From Chromobacterium sp. IIBBL 290-4 (lineage in GTDB: Bacteria; Pseudomonadota; Gammaproteobacteria; Burkholderiales; Chromobacteriaceae): a DNA stretch of 64,000 nucleotides. This document shows positions 1 through 64,000 of the stretch, in pieces; position 1 is the stretch's first letter; every line of letters starts with the position of its first letter. Under the pieces are notes generated by a model, which worked only from the letters and a program-made list of their open reading frames with translations, made no database searches and was not told the DNA's origin. The stretch covers positions 310,001 to 374,000 of the forward strand of contig NZ_CP100128.1 of the NCBI RefSeq assembly GCF_024207115.1. The letters are read 5' to 3'. Both the position numbers and the translations under genes were made by a program.

Positions 1-415
1 GCGAGGCCTCCAACCCTAAATCATCCAACAAGCTCCGATTCAAACACGCTTGCGCCGCCTTGTCGCCAAACGACTTCATCAATACATCGCGCCGCCCCAC
101 CCAGACGCCGTTGGCGTAAACATCCGCCCGATAGTTGCCCGGCAAGGTGCCGCCCATCTGGTTGAAACGCGACAGATCGATCTGCTGGCCGTTGGAGGTT
201 TGGTTCAGAAACACCGGGTTGAACTGGACATCCTCAGGAGGCTGGGCCGCCGCCTTTCCGCTCGGCGCGGCGTTCGCGGGCGCAGGCGTAGAGGCGGCCG
301 GCGCCGCGGCAGAATCGGCCCATGCGGCCGGAGCGCCAAATAAACCGCAAATCAGCAGGCTGAGCGGGTTTAAGACCCAGCGCAAATCAGGTTGTCGTCT
401 CATGGCGAGCTTCAT
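1..415 (-). CDS. Chaperone-usher pilus outer-membrane usher, N-terminal part (cut by window edge)
   Basis: Only the first 138 residues lie in the window. They begin with a signal peptide (start at 415, hydrophobic stretch, AAWA-DS cleavage region), then an Ala/Pro-rich linker, then the usher N-terminal domain signature: FNPVFL, later IDLSRF, then LPGNYRADVYANG. Ushers of the PapC/FimD family form the outer-membrane pore through which chaperone-bound pilins are passed, and this N-terminal domain is what first receives them. The gene is 41 bp downstream of the chaperone gene and co-oriented with it. A second in-frame ATG at 403 is possible; neither start has a clear ribosome binding site. Family assignment is confident; the pilus type cannot be told from this piece. 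Confidence 0.9.
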   Translation of the reverse strand, partial: MKLAMRRQPDLRWVLNPLSLLICGLFGAPAAWADSAAAPAASTPAPANAAPSGKAAAQPPEDVQFNPVFLNQTSNGQQIDLSRFNQMGGTLPGNYRADVYANGVWVGRRDVLMKSFGDKAAQACLNRSLLDDLGLEAS

Positions 416-456
416 GGCGGATTCAGTCTGCAGGGGCAAGGAAGCGGCGCGAAGTG

Positions 457-1209
457 TCAGGGCGCCAGCTTGGCGTCGGTATGGCTGACCGGCGCGCCGT
501 AGTCATTGATGCTCTCGTAGGAAACGCCAAGCTCGCCCTCTGGCCGGGACTTGAGGTTTTTCAGCGCAAAATCGTGGCTGCCGCCTGGCGGCACCATGCC
601 GCCGTCCGTTTCATACTCACGGCCGCCCGATGCCAACACCGCGCGATTCAAGGAGATGTAATACGCCGAGAGGTTCGCCGCGCGCAGCGCATAGCCTTTG
701 CCTCCGGTTTGCGCCTGCAAGGACCAAGTCAGCTGGCTCGCGGCATCGTCAGGATTGCCGGCCAAGCCATGCGGCCGATAAAACAACTTGATGCGGGAGC
801 GAAACGCCACCTGCATGAAGTTTTGTTGTTCACTGGTTTTCTTGGGCAAAGGCGGTATATCCAGCACATTCAGCCAGAACACCGATTCCCTGTCTTCCGG
901 CAAATCCGCGCCGGTATAAGTCAGGCGTATGGTCTGCCCTTTGCTGGGATCGACGCGGAAAATCGGCGGCATGATCAAAAAAGGCGCGTCCGCGGTATTC
1001 GGCACCGACTTTTCATTGCCGCGATCCGCCCAAACCTGCACCAGGGACGGCTCTTTGCCCGGATTATTGACCTTGATCGTCACCTCTCGATCGTCGGCTC
1101 GATAAATCACCCGCGTGCCGGATACCACCACGCCGGCCAGCGCGGCGCTGCTCAACAATGCCGCCGCCAACACCAGTCCGACCACCCCTTGCCATGCTGC
1201 TTGTTTCAT
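457..1209 (-). CDS. Periplasmic pilus chaperone (PapD/FimC family)
   Basis: A 250-residue protein with a signal peptide ending near ALA-GVV, then two Ig-like domains. The subunit-binding residues of the family are visible: an Arg in the first strand (SGTRVIY) and a Lys in RSRIKLFYRP, which in PapD-like chaperones anchor the carboxylate of the pilin C-terminus. The IPPLP-type loop (LDIPPLPKK) is also typical. It would fold pilin subunits in the periplasm by donor-strand complementation and hand them to the usher encoded next. It lies 67 bp downstream of the pilin gene in the same orientation, so the three genes form one operon. Confidence 0.93.
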   Translation of the reverse strand: MKQAAWQGVVGLVLAAALLSSAALAGVVVSGTRVIYRADDREVTIKVNNPGKEPSLVQVWADRGNEKSVPNTADAPFLIMPPIFRVDPSKGQTIRLTYTGADLPEDRESVFWLNVLDIPPLPKKTSEQQNFMQVAFRSRIKLFYRPHGLAGNPDDAASQLTWSLQAQTGGKGYALRAANLSAYYISLNRAVLASGGREYETDGGMVPPGGSHDFALKNLKSRPEGELGVSYESINDYGAPVSHTDAKLAP

Positions 1210-1276
1210 TTTTATCAGCCACTATCCAGTCAAAATAGCCGCCGGACGACGGATGCCGCCCGGCGCATGCTCGCGC

Positions 1277-1798
1277 TTATTGGTAAGTCATGGAGTATTG
1301 AACAGAGCTGTTCACCAGACCCGCGGTCGCGGCGCCCGTCGCGTAGTACTGGGCGTAGTAATTCAGGGTGGCGGTGCCGTTATTGATAGAAACCGATTGC
1401 GAACCGACATTGCTGGACAGGTTGATCGGCGCGAAGCTGCTGTTCAGCACTTGCACTTCTACGTTGGTGGCGTTGCCGGTGCCCACGGCGTTCAGCAGAT
1501 TGCCGGTTTGGGAGTCGATGGTCGAACCGACTTCAAAGCGAGTTTGAGCATTGTTCAGACCCGACGGGCAGCTGGTCAGACGGATATTGAACGGGGTCGC
1601 GCCTGCGGTTGCGCCGGAGGTGGTCAGCGCGGAAGCGCCTACCGTCGGCAGCGGCACCGATACATTGGTGCCGGTGGTGCCGGTGATGGTGCAAGTTTGC
1701 GCGGCGATTTTTCCAGTGATGGTGATCAGGCCATCGGAAGCCATGGCGGCGGAGGAAACACCCAGGCCGATCAGCGCGGCGATAACGATCTGCTTCAT
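1277..1798 (-). CDS. Fimbrial major subunit (type 1-like pilin)
   Basis: A 173-residue pilin. It has a signal peptide ending in AMA-SDG, two cysteines (in AAQTCTITG and LTSCPSG) that form the usual pilin disulfide, a Gly/Thr-rich beta sheet core, and a C-terminal beta-zipper strand ending YSMTYQ with the conserved penultimate tyrosine recognised by chaperones. A ribosome binding site GGAGA lies 8 bp upstream of the ATG at 1798. It is first in the operon, as is common for the most abundant subunit. No tip adhesin is in view; it may lie beyond the usher outside the window. Confidence 0.92.
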   Translation of the reverse strand: MKQIVIAALIGLGVSSAAMASDGLITITGKIAAQTCTITGTTGTNVSVPLPTVGASALTTSGATAGATPFNIRLTSCPSGLNNAQTRFEVGSTIDSQTGNLLNAVGTGNATNVEVQVLNSSFAPINLSSNVGSQSVSINNGTATLNYYAQYYATGAATAGLVNSSVQYSMTYQ

Positions 1799-2480
1799 TC
1801 AAAAGTCTCCATTTCAATGATGGGCAATATGGCTGCCCGGTTAAGTGCCCGATTGAGCTCAACGACAAGGTCTTCTTTGCGCCTCGGCAGATCCAAATCG
1901 CCGGTGCGCCGCTACCTGTTTCAGTCCTTCGATCCGCCATATCCGTCCTCATCGCGGCAAGCGCGAGGATAAGCGATACAGGCCGCCAAACCTAGATTGA
2001 TAAAATTTAATTAACGCTAACTTGGTAGTTAGTTTAAAAAAAGGGCGCAAGAATCCGCGACGCGCGGCCGCAATGGCAAGACGCCACTCCGCTTCGCAAC
2101 ATCCTGGCAGGTCACGCAGCCGCGTCCCTGCCTTTAAGCGCCGCCCATCCAACGCATCGTCTGGCGCGATCTAGACGCAAGATTAATGTAAATACTACCA
2201 AACATTCAACATACAAAACTCGATGCACCCATGACGAGCGGCAAGTCAAATAATTGATTAAAAACACTTTTTCCTAATTGTTAATATTTACAATATCTAA
2301 TTTGAACTGTTGCCTTGATACATCATTGCAAAATAAATTAAATCATTTAGTTTAAAATAGCGGCTATCCGCCATATGTTTCGGAAACGCTCGCGCACCCG
2401 AAAAATGCTCTTGGCTTGAATTGACTTGCGCGTCCACCGGTTTAAACTGCTATCCATTCGCCACTGAACAGCCCAACGAT
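1799..2480. other. AT-rich intergenic region between the pilus operon and a hydrolase gene
   Basis: About 680 bp without a credible gene. The stretch from 1980 to 2400 is clearly more AT-rich than its surroundings. It must hold the divergent promoters of the pilus operon and of the hydrolase gene. I saw no clear hexamer pair, no invertible-element inverted repeats and no long homopolymer suggesting phase variation apart from a short A-tract near 2036-2043. Confidence 0.6.
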
Positions 2481-3350
2481 ATGCAAACCAGCGCCAAGCA
2501 GTTCGCCACGCTCAACCAACGACGCTATCGACTCCGCACCTGGGGCAAGGCGGATGCGCCTTTGATCGTGATGCTGCATGGCTGGATGGATAGCTCCGCG
2601 ACCTTTCAATTTCTGGTGGACGCGTTTGAGCAGGACTGGCGCGTGGTGGCGCCGGATTGGCGAGGATTCGGCGACAGCCAGTGGAACGAGGGCAGCTATT
2701 TCTTCCCGGACTATCTGGCCGATCTGGACGCGCTGCTGGAGCATTTATCGCCGAATCAGCCGGTCAAGCTGCTGGGCCACAGCATGGGCGCGATGATCGC
2801 CGGCATTTACGCCGGCGTGCGGCCCGAGCGCATCGAAAAACTGATTCTGGAAGAAGGCTTTGGCCTCAACGCCACCCGCCCCGCCGAAGCGCCGGGGCGC
2901 TATGGCCGCTGGCTCAAGGAAACCGCGGGGGGCAGCCGTTTCGACATCATGACCGGTCTGGAAGAGATGGCGGACAAGCTGATGGCGCGCAATCCCCTGC
3001 TCACGCAGGAAAGGGCGCGCTGGCTGGCGGCAGAGCTGACCCAAGCCGCGCCGGAAGGCGGCGTCATCCACCGCGCCGACCCGAAACATAAAATGGTCAA
3101 CCCGGTGTTATACCGGCTGGAAGAGGCGATGGCGTGCTGGAAACGCATCACCGCGCCGGTGCTATGGGTGCTGGGCGAACACCCCTTCGACCACCCGGCG
3201 GTCAGCGCCGTGCTGAACACGCTGGACGAGCGCCGGGCCTGTTTCCAACAGTTGAGCGAGGTCACGATAGCCGGCGCCGGACACATGATCCAATGGGAAA
3301 AGCCTGAGGCGCTGGCGGCTGCGGTGGAACGGTTTTTCAGCGCCGGCTGA
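2481..3350 (+). CDS. Alpha/beta hydrolase
   Basis: A 289-residue alpha/beta-hydrolase-fold protein. LHGWMDSS forms the oxyanion-hole HG motif; the nucleophile elbow is GHSMGA; the catalytic His is in AGAGHMIQWEKPE near the C-terminus. This is the layout of broad-specificity esterases, lipases or acyltransferase-like hydrolases; the substrate cannot be told. I chose the ATG at 2481 rather than a TTG at 2421 because the family normally starts shortly before the first strand. It stands alone, 86 bp before the HDOD gene in the same orientation. Confidence 0.88.
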   Translation: MQTSAKQFATLNQRRYRLRTWGKADAPLIVMLHGWMDSSATFQFLVDAFEQDWRVVAPDWRGFGDSQWNEGSYFFPDYLADLDALLEHLSPNQPVKLLGHSMGAMIAGIYAGVRPERIEKLILEEGFGLNATRPAEAPGRYGRWLKETAGGSRFDIMTGLEEMADKLMARNPLLTQERARWLAAELTQAAPEGGVIHRADPKHKMVNPVLYRLEEAMACWKRITAPVLWVLGEHPFDHPAVSAVLNTLDERRACFQQLSEVTIAGAGHMIQWEKPEALAAAVERFFSAG

Positions 3351-3436
3351 ACACTCGTCTCGCTTGCGCTGCATCAGAAAAGTTCGCGGATCGGCTGCTA
3401 CACTGCTTAAGTATCTGCCACAAAAGCGCTACCGCC

Positions 3437-4291
3437 ATGTCCACCGAACTGAGCGAAATCCAACGCGACCAGCTGCTGCAGAATCTGGTCATCCCGCCTC
3501 GACCGGAAATTCTGGACCGGCTGCAAGCGCTGCGCAATGACAGCGAATCGCCGCTGCAGGAGCTGAGCGACATCGTCACCAGCGATCCGGCGCTCAGCAT
3601 CGCCATGCTGAAGGCGGCCAACTCTCCCGCGCTGGGGCAAGGGCGCAAGATCCAGTCGATCAGCCAGGCCATCAACCTGCTGGGCGTCAACAACGTCATC
3701 CACCTGGCTAGCGGACTGGTGCTGCGCAGCCGGTTGACCCAGGAATCGCCCGCGGCGCTGGAGCTGTTCTGGGAACGGGCGATGCAGGTGGCGGCCATCA
3801 CCGGCCAGCTCAGCGAGCGGCTGACCCAGGCGCCGGACGAGTGCCAGAGCTTCGCGTTGTTTCACGCCTGCGGCATCGCCATTTTGCTGATGCGCGAGCC
3901 CAACTATCCCCGCACCCTGCAATTGATGGAAATCGCCGACGATATCCGCGCCTGCAAGGTGGAGCAGCAGCTGCACGGCACCGATCATGCCATCGTCGGT
4001 TATCTGGTGGCCAAGGTATGGAATATGCCGGAGAATTTCGCCCGCGCCATCCAGGTGCAATACGATCCCGATGTTTTCCATAGCGGACCGGGCGCCCCGC
4101 TGGACCACGACGGCAGAATGATGGTGGCCATCACCCGCGCGGCGCTGCACATCTGGCGCACCGCCACGCCGGGACGAGAAGATCCGGGCTGGCCTTCGCG
4201 CAGCGCCGCCGTGCTGGCCTATCTGGGCCTGGATCTGGTTGAGTTTGAGGACTGGCGCGACCACCTGCATCAACAGATGGCCGGCGTCTGA
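3437..4291 (+). CDS. HDOD domain signalling protein
   Basis: A 284-residue protein made almost entirely of an HDOD domain (about residues 15-210): IPPRPEILDRLQALR, SDPALSIAMLKAANSP and SISQAINLLGVNNV are hallmark stretches. HDOD domains are HD-related but lack a full metal site and are found in bacterial signalling proteins tied to c-di-GMP, chemotaxis or stress. There is no attached GGDEF, EAL or receiver domain here, and no neighbouring signalling gene shows its partner, so the role remains open. Confidence 0.85.
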   Translation: MSTELSEIQRDQLLQNLVIPPRPEILDRLQALRNDSESPLQELSDIVTSDPALSIAMLKAANSPALGQGRKIQSISQAINLLGVNNVIHLASGLVLRSRLTQESPAALELFWERAMQVAAITGQLSERLTQAPDECQSFALFHACGIAILLMREPNYPRTLQLMEIADDIRACKVEQQLHGTDHAIVGYLVAKVWNMPENFARAIQVQYDPDVFHSGPGAPLDHDGRMMVAITRAALHIWRTATPGREDPGWPSRSAAVLAYLGLDLVEFEDWRDHLHQQMAGV

Positions 4292-4297
4292 AACCGC

Positions 4298-5788
4298 TTA
4301 GCCCAGATAGCGCGCTTCCAGATGGGCTCGATAGTAAGCCGGATTGAGCGTCTCGCCGGTCGCCCGCGTGACCAGCTCATCCGTTTGCCAGCGGCTGCCC
4401 TGGCTCCAGATCTTGTCGCCCAGCCAAGAGAATACCGGCGACAGGGCTCCCGCGGCGATCTGCGCATCCAGTTGCGGATTCTGCCGGCGCATCGCGGCGA
4501 AATACTGCGCCGCGTACATGGCGCCCAGCGAATAGCAGGGGAAGTACCCCAGCAGCGAAATCGCCCAGTGCGAATCCTGCATGCAGCCATTGCGGTAATT
4601 GCCGCGCGTGTCCACGCCCAGATAAGCCATCATCTTCTCATCCCATAAGGATGGGATGTCCTCCGCCTCGATCTCGCCGTCTATCAAGGCGCGCTCGATC
4701 TCGAAACGCAGGATGACATGCGCCGGATAAGTCAGCTCATCCGCATCCACGCGGATGAAATCCGGTTTGACGCGGGTGAACAGTTTGACCAGATTGTCGG
4801 CTTCGAAAGCCGGCAGCTCGCCGAAATGGCGCCGCACCAGAGGCGACAGCAAGCCGGCGAAAGCCCGGCTGCCGCCTAATTGCATTTCAAACGACAGGCT
4901 CTGGCTCTCATGTATGCCCATGGAGCGCGCCCGGCCCACTGGCTGCGACAGCAGATCGCGCGGCAGGCCTTGCTCATAGCGCGCGTGGCCGGTTTCATGG
5001 ACCACGCCCATCAGGCTGGAGACGAACTCTTGCTCGTTATAACGGGTGGTGATGCGGACATCCTCCGGCACGCCGCCGCAAAACGGGTGGGCGCTGATGT
5101 CCAGCCGGCCGCCATCGAAGTCGAAACCCAGCAGCCTCATCGCATCCAGCCCCAGCAGCCGCTGCGTTTCGATCGGGAAAGGCCCTTGCGGCTGCAGCAC
5201 GGTCTCGCGCGATTGCTTGTCCATCGCCCTGGAGATCAGGTCCGGCAGCCAGCTTTTGACGTCATCAAACAAGCGCGCGATGTCGCCGCTGCCCATGCCC
5301 GGCTCGTATTGACCCAACAAGGCGTCGTAGCGGCTGCCGCCCTGCGCCGCGGCCAAGTGCGATGCCTCTTCGCGCGCCAGCCGCACCACTTCTTTCAAAT
5401 TCGGCAGAAATCCCTGCCAGTCATTAGCCGGACGCTGGCTGCGCCAGGCATGCTCGCAATGCGCGGCCGCCAGCGACTTGGCCTGCACCAGTTCGGCGGG
5501 CAGCAGGTTTTCCTTGCTCCATTCGCGCCGCATCTCGCGCAGATTGGCGCGCTGAGCCTCGTTCAGATCGTCCTGCTCGGCCTCGTCCAGCCAGCGTTTC
5601 AGTTCAGGCGAGGTGATCAATTGATGGGTGTAGACGCTGATTTCCGCCAGCGCGTCGGCGCGGGCTGCATGGCCCTTGGCCGGCATCATGGTCTCGCTGT
5701 CCCAATGGGCAATCGAGGCCAAATGATTGAAGCGATGCAATCGTTGGAAAGTCTGAGTCAGGCTCTGATAGGCCTTTGAATCCGCCAT
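4298..5788 (-). CDS. Carboxypeptidase M32 (carboxypeptidase Taq family)
   Basis: A 496-residue metallo-carboxypeptidase of peptidase family M32. The zinc motif HETGH (in GVVHETGHARYEQG) is visible, followed by the family stretch MGIHESQSLSFE with the third ligand, and DELTYPAHVILRFEIE. These cytoplasmic enzymes remove C-terminal residues from peptides and serve peptide turnover. The start at 5788 has a good ribosome binding site (AGGAG, 6 bp away); an open frame further upstream has no supporting features. The gene is convergent with the HDOD gene, separated by only 6 bp. Confidence 0.93.
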   Translation of the reverse strand: MADSKAYQSLTQTFQRLHRFNHLASIAHWDSETMMPAKGHAARADALAEISVYTHQLITSPELKRWLDEAEQDDLNEAQRANLREMRREWSKENLLPAELVQAKSLAAAHCEHAWRSQRPANDWQGFLPNLKEVVRLAREEASHLAAAQGGSRYDALLGQYEPGMGSGDIARLFDDVKSWLPDLISRAMDKQSRETVLQPQGPFPIETQRLLGLDAMRLLGFDFDGGRLDISAHPFCGGVPEDVRITTRYNEQEFVSSLMGVVHETGHARYEQGLPRDLLSQPVGRARSMGIHESQSLSFEMQLGGSRAFAGLLSPLVRRHFGELPAFEADNLVKLFTRVKPDFIRVDADELTYPAHVILRFEIERALIDGEIEAEDIPSLWDEKMMAYLGVDTRGNYRNGCMQDSHWAISLLGYFPCYSLGAMYAAQYFAAMRRQNPQLDAQIAAGALSPVFSWLGDKIWSQGSRWQTDELVTRATGETLNPAYYRAHLEARYLG

Positions 5789-5861
5789 GGCGTTCTCCTC
5801 TAGCAATACCAAAATATTCCCATAGCATCGACCCGGCGACAACCGCCGCGCAGGCCGACGG

Positions 5862-6512
5862 CTAGCCCGGCTCGTCGCCGGCGGCCTGGCGCTGATGCGC
5901 GAAGGGAAAGGACTGCCAATAGGGAAAGTAAGCGCGCACCGTCTCCAGCAGCAGCTCGCGCTCGCCGGAGTCGGACAGGTGCAGCAACAAGGCATCCACC
6001 GCCATCCGGTAACTGGTGGAGCGGAAAGGGTGCGGCTCCAACAGATAGAGCAAGGCTTGCAGAATCAGTTCCCTCGGCCGGATGTCGGCATTGGCCATGC
6101 CATCCTCGAACAGTTTGCCCAGGAACAGTTCCAGCGACGGCGGATAAGACTCGAATGCCTCGCCCTCGATGCGGGCGATCAATAAATCGAAGTTGGACTC
6201 GATGGGAAAGACGGGATTGTGGGTGGAAAAGCCGGAGCGGGAGGTGATCTCCACCACCCGCTTCATATCGTCCAGCCAGAAGTAGAAGAACTCGCGCGCG
6301 CAGGTCATGGCCAGCACTTTTTGCGGCGGCGACAACACCGCCAGCAAGGCCTCAACCATCGGCGGGTAGGCGTCCTGGGTGCGCTTCGCCGCGCCCTGCC
6401 TGGCCAGCAGGTCCTGCAGCAGAGCGCGCCGCTCATCCAAAACCGCAGCGGACGCGCCCAGCCGCGCCACCAGGCTCAGATACGCGTTCAAAGCCGACGC
6501 CAGATCCGCCAT
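5862..6512 (-). CDS. Conserved-looking hypothetical protein
   Basis: A 216-residue, mainly helical soluble protein with no signal peptide or membrane segment. It has no motif I recognise. Notable features are an aromatic patch (AREFFYFWLDDMKRVVEI) in the middle and leucine-rich helices near the C-terminus. The start at 6512 is favoured by GGGAGG directly upstream. It lies between the M32 carboxypeptidase and ribD genes, all on the minus strand. Codon use looks like its neighbours, so I take it as a real gene; no function can be given. Confidence 0.75.
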   Translation of the reverse strand: MADLASALNAYLSLVARLGASAAVLDERRALLQDLLARQGAAKRTQDAYPPMVEALLAVLSPPQKVLAMTCAREFFYFWLDDMKRVVEITSRSGFSTHNPVFPIESNFDLLIARIEGEAFESYPPSLELFLGKLFEDGMANADIRPRELILQALLYLLEPHPFRSTSYRMAVDALLLHLSDSGERELLLETVRAYFPYWQSFPFAHQRQAAGDEPG

Positions 6513-6584
6513 GCCTCCCCTCTCCGCAGATGCCTGCGCCTGCCCGCGCCTCACGCTTCACTATAAGCCATGCGGCGTCGGCGC

Positions 6585-7694
6585 TCAGCCTCGCGCTTCG
6601 GGTCGCAGCGTCAGCCGCAGATCGGCGCCCACCTTGGCCGCGTCGACGATGTCCAGCCGGATCTTGTCCGCCAGATCGCTCAGCGCCGGCCAGGCGAACA
6701 AGCCGCGGGCGGCATCTCCGGCCAAGCTGGGCGCGAGATACAGCACAATCTCATCCACCAGTCCGGCTTGCAGCATGGCGCCATTAAGGCCCGCGCCCGC
6801 TTCCACCATCAAATGGTTGACGCCGCGCTGGGCCAGTTGCCGCATCAATTCGGCCAGATCCGCCTTGCCGTCGATGGCGGGCAGCGCCAGGCAATCTACG
6901 CCGGCGGCCAGATACGGCGCCAGCTTGACGGGATCGGCCGCCCCATGCGCCAGCAGGCCCCGGCCGCCTTGATAGATGCGGCTGGCGGGCGAGGTTTTCA
7001 GCGCGCCGTCCAAAACCACGCGCCACGGCTGCTCGATGACGGCGATCTCGCGCACCGTCAGCTGCGGGTCGTCGGCCAGCACCGTGCCGCTGCCTGTCAG
7101 GATGGCGCAGCTGGCGGCGCGCAGGCGCTGCACATCCATCCGCGCCTCGGGGCCGGTTATCCATTTGCTGCTGCCGTTGAGCAAAGCGGTTTTGCCGTCC
7201 AGCGTAGCCGCCGCTTTCAGCGTCACCCATGGGCGGCCGCGCGTCACGCGGGACAGGAAGCCGCGATGCACGCGCCGCGCCTCCGCCTCCATCAGGCCTG
7301 CCTGCGCGTCAATGCCGGCCTCGCGCAGCATGGCGATGCCCCGCCCGGCGACTTCATGGTAGGGGTCGACCATCGCCGCGACCACGCGCGCGACGCCCTC
7401 ATCAATCAGCCGCCCGGCGCAAGGCGGCGTGCGGCCGTAATGGCTGCACGGCTCCAGCGTGACATAAGCGGTCGAGCCACGCGGGTTGCCGCCTCTGGCC
7501 AAACAATCCTTGATCGCCTGAATCTCGGCATGATCGGAGCCCACCGCCAGCGTCGCGCCCTCGCCTATGACGCGGCCATCCCGCACCAAGACGCAGCCCA
7601 CGCCCGGATTCGGCGAGGCCCGCCGGGTGGCGGCCTCGGCCAGCCGCAGCGCCCGCTGCATATACAGATGATCGTCGGCGCTGAAGCCCGTCAT
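6585..7694 (-). CDS. ribD: Riboflavin biosynthesis protein RibD (deaminase/reductase)
   Basis: A 369-residue bifunctional enzyme of riboflavin synthesis. The N-terminal deaminase has the zinc-binding HAEIQAI and LEPCSHYGRTPPC motifs; the C-terminal reductase (from about residue 145) begins PWVTLKAAATLDGKTA and contains the NADPH-binding GSGTVLADDPQLTVR region. Together they turn the pyrimidine product of GTP cyclohydrolase II into 5-amino-6-ribitylamino-uracil phosphate. The start ATG at 7694 overlaps the stop of the upstream acetyltransferase gene as ATGA, so they are translationally coupled. In many betaproteobacteria ribD follows nrdR directly; here two acetyltransferase genes lie between them. 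Confidence 0.96.
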   Translation of the reverse strand: MTGFSADDHLYMQRALRLAEAATRRASPNPGVGCVLVRDGRVIGEGATLAVGSDHAEIQAIKDCLARGGNPRGSTAYVTLEPCSHYGRTPPCAGRLIDEGVARVVAAMVDPYHEVAGRGIAMLREAGIDAQAGLMEAEARRVHRGFLSRVTRGRPWVTLKAAATLDGKTALLNGSSKWITGPEARMDVQRLRAASCAILTGSGTVLADDPQLTVREIAVIEQPWRVVLDGALKTSPASRIYQGGRGLLAHGAADPVKLAPYLAAGVDCLALPAIDGKADLAELMRQLAQRGVNHLMVEAGAGLNGAMLQAGLVDEIVLYLAPSLAGDAARGLFAWPALSDLADKIRLDIVDAAKVGADLRLTLRPEARG

Positions 7695-8236
7695 GCTCTT
7701 TCCTTCCACTCGCTGGCCAACAGGCCGTAACAACGCATATTCCAAAACCGGCCATTCAGCCGCTGCGCGTCGCGCAACTCGCCTTCCAGCCGAAAACCCA
7801 AGCGTTCCGCCACCCGGCAACTGCGGATATTTTCCGGCGCGCAGCCGAGTTCAACTCTATGCAGGCCCAGATCATCGAACGCATGGTCCAGCAATTGCGC
7901 CAGCGCTTGCCGCATCGCGCCCTTGCCCACGTGATGGTCGGCCAGCCAATACCCCACCCGCGCGCTCATATGCGTCTGGCTGATGCCATGCAGGGAACAA
8001 ATGCCGGCGATTTCGCCATCCACCTCGATGATGCGGTGCGCGCTGCCGCCATCCGCATTGCTCTTCGCTTGCTGACGCAGAAACGCTTCCGCCTCGGCAG
8101 CGGATCGCGGTTTCACTACCTGGCTCATCCACTGCGCCAGCGTGGCGCGATAGCGCTCGATCAAGGCATGCACAGCTTCTGCATCGCGCTCCGGTTCCGG
8201 CGGCCGCAGCGTGACGTTCACCGGCGCGCGGCCCAT
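7691..8236 (-). CDS. GNAT family N-acetyltransferase (RimJ/RimL-like), copy 2
   Basis: A 181-residue GNAT acetyltransferase of the RimJ/RimL type: starts with a strand NVTLRPPEPERD, has the acetyl-CoA-binding region GYWLADHHVGKGAMRQAL, and the late motif GLHRVELGCAPENIRSCRVAERLGF. Such proteins usually acetylate protein N-termini or small amines. It shares pattern and length with the gene just upstream, with which it overlaps by 19 bp, and looks like a tandem duplicate that has diverged. It overlaps ribD by 4 bp on the other side. Confidence 0.9.
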   Translation of the reverse strand: MGRAPVNVTLRPPEPERDAEAVHALIERYRATLAQWMSQVVKPRSAAEAEAFLRQQAKSNADGGSAHRIIEVDGEIAGICSLHGISQTHMSARVGYWLADHHVGKGAMRQALAQLLDHAFDDLGLHRVELGCAPENIRSCRVAERLGFRLEGELRDAQRLNGRFWNMRCYGLLASEWKERA

Positions 8237-8769
8237 TGGCTGGCCAGCATGCTGTACAAGCTGGCATCGAAGTATCGATCATGCAGATGCAGGTATTCGC
8301 GCATCACGCCCTCCAGCGCGAAGTCCAGCCTGCTCGCCACCGCCCGGCTGCGATGATTCGCCGCGCCGGCCACCAAGGCGACCCGATGCAAACCCATCTC
8401 GCCGAAAGCGATGTCCAGCACCTGACTCACCGCCTGCGTCATCACGCCTCGGCCACTGCAACGCGAAGCCAGCCAATAGCCCAGGCTGCCGTGGCGATGC
8501 TGACCGCTGAGTGCATGCAGATCAATGCAGCCCGCCAGTTCGCCGTCCGCCTCGATCAGCCAATGACGGCAAGGCGCGCCGTCGCGCCTGCCCTCCAGCA
8601 CGCCTGCCAGAAACTGGCGCGAATCCGCTATCGACAGGGTTTTATCCACCCATGGCAGCCACGTCCGCAGATGATCCCTATCTTGATCGATCAAGGCAAA
8701 CAGCGCCGGCGCATCGATCAAATCCGGCGCGCGCAACGCCACGCGGCATGCGCTGACGATATCGCTCAT
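8218..8769 (-). CDS. GNAT family N-acetyltransferase (RimJ/RimL-like), copy 1
   Basis: A 183-residue GNAT acetyltransferase, paralogue of the downstream gene. Matching landmarks: LRTWLPWVDKT near residue 35, GYWLASRCSGRGVMTQAV for acetyl-CoA binding, and GLHRVALVAGAANHRSRAVASRLDF. The acetyl-CoA loop has SGRG instead of the more usual GKG, still compatible with binding. ATG at 8769 was preferred to a TTG at 8775. The substrate is unknown. Confidence 0.89.
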   Translation of the reverse strand: MSDIVSACRVALRAPDLIDAPALFALIDQDRDHLRTWLPWVDKTLSIADSRQFLAGVLEGRRDGAPCRHWLIEADGELAGCIDLHALSGQHRHGSLGYWLASRCSGRGVMTQAVSQVLDIAFGEMGLHRVALVAGAANHRSRAVASRLDFALEGVMREYLHLHDRYFDASLYSMLASQWAARR

Positions 8770-8823
8770 ATTCAATCCATTTATGACAAATAAATCAAAA
8801 GTTATCTATTTGCCTGCAGACTG

Positions 8824-9282
8824 TCAATGCGATGATTTCTGAATTTCCTTGATCGCATCGGAAAACTCGGAAATATCCTGAAAACTGCGATACACCGATG
8901 CAAAGCGGACATAAGCCACTTTATCCAGCTTGGCCAGCTCGTTCATCACCATTTCGCCAATCTGCCGGCTGCTGACTTCGCGTTCGCCCAGTTGCAGCAG
9001 CTTATGGCAGATGCGGTCGATCGCCTCGTCCACCAGCGCGGTCGGCACCGGCCGCTTGTGCAAGGCGCGCAGAAAGCTGGTGCGCACCTTGTCGATATCG
9101 AATTCGGAGCGATGCCCCGCCGTCTTGACCACTTGCGGCATCCGGACATCGGCGGTTTCAAACGTCGTGAAGCGCTTGTCGCACGCCGGGCAGCGGCGGC
9201 GGCGGCGGATGCTGCTGCCATCCTCGCTGACGCGGGAATCGATCACCTGAGTATCGGGGTTGCCGCAAAAAGCGCATTTCAT
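8824..9282 (-). CDS. nrdR: Transcriptional repressor NrdR
   Basis: A 152-residue zinc-ribbon and ATP-cone repressor of ribonucleotide reductase genes. The N-terminal ribbon has two CxxC pairs (CAFCG and CPACDK) joined by [17 protein letters not shown], the family signature; the rest is the ATP-cone that senses dATP/ATP ([20 protein letters not shown]). Length is the family norm. It starts the nrdR, acetyltransferase, ribD group on the minus strand; glyA, its usual upstream neighbour in related bacteria, is displaced by about 3 kb. Confidence 0.97.
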
Positions 9283-9401
9283 GACAGGAATCCTAAAGAT
9301 TGCAACATGTTGATGTTATCAGCAAAGCCTGTCGCTGGCATCGCCTGCGCCGAGTCTTGTCTATACTGCAGCGCGATCTCATTATCCAAATGGGGCATGT
9401 C

Positions 9402-10073
9402 ATGACTAGAATGAGTTTGCTGACCCTGCTTTTTCTCTCCGGCGCAGCCGCGGCGGATCCCGCTCAATACTCCTTCGGCGTCGGCGCGGGCACCACCGGC
9501 TTTGACCTGACCGGCTCCTGGAGCATTCTGGACAACGTCAATCTGCGGGCCACCCTATCCGACTTCAATTACAACCATAACGGCAACTTCGGCTCCGGCG
9601 TCCAATATCAGGGCAAGTTCAAACTGTTCCAGGCAGGTCTGCTGGCCGATTATTTCCCCTTCGACTCCGAATTCCGGTTCAGCGCCGGCTTGGTGCTGGT
9701 CAATACCAAGCTGAACTTGAACGGCAATCCGGACGGCACCGGCAGCTACACCTTCAATGGCAATACCTACACGTCAGGACAAGTCGGCACCGCGACCGGC
9801 CAGGCAAAATGGGACAAGCCGGGGCTGTATCTCGGCCTGGGATATGGCAATAGCCTGAGCGAAAAAGGCTGGAGCGTGGGCGGCGACCTGGGACTGATTT
9901 ACACCGGCAAACCCACCACTACCCTCAGCGCCGCCTGCGGCAGCTCGCTCAGCGCAGCGCAATGCCAACAGCTGCAAAGCGATGTCGCCGCCGATCAAGC
10001 GACCGTCCAAAACGACGTCAACAAGTACAAGATCTGGCCGGTTGGCCGCATCAGCGTCAACTACGGCTTTTAG
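9402..10073 (+). CDS. Outer-membrane beta-barrel protein, paralogue 1
   Basis: A 223-residue secreted protein: signal peptide (MSLLTLLFLSGAAAA), then alternating amphipathic strands typical of an eight-stranded-type barrel, ending in the aromatic C-terminal residue expected for outer-membrane insertion (ISVNYGF). Stretches GVGAGTTGFDL, KFKLFQAGLLADYFPF and KPGLYLGLGYGNS are shared with the next gene. A loop with two Cys (CGSSLSAAQCQQLQ) leads to a periplasmic-looking helix. Function is not known; such small barrels can be adhesins, porins or structural. The start is uncertain: ATGs at 9390, 9402 and 9411 are in frame; GGGG 6 bp before 9402 decided the choice. Confidence 0.85.
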   Translation: MTRMSLLTLLFLSGAAAADPAQYSFGVGAGTTGFDLTGSWSILDNVNLRATLSDFNYNHNGNFGSGVQYQGKFKLFQAGLLADYFPFDSEFRFSAGLVLVNTKLNLNGNPDGTGSYTFNGNTYTSGQVGTATGQAKWDKPGLYLGLGYGNSLSEKGWSVGGDLGLIYTGKPTTTLSAACGSSLSAAQCQQLQSDVAADQATVQNDVNKYKIWPVGRISVNYGF

Positions 10074-10233
10074 CGCAGCCAGCTTCGCTCGAGGATAGCC
10101 ATTTCCCAAACCGACAGAAGCGCCTGCCGCAGGCGATAGCGCTTTTGTTGCAATCAAAAATATTCACATATTAAATGCCAATGGATTTGACGTATGATTG
10201 TCCGCTTTTTTTGCACTACCCGGGACAATCCAA

Positions 10234-10920
10234 ATGAAATATACGAAAATCCTCTCCGCCATCGCCTTGATCGGCGCCGCCCTGTCCGCTCATGCCGCCG
10301 ATGACGCTGCCCGCTTCGCCATCGGCGCCGGCGTCGGCACCACCGGCTTCGACCTGATGGCCACCTACAAACTGGCTGACAGCGTCAACCTTCGCGGCGT
10401 CCTGTCCGGCTTCGATTACAGCACCAGCGGCAACTACGGCACCGACACTCACTACGACGCCAAATTCAAGCTGTTCCAAGCAGGCCTGTTGGCGGACTAC
10501 TTCCCGTTCGACAACGGCTTCCGCCTAAGCGGCGGCCTCGTCGCCAACAATACCAAGATCGGCTTGAACGCCAATGCCAGCGGCCATGCCACCTACACGC
10601 TGAATGGCTATACCTACACCGCGGATCAGATCGGCAAGCTGGAAGGCGAATCCAAATGGAACAAGCCTGGCCTGTACCTGGGCCTGGGCTTTGGCAATAG
10701 CGTCAAAGAAAAGGGGCTGAGCCTGAGCGGCGACCTTGGCGTCATTCTGACCGGCAAACCCAGCACCAACCTGAGCGCCAACTGCACCAGCGCGCTCAGC
10801 CAAGCTCAATGCCAACAGCTGCAATACAACGTGAACGTTGAACAGGAGAAGCTGCGCGGCGACATGAACAAAGCCAACTTCTGGCCGGTTGCCCGCCTGA
10901 CGCTGAATTACGCCTTCTAA
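10234..10920 (+). CDS. Outer-membrane beta-barrel protein, paralogue 2
   Basis: A 228-residue protein closely related to the preceding gene over its whole length: signal peptide ending SAHA-ADD, GAGVGTTGFDLMATYKL, KFKLFQAGLLADYFPF, WNKPGLYLGLGFGNS, a two-Cys loop (CTSALSQAQCQQLQ), and a C-terminal Phe (LTLNYAF). The pair is a tandem duplication separated by 160 bp, so the second copy probably has its own promoter. Substrate or role is unknown. The IS3 element is inserted 11 bp after its stop codon. Confidence 0.87.
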   Translation: MKYTKILSAIALIGAALSAHAADDAARFAIGAGVGTTGFDLMATYKLADSVNLRGVLSGFDYSTSGNYGTDTHYDAKFKLFQAGLLADYFPFDNGFRLSGGLVANNTKIGLNANASGHATYTLNGYTYTADQIGKLEGESKWNKPGLYLGLGFGNSVKEKGLSLSGDLGVILTGKPSTNLSANCTSALSQAQCQQLQYNVNVEQEKLRGDMNKANFWPVARLTLNYAF

Positions 10921-10931
10921 GCAACCCAATC

Positions 10932-10957
10932 TGTCCAGTCCTGACATAGGTTGACAC
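10932..10957 (+). repeat. IS3-family terminal inverted repeat, end beyond orfB
   Basis: Begins TGTCCAGTCCTG and ends GTTGACAC. It pairs with 12247-12272, differing at 5 positions. The outer TG is characteristic of the family. Confidence 0.92.
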
Positions 10958-10981
10958 CTGCCAGCGCGCCGCATGCGCTGG

Positions 10982-11821
10982 TCAGATGCTCGCGACAGAC
11001 GCCCGATGTACCTCATCGGGCGTCTTGTATTTCAAGCCCTGGTGAGGGCGCTCCTGGTTGTAGATCCTCACCGACTGCTCCACCATTTTCCTCGCCTGCT
11101 GCAAATCGGCTGGGCGATGCAGCAGCAGTTCGCCTTTTAGAATGCCGTTCACCCGCTCTGCCAGGGCATTCTGGTAGCAATCGTAGCCATCCGTCATTGA
11201 GCACATCAGCCCGTGTCGTTCGTGGATCTGCTGATAGTAGGCCGAACAATACTGAATGCCGCGATCGGAGTGGTGAATCAACGGCTGCCGTGAACGTCGC
11301 GTCCGCAAGGCCATTTTGAGGGCTCCGCTGACTTCCTCCGCCTGCAGGCTGTCATGCACGTGATACCCAACAATTTTCCTTGAGTAAGCGTCAGTCACGA
11401 GACTCAGGTAAGCAAACCGCTGCGCTGTCGGCAAGTAGGTGATATCCGCCACCCAGACCTGCTCCGGCCCCGTCGGGACGACTTGGTGCGGCCCGGCCTT
11501 GAGCAGATTAGGATGGCGGTAAAAGCGATGGTGACTGTGTGTGGTCTTATGGTACGCCCGCTGCGGCACGACCAGCAGGCGGGCTGTACGCAACAGATCG
11601 AACAAACCGTCCCGTCCCAGCTTGATCCCCGCTTCCGCCATTCGCGATTGCAGCACATGGTGCAGCTTCCGCGTTCCCAGTCGGGGCTGGCGCAAGCGCA
11701 CGTCCCTCACCCACGCGATCACTTTGCCATTCCGTTCGGCACGATGGCTTTCGCTTTGGCGGCGCTTGTAATAGGCCTGGCGGCTCAGCTGGACATATCG
11801 ACAGGCCCGGCCCACGCTCAA
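10982..11821 (-). CDS. IS3-family transposase OrfB (DDE integrase domain)
   Basis: A 279-residue open frame holding the catalytic rve/DDE domain: first Asp in WVADITYL, second in HSDRGIQY, and the Glu in NALAERVNGILKGE, with the usual spacing. N-terminal part begins SVGRACRYVQLSRQAYYKRR, an HTH_21-type region. It would be made mostly as an OrfAB fusion by -1 frameshifting from orfA; its own start at 11821 overlaps the orfA end by 4 bp. Cuts and joins the IS ends. Confidence 0.95.
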   Translation of the reverse strand: MSVGRACRYVQLSRQAYYKRRQSESHRAERNGKVIAWVRDVRLRQPRLGTRKLHHVLQSRMAEAGIKLGRDGLFDLLRTARLLVVPQRAYHKTTHSHHRFYRHPNLLKAGPHQVVPTGPEQVWVADITYLPTAQRFAYLSLVTDAYSRKIVGYHVHDSLQAEEVSGALKMALRTRRSRQPLIHHSDRGIQYCSAYYQQIHERHGLMCSMTDGYDCYQNALAERVNGILKGELLLHRPADLQQARKMVEQSVRIYNQERPHQGLKYKTPDEVHRASVASI

Positions 11822-12219
11822 CCCCTGGACGAGCCTTTGGGCAAGGACCTGCCCGAAGGCTTTTTTACTACGCGCACCCCGTAGTCTTTCTTCAAGACCT
11901 CAAGCATCGCTTCGAATAGCTGCGCCTTCTCATTGGCCTCTTTGAGTTGGGTTTCCAGTTCCTTGATCCGCTGTTCTGGCGTCAGCGGCTTGTTGCCTTG
12001 ATTCCCCATCGCGATCCCCTGGGCGCTACGGGAGGGCTGGGCACTCCAGTCCTGCAAACCGTGCTTACGTAACCATACCAGCACCGTCGAACGACCTTGA
12101 ATACCATAGCGGCGTTGCGCCTCTTTGTAAGTCAGTTCGCCTTTTTCTACCTGCTCTACGACCGACAGTTTAAAAGCCAGGCTGTAGTCTTGCTGGGTAC
12201 GTTTAATCCTTGATTCCAT
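11818..12219 (-). CDS. IS3-family transposase OrfA (helix-turn-helix)
   Basis: A 133-residue protein with an N-terminal helix-turn-helix (DYSLAFKLSVVEQVEKGE, then EAQRRYGIQGRSTVLVWLRK) for binding the IS ends, and a C-terminal leucine-zipper-like coiled coil (EQRIKELETQLKEANEKAQLFEAM split by heptads). It ends shortly after the slippery run at 11860-11866. Confidence 0.94.
   Translation of the reverse strand: MESRIKRTQQDYSLAFKLSVVEQVEKGELTYKEAQRRYGIQGRSTVLVWLRKHGLQDWSAQPSRSAQGIAMGNQGNKPLTPEQRIKELETQLKEANEKAQLFEAMLEVLKKDYGVRVVKKPSGRSLPKGSSRG
11860..11866 (-). other. Programmed -1 frameshift site (A6G) of the IS3 element
   Basis: On the minus strand this reads AAAAAAG, in the orfA frame as A-AAA-AAG, the standard IS3 slippery heptamer. 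A -1 slip here leads into AFGQVLAQRLVQGLSVGR and so joins OrfA to OrfB. Confidence 0.85.
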
Positions 12220-12246
12220 GTGACTCTCCTTCGTTACGGCGAAAAA

Positions 12247-12272
12247 GTGTCAACTTATTCCAGGACGGGACA
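12247..12272 (-). repeat. IS3-family terminal inverted repeat, end beyond orfA
   Basis: Read on the minus strand it begins TGTCCCGTCCTG and ends GTTGACAC, matching the other end. Adjacent bases 12273-12275 (ATC) repeat the 3 bp before the other end. Confidence 0.92.
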
Positions 12273-12281
12273 ATCAAAACA

Positions 12282-12313
12282 AAAAAGCCGCCCTCATTCG
12301 AGAGCGGCTTTTT
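12282..12313 (-). terminator. Rho-independent terminator of glyA
   Basis: A 10-bp stem (12282-12291 with 12304-12313) whose arms are AAAAAGCCGC and GCGGCTTTTT around a 12-nt loop. It lies 15 bp after the glyA stop. Because of A/T tails on both sides it could work in both directions. Confidence 0.85.
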
Positions 12314-12328
12314 CTTGGGCCGAACAGC

Positions 12329-13576
12329 TTACTTGGCGTACACCGGGAAACGGTGGCACAACGCAGTGGCTTTCTCGGCCACACGGGCGATCAGCGCGTC
12401 GTCGTTCGGATTGTCCAGCACGTCGGCGACCAGATTGGCCACTTCAATCGCCTCGGCTTCCTTGAAGCCGCGGGTGGTGATGGCCGGGGAGCCGATGCGG
12501 ATGCCCGAGGTGACGAACGGGGTTTCCGGATCGTTCGGGATCGCGTTCTTGTTGACGGTGATGTGGGCGCGGCCCAGCAGCGCGTCGGCTTGCTTGCCGG
12601 TCAGGCCCTTGGCGCGCAGGTCGACCAAGAACACGTGGCTCTCGGTGCGGCCGGACACGATGCGCAAGCCGCGCTCGGCCAGGGTCTTGGCCATGATGGC
12701 GGCGTTCTTGATCACTTGCTCTTGATAAGCCTTGAATTCCGGCTGCAGCGCTTCCTTGAAAGCCACGGCCTTGGCGGCGATCACATGCTCCAGCGGACCG
12801 CCTTGCAGCGTCGGGAACACATTGCTGTTGATGCTCTTCTCGAACTCCGCCTTGGCCAGGATGATGCCGCCGCGCGGGCCGCGCAGGGTCTTGTGGGTGG
12901 TGGAGGTCACAAAGTCGGCGTGCGGCACCGGGTTCGGGTACAGGCCCGCGGCCACCAGGCCGGCGTAGTGGGCCATGTCCACCATGAAGTAAGCGCCGAC
13001 CTTCTTGGCGATCTGACCCATGCGCTCGAAATCGAAGCGCAGCGCATAAGCGGATGCGCCGCCGATGATCAGCTTGGGCTTGGTTTCCATCGCTACGCGC
13101 TCCATGTCGTCGTAGTCGATCTCTTCCTTGTCGTTCAGGCCGTAGGCGACGATGTTGAACATCTTGCCGGACAGGTTGGCCGGGGAGCCGTGGGTCAGGT
13201 GGCCGCCGTGGCCCAGGTTCATGCCCATCACGGTGTCGCCCGGCTTCAGGATGGAGAAGTACACAGCCTGGTTGGCCTGGGAGCCGGAGTGCGGCTGCAC
13301 GTTGGCGTATTCGGCGCCGAACAGCTGCTTGACGCGATCAATGGCCAGCTGCTCGACGACGTCGACATGCTCGCAACCGCCGTAGAAGCGCTTGCCCGGG
13401 TAGCCTTCGGCGTACTTGTTGGTCAGCTGGGAGCCTTGGGCTTCCATGACGGCCGGGCTGGTGTAGTTTTCCGAGGCGATCAGCTCGATGTGATCTTCCT
13501 GGCGTTGGCATTCCGCAGCAATGGCGGCGGCGAGTTCGGGGTCGAATTTGGCGATCGTCTGGTCAGCAGCGAACAT
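12329..13576 (-). CDS. glyA: Serine hydroxymethyltransferase
   Basis: A 415-residue PLP enzyme converting serine and tetrahydrofolate to glycine and 5,10-methylene-THF, the main source of one-carbon units. Family landmarks: [33 protein letters not shown], and the PLP-lysine motif in [14 protein letters not shown]. Length is that of bacterial GlyA. I used the ATG at 13576 (MFAADQ); an ATG at 13591 in the same frame is possible. It ends at a strong terminator. In related genomes glyA is next to nrdR; here an IS and two barrel genes intervene. Confidence 0.96.
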
Positions 13577-13831
13577 CTTTGACTCATCCATCAAAGGGTT
13601 AACGATGGGGCCATTCTACACGAAATGCTTCAAGCAAAACCTTAACGTGAAGCAAGCCGGCGAACGCACCGCGAAACCCTCGCCAGCCCGGCCTCATGCC
13701 GCCCGGCAGGAGCGGGCCGGCGCGCCGGAAAAGCCCTCAAGCGCGGCAGTGGACGTCCTCGCGGTTTCCCATAAGATTCTGGCGCTTAGCGGTTTGGTCG
13801 GCAGCCGGCTGAAAGGTCGCCCAGCGCAGGC

Positions 13832-14533
13832 TCACTCCCGGGTATCCACCAGGATCAATTCAGCATCCTGGCTGGCCGAAACCTGAATGGTTTCCTCGTC
13901 CCGGATGGCCGCGCCGTCGCCGGCTTGCAGGCCGATGCCGTTCAGCTGCGCCTCGCCGCTGGACAGCACCAGATAGCCGCGCCGTCCAGCGCCGAAGCGA
14001 TAGTCCGCGCGCTCGCCGGCCCGCAGCGTGGCGCCCAGCACTCGGGCGTCGGCGCGGATGGGCAGGGCTTCGCCATCGCCGGCCATGCCGCTGGCCAGCG
14101 CGATGAAGACGCCGGAACGATCCGCCTTGGGAAACGGCTTATTGCCCCAGGACGGCTCGCCGCCGTGGCGGTCCGGATAGATCCAGATCTGGAAGATGCG
14201 GGTGGCGACAGGCTCCAGATTGTATTCGGAGTGGACGATGCCGCTGCCGGCGCTCATCACCTGCACGTCGCCAGCCTCGGTGCGGCCGCGGTTGCCCAGG
14301 CTGTCCGCATGGCTGATCGCGCCTTCGCGGACATAGGTGATGATTTCCATGTCGGAGTGCGGATGCGGATCGAAACCGGTGCCGGCGGCGATGGTGTCAT
14401 CGTTCCATACCCGTAGCAGTCCCCAGCGCATGCGCTCGGCGTCGCGGTAATCGGCGAAGGAAAAGTGGTGCTTGGCATCCAGCCAGCCATGCTGGGCAGC
14501 GCCCAGGCTGGCGAAGGGACGGCGTTCGATCAT
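13832..14533 (-). CDS. Pirin family protein (YhhW-like)
   Basis: A 233-residue bicupin of the pirin family. The N-terminal cupin carries the metal ligands in DPHPHSDMEIITYV and a later Glu/His (GSGIVHSEYN). Bacterial members such as YhhW act on quercetin in vitro; others bind metabolic enzymes. The gene is divergent from a LysR regulator with about 170 bp between them, the typical layout of a LysR target. Nothing shows its natural substrate. Confidence 0.92.
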   Translation of the reverse strand: MIERRPFASLGAAQHGWLDAKHHFSFADYRDAERMRWGLLRVWNDDTIAAGTGFDPHPHSDMEIITYVREGAISHADSLGNRGRTEAGDVQVMSAGSGIVHSEYNLEPVATRIFQIWIYPDRHGGEPSWGNKPFPKADRSGVFIALASGMAGDGEALPIRADARVLGATLRAGERADYRFGAGRRGYLVLSSGEAQLNGIGLQAGDGAAIRDEETIQVSASQDAELILVDTRE

Positions 14534-14702
14534 AGCGCGCTCCTGCTGTTGTCGATAAGGATGTCGCCACTATAAGCCGCCGCCATCATCGTGTTAATAG
14601 AATATATTGAATTCCATGATTTCCATTTTTTAGATAATCAAGGCCAAACCGGCTAGCGGGAATGATAGTATCGCCAAGACGCCACCCTTCGCCGGAACCA
14701 TC

Positions 14703-15623
14703 ATGAAACGACTGCCCGATCTGGAAGCCTGGGCCATTTTCGCCAAGGTGGCCGAATGCGGCGCCTTCGCCCGCGCCGCCGACGAGCTGGGCCTGTCCCA
14801 GGCCACGGTATCCAAGGCCGTGTCGCGGCTGGAAGATAGAATGAAGACCATGCTGCTGCGCCGCACCTCGCGCCAGCTGTCCTTGACTGAAGCCGGCGAA
14901 GCGGCCTTGGAGCGCGCCGCGCGCATCTTGGCGGAAGGCGAGGCGGTAGAGGCGGACATCGCCGAGCAGTCCAGCGCGCTGCGCGGCCGGGTGCGCATGG
15001 CTGCGCCCATGTCTTTCGGCCTGTCCCATTTGGCGCCGTTGCTGCCGGGCTTCATGGCGCGGCACCCGGAAGTGGAGCTGGACCTGCATTTCAGCGACGA
15101 GCAAATCGATCTGGTGGCGGACAGGATGGACCTGGCGCTGCGCATCGCCTCGCCGGCCGACTCCAGCCTGCTGGCGCGCCGGCTGTGCGCGGTGCGCATC
15201 CTGTTGGTGGGCGCGCCTTCCTATTTCGCCCGCCACGGCAAGCCGGAGCACCCTGCGGAATTGGCCCGGCACCGCGCCTTGCAATACAGCAATTCGCAAG
15301 GCGGCCGCTTCTGGCGCTTCCGCCATGCTGTCGACGAGGAGTTTTCGCTGGAGATGAGCGCGCCGCTGCGCGTCAACAACGCCGACGCGCTGGCGCCGGC
15401 GCTGCGGGAAGGCCTGGGACTGGCGCTGCAGCCTGAATTCCTGGTCTGGCAAGACCTGCTGGATGGCCGGCTGGAAACCGCCATGCCGGATTGGCAGATC
15501 GATCCCATCGCGCTCTATATCCTGACGCCGCCGGGCCGCGGCCGGCCGGCGCGGGTGCAAGCCTTGATCGACTACCTGGCCCAAAGCCTGGCCGGCTCGC
15601 CCTGGGCCCGCGCGGGAGGGTGA
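14703..15623 (+). CDS. LysR family transcriptional regulator
   Basis: A 306-residue LysR regulator: N-terminal winged HTH (residues 8-66: FAKVAECGAFARAADELG, LSQATVSKAVSRLE, RRTSRQLSLTEAG), then a periplasmic-binding-like effector domain (RVRMAAPMSFGLSHLAPLLP, then DLALRI). It belongs to the CrgA/AaeR-like branch. Divergent from the pirin gene, which it probably controls together with its own expression. The shared region 14534-14702 is the likely operator; I could not define a clear T-N11-A box. Confidence 0.93.
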   Translation: MKRLPDLEAWAIFAKVAECGAFARAADELGLSQATVSKAVSRLEDRMKTMLLRRTSRQLSLTEAGEAALERAARILAEGEAVEADIAEQSSALRGRVRMAAPMSFGLSHLAPLLPGFMARHPEVELDLHFSDEQIDLVADRMDLALRIASPADSSLLARRLCAVRILLVGAPSYFARHGKPEHPAELARHRALQYSNSQGGRFWRFRHAVDEEFSLEMSAPLRVNNADALAPALREGLGLALQPEFLVWQDLLDGRLETAMPDWQIDPIALYILTPPGRGRPARVQALIDYLAQSLAGSPWARAGG

Positions 15624-15627
15624 AACG

Positions 15628-15654
15628 AAAAGCCCCGCACGCAGCGGGGCTTGC
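15628..15654. terminator. Bidirectional terminator between LysR and a hypothetical gene
   Basis: Stem AGCCCCGC (15631-15638) with GCGGGGCT (15644-15651), 5-nt loop. The minus-strand exit carries TTTT, so it serves best the minus-strand gene ending at 15673, and sits 7 bp after the LysR stop. Confidence 0.75.
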
Positions 15655-15672
15655 ACGGCGCGGCGCAGACCC

Positions 15673-16752
15673 TTACAGATCGTCGGCGGTGAAAAACAGC
15701 GGGATGCCGTCGCGGCTTTCCGGCTGCAGTTCCGGCAGCACATGCACCTCGCGCACGTGGCATTCGCGCATCAGCTCGCGGAAGTTCTCTTCTATCAGCT
15801 GGACGTTGTCCAGCGAGGCCAGCGGCCAGACGAAGCCTTCCCAATTGCGATCATCCCCCTGGGCCGACAAGGTGAAGTGCACTTCGCCATTATTGTGGGC
15901 GGACAGAATGGCCACCGGCTCCAGGTTCAGTTCTCGCAGATGGCGGATCTGGCTGCTGGCGAACACTTGCAGCGCCACCTCGAAGCGGGCGAAGTTGCCG
16001 GCCACCAGCGCCTGCATCGCCGGCAGCGGCGGACGGGCGATGGGGAACAGCGTCACGCCATCGGCTTTCAGCTGCTCGCCCAGAAACTTCATCACCGGCA
16101 TGCCCCAGACGCCGACGGAGCCGCCCAGCCTCACCGGCGGCTCCTCGCCCTCGCGCTGAATGGCCACGCCTATCATATAGCGCAGGAAAACGCCCTCTTC
16201 CTTCACCGTCACCGGCGCGGCGCGGTTCGGCAAGCCCTCGCGCGCCGCCTCGCCCTGGCGAGTCATCTTATATAGCTTGAGCGTATCCAGGCCGATCAAA
16301 TCGTCCGGATGGGACAGAATGCCGGATATGGTCACATCGGCGCCGTCGGCGAACACGCCATGCTGTCGCAGCAACGCGTTCAGGCCCGCCGCATCGGCCA
16401 CCGCCCCCGGCAGCTCGGTCTGGCTGCGACTGCCCGCCACCAACACCAGCGGCATGGCGAATACGATGGCGCGCGCGCCGCCGGTTTCTTCCACCGCGTG
16501 GCGCAAGGCATCCCACACCACTTGATAGCAGGCTTGCGTCGGCACCATCGCCAAAGCCACCGAAATCGACAACACCTCGTCGCGCTGCAGCATTTCATCC
16601 ATCGCGCCGGCCAAGGCCTGGCGCCACATCTCGCGCTCGCCGGCATCCGGCGCGTCCAGCACGGACTGGGCATGATGGATCAGGCGGTTGGTCAGGGATA
16701 CTTGAGGGTGATACTGGCGCGGATCGGGAAGGGTATGGCGGACGGCGTCCAT
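15673..16752 (-). CDS. Hypothetical protein, 359 residues
   Basis: A cytoplasmic-looking protein with no signal peptide, membrane segment or motif I recognise. It is neither low-complexity nor repetitive. It contains a hydrophobic core strand (ARAIVFAMPLVLVAGS) and a C-terminal half with mixed alpha/beta character. The start at 16752 is supported by AGGA 8 bp upstream. Convergent with the LysR gene. Codon usage fits the genome and the frame is long, so it is a real gene; the function is unknown. Confidence 0.78.
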   Translation of the reverse strand: MDAVRHTLPDPRQYHPQVSLTNRLIHHAQSVLDAPDAGEREMWRQALAGAMDEMLQRDEVLSISVALAMVPTQACYQVVWDALRHAVEETGGARAIVFAMPLVLVAGSRSQTELPGAVADAAGLNALLRQHGVFADGADVTISGILSHPDDLIGLDTLKLYKMTRQGEAAREGLPNRAAPVTVKEEGVFLRYMIGVAIQREGEEPPVRLGGSVGVWGMPVMKFLGEQLKADGVTLFPIARPPLPAMQALVAGNFARFEVALQVFASSQIRHLRELNLEPVAILSAHNNGEVHFTLSAQGDDRNWEGFVWPLASLDNVQLIEENFRELMRECHVREVHVLPELQPESRDGIPLFFTADDL

Positions 16753-16930
16753 GGGCTGACATCCTGCTGCAATCGAAAAGAACGTATTGTGGCACAGCTG
16801 CCACGCTAGCGCTCGCCCGCTCAAGCGCATTCACATGGCCCGCGACCCAGCAAAATCAGCCCTCCCCGCCAGCAATGTGCATAGTTGCGACAAAAAATTA
16901 CATTTCTCGACATTTTCGAAAACGCACATG

Positions 16931-16959
16931 TTGACACTCGCTACCGCAATCCGGATAAT
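16931..16959 (+). promoter_or_regulatory. Strong sigma70-type promoter of candidate sRNA
   Basis: TTGACA (16931-16936), a 17-bp spacer, then GATAAT (16954-16959), which is one mismatch from consensus overall. A perfect palindrome TTTTCGAAAA lies at 16913-16922, just upstream of the -35, and could be an operator or upstream element. Predicted transcription start near 16966-16968. There is no reading frame of note downstream before the terminator. Confidence 0.7.
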
Positions 16960-16966
16960 CCGTTCT

Positions 16967-17058
16967 CGTTGAGATGCAGCAATTGCTTCTTGATAGTTTC
17001 TCCTCTATTTCTCCTTTGTAGACTTGGCGCGGGCCGAAAGGCACCGCGCATTTTTTTT
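16967..17058 (+). ncRNA. Candidate small regulatory RNA (about 92 nt) with tandem anti-SD motifs
   Basis: Defined by the promoter at 16931-16959 and the terminator at 17027-17058. Between them lies a CU-rich, probably single-stranded stretch with two identical copies of TTTCTCCT (16997-17004 and 17008-17015). Each holds CUCCU, the complement of a Shine-Dalgarno AGGAG. The 3' end is a GC stem followed by eight U, as Hfq-bound RNAs usually have. This architecture is like that of trans-acting sRNAs that block ribosome binding sites. I do not recognise it as a named RNA; related CU-rich sibling sRNAs exist in Neisseria, but identity is not claimed. Confidence 0.55.
17027..17058 (+). terminator. 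Intrinsic terminator of candidate sRNA
   Basis: Stem GCGCGGGCC with GGC-A-CCGCGC (one bulged A at 17043) closed by a GAAA tetraloop (17036-17039), followed by eight T (17051-17058). Very strong and clearly oriented to the plus strand. Confidence 0.88.
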
Positions 17059-17533
17059 GCCTATCGCGGCATAGAATAAATCAAACCTTTAAAAATCATT
17101 GCGATGCGCTGATGATTTTTAACAGTTCTCTTGGATATAAGCTCCATTCAACTCAATACCCTCCTCTTTCGACACATAGAGTTATCGCTCAAGCCGCAAG
17201 CCAAAATGCATTTATCAACACAAATTATATGCTTATAGAATATTTTAACATTTCACTTCCGAACATAAACGAATTATTGCTTGCGGGAATTTTTCGGAAT
17301 GAAAATAAATGAACACAGCGCATCGCTGTGGATTTGAGGCGGGTCAACGGTAGACAAATGCAGGCAGGAAGTAGTTCCCTCCCGGCCCCGCAGAGCATGA
17401 CGGAATGATATCACCAAGCGGCTGCGCCAATATGACAATCATCAAGACATAATCACTTCTCCGCCCTTTATGCGCAAAGGGAACCCATCCGCAAGCGCCG
17501 CGTCTCAGCCTTTTACACGCCAACGGACCCGGC

Positions 17534-18631
17534 ATGACCATCCAGCAACTCTCCCTGAACGGTTTCCGTTCCATACGCAAACTCACGCTGGAGCTGGATG
17601 CGCTCAACGTCGTCATCGGCCCCAATGGTTGCGGCAAATCCAATCTCTACAAAGCCATCCATTTAGTGCATGCCGCAGCGGAAGGCCGGCTGTCGGCGGC
17701 GCTGGCGCAAGAAGGCGGCATTCAAAAAGCGATGTGGGCCGGCGGCCCCAGGCGCGGCGACAAGGCCCGCGCGCCGAAGAGAATGATCCTCTCCACCCGG
17801 CTGGACGACTTCGACTACGAGCTGCAATTAGGCTATCCCGAACCCAGCGCCAGCCTGTTCAGCCTCGACCCGTTGGTGAAGGAGGAAAGCCTGTGGCTGG
17901 CGGGCCATGGCCGCCGCCCCTCCACCTTATTGCTGGAACGGCGCAATCAAGCCGCCTTCCTGTCCGGCGTGGACGGCGAACGCAACGCCTATCCGGCCAG
18001 CTTGCGCGCCGAAGAGTCCATCTTCGGTCAACTTGCCGAGCCGCATCGCTACCCCGAGTTGTCGCAACTTCGCGAAACGCTGCGCAATTGGCGCTTTTAT
18101 CATGAGTTCGCGGTCTGGCCAGGCTCGCCCTTGCGCGCGCCGCAAGTCGGCATCCGCTCGCCGGTATTGGCCCACGACGGCGCCAACCTGGCCGCCGCCT
18201 TCCAGACCATTGTCGAGATCGGCGACCGCGAGCTGCTGCGCCATGTGCTGGCCGAAGCCTTTCCCGACAGCCATTTCCAGGTCGATGCCGCGCAGGGCCG
18301 GTTTCAAATGCTGATGCAGCGCGAGGGCTTGCTGCGGCCGCTGGAGGCCGCCGAACTGTCCGACGGCACGCTGCGCTTTCTCTGTCTGGCCGTCGCCCTG
18401 CTCAGCCCTCGCCCGCCAAGCTTTCTGGCGCTGAACGAGCCGGAAAACAGCCTGCACCCCGCCCTGTTGCCCGCCCTGGCTCGCTTGATCGCCGAAGCCA
18501 GCCGCTACAGCCAGATCTGGCTAACCAGCCACTCGCCGGCCTTGGCCGAGATGATCCGCCGCCATCGGCCGCTGAAGATATTTCCACTGGCGCTCAAGGA
18601 TGGCGAAACCACGCTGGCCGAGGAGGCGTAA
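17534..18631 (+). CDS. AAA family ATPase (RecF/SMC-like, single protein)
   Basis: A 365-residue ABC/SMC-type ATPase. It has FRSIRKLTLELD before Walker A (GPNGCGKSN, near residue 30), a signature-like LSDGTLRFLCLAVAL near residue 275, and a Walker B variant FLALNEPENSLHP in which Asn replaces the usual first Asp. A late His/Ser switch (LTSHSPALAEMI) follows. There is no coiled-coil arm and no nuclease (TOPRIM or HNH) domain. Such short OLD/RecF-like ATPases occur both as housekeeping orphans and as defence components, but no partner gene is adjacent. Function unknown. Confidence 0.85.
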   Translation: MTIQQLSLNGFRSIRKLTLELDALNVVIGPNGCGKSNLYKAIHLVHAAAEGRLSAALAQEGGIQKAMWAGGPRRGDKARAPKRMILSTRLDDFDYELQLGYPEPSASLFSLDPLVKEESLWLAGHGRRPSTLLLERRNQAAFLSGVDGERNAYPASLRAEESIFGQLAEPHRYPELSQLRETLRNWRFYHEFAVWPGSPLRAPQVGIRSPVLAHDGANLAAAFQTIVEIGDRELLRHVLAEAFPDSHFQVDAAQGRFQMLMQREGLLRPLEAAELSDGTLRFLCLAVALLSPRPPSFLALNEPENSLHPALLPALARLIAEASRYSQIWLTSHSPALAEMIRRHRPLKIFPLALKDGETTLAEEA

Positions 18632-18744
18632 AGCCCGCCGTCCAGATTGTCGCAAGCCGTATTTTTAGGTTTGACGCAAAGATATCGCGGCAATTTCGCC
18701 GATATGGCGAGATCATGCGCGCGACAAGCAGGGAACTCGCCGCG

Positions 18745-18780
18745 ACAAGACCCGGTCAGACCTGGGTCTTGTTTATTTTA
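18745..18780 (+). terminator. Hairpin with U-rich tail just before the SMR genes (terminator or attenuator)
   Basis: A 9-bp stem ACAAGACCC (18745-18753) with GGGTCTTGT (18764-18772), followed by TTATTTTA. It lies 113 bp after the ATPase stop and 18 bp before the probable mdtJ-like start. It could end the ATPase transcript or be a leader attenuator for the transporter genes. If translation instead begins at the ATG at 18715, it would be inside the coding region. Confidence 0.55.
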
Positions 18781-18789
18781 TTCAACACT

Positions 18790-19158
18790 ATGCATAAAAA
18801 ATTATTCACTCCTCTGCTCATCTCCTGGCTGGTGCTGCTGGCAGCCATCCTCTGTGAAATCGTCGGCACCTCCTTCATGGCAGTCGCCGCCCGCAGCGGC
18901 GGCTATCTGGGCTACCTCTGGATGGGGGGCGCGCTGGCCTTGTCCTACTACTTGTTGTCGCTGGCCCTGCGCGCCATCTCCATCGGCGTCGCCTACGCGG
19001 TATGGGAAGGTCTGGGCCTGGTGGGCCTGACCGTTGTCAGCGTCTGGCTGTTCGGAGAAAAGCTGGTGCCGCAGGAGTTGCTTGGCCTCGGACTCGCCCT
19101 GTTGGGTCTGATCTGCGTGACGCTGGGCGAGACGCATGACGAGGAGGCCGCGGCATGA
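18790..19158 (+). CDS. mdtJ: SMR transporter subunit, MdtJ-like
   Basis: A 122-residue four-helix small multidrug resistance protein. The membrane Glu used for proton/substrate exchange is in the first helix (LCEIVGTSFMA), and GVAYAVWEGLGLVGLTVVS is the helix-3/4 signature; the WEG form is typical of MdtJ. With MdtI it forms a heterodimeric exporter, known in E. coli for spermidine. The next gene overlaps it by 4 bp (ATGA). The start is uncertain: ATG 18790 has no ribosome binding site; an upstream in-frame ATG at 18715 would add 25 residues. Confidence 0.88.
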   Translation: MHKKLFTPLLISWLVLLAAILCEIVGTSFMAVAARSGGYLGYLWMGGALALSYYLLSLALRAISIGVAYAVWEGLGLVGLTVVSVWLFGEKLVPQELLGLGLALLGLICVTLGETHDEEAAA

Positions 19159-19475
19159 AAACCGTTTACCTCTTGTTCGTGCTGGCCTCAGCCTTGATTG
19201 AAGTGGGCGCTAATTTGATGCTGGAAAAATCCGACGGTTTCCGCCGCCGCGCCTGGGGAATCGGCGCCATCCTGCTGGTGTGGCTGGCCTTCGCCTTGCT
19301 GGGCCAAGCGGTTAAGGGCATGGACCTGGCCATCGCCTACGCCTTGTGGGGCTCCATCGGCATTCTCGGCACCGCCATCGGCGGCCGCCTGCTGTACCAG
19401 CAGAAACTGAAGCCCATAGGCTGGGCAGGCATCGGCATCGTCGCAGCGGCGGTGGTGACCTTGTCCACCGTCTGA
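19155..19475 (+). CDS. mdtI: SMR transporter subunit, MdtI-like
   Basis: A 106-residue SMR protein with four membrane helices. The stretches SDGFRRR, LLGQAVKGMDLAIAYALWG and the membrane Glu (ALIEVGANLML) match MdtI strongly. It is the partner of the preceding MdtJ-like protein. The paired, translationally coupled genes support a heterodimer in the inner membrane. Polyamine export is inferred from E. coli only. Confidence 0.9.
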   Translation: MKTVYLLFVLASALIEVGANLMLEKSDGFRRRAWGIGAILLVWLAFALLGQAVKGMDLAIAYALWGSIGILGTAIGGRLLYQQKLKPIGWAGIGIVAAAVVTLSTV

Positions 19476-19484
19476 AAACAGCCA

Positions 19485-19535
19485 GGCCCGAAAATTCCAC
19501 CGTCCCAAACGGGACCGCGGCGAAATTTTCAGGCC
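19485..19535. repeat. Long imperfect inverted repeat after mdtI
   Basis: Arms 19485-19496 and 19524-19535 pair with one or two mismatches (GGCCCGAAAATT against AATTTTCAGGCC), with an inner GTCCC/GGGAC stem. It lies between mdtI and its terminator; role not known. Confidence 0.4.
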
Positions 19536-19550
19536 CGCCTGGAAACATGA

Positions 19551-19577
19551 AGGGGAGGCGCTCAGCCTCCCCTTTTT
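19551..19577. terminator. Terminator shared by mdtI and ilvD
   Basis: Stem GGGGAGGC (19552-19559) with GCCTCCCC (19565-19572), 5-nt loop, followed by TTTTT. Works best for the plus strand; convergent genes meet here. Confidence 0.85.
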
Positions 19578-19633
19578 CCATCCGGCCATGTCCGGCGCGA
19601 CGCCCCTGCGGGGTGATAGCGCCCTAGCCTGGA

Positions 19634-21490
19634 TTATTTACGCTCGACTTGCGATACATCGCGCACCGCCCCGGTGTCTGCGCTGGTGGTCATCGCCGCA
19701 TAGGCTCGCAGCGCGGGGCTGACGACGCGATCGCGGCCCAGCGGCTTCCAGGCGTCGCGGCCTTTGGCCTCCATCGCCGCGCGGCGGCGCGCCAGCTCCT
19801 CGTCCGGCACCGCCAGATGGATGCGGCGCTTGGGGATGTCGATCTCCACCGTGTCGCCCTCTTCCGCCAGGCCGATGGCGCCGCCTTCCGCCGCTTCCGG
19901 CGAAGCGTGGCCGATGGACAGGCCGGAAGTGCCGCCGGAGAAGCGCCCGTCAGTCAGCAAGGCGCAGGCCTTGCCCAAGCCCTTGGACTTCAGATAGGAG
20001 GTCGGGTACAGCATCTCCTGCATGCCCGGTCCGCCCTTCGGCCCCTCGTAGCGGATGATGACGATGTCGCCGGCGACGATCTGGTCGGCCAGAATGCCTT
20101 CCACCGCCGCGTCCTGGCTTTCGAAGATGCGGGCGCGGCCGGTGAACTTCAGGATGGAATCATCTACGCCCGCCGTTTTCACGATGCAGCCGCGCTCGGC
20201 GATATTGCCGTACAGCACCGCCAGGCCGCCGTCCTGCGAATAGGCGTGCGCCTTGTCGCGGATGCAGCCGTCGGCGCGGTCGTCGTCCAGCGTCGGGTAG
20301 CGCATGCTCTGACTGAAGGCGATGGTGGTGGCCACGCCGCCCGGCGCGGCGCGGTAGAAGCGGCGCGCTTCGCTGTCCTCCGCCTGACGCATCACATCCC
20401 AGGCCTCCAGTCCTTCACCCAGCGTTCTGCTGTGCACGGTGGGCACGTCTCGGTGGATCAGGCCGGCGCGGTCCAGCTCCGCCAGGATCGCCACCACGCC
20501 GCCGGCGCGGTGCACGTCTTCCATATGATATTTCTGCGTCGCCGGCGCCACCTTGGACAGGCAGGGCACGCCGCGGCTGATGCGGTCGATGTCGGCCATC
20601 TTGAAGTCGACGCCCGCCTCGCTGGCGGCGGCCAGCAGGTGCAGCACGGTATTGGTGGAGCCGCCCATCGCCACGTCCAGGCTCATCGCGTTTTCAAACG
20701 CTTCCTTGGTGGCGATGCCGCGCGGCAGGATGGAATAGTCCTCGCCCTCGTAGTGGCGCTTGGCCAATTCCACGATCAGGCGGCCGGTCTTGAGGAACAG
20801 CTCCTTGCGGTCGGCGTGGGTGGCCACCAGGCTGCCGTTGCCGGGCAGCGACAGGCCCAGCGCCTCGGTCAGACAGTTCATCGAGTTGGCGGTGAACATG
20901 CCGGAGCAGGAGCCGCAGGTGGGACAGGCGGAGCGCTCGACGCGGTCGACGTCTTCGTCGGACACCGCGCTGTTGGCGGCCTCCACCATCGCATCCACCA
21001 GGTCCAGCTTGCGCACCTCGTTGCCCCACTGCACCTTGCCGGCCTCCATCGGCCCGCCGGAGACGAACACCACCGGGATGTTGAGCCGCATCGCCGCCAT
21101 CAGCATGCCGGGGGTGATCTTGTCGCAATTGGAGATGCACACCAGCGCGTCGGCGCAGTGGGCATTGACCATGTATTCCACGCTGTCGGCGATCAGATCG
21201 CGGCTGGGCAGGCTGTACAACATGCCGCCATGGCCCATGGCGATACCGTCGTCGATGGCGATGGTGTTGAATTCCTTGGCCACGCCGCCGGCTTTTTCAA
21301 TCTCGCGCGCCACCAGCTGGCCCATATTCTGCAGGTGCACGTGGCCCGGCACGAACTGGGTGAAGGAGTTGGCGATGGCGATGATGGGCTTGCCGAAGTC
21401 GGCGTCGGTCATGCCGGTGGCGCGCCACAGCGCGCGGGCACCCGCCATATTGCGGCCGGCGGTGGAAGTGCGGGAACGGTATTGAGGCAT
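19634..21490 (-). CDS. ilvD: Dihydroxy-acid dehydratase
   Basis: A 618-residue Fe-S dehydratase making 2-keto acids in valine, leucine and isoleucine synthesis. Cluster cysteines are visible in [11 protein letters not shown] and [18 protein letters not shown], and the family motif [18 protein letters not shown] is near the C-terminus. Full length for the E. coli-type enzyme. Ribosome binding site AAGGAA before the ATG. It is a single gene here, apart from the rest of the ilv genes. Confidence 0.97.
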
Positions 21491-21686
21491 GGAGCTTCCT
21501 TTATCTGTGCAAAACCGGTCGTCGTTCCGTCACGTCAGCAGGGTAAGCTGGCGGCGCTTGGCCCATGGGTGCCGGGTGGGCCGAGCAAAATGCCGAGTCG
21601 CCGCGGGTGAGCGGCGCGACGGCGGGGAACGCTTTCCGTATAATCTCGTCAACATTTCTTTTACCGCAAACGCACATCACTGACAA

Positions 21687-22538
21687 ATGCTGATTCATCC
21701 ACAGTTCGACCCGGTGGCCATCCACCTGGGGCCGTTGGCCGTTCACTGGTACGGCCTGATGTACCTGCTGGGCTTCGCCCTGTTCCTCACCATGGGCAAG
21801 TACCGCCTGAAAAACGGCAACGACGTGCTTACCGTGCCCCAGCTGGACGACATGCTGATGTACGGCGCGGTCGGCGTGGTGGTGGGTGGCCGCCTGGGCG
21901 AGGTGTTGTTCTATCAGCCCGGCTTCTACTTCAGCCATCCGCTGGAGATCTTCATGGTGTGGAAAGGCGGCATGTCCTTCCATGGCGGCTTCCTCGGCGT
22001 GCTGATCGCGGTGGCGATTTACGGCCGCAAGGTGGGCCGCGGCTTCTGGCAGCTGACCGACTTCGTCGCGCCGCTGGTGCCGCTGGGCCTGGCGGCCGGC
22101 CGCGTCGGCAATTTCATCAACGGCGAGCTGTGGGGCCGCGTGGCCAGCCCGGACTTGCCGTGGGCCATGCTGTTCCCGCAGGCGCGGCTGGAAGATATCG
22201 CGGAAGCGCAACAGTCGTCCGACCTGATGAATATGCTGATGCAGTACGGCGGCTTGCTGCGTCATCCTTCGCAGTTGTATGAATTCGCGCTGGAAGGCAT
22301 CGTGCTGTTCGGCGCGCTGTGGCTTTACAGCGCCAAGAAGCGCGCCACTGGCCAGGTGTCGGCGCTGTTCCTGATCGGCTACGGCCTGGCCCGCTTCATC
22401 AGCGAATACTTCCGCAATCCGGACGCCGGCATTTTCGGCAAATCCGACGTGATCAGCATGGGTCAATGGCTGAGCCTGCCGATGATCGTCATCGGCGTGG
22501 CGCTGTTCCTGTTCTTCGGCAAGCGCAAGGCCGCCTGA
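21687..22538 (+). CDS. lgt: Prolipoprotein diacylglyceryl transferase
   Basis: A 283-residue, seven-helix inner-membrane enzyme that transfers diacylglycerol from phosphatidylglycerol to the lipobox Cys of prolipoproteins. The Lgt signature [14 protein letters not shown] is present, as are [11 protein letters not shown] at the N-terminus and the conserved [12 protein letters not shown]. Divergent from ilvD with about 195 bp between them; ends at a strong terminator. Confidence 0.97.
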
Positions 22539-22562
22539 TGCCGGCTTGAACCGGCCTCAACG

Positions 22563-22599
22563 AAAAGCGCCGTTTCCGCACAAGGGAAACGGCGCTTTT
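22563..22599. terminator. Strong bidirectional terminator after lgt
   Basis: A 15-bp perfect stem (22563-22577 with 22585-22599), arms AAAAGCGCCGTTTCC and complement, with A and T tails. It serves lgt on the plus strand and the ynb-like operon on the minus strand. Confidence 0.92.
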
Positions 22600-22621
22600 G
22601 CATGGACCTCGGCAACGATGC

Positions 22622-23017
22622 TCACCAAGCGCAATACGCCAATCCCGCCAGGCACAGCCCCCAGCACAAGGCCGTCGCGATCAACGCGCGGCGCAGCAAG
22701 CCGGCCATGCCGCGCTGCCTTTCCTCTAACGAGCGCCCGGCGCCGTTTTTCTTGCCAAACAGCCTGGCCAGGACAGTATCCAACTGCGCCAAACCCGCTT
22801 CGCCATTCATCGCCCGCAACATGCCGGCATCCAGCTGCAGACGCCAGTTCAGCCAAGCCTGCCATAGCGCGGCCAGCGCGCATGCGGGCAGCCAGACCGC
22901 CCCGCCCTTAAGCAAGGCCAGGGCCAATAACAAGACCGGAGACGGCCAGCACAGCCAGCGGCAGGAAGAAAGAACGGCGGCGCTCAACCGCGCCTGGGCG
23001 AGATCATCCGAGCTCAT
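22622..23017 (-). CDS. Small membrane hypothetical protein ending the ynb-like operon
   Basis: A 131-residue protein with two likely membrane segments near residues 20-50 (WPSPVLLLALALLKGGAVWL) and a last one at the C-terminus (LIATALCWGLCLAGLAYCAW), joined by a cytoplasmic-looking stretch with basic and acidic residues. Its start overlaps the stop of the PAP2/phosphatase gene as ATGA, so it is the last gene of the operon. I do not recognise a family; E. coli ynbABCD has no such gene that I know of. Confidence 0.75.
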   Translation of the reverse strand: MSSDDLAQARLSAAVLSSCRWLCWPSPVLLLALALLKGGAVWLPACALAALWQAWLNWRLQLDAGMLRAMNGEAGLAQLDTVLARLFGKKNGAGRSLEERQRGMAGLLRRALIATALCWGLCLAGLAYCAW

Positions 23018-24336
23018 AGCGGCTCCAGTTGCGCGCATAGTTCGGCCAGCTGCGCATATTGGCTCTCGCTCAATTCCACGCGCTGCCGGCGCTGGCGCAG
23101 CAAGGCCCTGGCCTCTTCCAATGATGCCGCCCGCCCCGACACCACCAGCCAGGCCAGCGCCACCGCCGCGCTGCGAGTCAGCCCCAAGGCGCAGTGCACC
23201 AGCAAAGGGCCAGGCGTCGCCGCGCGCAGGTTTTCCAGAGCGCGGACCGCCCGGTTCAAATCGTCTGGGCATGGCAACAGCAAATCCAGCAAAGGAACGC
23301 TTTGGTAAGCCGCTTGGGCATGCGCCCGCCGGTCGTACTCCGCGGCAAGGTCCAGCACGGCGGCGAAACGCCTCTCCTCCGCCGCGGGAATAGGCCCCAG
23401 CCAGACGCCCGGCGCAATCTCCTCCGCGCCCGGCAGGCGGCGCAGGAAATAACGGTGGCACCATGCGGCCGCCAGGCTATACGGCAAGAGCAGCGCGCGG
23501 GCGGCGAAACGGCGCCGGCCTTGATGCTTTTGCATCACCGCCGCCCCTAGCCGCAGATAACCCAAGGCCAGCGCAGCCAAAGACAGGCCCGGCCAACACA
23601 GCAGCCATCCCCAGCCGCCCCAGACCCATGCGCCGGCGAAACAGGCGATGGCGGCCAGGCCATAGCGGCCGGCCAGTGCGCGGCTGCGTGCGCGATCTTG
23701 CGTCGACAACGCGGCCTGGCCCGCCAAAGGCATGGGCAATACATAGCAGACCAGCACCGCCAGCGCGAACCCGGTGGGAACATCCAGCAAGTGATGCTGC
23801 CAAGTCGTCAGCACGGACACGCCTATCAGCGCGAACCAGCCATGCAGCAGCCAGCGCCAGCGTTCCGGCACATGCTGCCAATAACGCAGCCACAACACCG
23901 TCAGCAAGCCGATATGCAGCGAAGGCGCCTGGTTGAACGGCTTGTCGAAGCCCATCAGCAGGTTGAACAGCTGGCCGAACACGCCCTCCAGCTGCGGCCG
24001 CTCGAAGCCGAAACGCAGCGGAAACAGCACGAAGCACAGGCAGGACAACACCGTGACCAGCAACAGGCGCCTGGCGTGGACATTCAGTTCGGCGCGGCTG
24101 CGGCACACAAACAAGGACACGCCGTACAGCAGGTCTATGCTCCAGTACGGCACGATGGCCCACGTCCACAGGGGAATGTGGCGCTCCCAAGCCATGGCGA
24201 CATTGCCCACCCTATCGGCGGGCAGGCTGGCCGCATAGCCGTTGGCCGCGCCGTACAACAGGAAAAAGCCGGGGCCCAGCGCCAACAACCACAAGCAAGC
24301 CAGGCGCCACGGATGCTGTTCGCTTGCCAAACTCAT
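23014..24336 (-). CDS. ynbD: PAP2/dual-specificity phosphatase fusion, YnbD-like
   Basis: A 440-residue inner-membrane protein. The N-terminal half has six or so membrane helices and PAP2-like motifs (NQAPSLHIGLLTVLWL, TTWQHHLLDVPTGFALA). The C-terminal domain is a dual-specificity phosphatase with the active-site loop HCALGLTRSAAVALAW (C-x5-R). It resembles YnbD of E. coli in order and size. It may remove phosphate from a lipid product of the operon. ATGA overlaps link it with both neighbours. Confidence 0.9.
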   Translation of the reverse strand: MSLASEQHPWRLACLWLLALGPGFFLLYGAANGYAASLPADRVGNVAMAWERHIPLWTWAIVPYWSIDLLYGVSLFVCRSRAELNVHARRLLLVTVLSCLCFVLFPLRFGFERPQLEGVFGQLFNLLMGFDKPFNQAPSLHIGLLTVLWLRYWQHVPERWRWLLHGWFALIGVSVLTTWQHHLLDVPTGFALAVLVCYVLPMPLAGQAALSTQDRARSRALAGRYGLAAIACFAGAWVWGGWGWLLCWPGLSLAALALGYLRLGAAVMQKHQGRRRFAARALLLPYSLAAAWCHRYFLRRLPGAEEIAPGVWLGPIPAAEERRFAAVLDLAAEYDRRAHAQAAYQSVPLLDLLLPCPDDLNRAVRALENLRAATPGPLLVHCALGLTRSAAVALAWLVVSGRAASLEEARALLRQRRQRVELSESQYAQLAELCAQLEPL

Positions 24337-26126
24337 GCGCTGACGCTTTCCTGCCTGGACTCGGCCGCTGCCGGCCGGACATCCAGCCTTCTGGCCAGGC
24401 TGACGGTGAACACGCCCCATTCGTCTATGCGCTGCTCCAGCTTCTCGAAGCCGGCGGCCGCCACCAGCTGGTCCATCTCCTGCTGGGTGCGGCGGCGCAT
24501 GATCCAGTCTTCGCCGCCGCGATGGCTGGTCAGCGTGCGGGCGATCAGCTCCAGCTGCGGGTGCCAGGGCTGGTTGGTGTAGACCAGATAGCCGCCCGGC
24601 GGCACCGCCTCGGCCAAACCGGCCAGCGACTGGCGTATCGGTTCGTTCAGCGGAAACAGCTCGTACAGGCCGGACACCACGGCCAGGGTCGGCGCGGGCT
24701 GCAAGGCGGCCAGATCGGCGCGGTCGAAGGCGTCGCCCTTATCGAAACGGGCCCTGCCCTCCAGGCCGCGCTCGCGTATCAGCGCGCGACCGGCGTCTAC
24801 ATTGATTTCGCTATAGTCGCGCAATTGCACATGCTCGACCTCTTCGCCCAAAGCGCCCACCGCGTCCAGAATGTAACGGCCGTGGCCGGCGGCGATGTCG
24901 ACGACCCGCACCGGCGCGCCGGCTTCCCGCAGCCGGCCGGCCGCGTCGGCGATCAGCGCCTCCAGATTCAGCTTGCGCTGGCGTATGCCCTTCCAGCCGA
25001 CGCTGTCCAGATAGGCGCGATCGCCCAGTTTGCCTATCGGCGTCACGCCCTCGGCCTGATTGCGGTAGACATAATCCAGCGTGCTGCCGGAATCGAAACC
25101 GGTTTGCCAGCCCAGGCGGATGCCGGCGGACAAGCGCCCTATCGTGGCCAGCGTCAAACGCGTCAGCGCGAAATTCCAGCGCTGCGGCGACCACCACGGC
25201 CTGGATTGTTGCAAACGCTGGAACTCGGCGGCGGTGTAGCCGCCCTGATCGGCCCGCCTCAGATCGGCCTCGGCCGCGCCCGCTTCCACCTTGGCGATGA
25301 AGGCGCGGATCTTGTCCAGCGCCAGCGCGCGGTCGCGCTCGCCCAGCGTGTCGTGATAGAAGCCCGGCAGCTCATGCATCTCCTTCACCGAGCTGCCCAG
25401 ACGGCTGAAGAAGGTTTGCTGCGGCCCTTTGTGGACGACGAAATCGGCGCCGGACACCAGCAGCTGGGTCGGCACGGTGATCGCGCCGGCATCGGCGACG
25501 ATGCGCTCGGCGGTATCGTACAAGGCCAGCAGCATGTTGGCGGAAATCGGCCGGGTGATCAGCGGATCGCTGTCGTAAGAAGCGATGCGTTCCGGATCGT
25601 GGCTGAGGAAACGCGCCTTGACGTAGGAGTTGACGAAGAAATTGCCGCGCAGCTTGTACAACAGCTGCAAGCCCGGCCGCGCGAACGGCACGTACAGCTT
25701 CACTTTGAAAGCGGGCGACGCCAAAAGCAGCGCGCGGATGCGCGGCGCGTAATCGTGGACCCAGGTGGCCGCCAGCACCGCGCCCACGCTCTGGGCGATG
25801 ACGACGATTTCGTCGATTTTCAAGCCGTGGCAGCGGCACAGATGGCGAATGAACTCGTCCAGATCCCGCACCGTCGCGCCCAGGCTGGGGCTGTAGCCGC
25901 GCGGCCCCTCGTTGCGGCCATGGCCGCGGGCGTCCCAGGCGAAGATAGGCGTATCCGGCATGCCCAGCTCATCCGCCAGATGTTGCAGCCGGCCGGAGTG
26001 CTCGTGCCCGCGGTGCAGCAACACGATGGCGCGCGGACGCGGCCCGCCGCCGGACGCCGGCCAATGGCGATAGAACAGGCTTTGCCCGTCGAAAGAAGTG
26101 AAGCTGAGCTCCTGAGCTTGTCGCAT
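24333..26126 (-). CDS. ynbC: Bifunctional alpha/beta hydrolase / SAM methyltransferase, YnbC-like
   Basis: A 597-residue two-domain protein. Residues 1-290: alpha/beta hydrolase of the lysophospholipase type (VLLHRGHEHSGR, FAWDARGHGRNEG), with nucleophile elbow AQSVGA, where Ala replaces the first Gly of GxSxG. Residues 330-580: class I methyltransferase (VVDIAAGHGRYILDAVG is SAM motif I). The same fusion is YnbC in E. coli. It could deacylate and methylate a lipid head group; this is inference. AAGGAT ribosome binding site before ATG 26126. Confidence 0.9.
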   Translation of the reverse strand: MRQAQELSFTSFDGQSLFYRHWPASGGGPRPRAIVLLHRGHEHSGRLQHLADELGMPDTPIFAWDARGHGRNEGPRGYSPSLGATVRDLDEFIRHLCRCHGLKIDEIVVIAQSVGAVLAATWVHDYAPRIRALLLASPAFKVKLYVPFARPGLQLLYKLRGNFFVNSYVKARFLSHDPERIASYDSDPLITRPISANMLLALYDTAERIVADAGAITVPTQLLVSGADFVVHKGPQQTFFSRLGSSVKEMHELPGFYHDTLGERDRALALDKIRAFIAKVEAGAAEADLRRADQGGYTAAEFQRLQQSRPWWSPQRWNFALTRLTLATIGRLSAGIRLGWQTGFDSGSTLDYVYRNQAEGVTPIGKLGDRAYLDSVGWKGIRQRKLNLEALIADAAGRLREAGAPVRVVDIAAGHGRYILDAVGALGEEVEHVQLRDYSEINVDAGRALIRERGLEGRARFDKGDAFDRADLAALQPAPTLAVVSGLYELFPLNEPIRQSLAGLAEAVPPGGYLVYTNQPWHPQLELIARTLTSHRGGEDWIMRRRTQQEMDQLVAAAGFEKLEQRIDEWGVFTVSLARRLDVRPAAAESRQESVSA

Positions 26127-26131
26127 GATGA

Positions 26132-26788
26132 TTATCCTTGTCCTTCCTGCCCGGTCATGGCCGGCAGGGTTTTCTGTTTCAGGTACAACAACGCGTCGCG
26201 GATGCGCTGGCGGAATGCCGGCTTATCCTCAAGCCATTGCAAGGGCCTCCCCACGGCCACGTCGACGAAAAACGGTATCGGCAGCCACTGGCCTCGCCCC
26301 ATCGCCCGCCCCAGGCCATGCAGATACACCGGCACCATAGGCACGTCGGGAAAGTCGCGCGACAGATACCAGATGCCCGATTTGATCTCGGACAAGGCCT
26401 CCGGCTCGCCGCGCGTGCCTTCCGGAAACAGGATCAGGATGCGGCCGTCCGCCAAGGCCTGGCGGCAGCCTTCCAGAGGGTCCAGTCCTTTGGCCACCCC
26501 GCCGCGCGTCACCGGGATGATGCCCACCACCTTGGTGGCGAACCAGGCCGACAAGCGGTTGCGCATGAAGTAGTCGGCCGCCGCCGCGGGCTGGACATGG
26601 GGAATCAAGCGCAAGGGGAACAGGCTGTACAAGGCCAGGATATCGAGATGGCTGTTGTGATTGGCCACCACGATGGCGGGGCCGTGGATGGGCAAACGCT
26701 GCTGATGCCGCACAGTCAGGCCGAACCACAGCCTGACCACCGGGCGCGCCAGCAACACGACGAACAAAATGCGCAGCAAACGGTCCAT
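26132..26788 (-). CDS. 1-acyl-sn-glycerol-3-phosphate acyltransferase family protein
   Basis: A 218-residue PlsC-type acyltransferase: catalytic HX4D in NHNSHLDIL, FPEGTRG substrate motif, and VPVYLHGLG. It has an N-terminal membrane anchor (LLRILFVVLLARPVVRLW). It would acylate a lysophospholipid or related acceptor. It is placed between the ynbB-like and ynbC-like genes with gaps of 4 and 5 bp. In E. coli the ynb operon lacks this gene, so here it looks like an added module. Confidence 0.92.
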   Translation of the reverse strand: MDRLLRILFVVLLARPVVRLWFGLTVRHQQRLPIHGPAIVVANHNSHLDILALYSLFPLRLIPHVQPAAAADYFMRNRLSAWFATKVVGIIPVTRGGVAKGLDPLEGCRQALADGRILILFPEGTRGEPEALSEIKSGIWYLSRDFPDVPMVPVYLHGLGRAMGRGQWLPIPFFVDVAVGRPLQWLEDKPAFRQRIRDALLYLKQKTLPAMTGQEGQG

Positions 26789-26792
26789 CGCG

Positions 26793-27740
26793 TCAGAAAT
26801 ACAGGTAGTGGACGAAATGGAAGAACAGCGGCGCGGTATAGGTCAGCGAATCCAGCCGGTCCAGCACGCCGCCGTGGCCGGGCAGCAGGCGGCCTGAATC
26901 CTTGACGCCGATGTCGCGCTTCACCGCCGAGATGACAATGTCGCCGATAAAGCCCATGGTGCCGATCAGCAAACCGGCCAGCGCCGCGTGCAGCGGGCTG
27001 AAAGGGGTGAGAATCGGCCCCAGCGCCCAACCCAGCAGGCTGGTGGTGGCCGCGCCGCCCAGCAGCCCGCCCAGCGTCTTGTTGGGGCTGACCTTGGGCG
27101 CCACCTTGCGCCGGCCTATGGCCTTGCCCCACAGGTATTGGGCGACGTCGTTAAGCTGCGTCAGCGCCACCAGGTAGAACAACAGCATCGCGCCCTGACC
27201 CGGCTCGCCTATCTTGGTCAGCTGCGGCAAGGTCAGCACGCCCGCCATGTGGCTGAGGCAGAACACGCAGATCATCAGCCCCCATTGCAGCGAGGCCGCC
27301 GCCTTCAGAAAGCCCTGGGTCTCGCCTATCAGCACCATGCGCATCGGCACGAACAGGAAGGCGTACACCGGAATGAACACGATGAACATGCCGTACCAGT
27401 GGATGCTCAGCCAATAGTACTGCAGCGGAATGCTCAGATAGGCCCAGAACAGCACCAGATGATCGGCGCTGCGCGTGGCGCACAGCGTCAGGTATTCCTT
27501 CAGCGCCAGGAAGCTGATGATGCCGAACACCACCAGCGCCAGCGCGACATTGCCCAGCAGCGTCAAGGAAAAGAAACCGACTATCCACCACCAGGTGCGC
27601 ACCCGCAGCTTCAGCTCCAGCCAGTTTTTTTCCGGTTTGGCGCGCTCCAGCAGCGCGATGACAGCAGTGGCGATCACCAACAATATGAATACGCCGCCCA
27701 AGGCATACAACAGCGGCGGCGGCAGAACGGGCTTAAACAC
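26793..27740 (-). CDS. ynbB: Phosphatidate cytidylyltransferase family, YnbB-like
   Basis: A 315-residue membrane protein of the CdsA family. The C-terminal signature GRLLPGHGGVLDRLDSLTYT (S-x-x-K...GG-x-L-D-R-x-D) is intact, with KVSPNKTLGG upstream and about eight helices. CdsA-type enzymes make CDP-diacylglycerol from phosphatidic acid and CTP. The start is a GTG at 27740 with AAGGAG 6 bp upstream; it overlaps the upstream gene by 8 bp. A second, dedicated copy of a CDP-DAG synthase alongside a CDP-alcohol transferase suggests a special phospholipid route. Confidence 0.92.
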   Translation of the reverse strand: MFKPVLPPPLLYALGGVFILLVIATAVIALLERAKPEKNWLELKLRVRTWWWIVGFFSLTLLGNVALALVVFGIISFLALKEYLTLCATRSADHLVLFWAYLSIPLQYYWLSIHWYGMFIVFIPVYAFLFVPMRMVLIGETQGFLKAAASLQWGLMICVFCLSHMAGVLTLPQLTKIGEPGQGAMLLFYLVALTQLNDVAQYLWGKAIGRRKVAPKVSPNKTLGGLLGGAATTSLLGWALGPILTPFSPLHAALAGLLIGTMGFIGDIVISAVKRDIGVKDSGRLLPGHGGVLDRLDSLTYTAPLFFHFVHYLYF

Positions 27741-28344
27741 GTTTATCTCCTTCAGCCAGGATGGCGCGCGCGCGATTGGCGCAGGTAAACAACAGCAGGG
27801 CCGAAGCGGCGGCAAACGCCCAGTCGGCCAGCACCGCCCAGCCCGGATTCCACGCCAGCAACAGCGCGCCCAAACCATAGGCGAAAGCGCGGTCGCTCTT
27901 GCCGAAGGGGCCGTCATAACGGCGGGAGGCGCCCAGCATGGGCCCCAGCACGCCGATGTACTCGGTCAGAAACGCCAGCAATACGCATAGCACCGCCAGC
28001 AGCGGCGTCGGCGCAATCAAGGCGAAAGGCAGGTACAAAGCGGCGTCCGACACCACATCGCCCGCTTCGTTGAGGATGCCGCCCAGACAGGATTGCTGGC
28101 CATGCTCGCGCGCCAGCATGCCGTCGATCGCGTTCAGGGCCATGCGCAAGAACAGGAAAAGGGGCAACAGCGCCCAGGGCAAGGGACTGCCGGCATCCCT
28201 CCACAGCCATAAGCCGTAGCCGATGGAAGACAGCATGGCGAACAAGGTGACGTGGTTGGCGCGAATGCCCAGTTTGACCAGGGTGCCGAGCAGGGGACGC
28301 AGCCCCTGCTGAAAACGAGACTTTAATTGATAGATGCTGACCAT
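27733..28344 (-). CDS. ynbA: CDP-alcohol phosphatidyltransferase, YnbA-like
   Basis: A 203-residue membrane protein with the CDP-alcohol phosphotransferase motif spread over NAIDGMLAREHGQQS and LGGILNEAGDVVSD. The classic first Asp is replaced by Asn (NAIDG), the other Asp residues are kept. It would transfer a phosphatidyl group from CDP-DAG to an alcohol acceptor. It is the first gene of the operon; its ATG (28344) is 9 bp from the edge of the IS1595 element and its ribosome binding site lies in the target duplication. Confidence 0.88.
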   Translation of the reverse strand: MVSIYQLKSRFQQGLRPLLGTLVKLGIRANHVTLFAMLSSIGYGLWLWRDAGSPLPWALLPLFLFLRMALNAIDGMLAREHGQQSCLGGILNEAGDVVSDAALYLPFALIAPTPLLAVLCVLLAFLTEYIGVLGPMLGASRRYDGPFGKSDRAFAYGLGALLLAWNPGWAVLADWAFAAASALLLFTCANRARAILAEGDKRV

Positions 28345-28345
28345 G

Positions 28346-28353
28346 ATTCCGAA
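28346..28353. repeat. IS1595 target-site duplication, copy 1 (ATTCCGAA)
   Basis: Eight bases ATTCCGAA, repeated at 29385-29392 on the other side of the element. They also provide GGAAT just before the ynbA-like start. Confidence 0.93.
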
Positions 28354-29384
28354 GGCTATGTCCCAATAATGTGTTGCAAGGGACGACCCACTGCCTCCTG
28401 CAAGCAGTGGCAAGGCTGCATGGTTTGCTGATAGCGCTCCAGCATCCGTCGCCACCCCAGATAGTTTTCAAGGTATTTGGTGGCAACCCCGTGGAATCGA
28501 GCCATCCAAAGCTTCAAGCGGCTATGGTAGGCATTCACATGCTGGATATGGAACGCCCCCTCGCGTACCCGCTGTCCCGTCTTGGCATGCACGACTCGAT
28601 GGGTAATGCCATGCTGCCTGGCAAAGGTCGAGTACACCGCTGCGCCGTCCGAACACAGGATGGCGTCGCTATCCACCAACGGGGCTAAAGCCGCTTCCAC
28701 ATGAGCGCCATTGAGCTTCTTCAACTTGAAGTCCGCTATATGTCCCTCTCGGTCCTGCACCACCATGATGGGAATCTGATCCGGCCCGGTTCCCCGTGTT
28801 TGGCTGACGCCACCCCGCTGGCGCGGCGCGCGGGGGAGGCACCGCTGCCCTTTGAATGATTCCAGAATGAAGGTTTCATCTACTTCGACGATGCCTCGGG
28901 CTTGCGCCGCCAGATGGTCTGATGCGCGATGCAAGAAGCGATGCCGCCATAGGAAAGCCGTGTTCTTGCTGATGCCGCATGCACGAGCGGCTGCTCGCAC
29001 GGTCAAGCCATCCTGCAGTGCTTGGGCGTAGCTCAGCCAGCGATCGGCCTTGCGCAATTTGGCTAATGGACTGCCCGACAAGGCATTGCAGGTCCGGTGG
29101 CACTGTTTGCAGCGATAACGCCGCAGGCCTCGGCTCCAGCCCCATAACGCCAACTGGTTGGCCTCGGCCTGGCAGTGTGGGCAAGCCGTCAGGTCAGGCA
29201 AGGCGTCCTGAATGGCGTCATGGTGAGTGGGATGTTTAAGCGCAGAAGACAGCAAGCTCCTCTGTTTGAGCGTGAGCTGATCCAGTTGGGCAAGAAAACG
29301 CTGAAAACTCTGGGCATCCATGGCGCGACTCCCGGTCTGCTACTGTATTCAGCATAGCTCCCAACACGGAATTGGGACATAGCC
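28354..29384 (-). mobile_element. IS1595-family insertion sequence, 1031 bp, intact
   Basis: Terminal inverted repeats GGCTATGTCCCAAT at 28354-28367 and, on the other strand, at 29371-29384, with further matching beyond (GTGTTG). It is flanked by a perfect 8-bp duplication ATTCCGAA, the usual size for this family. It carries one intact transposase gene reading toward the ynb-like operon. The perfect duplication implies a recent insertion. Confidence 0.95.
28356..29321 (-). CDS. IS1595-family transposase (ISXO2-like)
   Basis: A 321-residue transposase. N-terminal zinc-binding region has [17 protein letters not shown] and [15 protein letters not shown]; a helix-turn-helix follows ([21 protein letters not shown]); then the ISXO2-like DDE-type domain ([10 protein letters not shown] with the first Asp; [11 protein letters not shown]; later [23 protein letters not shown]). 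It ends inside the terminal repeat, 12 bp before the ynbA-like start. GGGAG lies 8 bp upstream of its ATG. Confidence 0.95.
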
Positions 29385-29392
29385 ATTCCGAA
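29385..29392. repeat. IS1595 target-site duplication, copy 2 (ATTCCGAA)
   Basis: Direct repeat of 28346-28353. The sequence after it (AGCCGCACG...) is therefore the original upstream region of the ynb-like operon, now separated by about 1 kb. Confidence 0.93.
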
Positions 29393-29556
29393 AGCCGCAC
29401 GCTGTCATGCAGATAGACTGCCTGACAGAAATGGTTAGCCGATGATAATTAGAAAAATGTGAAAGGTTAATATTCTATATGACTATTAAGCATTTGGTAA
29501 AATTTTAACTGCATGATGAAGATCAGGGACTTTAAGACGGCTTAGGCTCTCGCAGC

Positions 29557-30297
29557 CTAGCCTCCGGCATAACGGAACATCAACAATGTGTCATCGGGCC
29601 AGGATTCATCGGCCAGCGGGGCGATAAAGCCATGTCCTCCGTTTTGTATTCTGGTCAGCGGCGCCTGGCGACCGCCGGCTTGCAGCTGTATCGACTCAAT
29701 CTTGCGGGCAGATGGGAAAACCAAGGCCATGGCTTGCATGGTGCACATATTGCCTACCACGCTCATCGACGCTCGCGCAGCCCAAGACAACTCCTGCTTC
29801 ATCATCGGCCAGTACACTCGACATATCAGCCTCAAGTCGCCCAAGCGCTGCACATTGTCAGCCAGCCCTGGCGTGCGCACTATCGGCCGCCAGCGATAGC
29901 TGCCCTGCTTCTGATTGCTGCGCACCACCGCGTCTTCATCCTGCGCCAGCTCGGCGATGCGCGGCAGCGTCACGCGACCATCGCGCGACACCGGCAGCGC
30001 TTCCACCTTGCTTTCGCCGACAATCTTCAAGACCAAATCCTCGGGCAAGGTCTGGCCTTTTGGTGGGCGAAGTTGAAACTGCAAGCTGGCTTGCGGCGCC
30101 AGCCCATGATGCTGGTCAAACTCATCCAGCCAACTCAAGGCCTCGCGATACGGCACCGACTCCGGCTGCCGAACCCCTAGCGTCTCGCTGGCCGGCAATA
30201 TCTCCGCGGCTGGCGCGCTGGCAGCAGCCGGTTCGGATTCCGCCTGCGTCCAGGCGCTCATCGCCAATAGGCTTGCCGCTAGCCATTGCACTTTCAT
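29557..30297 (-). CDS. Secreted hypothetical protein
   Basis: A 246-residue protein with a signal peptide (MKVQWLAASLLAMSAWTQA-E) followed by an Ala/Pro/Ser-rich linker. The mature domain has a strand-rich, two-part look with paired Cys (LRLICRVYW, NMCTMQAMALVF). I recognise no domain; the C-terminal stretch SWPDDTLLMFRYAGG is aromatic. No co-transcribed neighbour: the IS1595 element lies downstream, and the amino-acid ABC genes are divergent. Confidence 0.75.
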   Translation of the reverse strand: MKVQWLAASLLAMSAWTQAESEPAAASAPAAEILPASETLGVRQPESVPYREALSWLDEFDQHHGLAPQASLQFQLRPPKGQTLPEDLVLKIVGESKVEALPVSRDGRVTLPRIAELAQDEDAVVRSNQKQGSYRWRPIVRTPGLADNVQRLGDLRLICRVYWPMMKQELSWAARASMSVVGNMCTMQAMALVFPSARKIESIQLQAGGRQAPLTRIQNGGHGFIAPLADESWPDDTLLMFRYAGG

Positions 30298-30480
30298 ATT
30301 GCCTCCCCGTTAAATGACAAAAGCATTAAAGGCAGGGTATTCGATAGCCTAACCACTGTCCAGCCATCAAAAATCATTCCATGGAATATCAATTTAATTT
30401 TTTATAATTTAAAGGTATGAATCATTTCGGGTAGCATGGCGCTCAGCAATAAACATTTCGCACTATCGATAAGGCTCGCC

Positions 30481-31284
30481 ATGAAAAAGACTATCGCTTT
30501 CGCTATCGCCGTCGCCCTGACTTCCACCGCCGTCCTGGCCGACCGCCTGGATGACATCAAGAAAGCCGGCGTGCTGCGCGTCGCCGCCTTCGACAGCAAC
30601 CCGCCCTTCGGCTTCCTGGATGCCAAGAGCCGCCAGATCGTCGGCCTAGATGTGGACGTGGCCCAGCACATCGCCAAGAAACTGGGCGTGAAGCTGCAAC
30701 TGGTGCCGACCAACCCGGCCAATCGCGTGCCGCTGCTGGTATCCGGCAAGGCCGACATCGTGGCAGCCAACTTCACTGTCACCGACGAACGCAAGAAGCA
30801 AGTTGATTTCAGCCTGCCCTACTTCGCCTCCGGCCAGCAGTTCATCGTCCGCAAGGGCACGCTGCAGAAGCCGGAACAATTGGCCGGCCTGCGCGTAGGC
30901 GTGGACAAGGGCACCACTCAGGAAGTGTATCTGCGCGACAAGTACCCGAAGACTACGGTCGTAGCCTATGACGACACCCCTCTAGCCTTCACCGCGCTGC
31001 GCAACGGCAATGTGCAGGCCATTACCCAGGACGGCTCCAAGCTGGCCGCGCTGTTGGCCAATGCGCCGGACAAGGCCAAGTACGAGCTGGCGCCGTTCAC
31101 GCTGACCCGCGAATTCCAGGCCATCGGCCTGCCCAAGGGCGAGGCGCGCCTGACCAAGGTCGTGAATGAAACGCTGCAGCAGCTGGAAAAGAGCGGCGAC
31201 GCGGCCAAGATCTACGATCATTGGTTCGGCCCCAAGACCAAGGCGCCGCTGCCGCGCGACTTCAAGATCGGCGACGCCGCCTGA
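30481..31284 (+). CDS. Amino-acid ABC transporter substrate-binding protein
   Basis: A 267-residue periplasmic protein of the SBP_bac_3 family: signal peptide ending VLA-DRL, LRVAAFDSNPPFGFLD, GLDVDVAQHIAKKLG, VDFSLPYFASGQQF, and VGVDKGTTQEVYL. These are the features of polar amino-acid receptors (Glu/Asp/Gln/Cys type); the ligand is not evident. AAGG precedes the ATG at 30481. It is followed after 75 bp by two permease genes; a hairpin between probably keeps receptor expression above that of the permeases. Confidence 0.92.
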   Translation: MKKTIAFAIAVALTSTAVLADRLDDIKKAGVLRVAAFDSNPPFGFLDAKSRQIVGLDVDVAQHIAKKLGVKLQLVPTNPANRVPLLVSGKADIVAANFTVTDERKKQVDFSLPYFASGQQFIVRKGTLQKPEQLAGLRVGVDKGTTQEVYLRDKYPKTTVVAYDDTPLAFTALRNGNVQAITQDGSKLAALLANAPDKAKYELAPFTLTREFQAIGLPKGEARLTKVVNETLQQLEKSGDAAKIYDHWFGPKTKAPLPRDFKIGDAA

Positions 31285-31306
31285 TCCGGATTGCCCCGCC
31301 GTCCGC

Positions 31307-31330
31307 AACCGCCGCCTCGCCGGCGGTTTT
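31307..31330 (+). terminator. Intra-operon hairpin between receptor and permease genes
   Basis: Stem AACCGCCG (31307-31314) with CGGCGGTT (31321-31328) and TTTT. Likely partial terminator or mRNA stabiliser after the receptor gene. Confidence 0.65.
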
Positions 31331-31359
31331 GCCGTTTCACGCCGTAGAAAGAAATCCGC

Positions 31360-32100
31360 ATGACCCCACCCGCCTGGCTCGGCCATAACTGGCTGGAACC
31401 GCACTATCTCGTCTGGCTGGGCAAAGGCGCGCTGCTCACCAGCTGGTTGTCCTTGCTGGTGATTCTGGCCGCCAGCCTGCTCGGCCTCTTGTTCACCGCC
31501 CTGCTCGATCAACCCTGGAAACCGCTGCGCCTCGCCGCTCAGCTGTGGTTGAGCCTGCATCGCAATACGCCGCTGATGGTGCAGCTGCTCTTGTGGTACT
31601 TCGGCGTGTCCGGCCTGCTGCCGGACGAGGCGCGGATGTGGCTGAACGCGCCGCACGCGCTGGCTTTGCCTTTCGATCTGGCCCTGCCTTGGCCATCGTT
31701 TGAATTCCTGGCCGCGTTCACCGCGCTGACGCTGTACAGCGCCGCCTTCATCTGCGGCGAACTGCAGTCCGGCCTCAACGCCGTGCCCAAGGGCCAAGCG
31801 CTGGCCGCTCGCGCGCTGGGCATGAGCCGCTGGCAGGTATTGAGCCTGGTGGTTTTGCCCCAGGCCTGGCAATTGGTGAAACGTCCCTTGGTCGGGCAGT
31901 ACACCGCCATCGTCAAGAACACCTCGCTGACCATGGCCATCGGCCTGGCCGAGCTCTCCTACGCCTCGCGGCAGGTGGAGACCGAAACGCTGCTGGCCTT
32001 CCAGGCTTTCGCCGTCGCCACCGCGCTTTATCTGGTTCTGGTGCTGCTCACCCAATTGCTCAGCCATAGGCCGGAGCCAGCCTGGAGCACGCTGCGATGA
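31360..32100 (+). CDS. Amino-acid ABC transporter permease 1
   Basis: A 246-residue inner-membrane permease of the HisM/GltJ type. The EAA loop is visible (GLNAVPKGQALAARALGMSRWQVLSLVVLPQA). About five membrane helices. Overlaps the second permease by 4 bp (ATGA), so they make a heterodimer. Confidence 0.93.
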   Translation: MTPPAWLGHNWLEPHYLVWLGKGALLTSWLSLLVILAASLLGLLFTALLDQPWKPLRLAAQLWLSLHRNTPLMVQLLLWYFGVSGLLPDEARMWLNAPHALALPFDLALPWPSFEFLAAFTALTLYSAAFICGELQSGLNAVPKGQALAARALGMSRWQVLSLVVLPQAWQLVKRPLVGQYTAIVKNTSLTMAIGLAELSYASRQVETETLLAFQAFAVATALYLVLVLLTQLLSHRPEPAWSTLR

Positions 32101-32783
32101 TCCCGGCCGTGATACAAGACAATCTGGACTACCTGCTGTGGGGCAATCTGTCCGGCGGCGAGCCCGGCGGCCTGCTGCTGACGCTGGCGCTGAGCCTGGC
32201 CGCCGCGCTGTTGGCCTCCGCGTTGGGGCTGGCGCTGGGCATCGCCCAGTTGATGGGAAGCCCCAGAATCGGCAAAACCTTGATGGCGCTCACCGCCGTG
32301 CTGCGGGCCGTTCCGGTGCTGATGCTGATCTTCTGGTGCTATTTCCTGCTGCCGCTGCTGTTCGGATTGGACATTCCCGGCCTGCTGACCGTCATCCTGG
32401 CGCTGGCGCTGATCCATGCCGCCTATCTGGGCCAGGCGGTGCTGGCGGGACTGACCGCAGTGAGCCGCGGCCAATGGATGGCGGGACTGGCGCTGGGCTT
32501 CAGCCGCTGGCAGACGCTGCGCTGGCTGATCCTGCCGCAGGCGCTGCGCATCATGCTGCCATCTTTCGTCAATCAATGGATATCGCTGCTGAAAGACAGC
32601 TCGCTGGCCTATATCGTCGGCGTGGCGGAATTCACTTTCGTCGCCACTCAGGTGAACAACCGCGAGCAGGTCTATCCGCTGGAAATCTTCACCACCATCG
32701 CAGTCGGCTATCTGCTGCTGTGCGGCGTCTTGCAATTGCTGGGCCACTGGAGCGCCCGCCGCTGGCAAACCGCGTGGCGATAG
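32097..32783 (+). CDS. Amino-acid ABC transporter permease 2
   Basis: A 228-residue permease with the same architecture; EAA loop in GLTAVSRGQWMAGLALGFSRWQ followed by ILPQALRIMLPSFVNQWISL. Partner of the preceding subunit. No ATP-binding subunit gene follows; the next gene is an acetyltransferase. The ATPase must be supplied from elsewhere, or the system shares one. Confidence 0.93.
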   Translation: MIPAVIQDNLDYLLWGNLSGGEPGGLLLTLALSLAAALLASALGLALGIAQLMGSPRIGKTLMALTAVLRAVPVLMLIFWCYFLLPLLFGLDIPGLLTVILALALIHAAYLGQAVLAGLTAVSRGQWMAGLALGFSRWQTLRWLILPQALRIMLPSFVNQWISLLKDSSLAYIVGVAEFTFVATQVNNREQVYPLEIFTTIAVGYLLLCGVLQLLGHWSARRWQTAWR

Positions 32784-32928
32784 CCTGACTTCATGGCGAT
32801 GACCGCGCACGGATAGACCCGAAAGCGGCGGTTTTGCAAACCCATCGCGCCGCAGAGACGCCTCCTGGATTGTCTGCGGCGACTGGCCCATGCAAAATGT
32901 CAAAATCATAAACACATTTTTGACCGCC

Positions 32929-33354
32929 ATGAGCTCGCCTGAAATCGTCATCCAGAACCATATCGCCCCCAGCGACGCCGCCATCATCGAGGACGGGCTG
33001 AGCCGCTACAACGATAATATCGCCGGCTACGCCGACAGACTGCCGCTGGCGGTGCTGGCGCGCGATCCGGACAGCGGCGAAGTCCTGGGCGGCGCCTATG
33101 GCCGCAGCTCGCTGGGCCTGCTGTTCCTGGACCTGTTCCATTTGCCGGAATCGCGGCGCGGCCAGGGTTTGGGCAGCAGGATACTGGCCGCCTTTGAAGA
33201 GGAAGGCCGCCGGCGCGGCTGCCGACATGCCGTGCTGTATACCATCAGTTTCCAGGCGCCGGACTTCTACCAAAAACACGGCTGGCAGGCATTTGGCGAA
33301 ATTCCGTGCGATCCGCCGGGAACCAGCCGCATCTTTCTGCGCAAGGCGCTGTGA
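32929..33354 (+). CDS. GNAT family N-acetyltransferase
   Basis: A 141-residue GNAT protein: LFLDLFHLPESRRGQGLGSRIL is the acetyl-CoA loop (RRGQGLG) and PDFYQKHGWQAFGEI the late motif. Close to small GNATs of unknown substrate. Start uncertain: ATG 32929 is preferred to ATG 32890; neither has a good ribosome binding site. Confidence 0.88.
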   Translation: MSSPEIVIQNHIAPSDAAIIEDGLSRYNDNIAGYADRLPLAVLARDPDSGEVLGGAYGRSSLGLLFLDLFHLPESRRGQGLGSRILAAFEEEGRRRGCRHAVLYTISFQAPDFYQKHGWQAFGEIPCDPPGTSRIFLRKAL

Positions 33355-33384
33355 AGACCTCGTCCGCTTGCCCGCATAATCAAG

Positions 33385-33421
33385 AAAAACCTCATGAACG
33401 AGAGCGCTCATGAGGTTTTTT
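33385..33421. terminator. Bidirectional terminator
   Basis: A 13-bp stem AAAAACCTCATGA (33385-33397) with TCATGAGGTTTTT (33408-33420). It ends the acetyltransferase transcript and, from the other side, the S9 peptidase gene. Confidence 0.9.
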
Positions 33422-33530
33422 GGGTATGTCGGCCTGGCGCCCCTGCCCCTTCTTCCCGATGATGCGAGGGCCAAAGGCACTCGCGGGAGGCAATGAGGCG
33501 CCAGTCCGCCAGGCTTTTGGGACTGGCGAT

Positions 33531-35399
33531 TTAATCCAGATACTTCTTGAAGAACTTTTCCATCGCGCCATAGGCGTCGAAGCGGTTTTCCACATTGTGG
33601 AAACCATGGCCTTCGTTTTCCTTGACGATATACTCCACCTCCACGCCGCGCTTCTTCAAACCGTCCACGATCTGGTTGGATTCGTTGATATTGACACGCG
33701 GGTCTTTAGCGCCTTGCAGCACCAACAGCGGCGCCTGGATGCGGTCGACATGGAACACCGGCGAGCGCTCACGCAGCAGTTCCTTGTCCTTTTCCGGATT
33801 GCCCACCATCTCGTACATCGAATCCAGGAACGGCTTCCAGTACGGCGGAATCGTCTTCATGAAGGTGAAGAGGTTAGACACGCCTACATAGTCCACCGCG
33901 CAACGATACAGTTCCGGCGTTTTGGTGATGCCGGACAAGGTAGCGTAGCCACCGTAGCTGCCGCCATAGATGCAGACCTTTTTCGGATCAGCCACGCCTG
34001 ACTTCACCAGCCAATCGACGCCGTCGCTGACATCGTCCTGCATCTTGCCACCCCACTCCTTGAACGAGGCCTCCCAGAACTGGCGGCCGTAGCCGGTGGA
34101 GCCGCGGTAGTTCATCTGCAGCACCGCCCAGCCGCGGCTGGCGAAGAACTGCACTTCCGGATTGAAACGCCAGCTGTCGCGCGCCCACGGGCCGCCGTGC
34201 GGATTGATGATCACCGGCAGGTCCTTGGCGTCTTCCTTGCCCTTGGGCAGCGTCAAATAGCCATTGATGGTCAGGCCATCGCGGCTTTGGTAGTGCACCG
34301 GCCGCATTTCGGACATCTGGTCTTCTTTGAGCCAGGGCGTAATTTCAGCCAGCAAGGTCAACTTGTCCGTGGACTTGTCGTACAGATAAGCCTTGCCCGG
34401 CGTCTTGTCGTTCCAGGCTCGCACCACGAAGCGGGTCTCATTGTCGTCGGCGGAGACGATATCGACCTTATAGCCTGCCAGCTGCGGCTCAAGCTTGTCA
34501 TACAAGGCTTGGGTCTGCGCATCGAAACACTGATGGCCCGGCTTGTCCGTCTGGTAGTCGGCGCAAGTGATCACCTTGCGCTTATGCGAAAACGCCAGCT
34601 CCTCCACATCGACATCCTGGCGGCCGTATACCTCTTTCACTTCCTTGCCGGTTTTGGGATCGAATTCGACGATGGCGGTCTTGTCGCGGCCGTTCAAATT
34701 ACTGGCGGCATAGAAACGCTGATTGTCGAAGGTGAAAAACAGCGGCGCGAATGTCTGGCGGAAATCAGTGTTCAGCAGCTTGCGGAAGGCATCGTTCGGT
34801 CCATCGCGATACAGCAGCGACTTGTTGACGCCATCGGTCTCCACCGCGATGCGGACATGGCCGTCGTGATCGGTCACCCAGCTATCGACCTTACCTGGAT
34901 TCTCCGCCTCCAGCCTCAGCTCTCCCGTCTTCAAATCGACATGGTAAACATCGAAGATTTCCGGATTGCGCTTGTTCATGCTGATCAGCATTTCGCCGTC
35001 GCGATCGCGCAAGTCATCGATGATGTCGGCGCGCACGCCGTCAAACGGCGTCAGATCGCGCGTTTCGCCGCTGTCCAGATCGACGCTGTACAGATGGAAA
35101 TTCTCGTCGCCGTTCTTATCCTTCAGGTACAGCAAATGGTCATTGCCCTTCCAGAAATAGCCGGCCAGATCGCGGTCGGCAATGGCGGTGACTCGCTTGT
35201 CCGGCTGCCCATCGCGCCGCACTACGATATTCTTGCGCTTCTCCCAGGGCGACAGAAACGCCACACTCTTGCCATCCGGCGAAACGGTGAAATTGCTTTG
35301 CTCGGGATTACGGAAAAAGTCCTGCAGGGGGATTTCCGCCGCCATAACGCGGCCCGACAGCAAGGAAGCCGTCAACACGGTCAATGCATGCTTCTTCAA
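33531..35399 (-). CDS. S9 family peptidase (prolyl-oligopeptidase type), exported
   Basis: A 622-residue serine peptidase. Signal peptide (TVLTASLLSGRVMAAEIPL), then a beta-propeller (residues 30-350), then the hydrolase domain. Catalytic motifs: Ser in CIYGGSYGGYATLSG, Asp in VLQGAKDPRVN, His in ENEGHGFHNVENR. Removes dipeptides or oligopeptides from peptide ends, likely in the periplasm. The start is a TTG at 35399 with AGGAG 7 bp upstream; no ATG is nearby in frame, and the signal peptide begins exactly there. Confidence 0.93.
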   Translation of the reverse strand: MKKHALTVLTASLLSGRVMAAEIPLQDFFRNPEQSNFTVSPDGKSVAFLSPWEKRKNIVVRRDGQPDKRVTAIADRDLAGYFWKGNDHLLYLKDKNGDENFHLYSVDLDSGETRDLTPFDGVRADIIDDLRDRDGEMLISMNKRNPEIFDVYHVDLKTGELRLEAENPGKVDSWVTDHDGHVRIAVETDGVNKSLLYRDGPNDAFRKLLNTDFRQTFAPLFFTFDNQRFYAASNLNGRDKTAIVEFDPKTGKEVKEVYGRQDVDVEELAFSHKRKVITCADYQTDKPGHQCFDAQTQALYDKLEPQLAGYKVDIVSADDNETRFVVRAWNDKTPGKAYLYDKSTDKLTLLAEITPWLKEDQMSEMRPVHYQSRDGLTINGYLTLPKGKEDAKDLPVIINPHGGPWARDSWRFNPEVQFFASRGWAVLQMNYRGSTGYGRQFWEASFKEWGGKMQDDVSDGVDWLVKSGVADPKKVCIYGGSYGGYATLSGITKTPELYRCAVDYVGVSNLFTFMKTIPPYWKPFLDSMYEMVGNPEKDKELLRERSPVFHVDRIQAPLLVLQGAKDPRVNINESNQIVDGLKKRGVEVEYIVKENEGHGFHNVENRFDAYGAMEKFFKKYLD

Positions 35400-35861
35400 T
35401 GGTTTTCTCCTCTACACAAGTACCGTGTCTGAAATCGATATTTTATTTGTCCGACGATACTATCCCTCGATCACCAAACTTGCAATATGCATAAAAATGG
35501 CATTGCCGCTCAGGCAACAAGGCATACTCTTGCAAGCCTCTCACAGCGTCTGTCCAATACGTTCGCGGCATGCCTGAAAAGATGCCGGCACGTCAAGGGA
35601 AGTCCACGCAGACGGGATATCGATTAAAACAATGCCTGCCTGAATTCAACTACTTAAAAAATTCAACCATGGCCCGCATTTACTATTCGCTTTTCTGAAC
35701 TTAAACATATGTAAAAATTTAAATTAGCATTTAAACCCAGCAACAATAATTCATTTGGAATAAAAATTCCGGCAAGACATTTTAGAATGTTGGAGAGACT
35801 TGTTTCATCGCCGTTTGTTTATTGACCTTCATCGACCGTGTCAAACCAATAGGAGAGAAGC
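35400..35861. other. AT-rich intergenic region, no gene seen
   Basis: About 460 bp between divergent genes, AT-rich from 35600 on. It should contain promoters for both. No open frame, repeat or hairpin stands out. Confidence 0.6.
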
Positions 35862-36302
35862 ATGCAACTACGCAGCTGGTTTTCAGCCGTTTCCCTGGCC
35901 TGCGGCATCACATGTCTGGCCGCCGCGGCACACGCCGCGGACTCTCAGCCCAACGCCAAGCAAATCGAAGAGATCGCCAAATCGCAACAAGCGCTGCAAG
36001 CGCCGCTTCAACTAGGCGTGGCCTCGCAAAGCCAATATGTTTGCGCCGGCTGGGTGCCTGCCGGCTGGGTCATGGTGGGAGACATGTGGAGCCCCACCAG
36101 CTGCGGCAATCCCACTCGCATCACCTACAACGTCTGGCTGATCGAAAGCCTGGCCGACAAAGCCGTCGGTTCGACGATGTATATCTGCAATGGCCCCGTG
36201 CCCAGCGGCTGGAGCGTGGTCGGCTCGACGTGGAGCCCCAACACCTGCGGCCATCCCACGCGCATCATGAACAATCAGCTGATCATCCGCCGCATGAGCT
36301 AA
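35862..36302 (+). CDS. Small secreted protein with an internal tandem duplication
   Basis: A 146-residue protein: signal peptide ending AHA-ADS, a short helical linker (residues 28-55), then two tandem modules of about 37 residues. Module 1: YVCAGWVPAGWVMVG...WSPTSCGNPTRI. Module 2: YICNGPVPSGWSVVG...WSPNTCGHPTRI. Each has two Cys, a P-x-GW core and a WSP-x-x-CG-x-PTRI end. No family recognised; the pattern suggests small disulfide-linked beta modules facing the outside. GGAGAG ribosome binding site upstream. Single gene unit. Confidence 0.82.
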   Translation: MQLRSWFSAVSLACGITCLAAAAHAADSQPNAKQIEEIAKSQQALQAPLQLGVASQSQYVCAGWVPAGWVMVGDMWSPTSCGNPTRITYNVWLIESLADKAVGSTMYICNGPVPSGWSVVGSTWSPNTCGHPTRIMNNQLIIRRMS

Positions 36303-36484
36303 GCCCCCTCGGCGGCCATGCGCGCGCGCCGGCAAGCGCGTCCCGGCGATGCGCCTGAGTGAACCCTGCATGCATCGCCGGCTTATCCATTCTTATCCGC
36401 ATCAATAAATCCGCAAAAGACACAGCCTCGCGCGGCTTAGCCTTCTAAACTGAAAATCGGCTTTGTCGACTTAGGGAGCAAGAC

Positions 36485-37249
36485 ATGCATGTCAGGGCTT
36501 TGGGCGCCTCGGCCTGCATAGGCAACCCCGGCTACACCACTTGCCTGCTGGCCGGCCAGGACACGCTGGTGGACTGCGGAACCGGCGCGGGCACGCTCTC
36601 AACAGAAGACATTCTGGCGCTCAGAAGCGTGCTGCTCACCCACAGCCATCTCGACCACACCGGCCTGCTGCCGCTCTTGGCCGATGTGCACGCCTGTCAT
36701 GACGGACCGGGGCTGGATGTCTACGGTTTGCCGGAAACATTGGATGCCTTGTCCCGCCATTTTTTCAATGACGCCATCTGGCCGGATTACGCCCGCCAGG
36801 AGAACGGCAAATCCTGGCTGCGCATGCGGCCCATCGATGTGGGCGACACGGTGCCGCTGACCAATGGCTTGGCGACGGCCCTTCCTGCGCAGCACACTCA
36901 GCCCGCGCTGGGCTGGCTGATTGAAGGACCATGGCGCGCGCTGGCGTATAGCGGCGACTCCGCGCCCTGCCCCGCCTTCTGGCAATGGGTCTGCGGCGTT
37001 CCCTCGCTGACCGACGTGATATGCGAAGTCTGTTACAACGATGCCCTGCAAGCGCTGGCCGGCAAACAAGGCCATAGCACGCCGGGCCAGCTGGCGTCCT
37101 ACCTGGCGAAACTGCCCAGCCAGGCCCAATTCTGGGTGACGCATATCGATTCCCGCTGCAGGACTGAAGTGATTCAGGAAATGCAGCGCTTGTGCCCGGC
37201 CAATCTGCGTCTCAGCATGCTGAAGGAAGGCACGCTGATTGAACTGTGA
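36485..37249 (+). CDS. MBL-fold hydrolase, class II cyclic-nucleotide phosphodiesterase-like
   Basis: A 254-residue metallo-beta-lactamase-fold protein with the metal motif THSHLDHTGLLPLL (HxHxDH), a later AYSGDSAP and a final His in VTHIDSRC. The order and the N-terminus (GNPGYTTCLLAGQDTLVDCG) resemble class II 3',5'-cyclic nucleotide phosphodiesterases (CpdP-like), so cAMP hydrolysis is one possibility. Followed 20 bp later by a DUF190 gene in the same direction. Confidence 0.85.
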   Translation: MHVRALGASACIGNPGYTTCLLAGQDTLVDCGTGAGTLSTEDILALRSVLLTHSHLDHTGLLPLLADVHACHDGPGLDVYGLPETLDALSRHFFNDAIWPDYARQENGKSWLRMRPIDVGDTVPLTNGLATALPAQHTQPALGWLIEGPWRALAYSGDSAPCPAFWQWVCGVPSLTDVICEVCYNDALQALAGKQGHSTPGQLASYLAKLPSQAQFWVTHIDSRCRTEVIQEMQRLCPANLRLSMLKEGTLIEL

Positions 37250-37269
37250 CTCCATGGCGGAGGACCATC

Positions 37270-37587
37270 ATGCAAGGCTATCAATTATCTTTCTTCACGC
37301 AGCAAGACCATCGCCATCATGGCTTGCCGCTAGGCGAATGGATCATGCAGGAGGCTCGCCGGCTGGGCATACGCGGCGCGACGCTGTTCGCCGCCAGCGA
37401 AGGCTTCGGCAACGACAGGCGCATCCATGCCGCGCGCTTTTTCGATCTGGCCGACCAGCCGGTGGAGGTGACCCTGGCGCTCAGCGCGCAGGAGGCCGAT
37501 CTGCTGCTGCAAAGGCTGCGCGAGGAAGGCGTCAAAGTGTTTTACATGAAAACGCCGGTGGAGTACGGCATGCTGGGAGAGGGGTGA
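37270..37587 (+). CDS. DUF190 family protein
   Basis: A 105-residue protein of the DUF190 family, whose fold resembles PII signal proteins: GYQLSFFTQQDHRHHGLPLGEWIM, LGIRGATLFAASEGFG. Members often sit with CrcB fluoride channels; none is seen here. GGAGG is 7 bp before the ATG. Function unknown; perhaps a small-ligand sensor for the MBL hydrolase (inference from pairing only). Confidence 0.85.
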   Translation: MQGYQLSFFTQQDHRHHGLPLGEWIMQEARRLGIRGATLFAASEGFGNDRRIHAARFFDLADQPVEVTLALSAQEADLLLQRLREEGVKVFYMKTPVEYGMLGEG

Positions 37588-37592
37588 AGCAA

Positions 37593-37620
37593 AAGCGCCG
37601 GAAGCCCGCCTCCGGCGCTT
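37593..37620. terminator. Terminator between DUF190 and a C-N hydrolase gene
   Basis: Stem AAGCGCCGGA (37593-37602) with TCCGGCGCTT (37611-37620). The convergent genes on each side end within 11 bp; the minus-strand exit has TTTTG. Confidence 0.8.
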
Positions 37621-37630
37621 GATTCCACTC

Positions 37631-38656
37631 TTACTTGGGCTGGGTGAAAGTGATGTCGGACAAAGCCGGAACAGGAATGACCTGGCTTTCCACCGTGGCG
37701 AAATCGATGTCTTTCAGCTTCAGGCCGAAATACTGCATGCTCTGATAGGTTCGAATGCCGAACTCCCCGGTATTCAGCCCCTTCACCACCGCCCACTGGG
37801 TGTAATCCTGATCGTTGCCATCGCGGATGGTGCCGCGCGGAATATCCACGCTATTGAGCAGATGCGTGGCCAGGGTATACGCGTCCTGCACATTGGCCGG
37901 CGTATCGGCGTATTGCTTCAGATAGGCGGCGCGGACAAAACGCGACGGCGGCGTGGCGTTGCCCGGCAACCCAGCCAGGCCGCCGCCATGCCCCGGCGAG
38001 GAAACCGACAGCGACCCCAGGGTCTGGGACTTGGGATCATTAGGCGTCAGATTCACATAATTGCCCAGATTATCCAGATGCCACGGGAACCAAGGCGCGT
38101 TGGTGCATACCCCCACCGGGTTATCGTGGATTTTCTGTTCGCCATTCTGGAATTCGATCACCACCGCCGCGCCGGTCTTGTCCACCACAGAGGCATGCAG
38201 AGGCAATTGAGAAGCGAGCAGCGCCGGGAACCAGAAATGCCGAGTCGGCAGCTTGGCCTTGACCTCGGCGATGCTGCCGCAGTTGCCGAGCAGCCAGTCG
38301 GCCAGCAACGGCGCCAGCACCGTGTTTTGCAAGTCGCCGAAAGGCTGATACACGGTTCCCGGCAGCCATAGCAAACCCACGCTCAATCCCGCCTCGTTCA
38401 TGCCGTCGGTCACGATGCGCTCGGACAGCGCCTTCAGCGGCAGATTGGTGGAGCTGATGCCGACATAACCGTATTCGGCGGTCCAGCCCGGCCCTCCCGC
38501 CAACTGGCCCAGCAGCTCATGCGCGCCCGAGGGCTGCCGATAAGGCTGGCCTCGCCGCTGGATGTAAAAAGCCGGGGCAAGCGACTGGGCGAACTCCATC
38601 GACCGCCCCACCACATGATTGCCGTCTGCAGAGCGGATCTGAAAATGCGTGCACAT
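37631..38656 (-). CDS. Linear amide C-N hydrolase (choloylglycine hydrolase family)
   Basis: A 341-residue Ntn hydrolase. The start MCTHFQIRSADGN places the nucleophile Cys at position 2, exposed once Met is removed; Arg and Asp of the active site follow (IRSADGN). Family members include bile-salt hydrolases, penicillin V acylases and AHL acylases. There is no signal peptide in front of Cys2, so it acts in the cytoplasm, unlike many Gram-negative relatives. AAGGAGG precedes the ATG. Substrate open; AHL degradation would be relevant in a Chromobacterium-like host that uses AHL signalling. Confidence 0.88.
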   Translation of the reverse strand: MCTHFQIRSADGNHVVGRSMEFAQSLAPAFYIQRRGQPYRQPSGAHELLGQLAGGPGWTAEYGYVGISSTNLPLKALSERIVTDGMNEAGLSVGLLWLPGTVYQPFGDLQNTVLAPLLADWLLGNCGSIAEVKAKLPTRHFWFPALLASQLPLHASVVDKTGAAVVIEFQNGEQKIHDNPVGVCTNAPWFPWHLDNLGNYVNLTPNDPKSQTLGSLSVSSPGHGGGLAGLPGNATPPSRFVRAAYLKQYADTPANVQDAYTLATHLLNSVDIPRGTIRDGNDQDYTQWAVVKGLNTGEFGIRTYQSMQYFGLKLKDIDFATVESQVIPVPALSDITFTQPK

Positions 38657-38782
38657 TCTAGCCTCCTTGGCGCAGGCCATCCCCAACCGCCGGGCGGCGC
38701 CGCCAAATCGGCGGCGGGATGGCGCAAACGCCTAGGAAACCCTGTCGCGCGCGGACGCGACACTGTCCTTTCGGACAAATGC

Positions 38783-38992
38783 TCAGTAGCTCACGTCGAA
38801 ACCGGCATCGGCTACTGCGGCGGCCAGCTCCTCCGGCGACACGATGGCCGGATCGTACTGGATATCGGCCTGTTTGCCCTCCAGGCTGACTTGCGCCTCG
38901 CTGACGCCCGCCATGCCGGTCAGCACGCCGCTGACGCTCTTGACGCAGCCGCCGCAAGTCATGCCATCGATGTTCAAAATCAGGTCTGCCAT
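38783..38992 (-). CDS. copZ: Copper chaperone CopZ-like (HMA domain)
   Basis: A 69-residue single heavy-metal-associated domain: metal site MTCGGCVKSV, then the usual beta-alpha-beta-beta-alpha-beta pattern ending AVADAGFDVSY. It delivers Cu(I) to the ATPase encoded just upstream. It lies 30 bp downstream of copA in the same orientation. Confidence 0.93.
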   Translation of the reverse strand: MADLILNIDGMTCGGCVKSVSGVLTGMAGVSEAQVSLEGKQADIQYDPAIVSPEELAAAVADAGFDVSY

Positions 38993-39022
38993 TTCAATCT
39001 CCCTTACGCGTTAATTTGAACG

Positions 39023-41365
39023 TCAGCGCCAACGGCGCAACAACAAAGAATTGGATACCACCGACACCGAGCTCGCCGCCATCGCCGCGCCGGCGATGAC
39101 CGGATTGAGCATGCCCAGCGCCGCCAGTGGAATGCCCAGCGCGTTGTAGACGAAGGCGAAGCCCAGATTCTGCCTGATCTTGCGCAATGTGGCGCGCGAC
39201 AGGCGCATCGCGTCGACGGCATGATTCAGATCGCCGTGCATCAGGGTGATGTCGGCGGTTTCGATGGCGACATCCGAGCCTGCGCCCATCGCCAGGCTGA
39301 CATCGGCGGCCGCCAGGGCCGGCGCGTCGTTGACGCCGTCGCCCAGCATGGCCACCACCTTGCCCTGCTTTTGCCAGCGCGCCACTTCGGCGGCCTTGTC
39401 CTCCGGCCGCACCTCCGCCCGGTACTGGCTAATGCCGGCCTCGGCGGCGATGGAGGCGGCGGTGGCCGGATTGTCGCCGGTCAGCATAAGCACCTCCACG
39501 CCCATTCTCTTCAGCGCCGCCACCGCGGCGGCGGAGCTGGGACGTATTTTGTCGGCCAGCGACAACAGGCCGAGCAAACCGCCGTCCGCTTCAACTGCGA
39601 TCACGGTATGGCCGGCGGCCTGCAGGCTCGCCGCCTGGGTTACCGCCTCTTCTCCTATCCAGGCCGGCACGCCGACACGCACCCGCCCCACGCCCTCGAT
39701 GCGCGCCGCCACGCCGCGGCCGACCTCGGCCGAGAAGCCGCTCACCGGCAGCAGGGCCAGCCCGCGCGCCTGCCCGCCTTCCAGCACCGCGCGCGCCAAG
39801 GGGTGTTCGGACCCGGCCTCCACGCTGGCGGCCAGCCGCAACAGCTCATCCTCGCCCACCCTGCAGGCATGGAGGCCTACCAGCTTGGGCCGCCCTTCCG
39901 TCAGGGTGCCGGTCTTGTCCACCAGCAACACGTCCACCTTGCTGGCCATCTCCAGAGCGCCGGCATTGCGGAACAACACGCCGCGGCGCGCGCCATTGCC
40001 CACGCCCACCATCACCGCCGTCGGCGTCGCCAGGCCCAGGGCGCATGGGCAGGCGATCACCAGCACCGCCACCGCGTGGATCAAGGCCTGGCTCCAGTCG
40101 CCCAACATCCAGGCGCTGAGCAGAAAAGTCGCCGCGCTGATGCTGACCACCGCCGGCACGAACACGCCGGAAATGCGGTCGGCCAATTGCTGGATAGGCG
40201 CCTTGGAGCCCTGGGCCGCCGCCACCAGCCGCACAATTTCCGCCAGCTGCGTGGCGCCGCCGACGCCGGTGGCGCGTATCTTCAGCATGCCGTCCTGATT
40301 GCGAGTGGCCGCATAGACCTTGTCGCCCAAGGTTTTGGTGACCGGCAGGCTTTCGCCGGTCAGCATGCTTTCGTCCAAGGCGGCCGCGCCGTCCACTACT
40401 TCGCCATCCACCGGCAAGCTTTCGCCGTGGCGCACCACCACGATATCGCCGAGCGCCAGGCTGTCCACAGCCACCTCGATCAGCTCGCCACCCCGCTCGA
40501 CGCGAGCCGTCTTCGGCGCCAGCCGGATCAGCTCCTCGATCGCCGCCGAAGTCTTGCCCTTGGCCCGCGCCTCCAGCAGCTTGCCCAGCAACACCAGCGT
40601 GATCACCGCCGCGCTGGCTTCGAAATAGACATGTTGGCCTTCCAGATCCCATAGCGTCACCGCCGCGGACAGCAGCCAGGCCATGCTGGTGCCCAGCGCC
40701 ACCAGCACATCCATATTGGCCCCGCCGCCTTTCAAGGCATGCCAGGCGCCGCGGTAGAAGCGCCAGCCGACGATGAACTGCACCGGCGTCGCCAGCCACA
40801 GCTGCCAATCGCGCGGCAGCAGGCCGTGGTGGCCGAACAGCATCGCCGCCATTTCCGCCAGAAATGGCAGCGTCAGCGCGGCGGAAAAGACGAACCAGGC
40901 CAGCTCGCGCCGGTAATGCGCCGCATGGCGCTCGGCTTGGTCCGGCGCCTCGGCGGCCGCCTCCGCCTGGTATCCGGCCTTCGCCACCGCCTGCAGCAGG
41001 CTGGCGCGGTCGGACAAACCGGCTATCCAAGTCACCTGCGCCCGCTCGGTGGCGAAGTTGACGCTGGCGGACACGCCAGGCAAACGGCTCAATACCTTCT
41101 CCACCCGGGCGGCGCAGGCTGCGCAAGTCATGCCCGAGATGGCCAGCTCCACGCTTTCGCGCCGCACTTGGAAACCGGTTTTGGCGATCGCGGCGATCAC
41201 CTCGTCCACGCCCGTCCCATCGGCCAGACTGACGCTGGCGGACTCATTGGCAAAGCTGACCGCGGCCTCGACGCCGCTTAATTTGTTCAACTGCTTTTCG
41301 ATGCGCGCGGCGCAAGCCGCGCAGCTCATGCCGGCGATAGGCAACTGCAGCGTGGTGATGGACAT
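39023..41365 (-). CDS. copA: Copper-exporting P1B-type ATPase
   Basis: A 780-residue inner-membrane Cu(I) pump. Two N-terminal HMA domains carry MSCAACAARI (residues 13-22) and MTCAACAARV; the transmembrane CPC motif is in VIACPCALGLATPTA; the phosphorylated Asp is in DKTGTLTEGRP, and the hinge GDGVNDAPALAAAD is intact. AAGGAGA ribosome binding site. Upstream lies a palindrome at 41387-41403 overlapping a likely promoter, so it is probably copper-induced. Confidence 0.96.
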   Translation of the reverse strand: MSITTLQLPIAGMSCAACAARIEKQLNKLSGVEAAVSFANESASVSLADGTGVDEVIAAIAKTGFQVRRESVELAISGMTCAACAARVEKVLSRLPGVSASVNFATERAQVTWIAGLSDRASLLQAVAKAGYQAEAAAEAPDQAERHAAHYRRELAWFVFSAALTLPFLAEMAAMLFGHHGLLPRDWQLWLATPVQFIVGWRFYRGAWHALKGGGANMDVLVALGTSMAWLLSAAVTLWDLEGQHVYFEASAAVITLVLLGKLLEARAKGKTSAAIEELIRLAPKTARVERGGELIEVAVDSLALGDIVVVRHGESLPVDGEVVDGAAALDESMLTGESLPVTKTLGDKVYAATRNQDGMLKIRATGVGGATQLAEIVRLVAAAQGSKAPIQQLADRISGVFVPAVVSISAATFLLSAWMLGDWSQALIHAVAVLVIACPCALGLATPTAVMVGVGNGARRGVLFRNAGALEMASKVDVLLVDKTGTLTEGRPKLVGLHACRVGEDELLRLAASVEAGSEHPLARAVLEGGQARGLALLPVSGFSAEVGRGVAARIEGVGRVRVGVPAWIGEEAVTQAASLQAAGHTVIAVEADGGLLGLLSLADKIRPSSAAAVAALKRMGVEVLMLTGDNPATAASIAAEAGISQYRAEVRPEDKAAEVARWQKQGKVVAMLGDGVNDAPALAAADVSLAMGAGSDVAIETADITLMHGDLNHAVDAMRLSRATLRKIRQNLGFAFVYNALGIPLAALGMLNPVIAGAAMAASSVSVVSNSLLLRRWR

Positions 41366-41386
41366 AGCGCTCTCCTTGCCGTCTTT

Positions 41387-41412
41387 ATACCCCCAAGGGG
41401 TATCAAGAGCAA
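41387..41412 (-). promoter_or_regulatory. copA promoter with palindromic operator (CsoR-type)
   Basis: The palindrome ATACCCC-CAA-GGGGTAT at 41387-41403 resembles CsoR-type copper-repressor operators rather than CueR sites. On the minus strand TTGCTC and TATAAA 17 bp apart form a plausible promoter whose -10 and spacer it overlaps, which fits repression. No csoR or cueR gene is in the window. Confidence 0.6.
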
Positions 41413-41504
41413 GCGAAATCAGGACGCAGGCCACACCTTGTCGCTTTACCGGCCACGGCGGCTGTGTTAACAAGATGGATTGATCGGCAACAACGAGGAT
41501 GCCC

Positions 41505-42137
41505 ATGCCTTTGAAGCGTTATGGCGCGGATTGCGCCTTGATCGTGGTGGATGTGCAAAACAGCTTCTGTCCCGGCGGCGAACTGGCCGTGCCGGGCGGC
41601 GATGAAGTGGCGCCGTTGATCAACCACCTGTCGCTGCTGTTCGAAAACGTCATTCTGACTCAGGACTGGCACCCGCGCGGCCACGTGTCCTTCGCCAGCA
41701 GCCATGCCGGCAAGCAGCCCTTCCAGAACATAGATCTGCCCTACGGCCCGCAAACGCTGTGGCCGGACCACTGCGTGGCGGGCAGCCATGGCGCGGCCTT
41801 CCACCCGGAGCTGGAAACCGAACGCGCGCGGCTGGTGGTGCGCAAGGGCATCCACGCCCAGGTGGACAGCTACTCGGCCTTTGTCGAAGCCGACCGCAGC
41901 ACCGTCACCGGCCTGGCCGGCTATCTGAACGCGCTGGGGGTGAAAAAGGTTTGGCTGGCCGGCCTAGCCACCGATTTCTGCGTGGCCTGGAGCGCCATCG
42001 ACGCCCGCGCCGCCGGTTTTGAAACCTATGTGATAGAAGACGCCTGCCGGGCGATAGACATCGACGGCTCCCTCAAGGAAGCATGGATGACGATGCGCCA
42101 GGCCGGCGTCAAACGGCTGCGATCCGACGAAGTGTAA
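41505..42137 (+). CDS. pncA: Nicotinamidase
   Basis: A 210-residue isochorismatase-fold amidase. Catalytic Asp in IVVDVQNSF; metal-binding DWHP; Lys in VRKGIH; nucleophile Cys in GLATDFCVAW. It converts nicotinamide to nicotinic acid in NAD salvage. ATG 41505 with GAGGA 6 bp upstream was preferred to ATG 41499. Divergent from copA; convergent with the phosphonate permease gene. Confidence 0.94.
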   Translation: MPLKRYGADCALIVVDVQNSFCPGGELAVPGGDEVAPLINHLSLLFENVILTQDWHPRGHVSFASSHAGKQPFQNIDLPYGPQTLWPDHCVAGSHGAAFHPELETERARLVVRKGIHAQVDSYSAFVEADRSTVTGLAGYLNALGVKKVWLAGLATDFCVAWSAIDARAAGFETYVIEDACRAIDIDGSLKEAWMTMRQAGVKRLRSDEV

Positions 42138-42143
42138 GCGTCC

Positions 42144-43841
42144 TCAGCCGCGCCAGCGCTGATGCCGGCGCGCGGCCCAAGCCAGCCATTCAAACAGCGC
42201 GGACACCGCGGCGGACGTCAGCACGATCAAGGTCGCCATCGCCGCCGCGGCCGCGGTGTCGCCCGCATCGTCCATGGTGACGATGGACACCGCCGCCAGG
42301 CTGCGCTCCGGCCCGATGATGAAAATCAACGCCGACAGCGTCGTCATCGCGGACACGAACAGAAAACGCGCCACCTCAAGCAAGGCCGGCAGGCACACCG
42401 GCAGCGTCACCCGCCGCATGGTGACCCAGAACGGCACTTTCAACGATGCCGCCACCGCCTCGAATTCGCCATCCAGCTGCTTGAGCACGGTGCAGACCGT
42501 CAGGTGCGCGGTGGAGTAAAAATGGCCTATGGCGCACATCGTCAGCAAGGCCAGCCCGCCATACAGGCCGCTCAAGGGATTGAGCGGATGGTTGAAGAAA
42601 AACACATAGCCCAGACCCAACACCAGCCCCGGCACCGCCATCGGCAACAAGGCCAGAAAGCCCAGCGCGGCCCGCCCCGCCGGCGCGGCGCGCAAACGCT
42701 CGGCGGCGCTCGCGCCGGCGAACACCAGCAGCGTGCCGATCAGCGCCGCGGCGCAAGCCATCTGCAGCGAATTGAAATACGCGTCCCAGCCGCCGCCGTC
42801 GACCTGGTCGAAACGATAATGCGCCAGCGTCAGAGACATGTCGTAAGGCCAATAGCGGATGAAGGACGCGGCGACGCCCACGCCCAACAAGGCCAGGAGG
42901 GGGAGAGACAACCCCGCCAGCATCAACGCGGCCAAAAGATCGCGCCGGCCATCCGCGCCGGGCGCATAGGGCACGGCCCGCGCCGACATCGCCGCCTGCT
43001 GCCGCCGGGAAACCGCGCGCTCCACCCAAAACGACAAGGCCGCGGGCAAGAGCAGCATCAGCCCCACCACCGCGCCGCGCGGAAAGTTCTGCTGCCCCAC
43101 CACCTGCTTGAACACTTCCACCGCCAGCACATTGCAATCGCCGCCCAGGACCTTGGGCACGCCGAAGTCGGTGGCCACCAGGGTGAACACCAGCAGCGCC
43201 GCCGACACCAAGCCATAGCGCGCGCCCGGCAGCGTGATGGTGACAAAGCGCCGCCAAGCGCCCGCGCCCAAGGCCCGGCCCGCCTCGTACAGGCGGGCGT
43301 CGGCCGAAGCCAGCGCGGCGCTCAGAATCAAGACGGCGTAAGGGAAAGTGTAAAACGCCTCGCCGGCCGCCACGCCCCAGAAACCATATACCGTGCCGCC
43401 ATGCAGCCAGGATTTCAGCCAGCCCTGGTTGCCGAACAGATACACCAGCGAGATGGCCGGCATCAGCGATGGCGCCAATAAAGGCGACAGCGCGATCAGA
43501 CGGAACAGGCTGCGTCCCGGCGCCAGGCTGCGGCTCAAGGCCCAGGCGAAAGCGAAGGCTGCCGGCACCACGATAAGCGCCACCGTCGCGCCCAGCAACA
43601 GGCTATTGAGCGCCGCGCGCAGCAGATTGGGAGAGGCCAGCACTTCGGCGAAATTGGCCAGGCCGGCAAAGCGGCCATTCATATCGAAAAAAGCCTTGGC
43701 CAGGATGCTGAGCAGCGGCAAGCCCACCGCCAGCGCCAGGGCGGCGACCACCAGCCACACCCAAGCCGCGGCGGCCATCGCCTCGCCATTCACAGTCCGG
43801 TCCGGCTCAGCCAGCTTGATTCTGCGCGCCAGATTCAGCAT
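42144..43841 (-). CDS. 2-aminoethylphosphonate-type ABC transporter permease (fused, two permease halves)
   Basis: A 565-residue protein with two FbpB-like permease halves and about twelve membrane helices; EAA-type loops are in YEAGRALGAGAWRRFVTITLPG and AVAASLKVPFWVTMRRVTLPV. It corresponds to PhnU and PhnV joined in one protein, as seen in 2-aminoethylphosphonate importers. It overlaps phnT by 7 bp and ends 6 bp from the pncA stop. The substrate is inferred from the island context and PhnS-like receptor. Confidence 0.9.
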   Translation of the reverse strand: MLNLARRIKLAEPDRTVNGEAMAAAAWVWLVVAALALAVGLPLLSILAKAFFDMNGRFAGLANFAEVLASPNLLRAALNSLLLGATVALIVVPAAFAFAWALSRSLAPGRSLFRLIALSPLLAPSLMPAISLVYLFGNQGWLKSWLHGGTVYGFWGVAAGEAFYTFPYAVLILSAALASADARLYEAGRALGAGAWRRFVTITLPGARYGLVSAALLVFTLVATDFGVPKVLGGDCNVLAVEVFKQVVGQQNFPRGAVVGLMLLLPAALSFWVERAVSRRQQAAMSARAVPYAPGADGRRDLLAALMLAGLSLPLLALLGVGVAASFIRYWPYDMSLTLAHYRFDQVDGGGWDAYFNSLQMACAAALIGTLLVFAGASAAERLRAAPAGRAALGFLALLPMAVPGLVLGLGYVFFFNHPLNPLSGLYGGLALLTMCAIGHFYSTAHLTVCTVLKQLDGEFEAVAASLKVPFWVTMRRVTLPVCLPALLEVARFLFVSAMTTLSALIFIIGPERSLAAVSIVTMDDAGDTAAAAAMATLIVLTSAAVSALFEWLAWAARRHQRWRG

Positions 43842-44929
43842 GCGGCCTCCGCGGCATAGGCGCGCAGCTTGCCGGCCGGCAACTCCAGCGCCACGATCTC
43901 GCCTGGCAGCAAGGGTTGCCTATCCAGCATCGACGGGCATAGTTCCGCCCGCAGCGTCACCCCCGGCATGCCTTCCGGCCGCAGACGCAAGCGGGTCATG
44001 GCGCCGCCGAAGGCCGCATCTTCTATCCTCGCCAGCACGCCGTTGCCGCCCGGCTGCCAACGCGGCTTGAGCAGCACATCCTCGGGCCGCAAAAACAGGG
44101 TCAAAGCCTCGGCATCGGGCACATTCTGCTCCAATTCGAAACAGCAACCGCCCACCTCGGCCTCGCGCGCGCCGCGCCGCCGCGCTGGCAGCCAATTGGC
44201 GTCGCCGACAAATTCGGCGACGAAGCGGCTGGCCGGCTGGCGATAAATTTGCGAAGGCGTGCCGATCTGCTCGATCCGCCCGCCGTTCATCACCACCACC
44301 CGGTCGGCGATGGCCAGCGCCTCTTCCTGATCATGCGTCACCATCAGCGTGGTGACGCCCAGCTTCTGCTGCAGCTGCTTGAGCTCGTCGCGCAGCTTGT
44401 CCCGCACCCTGGCGTCCAGAGCCGACAAGGGCTCGTCCAGCAACAACAAGCTCGGCGAAGTCGCCAAGGCTCGCGCCAGCGCGATGCGCTGCTGCTGGCC
44501 GCCGGACAGCTGCGACGGATATTTGTCTTCGCAGCCCGGCAAACCCACCATGTCCAACAGCTCGCGCACCCGTTGCGCGTGCGCGGCCTTGTCGCGCCGC
44601 GGCGTCAAGCCATAGGCGATGTTGGCGGCGACGCTCAGATTGGGAAACAAGGCATAGCTCTGGAACACGATGCCATAGTCGCGGCGGGCCGGCGCTTCGC
44701 GGGTGATGTCGCGTCTGGACAGATGGATGGCGCCGGCGTCGGGCTGATCCAGCCCGGCAATCAGCCGCAGCAGCGTGGTTTTGCCGCAGCCGGACGGACC
44801 CAGCAGGCACACAAACTCGCCCTTGGCGATGGAAAGGGAAACCCCGTCCAGAGCGGTAAAGCCGCCGAAGCGGCGGATCAGCCCATTAACAGACAAATGC
44901 TCGAACAAGAGGCTATAAGCCGGATGCAT
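43835..44929 (-). CDS. phnT: 2-aminoethylphosphonate ABC transporter ATP-binding protein
   Basis: A 364-residue ABC ATPase of the PotA/FbpC type. Walker A GPSGCGKTTLL; signature LSGGQQQRIALARAL; Walker B LLLLDEPLSALDA; H-loop VTHDQEEALAI; C-terminal TOBE-like regulatory domain from residue 240. Powers uptake through the fused permease. Start 44929 with GGAG 6-7 bp upstream. Confidence 0.92.
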   Translation of the reverse strand: MHPAYSLLFEHLSVNGLIRRFGGFTALDGVSLSIAKGEFVCLLGPSGCGKTTLLRLIAGLDQPDAGAIHLSRRDITREAPARRDYGIVFQSYALFPNLSVAANIAYGLTPRRDKAAHAQRVRELLDMVGLPGCEDKYPSQLSGGQQQRIALARALATSPSLLLLDEPLSALDARVRDKLRDELKQLQQKLGVTTLMVTHDQEEALAIADRVVVMNGGRIEQIGTPSQIYRQPASRFVAEFVGDANWLPARRRGAREAEVGGCCFELEQNVPDAEALTLFLRPEDVLLKPRWQPGGNGVLARIEDAAFGGAMTRLRLRPEGMPGVTLRAELCPSMLDRQPLLPGEIVALELPAGKLRAYAAEAAC

Positions 44930-44956
44930 CGCGTACTCCAGAAACGCCAAAATCAA

Positions 44957-44980
44957 AGCCGCCCCGCGCCGGGGGCGGCC
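44957..44980 (-). terminator. Attenuating hairpin between phnS and phnT
   Basis: Stem GCCGCCCC (44958-44965) with GGGGCGGC (44972-44979); on the minus strand it is followed by TTTGATTTT. Expected to lower permease and ATPase levels relative to the receptor. Confidence 0.65.
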
Positions 44981-44992
44981 TGAGAAACGCCC

Positions 44993-46015
44993 TTACTCCT
45001 TGGGCGCGGACTTGCTTTCATAACGGCGCGACCATTCCTTGAGGATGGATTCGCGGTTCTGCGCGGCCCAGCCGAAGTTGTTCTTCGCCAGACGCTGCGC
45101 GTAATCCACCGGGATGAAGGGGTTCTGCTTGGCCACGCCCGGCATCGCCAGCACCGCGTAGTTCTGCTCATACAGTTTCATCGCCGGCAGGCTGACCGAG
45201 AAGTCGGCCAATTTCTTGGCGGCATCCAGATTCTTGGTGCCCTTGACGATGGCGGTGGCTTCCAGGTCCCAGCCCAGGCCTTCTTTCGGGTAGATCAGGT
45301 CGATGGGCGCGCCCTTTTCCTTCAACTGCGCGCCGCGGTATTCAAACGAGATGCCGATCGGAAACTCGCCGGCGGCGGCCATCTTGCACGGTTTGGAGCC
45401 GGAGTGGACATACTGGGCGATATTGCCGTGCAGCTTGTCCATATAGGCCCAGCCCTTCTTATCGCCCATCGTCTGCAGCCAGGCGGACACGTCCAGGTAG
45501 CCGGTGCCGGAAGACGCCGGATGCGGCATCACGATCTGGTCCTTATAGATGGACTTGGTCAGATCGGCCCAGGTTTGCGGTTTGGGCAGGTTCTTCTTGG
45601 CGGCTTCAACCGTGTTGAAACAGATGGTGGCGGCCCACACGTCCATGCCGGTCCACTTCGGCGGCTTGGCCTTGTCGACAAACTGCGGGCTCAGCTTTTC
45701 CACGCCCTTGGGCGCGTAAGCCTGCAACATGCCCTGCTGATCCAGGATCATCAGGCTGGTGGCGGCCAGGCCCCAGACAGCATCGGCCTGCGGACGATCT
45801 TTTTCTGCCAGCAGGCGGGCGGTGATCACGCCGGTGGATTCGCGCACCCAGCGGATTTCTACATCCGGGTTGGCCTTCTCGAATGCTTCCTTGTAATCCT
45901 TGACCTGATCCGCTTCCAGCGCGGTGTAGACGGTCAGCGTGGTCTTGCCCACGGCCAGCGGGGACAGCAGACCAGTCAGCGCGAGACCGGCGGCGATTGC
46001 CACATGCTTCTTCAT
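44993..46015 (-). CDS. phnS: 2-aminoethylphosphonate ABC transporter substrate-binding protein
   Basis: A 340-residue periplasmic receptor, iron/putrescine-type fold: signal peptide (MKKHVAIAAGLALTGLLSPLAVG), LTVYTALEADQVKDYK, WGLAATSLMIL, and PHPASSGTGYLDVSAWLQ. These match 2-aminoethylphosphonate receptors. Start 46015 chosen because AGGAG lies 8 bp upstream; a nearer ATG at 46021 is too close. It is first in the operon, preceded by a PhnF-like operator and a Pho-box-like repeat. Confidence 0.92.
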   Translation of the reverse strand: MKKHVAIAAGLALTGLLSPLAVGKTTLTVYTALEADQVKDYKEAFEKANPDVEIRWVRESTGVITARLLAEKDRPQADAVWGLAATSLMILDQQGMLQAYAPKGVEKLSPQFVDKAKPPKWTGMDVWAATICFNTVEAAKKNLPKPQTWADLTKSIYKDQIVMPHPASSGTGYLDVSAWLQTMGDKKGWAYMDKLHGNIAQYVHSGSKPCKMAAAGEFPIGISFEYRGAQLKEKGAPIDLIYPKEGLGWDLEATAIVKGTKNLDAAKKLADFSVSLPAMKLYEQNYAVLAMPGVAKQNPFIPVDYAQRLAKNNFGWAAQNRESILKEWSRRYESKSAPKE

Positions 46016-46033
46016 CGACATTGCTCCTAGATT

Positions 46034-46048
46034 TAGACGTATAGACCA
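46034..46048. promoter_or_regulatory. Candidate PhnF operator upstream of phnS
   Basis: TAGACGTATAGACCA. Its core ACGTATAGAC (46037-46046) recurs as GTCTATACGT in front of phnG. GTATAGACCA also matches the PhnF operator of Mycobacterium smegmatis as I recall it (TGGTATAGACCA). It lies about 20 bp before the phnS start. Confidence 0.6.
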
Positions 46049-46104
46049 CTACTGCGGCACGTCTTTCGACTTTCGCGAAACAAGCGACACTGTAGAGGGT
46101 GGGA

Positions 46105-46131
46105 ATGAAGCCAAAATGAACAAGGGATGAA
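46105..46131 (-). promoter_or_regulatory. Candidate Pho box upstream of phnS
   Basis: Three copies of ATGAA at 46105, 46116 and 46127, exactly 11 bp apart; on the minus strand these are TTCAT units toward phnS. PhoB sites are direct repeats with an 11-bp period ending in TCAT. It is 90-116 bp before the phnS start. Confidence 0.6.
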
Positions 46132-46273
46132 GTTTGTCTTGCGCCGCTAGACATATTCGCGCCGCTTGGCGCGCGAGACCGGCAGCCAGGCGGATATTAA
46201 CTATATTTGCAATGCGGATGCTCCCGCGCACCGGCTGGCAGGCCGGCTGCCAACCGATAGGAACCCATGCACG

Positions 46274-47128
46274 ATGGCGCCCCCGTGTCCCGCCCGACTA
46301 GCCCTTGCGCGCATGATACTCGGCGCCTTCGCTGTCGCGTTTCCGCTCGCGCAGGCGCAGGCTCAGCCGCTGCTGGAGTTGAGCGTGGGCGTCGTCCCAC
46401 AACAATCGGCATCCGATTTGGCCAAAAGCTGGGGACCGTTGATCCAATACCTTGGGCAACGCTGCCAGCTGAATCTCCACTTCGATACCGCGCCCGATAT
46501 CCCGACCTTCGAATCGCGGCTGGCGGACGGGCTCTATGACTTGGCCTATATGAACCCGCTGCACTATGTCCACTTTCATGTCTCTCCAGGCTATCTGCCG
46601 CTGACGCGGGAGAAAAACCGCCCGCTCAGCGGCCTGATCCTGGTCAGGAATGACAGCCCCATTCACGCCATCTCGGACTTGCAAGGCAAAACCCTTGCCC
46701 TCCCCGCTCCCGAGTCCTTCGCCGCCAGCGTGCTGCCGCTGGCGGAATTGACGGCGCGCGGCATCCGCGTCACGCCCCGCTACGTCGGCTCGCACGACTC
46801 TGTCTACCTGGGGGTCAGCAAAGGCTTCTTCGCCGCGGGCGGCGGCATCAATCGAACCTGGCTGCAACAAACGCCCGCCATCCGCAGCCAGCTGCGCATC
46901 CTGTGGCAAACCCCGCCGCACACGCCCCACGCCTTCGCCACCCACCCCAGGCTCGCGCCGGAAACCCGTTCCTGCCTGCGGCAAGCGCTGGTCGGTCTGG
47001 CCGATGGGCCGGAGGGGCGCGGCTTGTTGAAGACGCTGCAGCTCACGCCGCAAACGGCGGCCCAGGACAGCGACTGGGATGATATCCGCCGGCTGCGCAT
47101 CCCCTACACTCCCCCAACCGAGCGCTGA
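46274..47128 (+). CDS. PhnD-like phosphate/phosphonate periplasmic binding protein (sensor partner)
   Basis: A 284-residue secreted binding protein of the PhnD/phosphite-receptor fold: signal peptide (ALARMILGAFAVAFPLAQAQA), ELSVGVVPQQSASDLAKSWGPL, ADGLYDLAYMNPLHYVHFH, LQGKTLALPAPESFAAS. Only 3 bp separate it from a hybrid sensor kinase gene, and no permease accompanies it. It therefore probably acts as the periplasmic ligand receptor for that kinase rather than in transport. The start could also be the ATG at 46313; 46274 gives a better signal peptide. Confidence 0.85.
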   Translation: MAPPCPARLALARMILGAFAVAFPLAQAQAQPLLELSVGVVPQQSASDLAKSWGPLIQYLGQRCQLNLHFDTAPDIPTFESRLADGLYDLAYMNPLHYVHFHVSPGYLPLTREKNRPLSGLILVRNDSPIHAISDLQGKTLALPAPESFAASVLPLAELTARGIRVTPRYVGSHDSVYLGVSKGFFAAGGGINRTWLQQTPAIRSQLRILWQTPPHTPHAFATHPRLAPETRSCLRQALVGLADGPEGRGLLKTLQLTPQTAAQDSDWDDIRRLRIPYTPPTER

Positions 47129-47131
47129 ACG

Positions 47132-50100
47132 ATGTCATTCCGCATAAAAACCGTCCTGGGCATCGCGCTGATCCTGACCGCCATGCTGGCCATCCTGATC
47201 CAGACCGGCCTGACCCTGCTGTACGACGCCAGCGTGGGAGAAATGCGCCGCCATGCGGAAGCGAGCGCCGAGCTGTTCGCCCGCACCGTTCAAAATGCGG
47301 TGATCAGCACCGATCTCGCCACGCTCAACAGCGCGGCGGTGCAAATCGTCCAGTCGCGCAGCGTGGTCTATGCCCGGATCTACAACAAACAGGGATGGGT
47401 GATGGCGGAAGCCGGCGATCCGATGATCCTGGCCTTGCCGCCCAAAAACAACGTCGAGCCCAATAGCCTGCCGGAAGGACAGCCCTTGGTGACCATTCGG
47501 CCCATCTCGGTGGGCCCTGTCGTGTACGGCAGGGTGGAGGTGGGCAATTCCTTGGCCGCCCACCAGCAATTGATGACGCGCGCCCGCGCCTTCGCCGCCG
47601 CGCTGGCGCTGGGCGGCTGCGCCCTGTCCATTCTGCTGTCCTGGCTGCTGGGCGACTATTTGACTAGGCAACTGAGCATTCTGCGGCGCGGCGCGGAAAA
47701 AATCATCGCCGAAACCGGCTATCAGATGCGGATCTCCGGCCGCGACGAAATCGCCGACACCGCCCGCATGTTCAACCAAGTGTCCGCCCGGCTGGCGGAT
47801 GAGCATGCCCGCTTGCAAGCGGCGCTCAATGAAGCGGACAAGGCTATCCGCGATCAGCGTCAGCAAGAAAAGATTCTGGACGCGGTCAATTACCTGCAAA
47901 GCCTGTTCATCGGCAAGGCCGACAGCGAATCCATGTTCAATTACGCGCGCGACATCTTGCTGCTGTGGTTCGGCGTGGAATGCGGCTTTCTATCCGAAGT
48001 CCGCGACAACGCGCATCCTCCCGCATTTCACCCGTTGACATCGCCGCAGCCGCCCTTGACCGCCACGCCGCCCGAGGAAAACATCATCGATCACTGCCTG
48101 TTGCGGCAAAGCGAGCAATTGATCAGGCTGCAGCAAAGCTGCGTCGGCGCCTATGGCGACCAACACTGCTTCCTCAGCCTGCCGCTTCAATTGGCCGATA
48201 GAGTCATAGGCGTATTCACGTTGTTCTTCCCCGCGGATTCGCCAGAACTGCAGGCCATCGACATTCCTCCCGTCTTGGGCAACACCTTGGCCCAGCTGAT
48301 ACTGGCCAGCCGGGATCAACATGCGCTGGAACAGGCCAGGCTGGAGCTGACTCGGCAGCAAACCCTGCTTTCCGGAGTGGTGAATACCGCCATCGACGGC
48401 ATCCTGACGCTGGATCGCACCGGCATCGTCATCAGCGCCAATTCGGTGGCGGAAAAGATGTTCCGCTTGCCGCCGGGCAGCATGACAGGCCTGTCTTTGC
48501 TGGAGCTGGTGTCTCCTGCGGATCAAGACGAGCTCATGAATATCATTCTTGAGGCCGATGCCGCCGATTTCGGCGATCTCAAGCAAGTCACCGGCCAACG
48601 CGTCGACGGCAAGACCTTTCCGCTGGAGCTGGCCATCACCCGGATGCCGGATCTGGACGGCGCATGCTACAACCTGATGCTGCGGGACATCACCCGCCGC
48701 CAGGAGGAAAAAGAAGAGCTGCTGCGCGCCAAGGAGCAAGCCGACGCCGCCTATCGGGCCAAAAGCGCTTTTCTCGCCACCATCAGCCATGAAATCCGCA
48801 CCCCCATGCATGGCGTGCTGGGCATGCTGGAGCTGCTGCGCATGACGCCGCTCAACCCAGAGCAGCAGGACACGCTGCACACCGCGCAGGAATCCGCCCA
48901 ATCGCTGCTGCGGCTGATCGACGATATTCTCGACTTCTCCAAGATTGAAATCGACCAGATGGAGCTGGCCTCCACGCCCACGCCGATTCGTCCGCTGCTG
49001 CAGCAGCTCCAGGGGCTGTATGCCCAATCCGCCCAGCACAAGCAGCTGGATTTCAAGCTGGATATCGCCCCTGAATTGGCGCCGGTCCTGAGAATCGACC
49101 CGCTGCGTCTGCGCCAGATTTTGCAGAACCTGTTGAGCAACGCCTTGAAATTCACGGAGCAGGGCAGCATCCAGCTCCGGGCGCGGGTCATAACGCAAGA
49201 GGAAGACAACCAGCTGGTGAGTTTCGAAGTCATCGACACCGGCGTCGGCATCCCGTACGAGCGGCAAGCGGGATTGTTTCAGCCCTTCAGCCCCCAAGCC
49301 GCCCTGCGCCGACAGGGCAATACCGGCCTGGGGCTGGCCATTTGCCAGAAACTCGCCGCGCTGATGAACGGCAAGATAGAGCTGGAAAGCGAACCCGGCA
49401 TTGGCACCCGCGTTCAGCTCAGCTTGTGGATAGAGACCGGCAGCCCGGGCGATCCCGTCCAGGAGGCGCCCCCCCTGCCGCCGGCGACCACCGCCAGCGA
49501 AGCGCGCATCTTGCTGGCCGAGGACAACCCCACCAATCTGAAACTGGTGACGATGCAACTGGACAAGCTCGGCTATCAGACCGAAACCGCCGTGGATGGC
49601 GAGCAGGCCTTTCAGAAATGGCGGCAAGACCGTTACGACCTGGTGCTGAGCGACTGCCATATGCCGCATGTGGATGGCTTCGAACTCGCCAGGCGCATAC
49701 GCGAGCACGAGGCCGAGCACCCCTTGCGCTCGCGCATTCCCATCATCGCCTGCACCGCCAGCCCTCAAGAACAGGAGCGGATCCGCGCGGCCGGCATGGA
49801 TGATTTTCTCGTCAAGCCGCTATCCCTGCGCGACCTCGCCGCCATGCTGGAGAAATGGCTGCACACGCAAGCCCATGCGGCCGACGACGCGCCCAAGGCA
49901 AGCCGGGAGAAATCGCCGCGCGCGGTCGAGGATGCGCCCGTCGACTTGAACCTGCTGGACGAGTCTGGCGAGAACATGGCGCGCCAGCTGGTGACGGAAT
50001 TCATACGCCATTGCAAACGCGATATCTCTCGCCTGCGCGACGCCATCGCCTCGGACAATATGCAAAACCTGTCCAATATCTCGCAATCGCTGACCGAAGC

Positions 50101-50278
50101 GGCCCAAAGCATGGGCGCCAAGGCCATAGGCGCGGTCGCCACCCAGATGCAACAATCCGCCGATGCCGGGCTGGCGGAGGTTCAGCCGCGGCTATTGCTA
50201 GAGCTGGAAAACCGCTGCCGCCAGCTTGAGCAATGGCATGAACGCCGCAAAGAGGAAAAACAGCTCAATCAGGAATAG
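47132..50278 (+). CDS. Hybrid sensor histidine kinase of the phosphonate island
   Basis: A 1048-residue membrane kinase. Order: membrane helix 1 (about 8-30), periplasmic sensor domain (30-150), helix 2 (150-175), HAMP (176-225), a GAF-like region (255-405), PAS (410-520), HisKA with His553 in TISHEIRTPMHG, HATPase (to about 770; NALKFTEQG, TGLGLAICQKLA), receiver with Asp841 in LSDCHMPHVDG, and a C-terminal HPt-like helical domain (950-1035). In the HPt-like domain the phosphorylatable His is replaced by Gln985. Its companion binding protein is just upstream. The stop overlaps the convergent phnN gene by 14 bp. Confidence 0.9.
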   Translation: MSFRIKTVLGIALILTAMLAILIQTGLTLLYDASVGEMRRHAEASAELFARTVQNAVISTDLATLNSAAVQIVQSRSVVYARIYNKQGWVMAEAGDPMILALPPKNNVEPNSLPEGQPLVTIRPISVGPVVYGRVEVGNSLAAHQQLMTRARAFAAALALGGCALSILLSWLLGDYLTRQLSILRRGAEKIIAETGYQMRISGRDEIADTARMFNQVSARLADEHARLQAALNEADKAIRDQRQQEKILDAVNYLQSLFIGKADSESMFNYARDILLLWFGVECGFLSEVRDNAHPPAFHPLTSPQPPLTATPPEENIIDHCLLRQSEQLIRLQQSCVGAYGDQHCFLSLPLQLADRVIGVFTLFFPADSPELQAIDIPPVLGNTLAQLILASRDQHALEQARLELTRQQTLLSGVVNTAIDGILTLDRTGIVISANSVAEKMFRLPPGSMTGLSLLELVSPADQDELMNIILEADAADFGDLKQVTGQRVDGKTFPLELAITRMPDLDGACYNLMLRDITRRQEEKEELLRAKEQADAAYRAKSAFLATISHEIRTPMHGVLGMLELLRMTPLNPEQQDTLHTAQESAQSLLRLIDDILDFSKIEIDQMELASTPTPIRPLLQQLQGLYAQSAQHKQLDFKLDIAPELAPVLRIDPLRLRQILQNLLSNALKFTEQGSIQLRARVITQEEDNQLVSFEVIDTGVGIPYERQAGLFQPFSPQAALRRQGNTGLGLAICQKLAALMNGKIELESEPGIGTRVQLSLWIETGSPGDPVQEAPPLPPATTASEARILLAEDNPTNLKLVTMQLDKLGYQTETAVDGEQAFQKWRQDRYDLVLSDCHMPHVDGFELARRIREHEAEHPLRSRIPIIACTASPQEQERIRAAGMDDFLVKPLSLRDLAAMLEKWLHTQAHAADDAPKASREKSPRAVEDAPVDLNLLDESGENMARQLVTEFIRHCKRDISRLRDAIASDNMQNLSNISQSLTEAAQSMGAKAIGAVATQMQQSADAGLAEVQPRLLLELENRCRQLEQWHERRKEEKQLNQE

Positions 50279-50837
50279 CCTGCCCGGCGTCTTGCCGCTG
50301 CCGAAGCAACAGGATCAAGCGCTCCCCGGCCTCTGACAAGGCGCCGTCATTCCACAGCACCTCGCAATCCGGCGGCGGCGCAAAGCTGGCCGCCTCGCGC
50401 AAACGCCCGGCGATGGCGTCCACCGACTCACGCCCGCGGCCGGCCAGCCGCGCGGCCAGCACTTCCGGGCTGGCGGTGATCCAGAGCGGCCGCAGCGTGG
50501 GGAAATGCGCCGCCGCCAGCGCCAGGCTGGAGCGCGAGCCGTTGACCACCACGTCCAAGCCTTGCCTCAGCCATAGATCAACCTCCACGCCCAGGCCATA
50601 AGCCAGGCCATGCCGCCGCCAACAGAGCGCGAAACAGCCGCTGGCCTCGCGCGCGTCGAACTCCTCCGCGCTCAAGGCCACATGATTCTCGCCGCCGGCG
50701 TCGGCCGGACGGGTGATATAGCGGTGGGCGAACATCACACCCTGGGGCAAACGCCGCCGAGCATACGCCAGCAGGCTGTCCTTGCCCGCCCCGGACGGGC
50801 CGATCACATACCACAACGCTCCCGGTTCAACACTCAT
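50265..50837 (-). CDS. phnN: Ribose 1,5-bisphosphate phosphokinase
   Basis: A 190-residue kinase with Walker A GPSGAGKDSLL near the N-terminus, AHRYITRPADAGGENHVAL and VVVNGSRSSL. PhnN makes PRPP from ribose 1,5-bisphosphate, the last step of C-P lyase degradation. It overlaps the DUF1045 gene by 11 bp. Unlike E. coli, it is split from phnM and lies on the opposite strand, with phnF. Confidence 0.93.
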   Translation of the reverse strand: MSVEPGALWYVIGPSGAGKDSLLAYARRRLPQGVMFAHRYITRPADAGGENHVALSAEEFDAREASGCFALCWRRHGLAYGLGVEVDLWLRQGLDVVVNGSRSSLALAAAHFPTLRPLWITASPEVLAARLAGRGRESVDAIAGRLREAASFAPPPDCEVLWNDGALSEAGERLILLLRQRQDAGQAIPD

Positions 50838-51516
50838 AGCGCGCCACCTCGCCGTCAAAACCGCAGTAAGCCAGATAGCGGAACGGCTCGCCCTGCCCGC
50901 GCTCAATGAACAGCGCGAGTCCGGCGATCTCCACCTTGTCCAGCAGGCCGGCGAAATGGCGGCGCGCGGCGCGCTCCAGCGCGGCCGCCGTCTCGGATTC
51001 GCGGTCCAGCTTGTCGGAAAGCGTCTGGTGGAAACGGAACTGCTCGAACACATAGGGATAGCCCCAGCGCCGGTACAAAGCCTGCTGCCTGTCATTCAAT
51101 CCAGCCCTGGCCTTCAAGGTCGCGGATCGGTCCGCCAAGGGCGCCAGCGCCACCACGCAGGCCGCGGCCAGCTCATCCAGCGCCGGCGACTCAGCTTGCG
51201 GCCGCAAGGCCAGGAAATCGCCCAGCCACGCCACTTGCAGCGGCAGGGAAAAAGGCTGGAATGTTTGGGCCAACGCCGCCGTCCGGCCGATCAAAGCGTC
51301 CTGATCGACATCGGCGCTCAAGACAAACGGCGCTTTCAGCGTGGCATGCCAGCCGTAGCGGGCGGCTTCGCGGGTAAGCACGGCCAGCGCCGGCGCGCCC
51401 TCCACCGCGGGCTGCGTCAAACGTTCACCAGTACAGGCATCCGCGCCCAGCCATTCGCAGCCAGCGCGCCAGAAATCGCCATCCGGCCGCGGCGCGTAGT
51501 ACAGGGCATAGCGCAT
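50827..51516 (-). CDS. DUF1045 family phosphonate-operon protein (2H phosphoesterase-like)
   Basis: A 229-residue protein of the DUF1045 family found in phosphonate operons. Two H-x-T motifs are visible (YGWHATLKAPF and RFHQTLSDKL), the hallmark of the 2H cyclic-phosphodiesterase superfamily. No phnP is present in this window, so it might open the cyclic ribose phosphate left by C-P lyase; this is inference. ATG 51516 is coupled to the phnF stop (TGATG); GTG 51519 also possible. GGAGG lies just upstream. Confidence 0.85.
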   Translation of the reverse strand: MRYALYYAPRPDGDFWRAGCEWLGADACTGERLTQPAVEGAPALAVLTREAARYGWHATLKAPFVLSADVDQDALIGRTAALAQTFQPFSLPLQVAWLGDFLALRPQAESPALDELAAACVVALAPLADRSATLKARAGLNDRQQALYRRWGYPYVFEQFRFHQTLSDKLDRESETAAALERAARRHFAGLLDKVEIAGLALFIERGQGEPFRYLAYCGFDGEVARYEC

Positions 51517-52238
51517 CACTCCTCCCCCATCACCAGTTGCACTAGGTCGCCGTTGAAGCAGGTGACGCCGTATTGCACCGGCGCGCCTGCCGCATCGACG
51601 TTCAAGGACTTCACATGCAGCACCGGCCGGTTCTTGGGAATGCCCAGATAATCCACCGTATCCGCGTCCGGCAGCCGCGCGGTGACGCGGGTGAAGCGGC
51701 GGGTGTAGTCCGCTACGCCGCAGTCGGCCAGCGCCCGCGTCACCGAACGATGCTTCAAATAGGCTTCCGGCAAACCGGGAAAACGCGCGGCCGGGAAAAA
51801 CAGGGTGGCGTAATCGACCACCCGGTTCTCCACCCGGCTCAACGTCTTGATGCGGTACAAGGCGTCGCCGACGGCGACCTGCAGCAGATCGGCCAGTTCG
51901 GCGTTGGCCGGCACCGTATCGCTATTCAGAATGTCCACGTCGGAGCTGAGGTTCTGCTTGGCCATATTCTGCGAAAAACGCGTGCGCTTGCTGATGGCGT
52001 AGTCGATCGCATTGTCCTGTACAAAGGTGCCGCGCCCCTGCTCCACTCGCAACAGGCCGCGCTCCACCAAGGTGGCCACCGCGCGGCGTATGGTGTGGCG
52101 GTTGACAGCGAAACGGTCGGCCAATTGCAGCTCGGTCGGCAGCTGCGCGCCCGCCAGCAAGGCGCCTCTGGCGATGTCCGCAGCCAGGCTGTCTTCTATC
52201 TGCCGCCACACGGCGACGCCGGAACCTCTCTCAATCAT
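51516..52238 (-). CDS. phnF: Phosphonate operon repressor (GntR/HutC family)
   Basis: A 240-residue GntR-family regulator: winged HTH in residues 10-75 (LPTELQLADRFAVNRHTIRRAVATL, VEQGRGTFV) and a UTRA effector domain (VDYATLFFPAARFPGLPEAY). It matches PhnF. Divergent from phnG with 160 bp between; a shared operator motif lies in front of phnG and phnS. Probably releases DNA when a phosphonate-derived ligand binds. Start 52238 has GGGGAG 7 bp upstream; a GTG at 52244 is too close. Confidence 0.93.
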   Translation of the reverse strand: MIERGSGVAVWRQIEDSLAADIARGALLAGAQLPTELQLADRFAVNRHTIRRAVATLVERGLLRVEQGRGTFVQDNAIDYAISKRTRFSQNMAKQNLSSDVDILNSDTVPANAELADLLQVAVGDALYRIKTLSRVENRVVDYATLFFPAARFPGLPEAYLKHRSVTRALADCGVADYTRRFTRVTARLPDADTVDYLGIPKNRPVLHVKSLNVDAAGAPVQYGVTCFNGDLVQLVMGEE

Positions 52239-52290
52239 TGCCACGCTCCCCTTTGTCTCGCCTCGGCGAAGGTCTAGCCGCGCCGTAAAA

Positions 52291-52308
52291 ACGTCACAAA
52301 ACCTTCAT
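52291..52308 (+). promoter_or_regulatory. Candidate Pho box upstream of phnG
   Basis: ACGTCACAAAACCTTCAT: units GTCAC (52293) and TTCAT (52304) are 11 bp apart with an A/C-rich spacer, close to the PhoB repeat CTGTCAT. Only two units are clear. Confidence 0.5.
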
Positions 52309-52353
52309 CGCCGCATGCTGTTAATCCGTCGATGCTCGCCATTATCATGCATA

Positions 52354-52367
52354 CGTCTATACGTTTA
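52354..52367. promoter_or_regulatory. Candidate PhnF operator upstream of phnG
   Basis: CGTCTATACGTTTA. Its GTCTATACGT (52355-52364) is the exact reverse complement of the motif before phnS. It lies 35 bp before the phnG start, in a position to block transcription. Confidence 0.6.
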
Positions 52368-52398
52368 TATGAATCTTTCTTGAACCATGAGGCACACG

Positions 52399-52833
52399 AT
52401 GGACACCTCCACCCGACAGCGCTGGCTTCGCGTGCTGGCCAACAGCCCGATCGAACCGCTGCTGGCCCTGTTGCCGCCGGCCCTGCCCGCCGCCCCGCGC
52501 TGGCTGCGCCGCGCCGAAACCGGACTGATGATGCTGCAAGGCCGCAGCGGCGGCACCGGCGCCCGCTTCAACCTCGGCGAAGTCAGCGTCAGCCGCGCCA
52601 GCTGCCAGATCGGCGACCACATCGGACACGGCTGGGTGCGCGGCGGCGACGGCCGCCACGCCGAGCTGATCGCCCAGGCCGACGCGCTGCTGCAAGACTC
52701 TGCTCGTCATGCGGAGTTGATGGCGGCCTGGATCGCGCCGCTTGAAGCCGAGCTGATTGAGCGCCGCGCCTCCTGTTCGCGCGAAGCGGCCGCCAGCAAG
52801 GTCGAATTCTTCACCATGGTGCGGGGAGAATGA
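52399..52833 (+). CDS. phnG: C-P lyase subunit PhnG
   Basis: A 144-residue subunit of the PhnGHIJ core complex. Recognisable stretches: LMMLQGRSGGTGARFNLGEVSVSR and GHGWVRGGD. With PhnI it attaches phosphonate to ATP. ATG 52399 has AGG 7 bp upstream; ATG 52387 would add four residues. It opens the phnGHIJKLM-HD operon. Confidence 0.94.
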   Translation: MDTSTRQRWLRVLANSPIEPLLALLPPALPAAPRWLRRAETGLMMLQGRSGGTGARFNLGEVSVSRASCQIGDHIGHGWVRGGDGRHAELIAQADALLQDSARHAELMAAWIAPLEAELIERRASCSREAAASKVEFFTMVRGE

Positions 52834-52834
52834 A

Positions 52835-53407
52835 ATGCTGACCGCTTTTGCCCAGCCGGTGGACAACGCCCAACAAACTTTCCGCGCCGTGCTTGGCGCG
52901 ATGGCCGAACCGCTGCTGCCGCGCGCGCTGCCGGTGCTGCCGCCAGCCTTGCCGGGACTCAAGGCAGCCACCGCCGCCCTGCTCTATACGCTGGCAGACC
53001 AGGATGTGAGCGCCTGGCTGCCGGCGCTGCCGGATGAAACCATGTCCAGCCTGCGCTTCCACACCGGCATGCGCGTGACCGATCTGCCGGAGGAAGCCGA
53101 TTTCATCGTGATCGCCGCCGGCATGCCGCTGCCGGACCTGATGAGCCTGAAAGCCGGCAGCGCCGAATACCCGGACCGTTCCGCCACGCTGTTGATCGAA
53201 GTGGATGGTTTCGGCGCCGAGCAGGTGGAAGGCAGCGGCCCCGGTTTCGCCGCGCCGCGCCGCTTCGGCGCCGCCGGCCTGCCCAAAGGCTTCTGGACCG
53301 AATGGCAAAGCAACCATGCCCGCTTCCCGCTGGGCGTGGACGCCGTGCTGATTACCGACACCCACATCGCCGGCCTGCCGCGCAGCGCCCGCATCCGGGA
53401 GGGTTGA
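52835..53407 (+). CDS. phnH: C-P lyase subunit PhnH
   Basis: A 190-residue protein with PhnH landmarks: NAQQTFRAVLGAMAEP at the N-terminus and GAAGLPKGFWTEWQSNHARFP split by the fold, ending PRSARIREG. A structural subunit of the C-P lyase core. It begins one base after the phnG stop and its stop abuts phnI. Confidence 0.94.
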   Translation: MLTAFAQPVDNAQQTFRAVLGAMAEPLLPRALPVLPPALPGLKAATAALLYTLADQDVSAWLPALPDETMSSLRFHTGMRVTDLPEEADFIVIAAGMPLPDLMSLKAGSAEYPDRSATLLIEVDGFGAEQVEGSGPGFAAPRRFGAAGLPKGFWTEWQSNHARFPLGVDAVLITDTHIAGLPRSARIREG

Positions 53408-54493
53408 ATGTACGTAGCCGTAAAAGGCGGGGAAACCGCCATCGCCCGCTCCTGGGACTTGCTGGCCGCCGCGCGCCGCGGCGACGAGGACGTGCCTGAG
53501 CTGAGCATCGCCCAGATCCGCCAGCAGCTGCGCCTGGCCGTGGCCCGCGTGATGCAGGAGGGCTCGCTGTACGACGAAGAGCTGGCCGCATTGGCGCTGA
53601 AACAGGCCAGCGGAGACAGCATGGAGGCCGTGTTCCTGCTGCGCGCCTTCCGCACCACGCTGCCGCGCTTCGGCCAGAGCCTGCCGCTGGATACCGCCGC
53701 GATGCGGGTGCGCCGCCGCGTTTCCGGCACCTTCAAGGACGTGCCGGGCGGCCAGATTCTGGGCCCCACCGCCGACTATACCCAGCGGCTGCTGGATTTC
53801 GGACTGATGGCCGCCGCGGACCAGATGGCGCTGGAACAGGCCGACGCGCCGCTGCCGGACACGCTGCCCGGCGTGCTGCAACTGCTGGACCGCGAAGGCC
53901 TGATCGAGGCCGACCAGCCGCCGGCAGGCGATCCGGAACCAGTGGACCTGACCCGCGAGCCGCTGATGTTCCCGGCCAGCCGGCCGGCGCGGCTGCAAAA
54001 CCTGGCGCGCGGCGACGAAGGCTGGCTGTTGGGCCTCGCCTACTCCACCCAACGCGGCTACGCCGAAAGCCACCCTTTCGCCGGCGAGATCCGCATGGGC
54101 GAAGTCAGCGTGATGGTCTGCCCGGAAGAGCTGGGCTTCGAGATCGACATCGGCGAGATCACGCTGACCGAGTGCCAGATGATCAACCAGTTCGCCGGCA
54201 GCAAAACCGCGCCGCCGCAATTCACCCGCGGCTATGGCCTGAGTTTCGGCGAGGCCGAGCGCAAGGCCATGGCGATGGCGCTGGTGGACCGCAGCCTGCG
54301 CGCCGAAGAACTGGGCGAAGCCGCCCACGCGCCGGCGCAGCAAGCTGAGTTCGTGCTGTATCACAGCGACAACGTCGAAGCCTCCGGCTTCGTCCAGCAC
54401 CTGAAATTGCCGCATTACGTGGACTTCCAGGCCGAGCTGGCATTGATCCGCCAGCTGCGCGCCGCCGCCGACCAGGAGAAGGACCATGACTGA
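53408..54493 (+). CDS. phnI: C-P lyase subunit PhnI (nucleosidase-like)
   Basis: A 361-residue subunit. It starts MYVAVKGGETAIARSW and contains TYTQRLLDFGLM-like and LAYSTQRGYAESHPFAGE stretches, both typical. PhnI displaces adenine from ATP so that phosphonate is joined to ribose triphosphate. The start is directly after the phnH stop; it overlaps phnJ by 8 bp. Confidence 0.95.
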   Translation: MYVAVKGGETAIARSWDLLAAARRGDEDVPELSIAQIRQQLRLAVARVMQEGSLYDEELAALALKQASGDSMEAVFLLRAFRTTLPRFGQSLPLDTAAMRVRRRVSGTFKDVPGGQILGPTADYTQRLLDFGLMAAADQMALEQADAPLPDTLPGVLQLLDREGLIEADQPPAGDPEPVDLTREPLMFPASRPARLQNLARGDEGWLLGLAYSTQRGYAESHPFAGEIRMGEVSVMVCPEELGFEIDIGEITLTECQMINQFAGSKTAPPQFTRGYGLSFGEAERKAMAMALVDRSLRAEELGEAAHAPAQQAEFVLYHSDNVEASGFVQHLKLPHYVDFQAELALIRQLRAAADQEKDHD

Positions 54494-55337
54494 GGCCCGC
54501 CACGACCGCTACAACTTCGGCTTCCTCGACGAGAACACCAAGCGCATGCTGCGCCGCTCACTGCTCAAGGCGGTGGCGATCCCCGGCTGCCAGGTGCCGT
54601 TCGGCAGCCGCGAAATGCCGCTGCCCTACGGCTGGGGCACCGGCGGCATCCAGGTGACGGCCAGCGTGATCGGCCGCGACGACGTGCTGAAAGTGATAGA
54701 CCAGGGCGCCGACGACACCACCAACGCCGTCAACATCCGCCGCTTCTTCGGCCGCGTGGCCGGCGTGGCCACCACCACGGCCACCGCCGAGGCAACACTG
54801 ATCCAGACCCGCCACCGCATCCCGGAAACGCCGCTAAAGCCCGGCCAGATCATGATCTTCCAGGTGCCAGAGCCGGAGCCGCTACGCACGCTGGAAGCCA
54901 GCGAGGTGGAAACGCGCAAGCTGCACGCGCACCAGGAATACGGCCTGATGCACGTCAAGCTGTACGAGGACATCGCCCGCTTCGGCCATATCGCCACCAG
55001 CTACGACTACCCGGTGATGGTGAACGATAGGTATCTGACCTCGCCGTCGCCGATCCCGAAGTTCGACAACCCCAAGCTCGACATGAACCCGGCGCTGCTG
55101 CTGTTCGGCGCCGGCCGCGAAAAGCGGCTGTACGCGATCCCGCCCTACACCAAGGTGGAAAGCCTGGCCTTCGACGATCATCCGTTCGAGGCGCAAAGCT
55201 GGCAGCAAGGCTGCGCGATTTGCGGTTCGCACGACAGCTATCTGGATGAAATCGTCACCGACGACGCCGGCAGCCGGCTGTTCGTCTGTTCCGACACCGA
55301 CTACTGCCAGCAGCGCACGCAGGAGAATCAAGCATGA
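54486..55337 (+). CDS. phnJ: C-P lyase radical SAM enzyme PhnJ
   Basis: A 283-residue Fe-S radical SAM enzyme that breaks the C-P bond. The cluster region CAICGSHDSYLDEIV and later FVCSDTDYCQQR gives four Cys in the family spacing, with a conserved Gly/His in the same region. N-terminal FGFLDENTKRMLRRS is also typical. Full length. A 4-bp overlap couples it to phnK. Confidence 0.96.
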   Translation: MTEARHDRYNFGFLDENTKRMLRRSLLKAVAIPGCQVPFGSREMPLPYGWGTGGIQVTASVIGRDDVLKVIDQGADDTTNAVNIRRFFGRVAGVATTTATAEATLIQTRHRIPETPLKPGQIMIFQVPEPEPLRTLEASEVETRKLHAHQEYGLMHVKLYEDIARFGHIATSYDYPVMVNDRYLTSPSPIPKFDNPKLDMNPALLLFGAGREKRLYAIPPYTKVESLAFDDHPFEAQSWQQGCAICGSHDSYLDEIVTDDAGSRLFVCSDTDYCQQRTQENQA

Positions 55338-56107
55338 TCGCGCCCATCCTCACCGTGAACGGGCTTTGCAAGGACTACGGCAACGGCCAGGGCTGCTTCG
55401 ACGTGGATTTCGAGCTGTACCCGGGCGAGGTGCTGTGCATCGTAGGCGAATCCGGCTCCGGCAAATCGACGCTGCTGTCCACGCTGGCCGGCCGCCTCCC
55501 AGCCGACGCCGGCAGCGTGCGCTTCGCCGACCGCGACGGCGCGGCGCATGAACTCACCCGCCTGCCGGAGGCCGAGCGCCGCCGCCTGGCGCGCAGCGAG
55601 TGGGGCTTCGTCACCCAGCACGCCCGCGATGGCCTGCGCATGGGCGTCTCCGCCGGCGCCAACGTCAGCGAGCGGCTGATGGCGCTGGGCGAACGCCACT
55701 ACGGCCGGCTGCGGCAGACTGCCGGCGACTGGCTGGAAAAAGTGGAGATAGACCGCGCGCGGCTGGACGACAAGCCGTCGGCCTTCTCCGGCGGCATGCA
55801 GCAGCGGCTGCAGATCGCCCGCAATCTGGTGACGCAGCCGCGGCTGGTGTTCATGGACGAGCCCACCGGCGGGCTGGACGTGTCGGTGCAGGCGCGCTTC
55901 CTGGACCTGACCCGCCGCCTGGTGCGCGACGCCGGCATCGCCGTCATCATGGTGACGCACGATCTGGGCGTGGCGCGGCTGTTGGCGCAGCGCACGCTGG
56001 TGATGCAGAAGGGCCGCGTGGTGGAGGCCGGCCTCACCGACCAGATCCTCGACGATCCGCAACACCCGTACAGCCAGCTCCTGGTGTCTTCCATCCTGCA
56101 GGCCTGA
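55334..56107 (+). CDS. phnK: C-P lyase-associated ABC ATPase PhnK
   Basis: A 257-residue ABC protein: Walker A GESGSGKSTLL, signature FSGGMQQRLQIARNL, Walker B LVFMDEPTGGLD, H-loop VTHDLG. PhnK binds the core complex and helps turn it over rather than acting in transport. Overlaps phnJ (ATGA). Confidence 0.95.
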   Translation: MIAPILTVNGLCKDYGNGQGCFDVDFELYPGEVLCIVGESGSGKSTLLSTLAGRLPADAGSVRFADRDGAAHELTRLPEAERRRLARSEWGFVTQHARDGLRMGVSAGANVSERLMALGERHYGRLRQTAGDWLEKVEIDRARLDDKPSAFSGGMQQRLQIARNLVTQPRLVFMDEPTGGLDVSVQARFLDLTRRLVRDAGIAVIMVTHDLGVARLLAQRTLVMQKGRVVEAGLTDQILDDPQHPYSQLLVSSILQA

Positions 56108-56111
56108 AATC

Positions 56112-56822
56112 ATGAATACGCTATTGATAGACGCGCAAAACCTGAGCAAGACCTTCACCCTGCACCAGCAAGGCGGATTGCGCCTGCCGGTGCTGACCGA
56201 TGTCTCGCTGCAAGCGGCCGCCGGCGAATGCGTGGCGCTGGCCGGCCCGTCCGGCGCCGGCAAAAGCACCTTGCTGAAGGCGCTGTACGCCAACTACCTG
56301 GTCGAAAGCGGCCGCATCGGCGTGTTCCACCAGGGCGCATGGGTGGACATGGCCCGCGCGCTGCCGCATGAAATCGCCGCAGTGCGCCGCCACACGCTGG
56401 GCTACGTCAGCCAGTTCCTGCGCGTCATCCCGCGGGTGTCGGCGCTGGACATCGTCGCCGAGCCGCTGCGCGAATGGGGCTCGGCCGACGCGGAAGCCCG
56501 ACTGGCCGCCGGCGAATGGCTGGCGCGGCTGAACATCGCCGAACGGCTGTGGAGCCTGCCGCCGGCCACCTTCTCCGGCGGCGAGCAGCAGCGCGTCAAC
56601 ATCGCGCGCGGCATGATCGCGCCGCGGCCCATCCTGCTGCTGGACGAGCCCACCGCCTCGCTCGACGCCGCCAACCGCGACGTGGTCGTACAATTGATGC
56701 GCGAGGCCCTTGCCCGCGGCGCAGCGCTGATCGGCATCTTCCACGACGCGCCCACCCGCGACGCCATCGCCAGCCGCGTCTTCCAGGTTCCCCTGGCGCA
56801 ACAAACGGAAATCGCCGCATGA
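56112..56822 (+). CDS. phnL: C-P lyase-associated ABC ATPase PhnL
   Basis: A 236-residue ABC protein: Walker A GPSGAGKSTLLKAL, signature FSGGEQQRVNIARGM, Walker B ILLLDEPTASLD. Acts with PhnK on the C-P lyase core. It overlaps phnM by 4 bp. Confidence 0.95.
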   Translation: MNTLLIDAQNLSKTFTLHQQGGLRLPVLTDVSLQAAAGECVALAGPSGAGKSTLLKALYANYLVESGRIGVFHQGAWVDMARALPHEIAAVRRHTLGYVSQFLRVIPRVSALDIVAEPLREWGSADAEARLAAGEWLARLNIAERLWSLPPATFSGGEQQRVNIARGMIAPRPILLLDEPTASLDAANRDVVVQLMREALARGAALIGIFHDAPTRDAIASRVFQVPLAQQTEIAA

Positions 56823-57961
56823 AACAGATTCTGAACCACGCCCGCATCGTGCTGGCCGACCGCGTCATCGACAACGGCGCGCTTCAAATAGACATCGAGA
56901 CCGGACTGATCGTCGCCATCCATGAGCACGCGCTGCCCGACGGCGAAGACCTGGCCGGCGCCCTGCTGTTGCCGGGACTGGTGGAAATCCACACCGACAA
57001 TCTGGAAAAACACCTGATGCCGCGCAACGGCGTGCTGTGGCCCGCGCTGCCGGCCGTCATCACCCACGACGCCCAATGCGTGGCCGCCGGCATCACCACC
57101 GTGCTGGATGCGCTGTCGGTCGGCGATCTGGAAGGCGACAGCGTGCGGCTGGACACGCTGCACAGCGCTTTCGCCGCCATCAACCAGGGCATGGACGAAG
57201 GCGCGCTGCGCGCCGAGCACTTCTTCCACCTGCGCTGCGAGCTGGCCTACCCCAAGCTGATGGACGAGCTGCTGCCGCTGATCGGCCACCCGGCGGTGAA
57301 GCTGGTCTCGGTGATGGACCACACGCCGGGCCAGCGCCAGTACCGCGACCTAGAACAGTACAAGAAGTACTACGGCAAGAAGAAAGTGGGCTGGAGCGAG
57401 GACACCTTCCTCGCCGCCGTCGAAGAGCGCAAAACCAAACAGGCGCAATACGCCGGCCGCCACAAACAGGCGGCGGTGGAGATGGCGCGCGCGCGCGGCA
57501 TCGCGCTGGCTAGCCATGACGACACCGACGAAGCGCACATCGAGGAAGCGCTGCGCGACGGCGTGGCGATCTCGGAATTCCCCACCACGCTGGAGGCGGC
57601 CGCGGCGGCCAAGCGGCACGGCCTCGCCACCGTGATGGGCGCACCCAATGCGGTGCGCGGCGGCTCCCATTCCGGCAATGTGGCAGCGCTGGAGCTGGCC
57701 CACCAAGGCCTGCTGGACATCCTGTCGTCCGACTACGTGCCGGCCAGCCTGCTCCACGGCGCCTGGCTGCTGCACACGCAGGCGGGCTGGAGCCTGCCGC
57801 GCGCCGTCGCCGCCGTCAGCCGCAATCCGGCGCGCTCGGTCGGCCTAGCCGACCGCGGCGACATCGCCGTCGGCCAGCGCGCCGACCTAGTGGCGATGAC
57901 GACGCTGGGCGACGTGCCGCTGGTGCGGCATGTGTGGAATCAAGGCCGGAGGGTGTTCTGA
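56819..57961 (+). CDS. phnM: Alpha-D-ribose 1-methylphosphonate 5-triphosphate diphosphatase
   Basis: A 380-residue amidohydrolase-fold enzyme that removes pyrophosphate from the ribose-triphosphate phosphonate before PhnJ acts. Metal ligands are in EIHTDNLEKHLMPR and LASHDDTDEAHIEE; a carboxylated Lys region follows. Overlaps the HD gene by 1 bp (TGATG). Confidence 0.95.
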   Translation: MKQILNHARIVLADRVIDNGALQIDIETGLIVAIHEHALPDGEDLAGALLLPGLVEIHTDNLEKHLMPRNGVLWPALPAVITHDAQCVAAGITTVLDALSVGDLEGDSVRLDTLHSAFAAINQGMDEGALRAEHFFHLRCELAYPKLMDELLPLIGHPAVKLVSVMDHTPGQRQYRDLEQYKKYYGKKKVGWSEDTFLAAVEERKTKQAQYAGRHKQAAVEMARARGIALASHDDTDEAHIEEALRDGVAISEFPTTLEAAAAAKRHGLATVMGAPNAVRGGSHSGNVAALELAHQGLLDILSSDYVPASLLHGAWLLHTQAGWSLPRAVAAVSRNPARSVGLADRGDIAVGQRADLVAMTTLGDVPLVRHVWNQGRRVF

Positions 57962-58506
57962 TGGATGGCCGCGTCTACGAAATCTACGCGCTGTTCGAAC
58001 GGCAAGGCCGGCAAAGCTACGGCGAGGCGGTCAGCCAGTTCGACCACGCCATCCAGGCCGCCACGCTAGCGCGCGACTGGGGCCACGACGACACGCTGAT
58101 CGCCGCCGCCTTTCTGCACGATGTCGGCCATTTATTGGAACAGGAGGGCATGGAAGCGATGGGGGCTTACGGCGCGATGGCGCATGACAAGCTGGGGGAG
58201 GACTATCTGCTCTCCCTGGGCTTCAACCCCGCCGTAGCCATGCTGGTGGGCGCGCACGTGGCCGCCAAACGCTATCTATGCGCTGTCGATCCCGGCTATC
58301 GCGCTAGGCTGTCGCCAGCCAGCGAGGCGACCTTGGGCTACCAGGGCGGTCCGATGAGCCCGGAAGAGGCCGACGCCTTCGCCTGCCATCCCGATAGAGA
58401 AGCGATGCTGACGCTGCGCCGGCTGGACGAAGCCGCCAAAGACGGCGGCTGGTCGCTGGATCAAGCGGAGTGGGTCTGGCCGCTGCTGGCGCGTCAGCTC
58501 GATTAA
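57961..58506 (+). CDS. PhnZ-like HD-domain protein of phosphonate operons
   Basis: A 181-residue HD protein. AAFLHDVGHLL is the HD motif, GYGAMAHDKLGEDYLLSLGF and HVAAKRYL match PhnZ, as does YQGGPMSPEEA. PhnZ is a diiron oxygenase that splits 2-amino-1-hydroxyethylphosphonate made by PhnY. Here the iron-contacting Tyr of PhnZ (in Y-x-G-E) aligns to Ser, with a Tyr one place on (SYGEAVSQFDH); the Glu is kept. No phnY is in the window. It may act on another phosphonate or on a C-P lyase by-product. Confidence 0.88.
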   Translation: MDGRVYEIYALFERQGRQSYGEAVSQFDHAIQAATLARDWGHDDTLIAAAFLHDVGHLLEQEGMEAMGAYGAMAHDKLGEDYLLSLGFNPAVAMLVGAHVAAKRYLCAVDPGYRARLSPASEATLGYQGGPMSPEEADAFACHPDREAMLTLRRLDEAAKDGGWSLDQAEWVWPLLARQLD

Positions 58507-58513
58507 GCCTCGG

Positions 58514-58534
58514 GCCGGGCGGCCCCCGCCCGGC
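58514..58534. terminator. GC hairpin between the phosphonate operon and corA
   Basis: Stem GCCGGGCG (58514-58521) with CGCCCGGC (58527-58534), 5-nt loop, no U-run. Convergent genes meet here; it may work poorly as an intrinsic terminator. Confidence 0.45.
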
Positions 58535-59602
58535 TCAAATCCAGCGCCGCCGCCAAAACCACCAGCCCATGGCGCTGGAAATCAGCGTCATCGCCGCCAG
58601 CACCACATAGTAGCCATAGCGCCACTTCAGCTCCGGCATGTTCTCGAAGTTCATCCCGTAAATGCCGGCGATCAGCGTCAATGGCATGAAGATCATGGTG
58701 ATGACGGTGAGCACGCGCATTTGCAGATTGAGCCGGTGCGACTGAGTGGACAAATACAGGTCCAGCATGTCGCCCACCATCTCGCGGCTCATTTCCAACG
58801 ATTCCAGCACATGGATGGTGTGGTCGTAGGCGTCGCGCAAGTAAACCAGGGTTTCGTCGGCGAAACGGTCGCGCTCGTTGCGGTTGAGCGCCAGCAGCAT
58901 TTCCCGCAGCGGCAGCAAGGCGCGGCGCAGTTTGAGGCAATCGCGCTTCAGCCGCTGGATCTGCCGCAGCACGCCTTGTTCGCCGCCCGCCATCAACTTG
59001 CCGTCGGTGGCCTCCACTTTTTCATTGAACTGGCTGAGCACGGCAAGATAGTCGTCTATCACCGCGTCCAGCAAGGAATAAGCCAGGTAGTCCGCGCCCT
59101 TGCGACGCACCTGGCCGCGCGCGTGGCGCAAGCGCTCGCGCACCGATTCGAACACGCCGGTCGGCCGCTCCTGGAAGCTCAGCACGAAACCATCGCCGAT
59201 GACCAGATAGATCTGGTCCGATTGCAGCCGGCCGCCATTGGCGGGGTAATCGAATACCCGAGCGGCGATGAACAGATAGTCGTCGTAATCCTCCACCTTG
59301 GGCCGCTGCCGCGCGCTGAGGATGTCCTCCATCACCAGCGGGTGCAGGCCGAACCGCCCGCCTATCCGCTTCATCGCCGCCGCGTCGCGCAAGCCGTAGA
59401 TATTGAACCAGGCCACACTGTTTTCCGGGCGATGGCCCAGCGCTTGCTCGACATCGTCGAATGCCGTTTCCGCCAAGCTATCGGCGCGGTAGTCGAACAA
59501 CGAGATGCTGACGGTCTCGTGCTTGTCCTCACCGACCGGAATCAGGGCGCCGGGCGCTTCGCCCAGCATGGGAATCTTGTGCTTCAAGCTAGGGTGTCGC
59601 AT
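58535..59602 (-). CDS. corA: Magnesium/cobalt transporter CorA
   Basis: A 355-residue channel protein with a long acidic cytoplasmic domain and two C-terminal membrane helices; the selectivity motif GMNFENMPE (YGMNF) is between them. Takes up Mg2+ (or Co2+, Ni2+). GGAGG is upstream of the ATG. It stands alone. Confidence 0.93.
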   Translation of the reverse strand: MRHPSLKHKIPMLGEAPGALIPVGEDKHETVSISLFDYRADSLAETAFDDVEQALGHRPENSVAWFNIYGLRDAAAMKRIGGRFGLHPLVMEDILSARQRPKVEDYDDYLFIAARVFDYPANGGRLQSDQIYLVIGDGFVLSFQERPTGVFESVRERLRHARGQVRRKGADYLAYSLLDAVIDDYLAVLSQFNEKVEATDGKLMAGGEQGVLRQIQRLKRDCLKLRRALLPLREMLLALNRNERDRFADETLVYLRDAYDHTIHVLESLEMSREMVGDMLDLYLSTQSHRLNLQMRVLTVITMIFMPLTLIAGIYGMNFENMPELKWRYGYYVVLAAMTLISSAMGWWFWRRRWI

Positions 59603-59646
59603 AAGCCTCCGTGGCTGTTATCGGGCTGACCATCCAGAATGACAAA

Positions 59647-59667
59647 CGGCCCGGCAAGACCGGGCCG
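59647..59667 (-). terminator. Terminator of ppx
   Basis: Stem CGGCCCGG (59647-59654) with CCGGGCCG (59660-59667), followed on the minus strand by TTTG. 23 bp after the ppx stop. Confidence 0.7.
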
Positions 59668-59689
59668 CGGCAGACGCCATGGGGACGCC

Positions 59690-61183
59690 TTACTTCTGGA
59701 CGATCACCAGTTGGAACCCGACGTTGCGCCATTGGTTCACTTCCTGCTGGAAGCTGCTGGCGGTCAGCGGATTGGCCTCCAGCCAGTCCGCGCTGACAGT
59801 CAGCGTGAAGCCGCGGGCATGCTGTTGCAGGTCCAGCACCTCCGGCAGCTCGATCACGATGCGGCTGCGATGGAACAGCACCGCCAAGCGCAGCGCCACC
59901 ACCGCCTGCCACAAGGCCGGCTGGCTGATGTATTGCGCCATCTTGCCCATATCACCACGGTGGCCCAGCACGATGGCGGCCAGCGTGGCCTGTTCGCGCT
60001 TGGAGAAGCCGGGCATGTCGGCGTTTTGCAGAATGTAAGCGGAGTGCTTGTGATAAGCGGTGTGGGCGATGGTCAGGCCGATTTCGTGCAGCTTGGCCGC
60101 CCAGGACAGCCGCTTGAGCATGTCCTGGTCTACATCCTCGCCCGCCAGCATGCGGTACAGCCGCTCGGCCAGCTGATTGACGCGCTCTGCCTGCTGGGCG
60201 TCCGCGTGGTAGCGGCGCTTGAACAGCGCCACCGTACTGTCGCGCATGTCCTTCTCGCGCTGGCGGCCCAGCAGATCGTAGAGCACGCCGTCGCGCAGCG
60301 CGCCTTCGGTGACGATCATCTTCTCGATCTGCAGCTCTTCGAACACGGCGATCATGATGGCCAGACCGCCGGCCAATACCGGCGCGCGGTCGGCCTTGAG
60401 GCCGTTGACCTTGATCGCGTCTATGCTGCCTTGCTCGATCAGCACCGCTCGCAGCTTTTCCATGCCGTCCAGCGTGATGTCGGAACGGCTCCAGTCGTTG
60501 ATTTCCAGCACGTCGCGCAAGGAGCGGGCGGTGCCGGAGGTGCCCACGGCGAGTTGCCACTCGCTGGGGCGGTATTCATGGCGGATGCGCTGGATCTCGT
60601 TGCGCGCCGCCAGCCCCGCGTCGCGGAAATTGCCGCGAGTGAGCTTGCCCTCCGGGAAAAAGCGCAACGTATAGCTGACGCAGCCCAGGGGCAGGCTTTC
60701 GGTCACCAGCGACTTGTAGTGGCTGCCGATGATGAATTCGGTGGAGCCGCCGCCGATGTCCACCACCAGACGGCGCTCCTTGGTGTCCGGCAAGGAATGG
60801 GCCGCGCCCAGATAGATCAGCCGGGCCTCTTCGCGGCCGGCGATCACTTCGATGGGGAAGCCCAGCCGCTCTTCGGCTTCGGCGATGAAGCCGGTGGCGT
60901 TCTTGGCCACGCGCAGGGTATTGGTGCCGACCACCCGCACTTGCGCGGGCTCGAAGCCGCGCAGGCGCTCGCCGAAACGGGCCAGGCAGGCCAGCGCGCG
61001 CTCTTGGGTGTCGTCGTTCAAGTATTTGTCCGCGGTGAGGCCGGCGCCCAGGCGCACGGTTTCCTTCATCACGTCCAAGGCGTAAAGCTGATCATCCACC
61101 ACGCGGGATACCTGCAGCCTAAAGCTGTTGGAGCCCAGATCGATGGTGGCAAGCACGGTGTGGGGGGGCGTGGCGTGTGTCAA
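59690..61183 (-). CDS. ppx: Exopolyphosphatase (Ppx/GppA family)
   Basis: A 497-residue phosphatase of the ASKHA fold: phosphate-1 motif ATIDLGSNSFRLQV, VVGTNTLRVAKN, phosphate-2 motif VVDIGGGSTEFIIG, and a C-terminal HD-like region (LHEIGLTIAHTAYHKHSAY). Releases phosphate from polyphosphate ends, or acts on pppGpp. The start is a TTG at 61183 with AAGGGG 6 bp upstream; a GTG at 61189 is too close to it. Next to phoU. Confidence 0.92.
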   Translation of the reverse strand: MTHATPPHTVLATIDLGSNSFRLQVSRVVDDQLYALDVMKETVRLGAGLTADKYLNDDTQERALACLARFGERLRGFEPAQVRVVGTNTLRVAKNATGFIAEAEERLGFPIEVIAGREEARLIYLGAAHSLPDTKERRLVVDIGGGSTEFIIGSHYKSLVTESLPLGCVSYTLRFFPEGKLTRGNFRDAGLAARNEIQRIRHEYRPSEWQLAVGTSGTARSLRDVLEINDWSRSDITLDGMEKLRAVLIEQGSIDAIKVNGLKADRAPVLAGGLAIMIAVFEELQIEKMIVTEGALRDGVLYDLLGRQREKDMRDSTVALFKRRYHADAQQAERVNQLAERLYRMLAGEDVDQDMLKRLSWAAKLHEIGLTIAHTAYHKHSAYILQNADMPGFSKREQATLAAIVLGHRGDMGKMAQYISQPALWQAVVALRLAVLFHRSRIVIELPEVLDLQQHARGFTLTVSADWLEANPLTASSFQQEVNQWRNVGFQLVIVQK

Positions 61184-61258
61184 GGACACCCCTTTTCTTC
61201 TTGAGTTGCGTCTGTCCGGCAGCCGCGGCGCCTGGGCGCTTCGGCGGACCGGACAAAC

Positions 61259-61294
61259 AAAATGGCGGTAACCGCGAGATGTTACCGCCATTTT
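61259..61294. terminator. Terminator between phoU and ppx
   Basis: A 14-bp stem AAAATGGCGGTAAC (61259-61272) with GTTACCGCCATTTT (61281-61294). It ends phoU transcription, so ppx probably has its own promoter. Confidence 0.9.
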
Positions 61295-61320
61295 GGCTCC
61301 AGCGTCATGTCCGTCGGCGA

Positions 61321-62025
61321 TCAGCGGCCCAGGGTTTCGCGCTTCTTGTCTTCCAGCGTGGTGTGCCGGATATCCTTGCCCTTGACCAGATAGACCACGT
61401 ACTCGGAAATGTTCTTGGCGTGGTCGCCGATACGTTCGATGGCCTTGGAGATGAACAGCGTGTCGATGGACATGCTGATGGTGCGCGGATCTTCCATCAT
61501 GAAGGTGATCAGCTGGCGCAGCTCGGACGCGAAATTCTCGTCCAGGCGCTGGTCTTCTTCCGCCAATTCCAGCGCGGCGGTGGTGTCCAGCCGGGCGAAG
61601 GCGTCCAGCGCGCGGCGCAGCATGGCCAGCGCCACTTCGGCCATCTTTTCGATCTCGCGGAAGCGCGGCATCTGGTAGCGCTCGGACTGATGGATGGTCT
61701 TGCCCATGCGCGCGATCTTGGCCGCCTCGTCGCCGATGCGCTCCAGATCGGTGATGATCTTGATCACGGTGAAGACGATGCGCAGATCGCTGGCAGCCGG
61801 CTGGCGGCGGGCGATGATGTGCAGGCAATCGTCGTCTATGCCCACCTCCATCGCATTGACCAGCGCATCCTCGGCCATCACCTTGTCCAGGCGGGAGATG
61901 TCGCCGGACAACATCGCTTCGATGGCGGACAGAATCTGCTGCTCCACCAGCCCGCCCATTTGCAGCACGCGGGTACGGATGGTTTCCAGTTCCAGATCGA
62001 ACTGTTTGGAAATGTGATCTGCCAT
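61321..62025 (-). CDS. phoU: Phosphate signalling protein PhoU
   Basis: A 234-residue protein of two three-helix bundles, each with the acidic metal-binding pattern (DLERIGDEAAKIA and AIERIGDHAKNISEYV). PhoU damps PhoR/PhoB signalling when phosphate is enough and links it to the Pst transporter. No pst genes are in view. GAGG lies upstream of the ATG. Confidence 0.95.
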   Translation of the reverse strand: MADHISKQFDLELETIRTRVLQMGGLVEQQILSAIEAMLSGDISRLDKVMAEDALVNAMEVGIDDDCLHIIARRQPAASDLRIVFTVIKIITDLERIGDEAAKIARMGKTIHQSERYQMPRFREIEKMAEVALAMLRRALDAFARLDTTAALELAEEDQRLDENFASELRQLITFMMEDPRTISMSIDTLFISKAIERIGDHAKNISEYVVYLVKGKDIRHTTLEDKKRETLGR

Positions 62026-62146
62026 GTTCGCCTCAGAATCTTGCGGGTAATCGGGGTAAACGGGAATTTTAATCCAGACAGATGACAATGCTATGACATG
62101 ACATCTAAGCGCCGCCGGCGCGCGGCGGCGCGGATTCCCATTCGGT

Positions 62147-62806
62147 TTAGCGCAGCACTTCCACGCCGTCCTGCTTGCCCAAGAGCAGCACATCGGCGCG
62201 GCGGCGGGCGAACAGGCCGCAGGTGACCACGCCGGCGATGTGATTGATGATCTCTTCCAGCTCCACCGGCTTCATGATCTGCAGGCCGTGCACGTCGATG
62301 ATGACGTTGCCGTTGTCGGTGCTCACGCCCTGACGCAGCTCCGGGTGGCCGCCCAGTTTCACCAGTTCGCGCGCCACATAGCTGCGCGCCATCGGGATCA
62401 CTTCGATAGGCAGCGGGAAAGCGCCCAGCATCGCGACGTATTTTTTCTCGTCGGCGATACAGATGAACTCGTCCGCCACGCCGGCGACGATCTTCTCGCG
62501 CGTCAGCGCCGCGCCGCCGCCCTTGATCATGTGCAGGTGATGGTTGATCTCGTCGGCGCCGTCGATGTACACCGGCATCTTTTCCACTTCGTTCAAATCG
62601 AACACCGGGATGTGATGCGCTTTCAGGCGGGCGGTGGAGGCCTCGGAGCTGGACACCGCGCCCTTGATCCGGCCCTTGATGCTGGCCAGCTCCTCGATGA
62701 ACAGGTTGACGGTGCTGCCGGTGCCCACGCCGATGATGGCGTCTTCCGGCACGAATTCCAGCGCTTTCTTGGCGACGGCGAGCTTCAGTTGATCCTGGGT
62801 CAGCAT
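62147..62806 (-). CDS. rpiA: Ribose-5-phosphate isomerase A
   Basis: A 219-residue isomerase of the pentose phosphate path: [43 protein letters not shown], the family's substrate-binding stretches. Full length. AGGAGG ribosome binding site. Single gene. Confidence 0.96.
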
Positions 62807-62907
62807 GGTGTGGCCTCCTGGCTTAGGTGTGGTTCCGCCCATACAGGCTGGGCGATGATGTCGGATTATCCCACAAGCGGGCCTTCATGACAGCCCGCGC
62901 GCCGGTT

Positions 62908-63384
62908 TCAGGCCGGCATCAGCAAGCAGACCGCCTGGGCTTCAATGGCTTCGCAACGGCCCAGATAGCCCAGCTTCTCATTGGTCTTGCCCTTGACGTT
63001 GACCGCGGCGATGTCCAGCCCCAGGTCGGCGGCGATATTGGCGCGCATCGCGTCGATATGCGGCGCCAGCTTGGGCTGCTGCGCGATCAGGGTACTGTCC
63101 ACATTGATGGGCCGCCAGCCGGCCGCGCGCACGCGCGCCGCCGCCTCGCGCAACAGGACGCGACTGTCCGCGCCCTTGAACTCGACGGCCGTATCCGGGA
63201 AATGGCGGCCGATATCGCCCAGCGCCGCCGCGCCCAATAGCGCGTCGGTGATGGCGTGCAGCAGCGCGTCGGCATCGGAATGGCCTAACAGCCCTTTGGC
63301 GTGCGGAATGTCCACGCCGCCCAGAATCAGCGGACGTCCTTCCACCAGCTGATGCACATCGTAGCCTTGTCCGATTCGGAACAT
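62908..63384 (-). CDS. ispF: 2-C-methyl-D-erythritol 2,4-cyclodiphosphate synthase
   Basis: A 158-residue MEP-pathway enzyme: metal site GYDVHQL (Asp, His), [21 protein letters not shown], and C-terminal [11 protein letters not shown]. It follows ispD by 11 bp; the two are separate, not fused. Confidence 0.96.
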
Positions 63385-63395
63385 ATTCTTACCGT

Positions 63396-64000
63396 TTATT
63401 CAGCATCCCTCGCGGCCAGGATGGCGCGCGCCAGCGCCAGGTCGCGGGGATAGGTTACCTTGAAATTCTGCGCGTCGCCTTCCACCAGCAAGGGCTTCAT
63501 GCCCAAGCGCTCGATGGCGGACGACTCGTCGGTGATGTCTTCCGCCGCCACGCCAGCCAACGCCTTGGCCAGCAGGCCGGCGCGGAACATTTGCGGCGTC
63601 TGCGCCAGCCACAGGCCATTGCGCGACACCGTCGCGCCCACCCGCCCCTCGCTGTCCGCCCGCTTCACCGTGTCCGGCACCGGCAGGGCCAGCAGGCCGC
63701 CCACTTGATGCTGGGCCAGCGCGGCGATCAGACGCTCCACCGCCGCCGCCGGCAGGCAGCAGCGCGCGGCGTCGTGCACCAGCACCCAGTCATCCTCGGC
63801 GCAGGCCAAGGCCTGCAAGCCCTGCGTCACGCTTTCGGCGCGGCAGGCGCCGCCGACGCGATGGATGGACAGCTTGGGCAGATTCCAGTCGAAATCGTCG
63901 AACCACTCGTCCTGCGGCGAAATCACCACCGCCACTTCATCGATGGCGTCCACCGCCGCCAAGGTGGCCAGCGTATGCCACATCAGCGGCTTGCCGTTCA
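63396..64000 (-). CDS. ispD: 2-C-methyl-D-erythritol 4-phosphate cytidylyltransferase, C-terminal part (cut by window edge)
   Basis: About 200 residues are present; the N-terminus lies beyond 64000. Visible landmarks: [10 protein letters not shown] at the window edge, [20 protein letters not shown] and TQTPQMF-like (LAQTPQMFR), then TDESSAIE. Couples CTP with MEP in isoprenoid synthesis. Adjacent to ispF in one transcript. Confidence 0.95.

Follow-up and report, generated by a model that had tools for sequence, protein, structure and literature searches.

An NmsR-family RNA gene in Chromobacterium

The DNA analysed here, a 64,000-nucleotide stretch of the Chromobacterium sp. IIBBL 290-4 genome (hereafter the window), very probably encodes, in one copy, the counterpart in the Chromobacterium family of the NmsR/NgncR (RcoF) riboregulators, an RNA that would block Shine-Dalgarno (SD) sites and whose best target would be prpC. 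Positions 16966-17055 of the forward strand match the Rfam model RF02877 (NmsRb) over its full length (model positions 1-91 of 91) at 98.3 bits, compared with a gathering cut-off of 52. This is the sole gathering-level Rfam match within the window, and the genome as a whole contains one RF02877 match. A sequence-only reading of the same DNA had proposed a Neisseria-type small RNA with two anti-SD motifs and an Rfam covariance search as a check. The full-length match above the cut-off, together with the conservation and covariation described below, supports that proposal; the accompanying implication that the RNA is of an unknown type does not hold, as Rfam's NmsRb model detects it. Judged by its sequence, the RNA is a member of the NmsR family, a kind known from another host lineage, and the assignment is well supported.

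RF02877 NmsRb corresponds to Neisseria NmsRA/NmsRB (N. meningitidis), to NgncR_162/163 (N. gonorrhoeae) and to RcoF. The Neisseria NmsRs and the Chromobacterium RNA have in common three hairpins, anti-SD motifs in the linker and in loop 2, a terminator, a TTGACA/GATAAT promoter (PMC5362039 gives the same boxes for NmsRA) and complementarity to the prpC leader. They differ in arrangement: the meningococcal NmsRs form a tandem pair between dsbB and lrp, whereas the Chromobacterium RNA is present as one copy and has different gene neighbours. The tandem pair is a Neisseria trait that lies outside the RF02877 model. The RNA also shows a weak, 26.2-bit resemblance to mmgR (Rfam RF00519, suhB), confined to the CU-rich part and the terminator and below that family's cut-off of 41, and so is not a member. 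No report of an NmsR in Chromobacterium appeared among the literature matches listed, which comprised titles and the starts of abstracts and included few subscription papers.

The RNA is found throughout the family. In a search of 61 genomes with stricter filters, RF02877 matches above the cut-off occurred in all 37 from the same genus and family, 36 of which contained one match and one (G029) two, giving the 38 loci referred to below. Among the 24 genomes of other families, two displayed a sub-threshold match. Across 399 genomes of the order, searched with these same filters, 56 contained an RF02877 match at E<=0.001, 30 of them above the cut-off. A scan of named contigs for the core motif yielded 87 stretches, of which 80 (L050-L129; the named loci) were among the matches listed; these belong to records under the names Chromobacterium, Aquitalea, Vogesella, Pseudogulbenkiania, Paludibacterium, Crenobacter, Neisseria, Snodgrassella, Eikenella and similar genera, and one record bears the doubtful name Xenophilus.

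Promoter, terminator and upstream boxes

The sequence predicts an RNA gene with its own sigma-70 promoter and intrinsic terminator. The -35 box TTGACA (16931-16936, forward strand) is present in 38/38 loci, while the -10 box GATAAT (16954-16959, forward strand) is found in 37/38, the remaining locus having CATAAT; the 17-bp spacer is likewise preserved in 37/38. These boxes and their spacing lie where the earlier reading had placed them, and the GC hairpin it described, capped by a GAAA loop and trailed by eight T residues, was also confirmed. The hairpin, stem-loop 3 (17027-17049, forward strand), carries one bulged A and is followed by the eight T at 17051-17058. When 2.2 kb were scanned for promoters, three sites were found against 0.8 expected, the promoter of the RNA scoring 11/12 matches; its discriminator reads CCGTTC. 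A terminator scan of the same 2.2 kb did not list the hairpin at 17027-17049, probably because its stem is bulged.

The two anti-SD motifs are identical copies of TTTCTCCT that start 11 bp apart, as had been claimed and as re-reading of the coordinates confirmed. The first (16997-17004, forward strand) occupies the linker that joins stem-loop 1 to stem-loop 2, and the second (17008-17015, forward strand) the loop of stem-loop 2, its first base being in the stem. The arrangement TTTCTCCT-N3-TTTCTCCT, allowing at most one mismatch, occurs once in the 64 kb and was absent from 100 shuffles. The 27 bases that make up the core, and which include both CUCCU motifs, are identical in 38/38 loci, and the terminator too is conserved in relatives, which is consistent with the initial interpretation; the assessment of promoter, core and terminator also drew on the 21 distinct sequences among the 38. 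As the 38 loci were obtained from covariance-model hits, they offer a fairer test of motif conservation than the named loci, whose retrieval required the core motif.

The same comparison separates two candidate elements upstream of the promoter. The palindrome TTTTCGAAAA (16913-16922), which had been put forward as a control site, is exact in only 9/38 loci and is found in the looser form TTNCGNAA in 22/38; it is weakly conserved at best, and these counts make a general control site at this position unlikely. A GCGACA box (16887-16892, forward strand), 44 bp upstream of the -35 box, is conserved in the family, occurring 38-48 bp before the -35 box in 33/38 loci (500 shuffles: mean 0.06, maximum 2). 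By eye, GCGACA was absent from 21 upstream stretches of other lineages.

Contrary to the statement that no ORF is present between the promoter and the terminator hairpin, an ATG frame of 15 codons occupies 16974-17021 of the forward strand. Its peptide, MQQLLLDSFSSISPL, is identical in 31/38 own-family copies, and an ATG frame ending at the same TAG is present in 34/38, raising the idea of a dual-function RNA or a leader peptide. The DNA of this region is nearly invariant in any case, and the frame occurs in just 1/56 copies from other lineages, so its presence is probably incidental. The start codon would also fall ~9 nt into the predicted transcript, lacks an SD site, and opens a frame that runs across hairpins 1 and 2. 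Translation of the frame is therefore very improbable, and we continue to treat the predicted transcript as an NmsR-type regulatory RNA.

Fold and covariation

The RNA is predicted to fold into three hairpins (MFE -29.1 kcal/mol, z -2.41; 3/200 shuffles as good): stem-loop 1 at 16968-16994, stem-loop 2 at 17004-17022, both on the forward strand, and the terminator hairpin. In this fold only the final base of the linker is paired, and only the first base of the loop-2 motif. An architecture of three stem-loops with unpaired UC-rich anti-SD motifs in the linker and in loop 2 is that of NmsRb, to which the modelled structure conforms.

Covariation was assessed in an alignment (A2) of 97 copies, 69 of them distinct, drawn from the 80 named loci; the conservation of the motif in A2 arises by construction. 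Within A2, 99.4% of the cells pair, although A2 had been fitted to the structure of the model, a procedure that biases cells towards pairing. Both sides have changed in 13/21 pairs, a number reached in 0/500 shuffles, and the covariation score is 0.545, compared with 0.223 after shuffling and at most 0.082 when the partners were slid. The signal is distributed between two of the hairpins. In stem-loop 1, 9/10 pairs have both sides changed in some copy and 99.0% of cells are paired, and in stem-loop 3 the same type of change affects 4/6 modelled pairs. The stem of stem-loop 2 is invariant among the aligned copies, and covariation hence speaks neither for nor against it.

Copy number and gene neighbourhood

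A model (R1) divides the 80 named loci into 41 that score above 100 bits and 39 others. The 41 contain one RNA copy each, while two or three copies are present in 16 of the other 39, within fetched stretches of up to 8 kb. The neighbourhood follows the same division. In the window the RNA is adjoined by a divergently transcribed gene (15673-16830, reverse strand) encoding a 385-residue protein that is conserved family-wide and gave no match to Pfam at 0.001 or to NCBIfam at 0.1; a relative of this gene is located near the RNA in 38/41 loci above 100 bits and in 3/39 of the others. Beyond it glyA is often found, in loci truncated to 8 kb at most. In one Neisseriaceae metagenome-assembled genome (L068, 4970-5951), three tandem NmsR copies are adjoined by glyA and by a gene distantly related to the divergent neighbour, an organization that may be intermediate between those of Chromobacterium and Neisseria.

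On the other side of the RNA, an AAA-ATPase gene begins at 17534 on the same strand, and the transcript might instead be the attenuator or leader of this gene and not act in trans. The ~475 bp that separate the terminator from the gene argue against such a role, as does the presence of the AAA gene in at least 6/80 named loci compared with 80/80 for the RNA; since the loci were fetched by the RNA core and cut at 8 kb or less, the count of six is a lower bound. Attenuation is extremely improbable, which leaves an RNA that acts in trans as the reading pursued below.

Targets known in Neisseria and predicted in Chromobacterium

The meningococcal NmsRs cover the SD sites of genes of the TCA cycle and of propionate metabolism. 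Their reported targets are prpB, prpC, gltA, sucC, sdhC and fumC, and the linker and loop-2 motifs repress all six target fusions in Escherichia coli; prpC and prpB are reporter-validated targets of NmsRA, both anti-SD motifs being required for five of its six targets. In native meningococcus sdhC and fumC were not confirmed as targets, and RelA reduces NmsR levels (all as described in PMC5362039). The gonococcal siblings regulate amino-acid and TCA metabolism, and the neisserial siblings bind Hfq and are stabilized by it, according to PMC9973317. The Chromobacterium genome encodes hfq.

In view of these data, the leaders of the corresponding genes were scored for pairing in ten genomes of the family, which are related and thus do not constitute ten independent tests. 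Pairing energies ignored accessibility, and rows below 40% identity were dropped; acnD was represented in 9/10. The background comprised 233 ORF starts (mean -11.2 kcal/mol), among them prpC and gltA themselves; for each ORF the start with the best SD site was taken, and some of these starts are wrong.

The prpC leaders of the ten genomes (nine distinct) gave -16.2 to -22.9 kcal/mol, values that 0.4 to 8.2% of the background starts equalled or bettered. Their mean was -19.2 with the real RNA segment and -12.4 with shuffled segments, 1/500 of which were as low. In L209 and L210 the leader reads AAGTCTGACAAAGGAGAAATTGC, which is almost fully complementary to loop 2 and the bases 3' of it. The other reported targets fared less well. 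For gltA, scored in all ten leaders, pairing was of intermediate strength, averaging -15.1 kcal/mol; 5.6-37.3% of the background starts and 32/500 shuffles were as low. In the ten genomes the leaders of prpB and sdhC were at background (130/500 and 183/500 shuffles as low, respectively), as was that of sucA (254/500), and the glyA leader in the window contains no AGGAG. The neighbouring genes included as a comparison (a lipoamide-dehydrogenase-like gene, sdhA, acnD and one more) were also at background. On these data prpC, which encodes methylcitrate synthase, is the best-supported candidate target, and one that is likely conserved. It should be noted that other background genes reach equally low energies, as an anti-SD motif pairs with any good SD site.

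In a rival interpretation, the RNA is an NmsR-family member whose main role is directed not at prpC but at lineage-specific mRNAs in which a perfect AAAGGAGAAA or AGAGGAGAAA site occurs, namely those for a copy of metE, for 4-hydroxyphenylpyruvate dioxygenase, for ETF-quinone oxidoreductase and for peptidases. The genome contains 22 exact ARAGGAGAAA sites, two of which are the small RNA itself, compared with nine for the reversed control pattern, and 12 of the other 20 are located 2-8 bases before the start codon of a frame of at least 40 codons. The seven products scanned were three peptidases, HPPD, MetE, ETF-QO and a pilin. For metE, the only gene followed across genomes, 25 loci were compared, from which six without a located start were dropped: the site is kept in 4/4 close orthologues but in 0/15 of the further metE-type leaders whose start was located. 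Strong SD sites are, moreover, expected in strong genes anyway. A main role in such a lineage-specific set is doubtful, and prpC is retained as the leading candidate target.

The mechanism we propose begins at the near-consensus sigma-70 promoter, from which an RNA of ~90 nt would be made that folds into three hairpins and ends at the intrinsic terminator. By analogy with Neisseria, the UUUCUCCU motif of the linker and the UUUCUCCU motif of loop 2 would pair with the purine-rich SD sites of target mRNAs, and ribosome entry at these targets would be blocked, probably with the aid of Hfq, as suggested by the Neisseria work. With prpC as the best-supported target, the RNA would restrain propionate use, presumably under some particular nutrient state.

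A second, divergent RNA resembling RF02278

The genome contains a second, unlinked CU-rich RNA with the three-hairpin plan (G000:C1:2741436-2741538, forward strand; positions 1464-1566 of locus L042), flanked by the genes for a nucleoside phosphorylase and for ribosomal protein L13. This sibling matches the Betaproteobacteria toxic small RNA family (RF02278; Burkholderia ncS03/05/27/62) at E<=1e-4 in 37/37 genomes of the genus and family, three of them above the cut-off and 34 below, and no sibling in these 37 genomes exceeds the RF02877 cut-off. A model (R2) built from 19 distinct sibling sequences finds one per genome in 37/37, 24 of which supplied those sequences and match by construction. 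RF02278 RNAs resemble the window RNA in their CU-rich anti-SD motif and in their hairpin and terminator, a structural similarity to the NmsRs that has already been noted (PMC5688073). The window RNA scores 34.2 bits against RF02278, which models two hairpins only, and since this is below the gathering score of 50 it is not a member of that family.

The matches of R2 extend to NmsR copies and to loci of RF02278. In 281 kb from 41 chosen sources, mostly known holders of a family member, all 51 hits at E<=1 fell at known sites of either family, some loci being present twice in the searched DNA, and none were found in the two long own stretches (L198 and L208). That the hits are restricted to known sites of both families supports a single superfamily. 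We consider the chances evenly balanced that the NmsRs and RF02278 are one ancient family, of which the Chromobacterium family keeps two separately controlled members while Neisseria has expanded one in tandem. Convergence on CU-rich anti-SD motifs is a possible source of the resemblance between these sequences, given that R2 reached only E=0.024 on the window RNA itself and 0.45 on L038.

The sibling has an upstream element of its own. The palindromic box TGCNNNGCACAAAA (1410-1423 in L042; also in L041, L175-L177 and L179-L197) is located above the sibling's promoter in 24/24 loci, 20 of which have the form TGCRNTGCACAAAA, and the genome holds 11 sites compared with three for a control pattern. 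Recognition by PhaR, the polyhydroxybutyrate regulator, was considered and rejected when no clear granule genes were identified by eye at these 11 sites. A similar sequence, TGCATTGCA, occurs upstream of one NmsR copy (L054) and of the RF02278 loci L169 and L171. The sibling was also considered as a second prpC regulator; in the 2/10 leaders scored, the energies of -16.3 and -10.5 kcal/mol were not convincing when compared with the mean of -13.9 for the sibling's background.

Biological significance

The data presented above suggest that the NmsR riboregulators, studied in two human pathogens, form part of a larger group, with environmental relatives of Chromobacterium among its hosts. Pairing with prpC, reported in Neisseria and computed here, appears to have been kept, while some of the other pairings are weaker. 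The single-copy locus and its one divergent sibling would constitute a simpler system, free of tandem redundancy, and the existence of the sibling is a reason to examine the Rfam families RF02877 and RF02278 as one.
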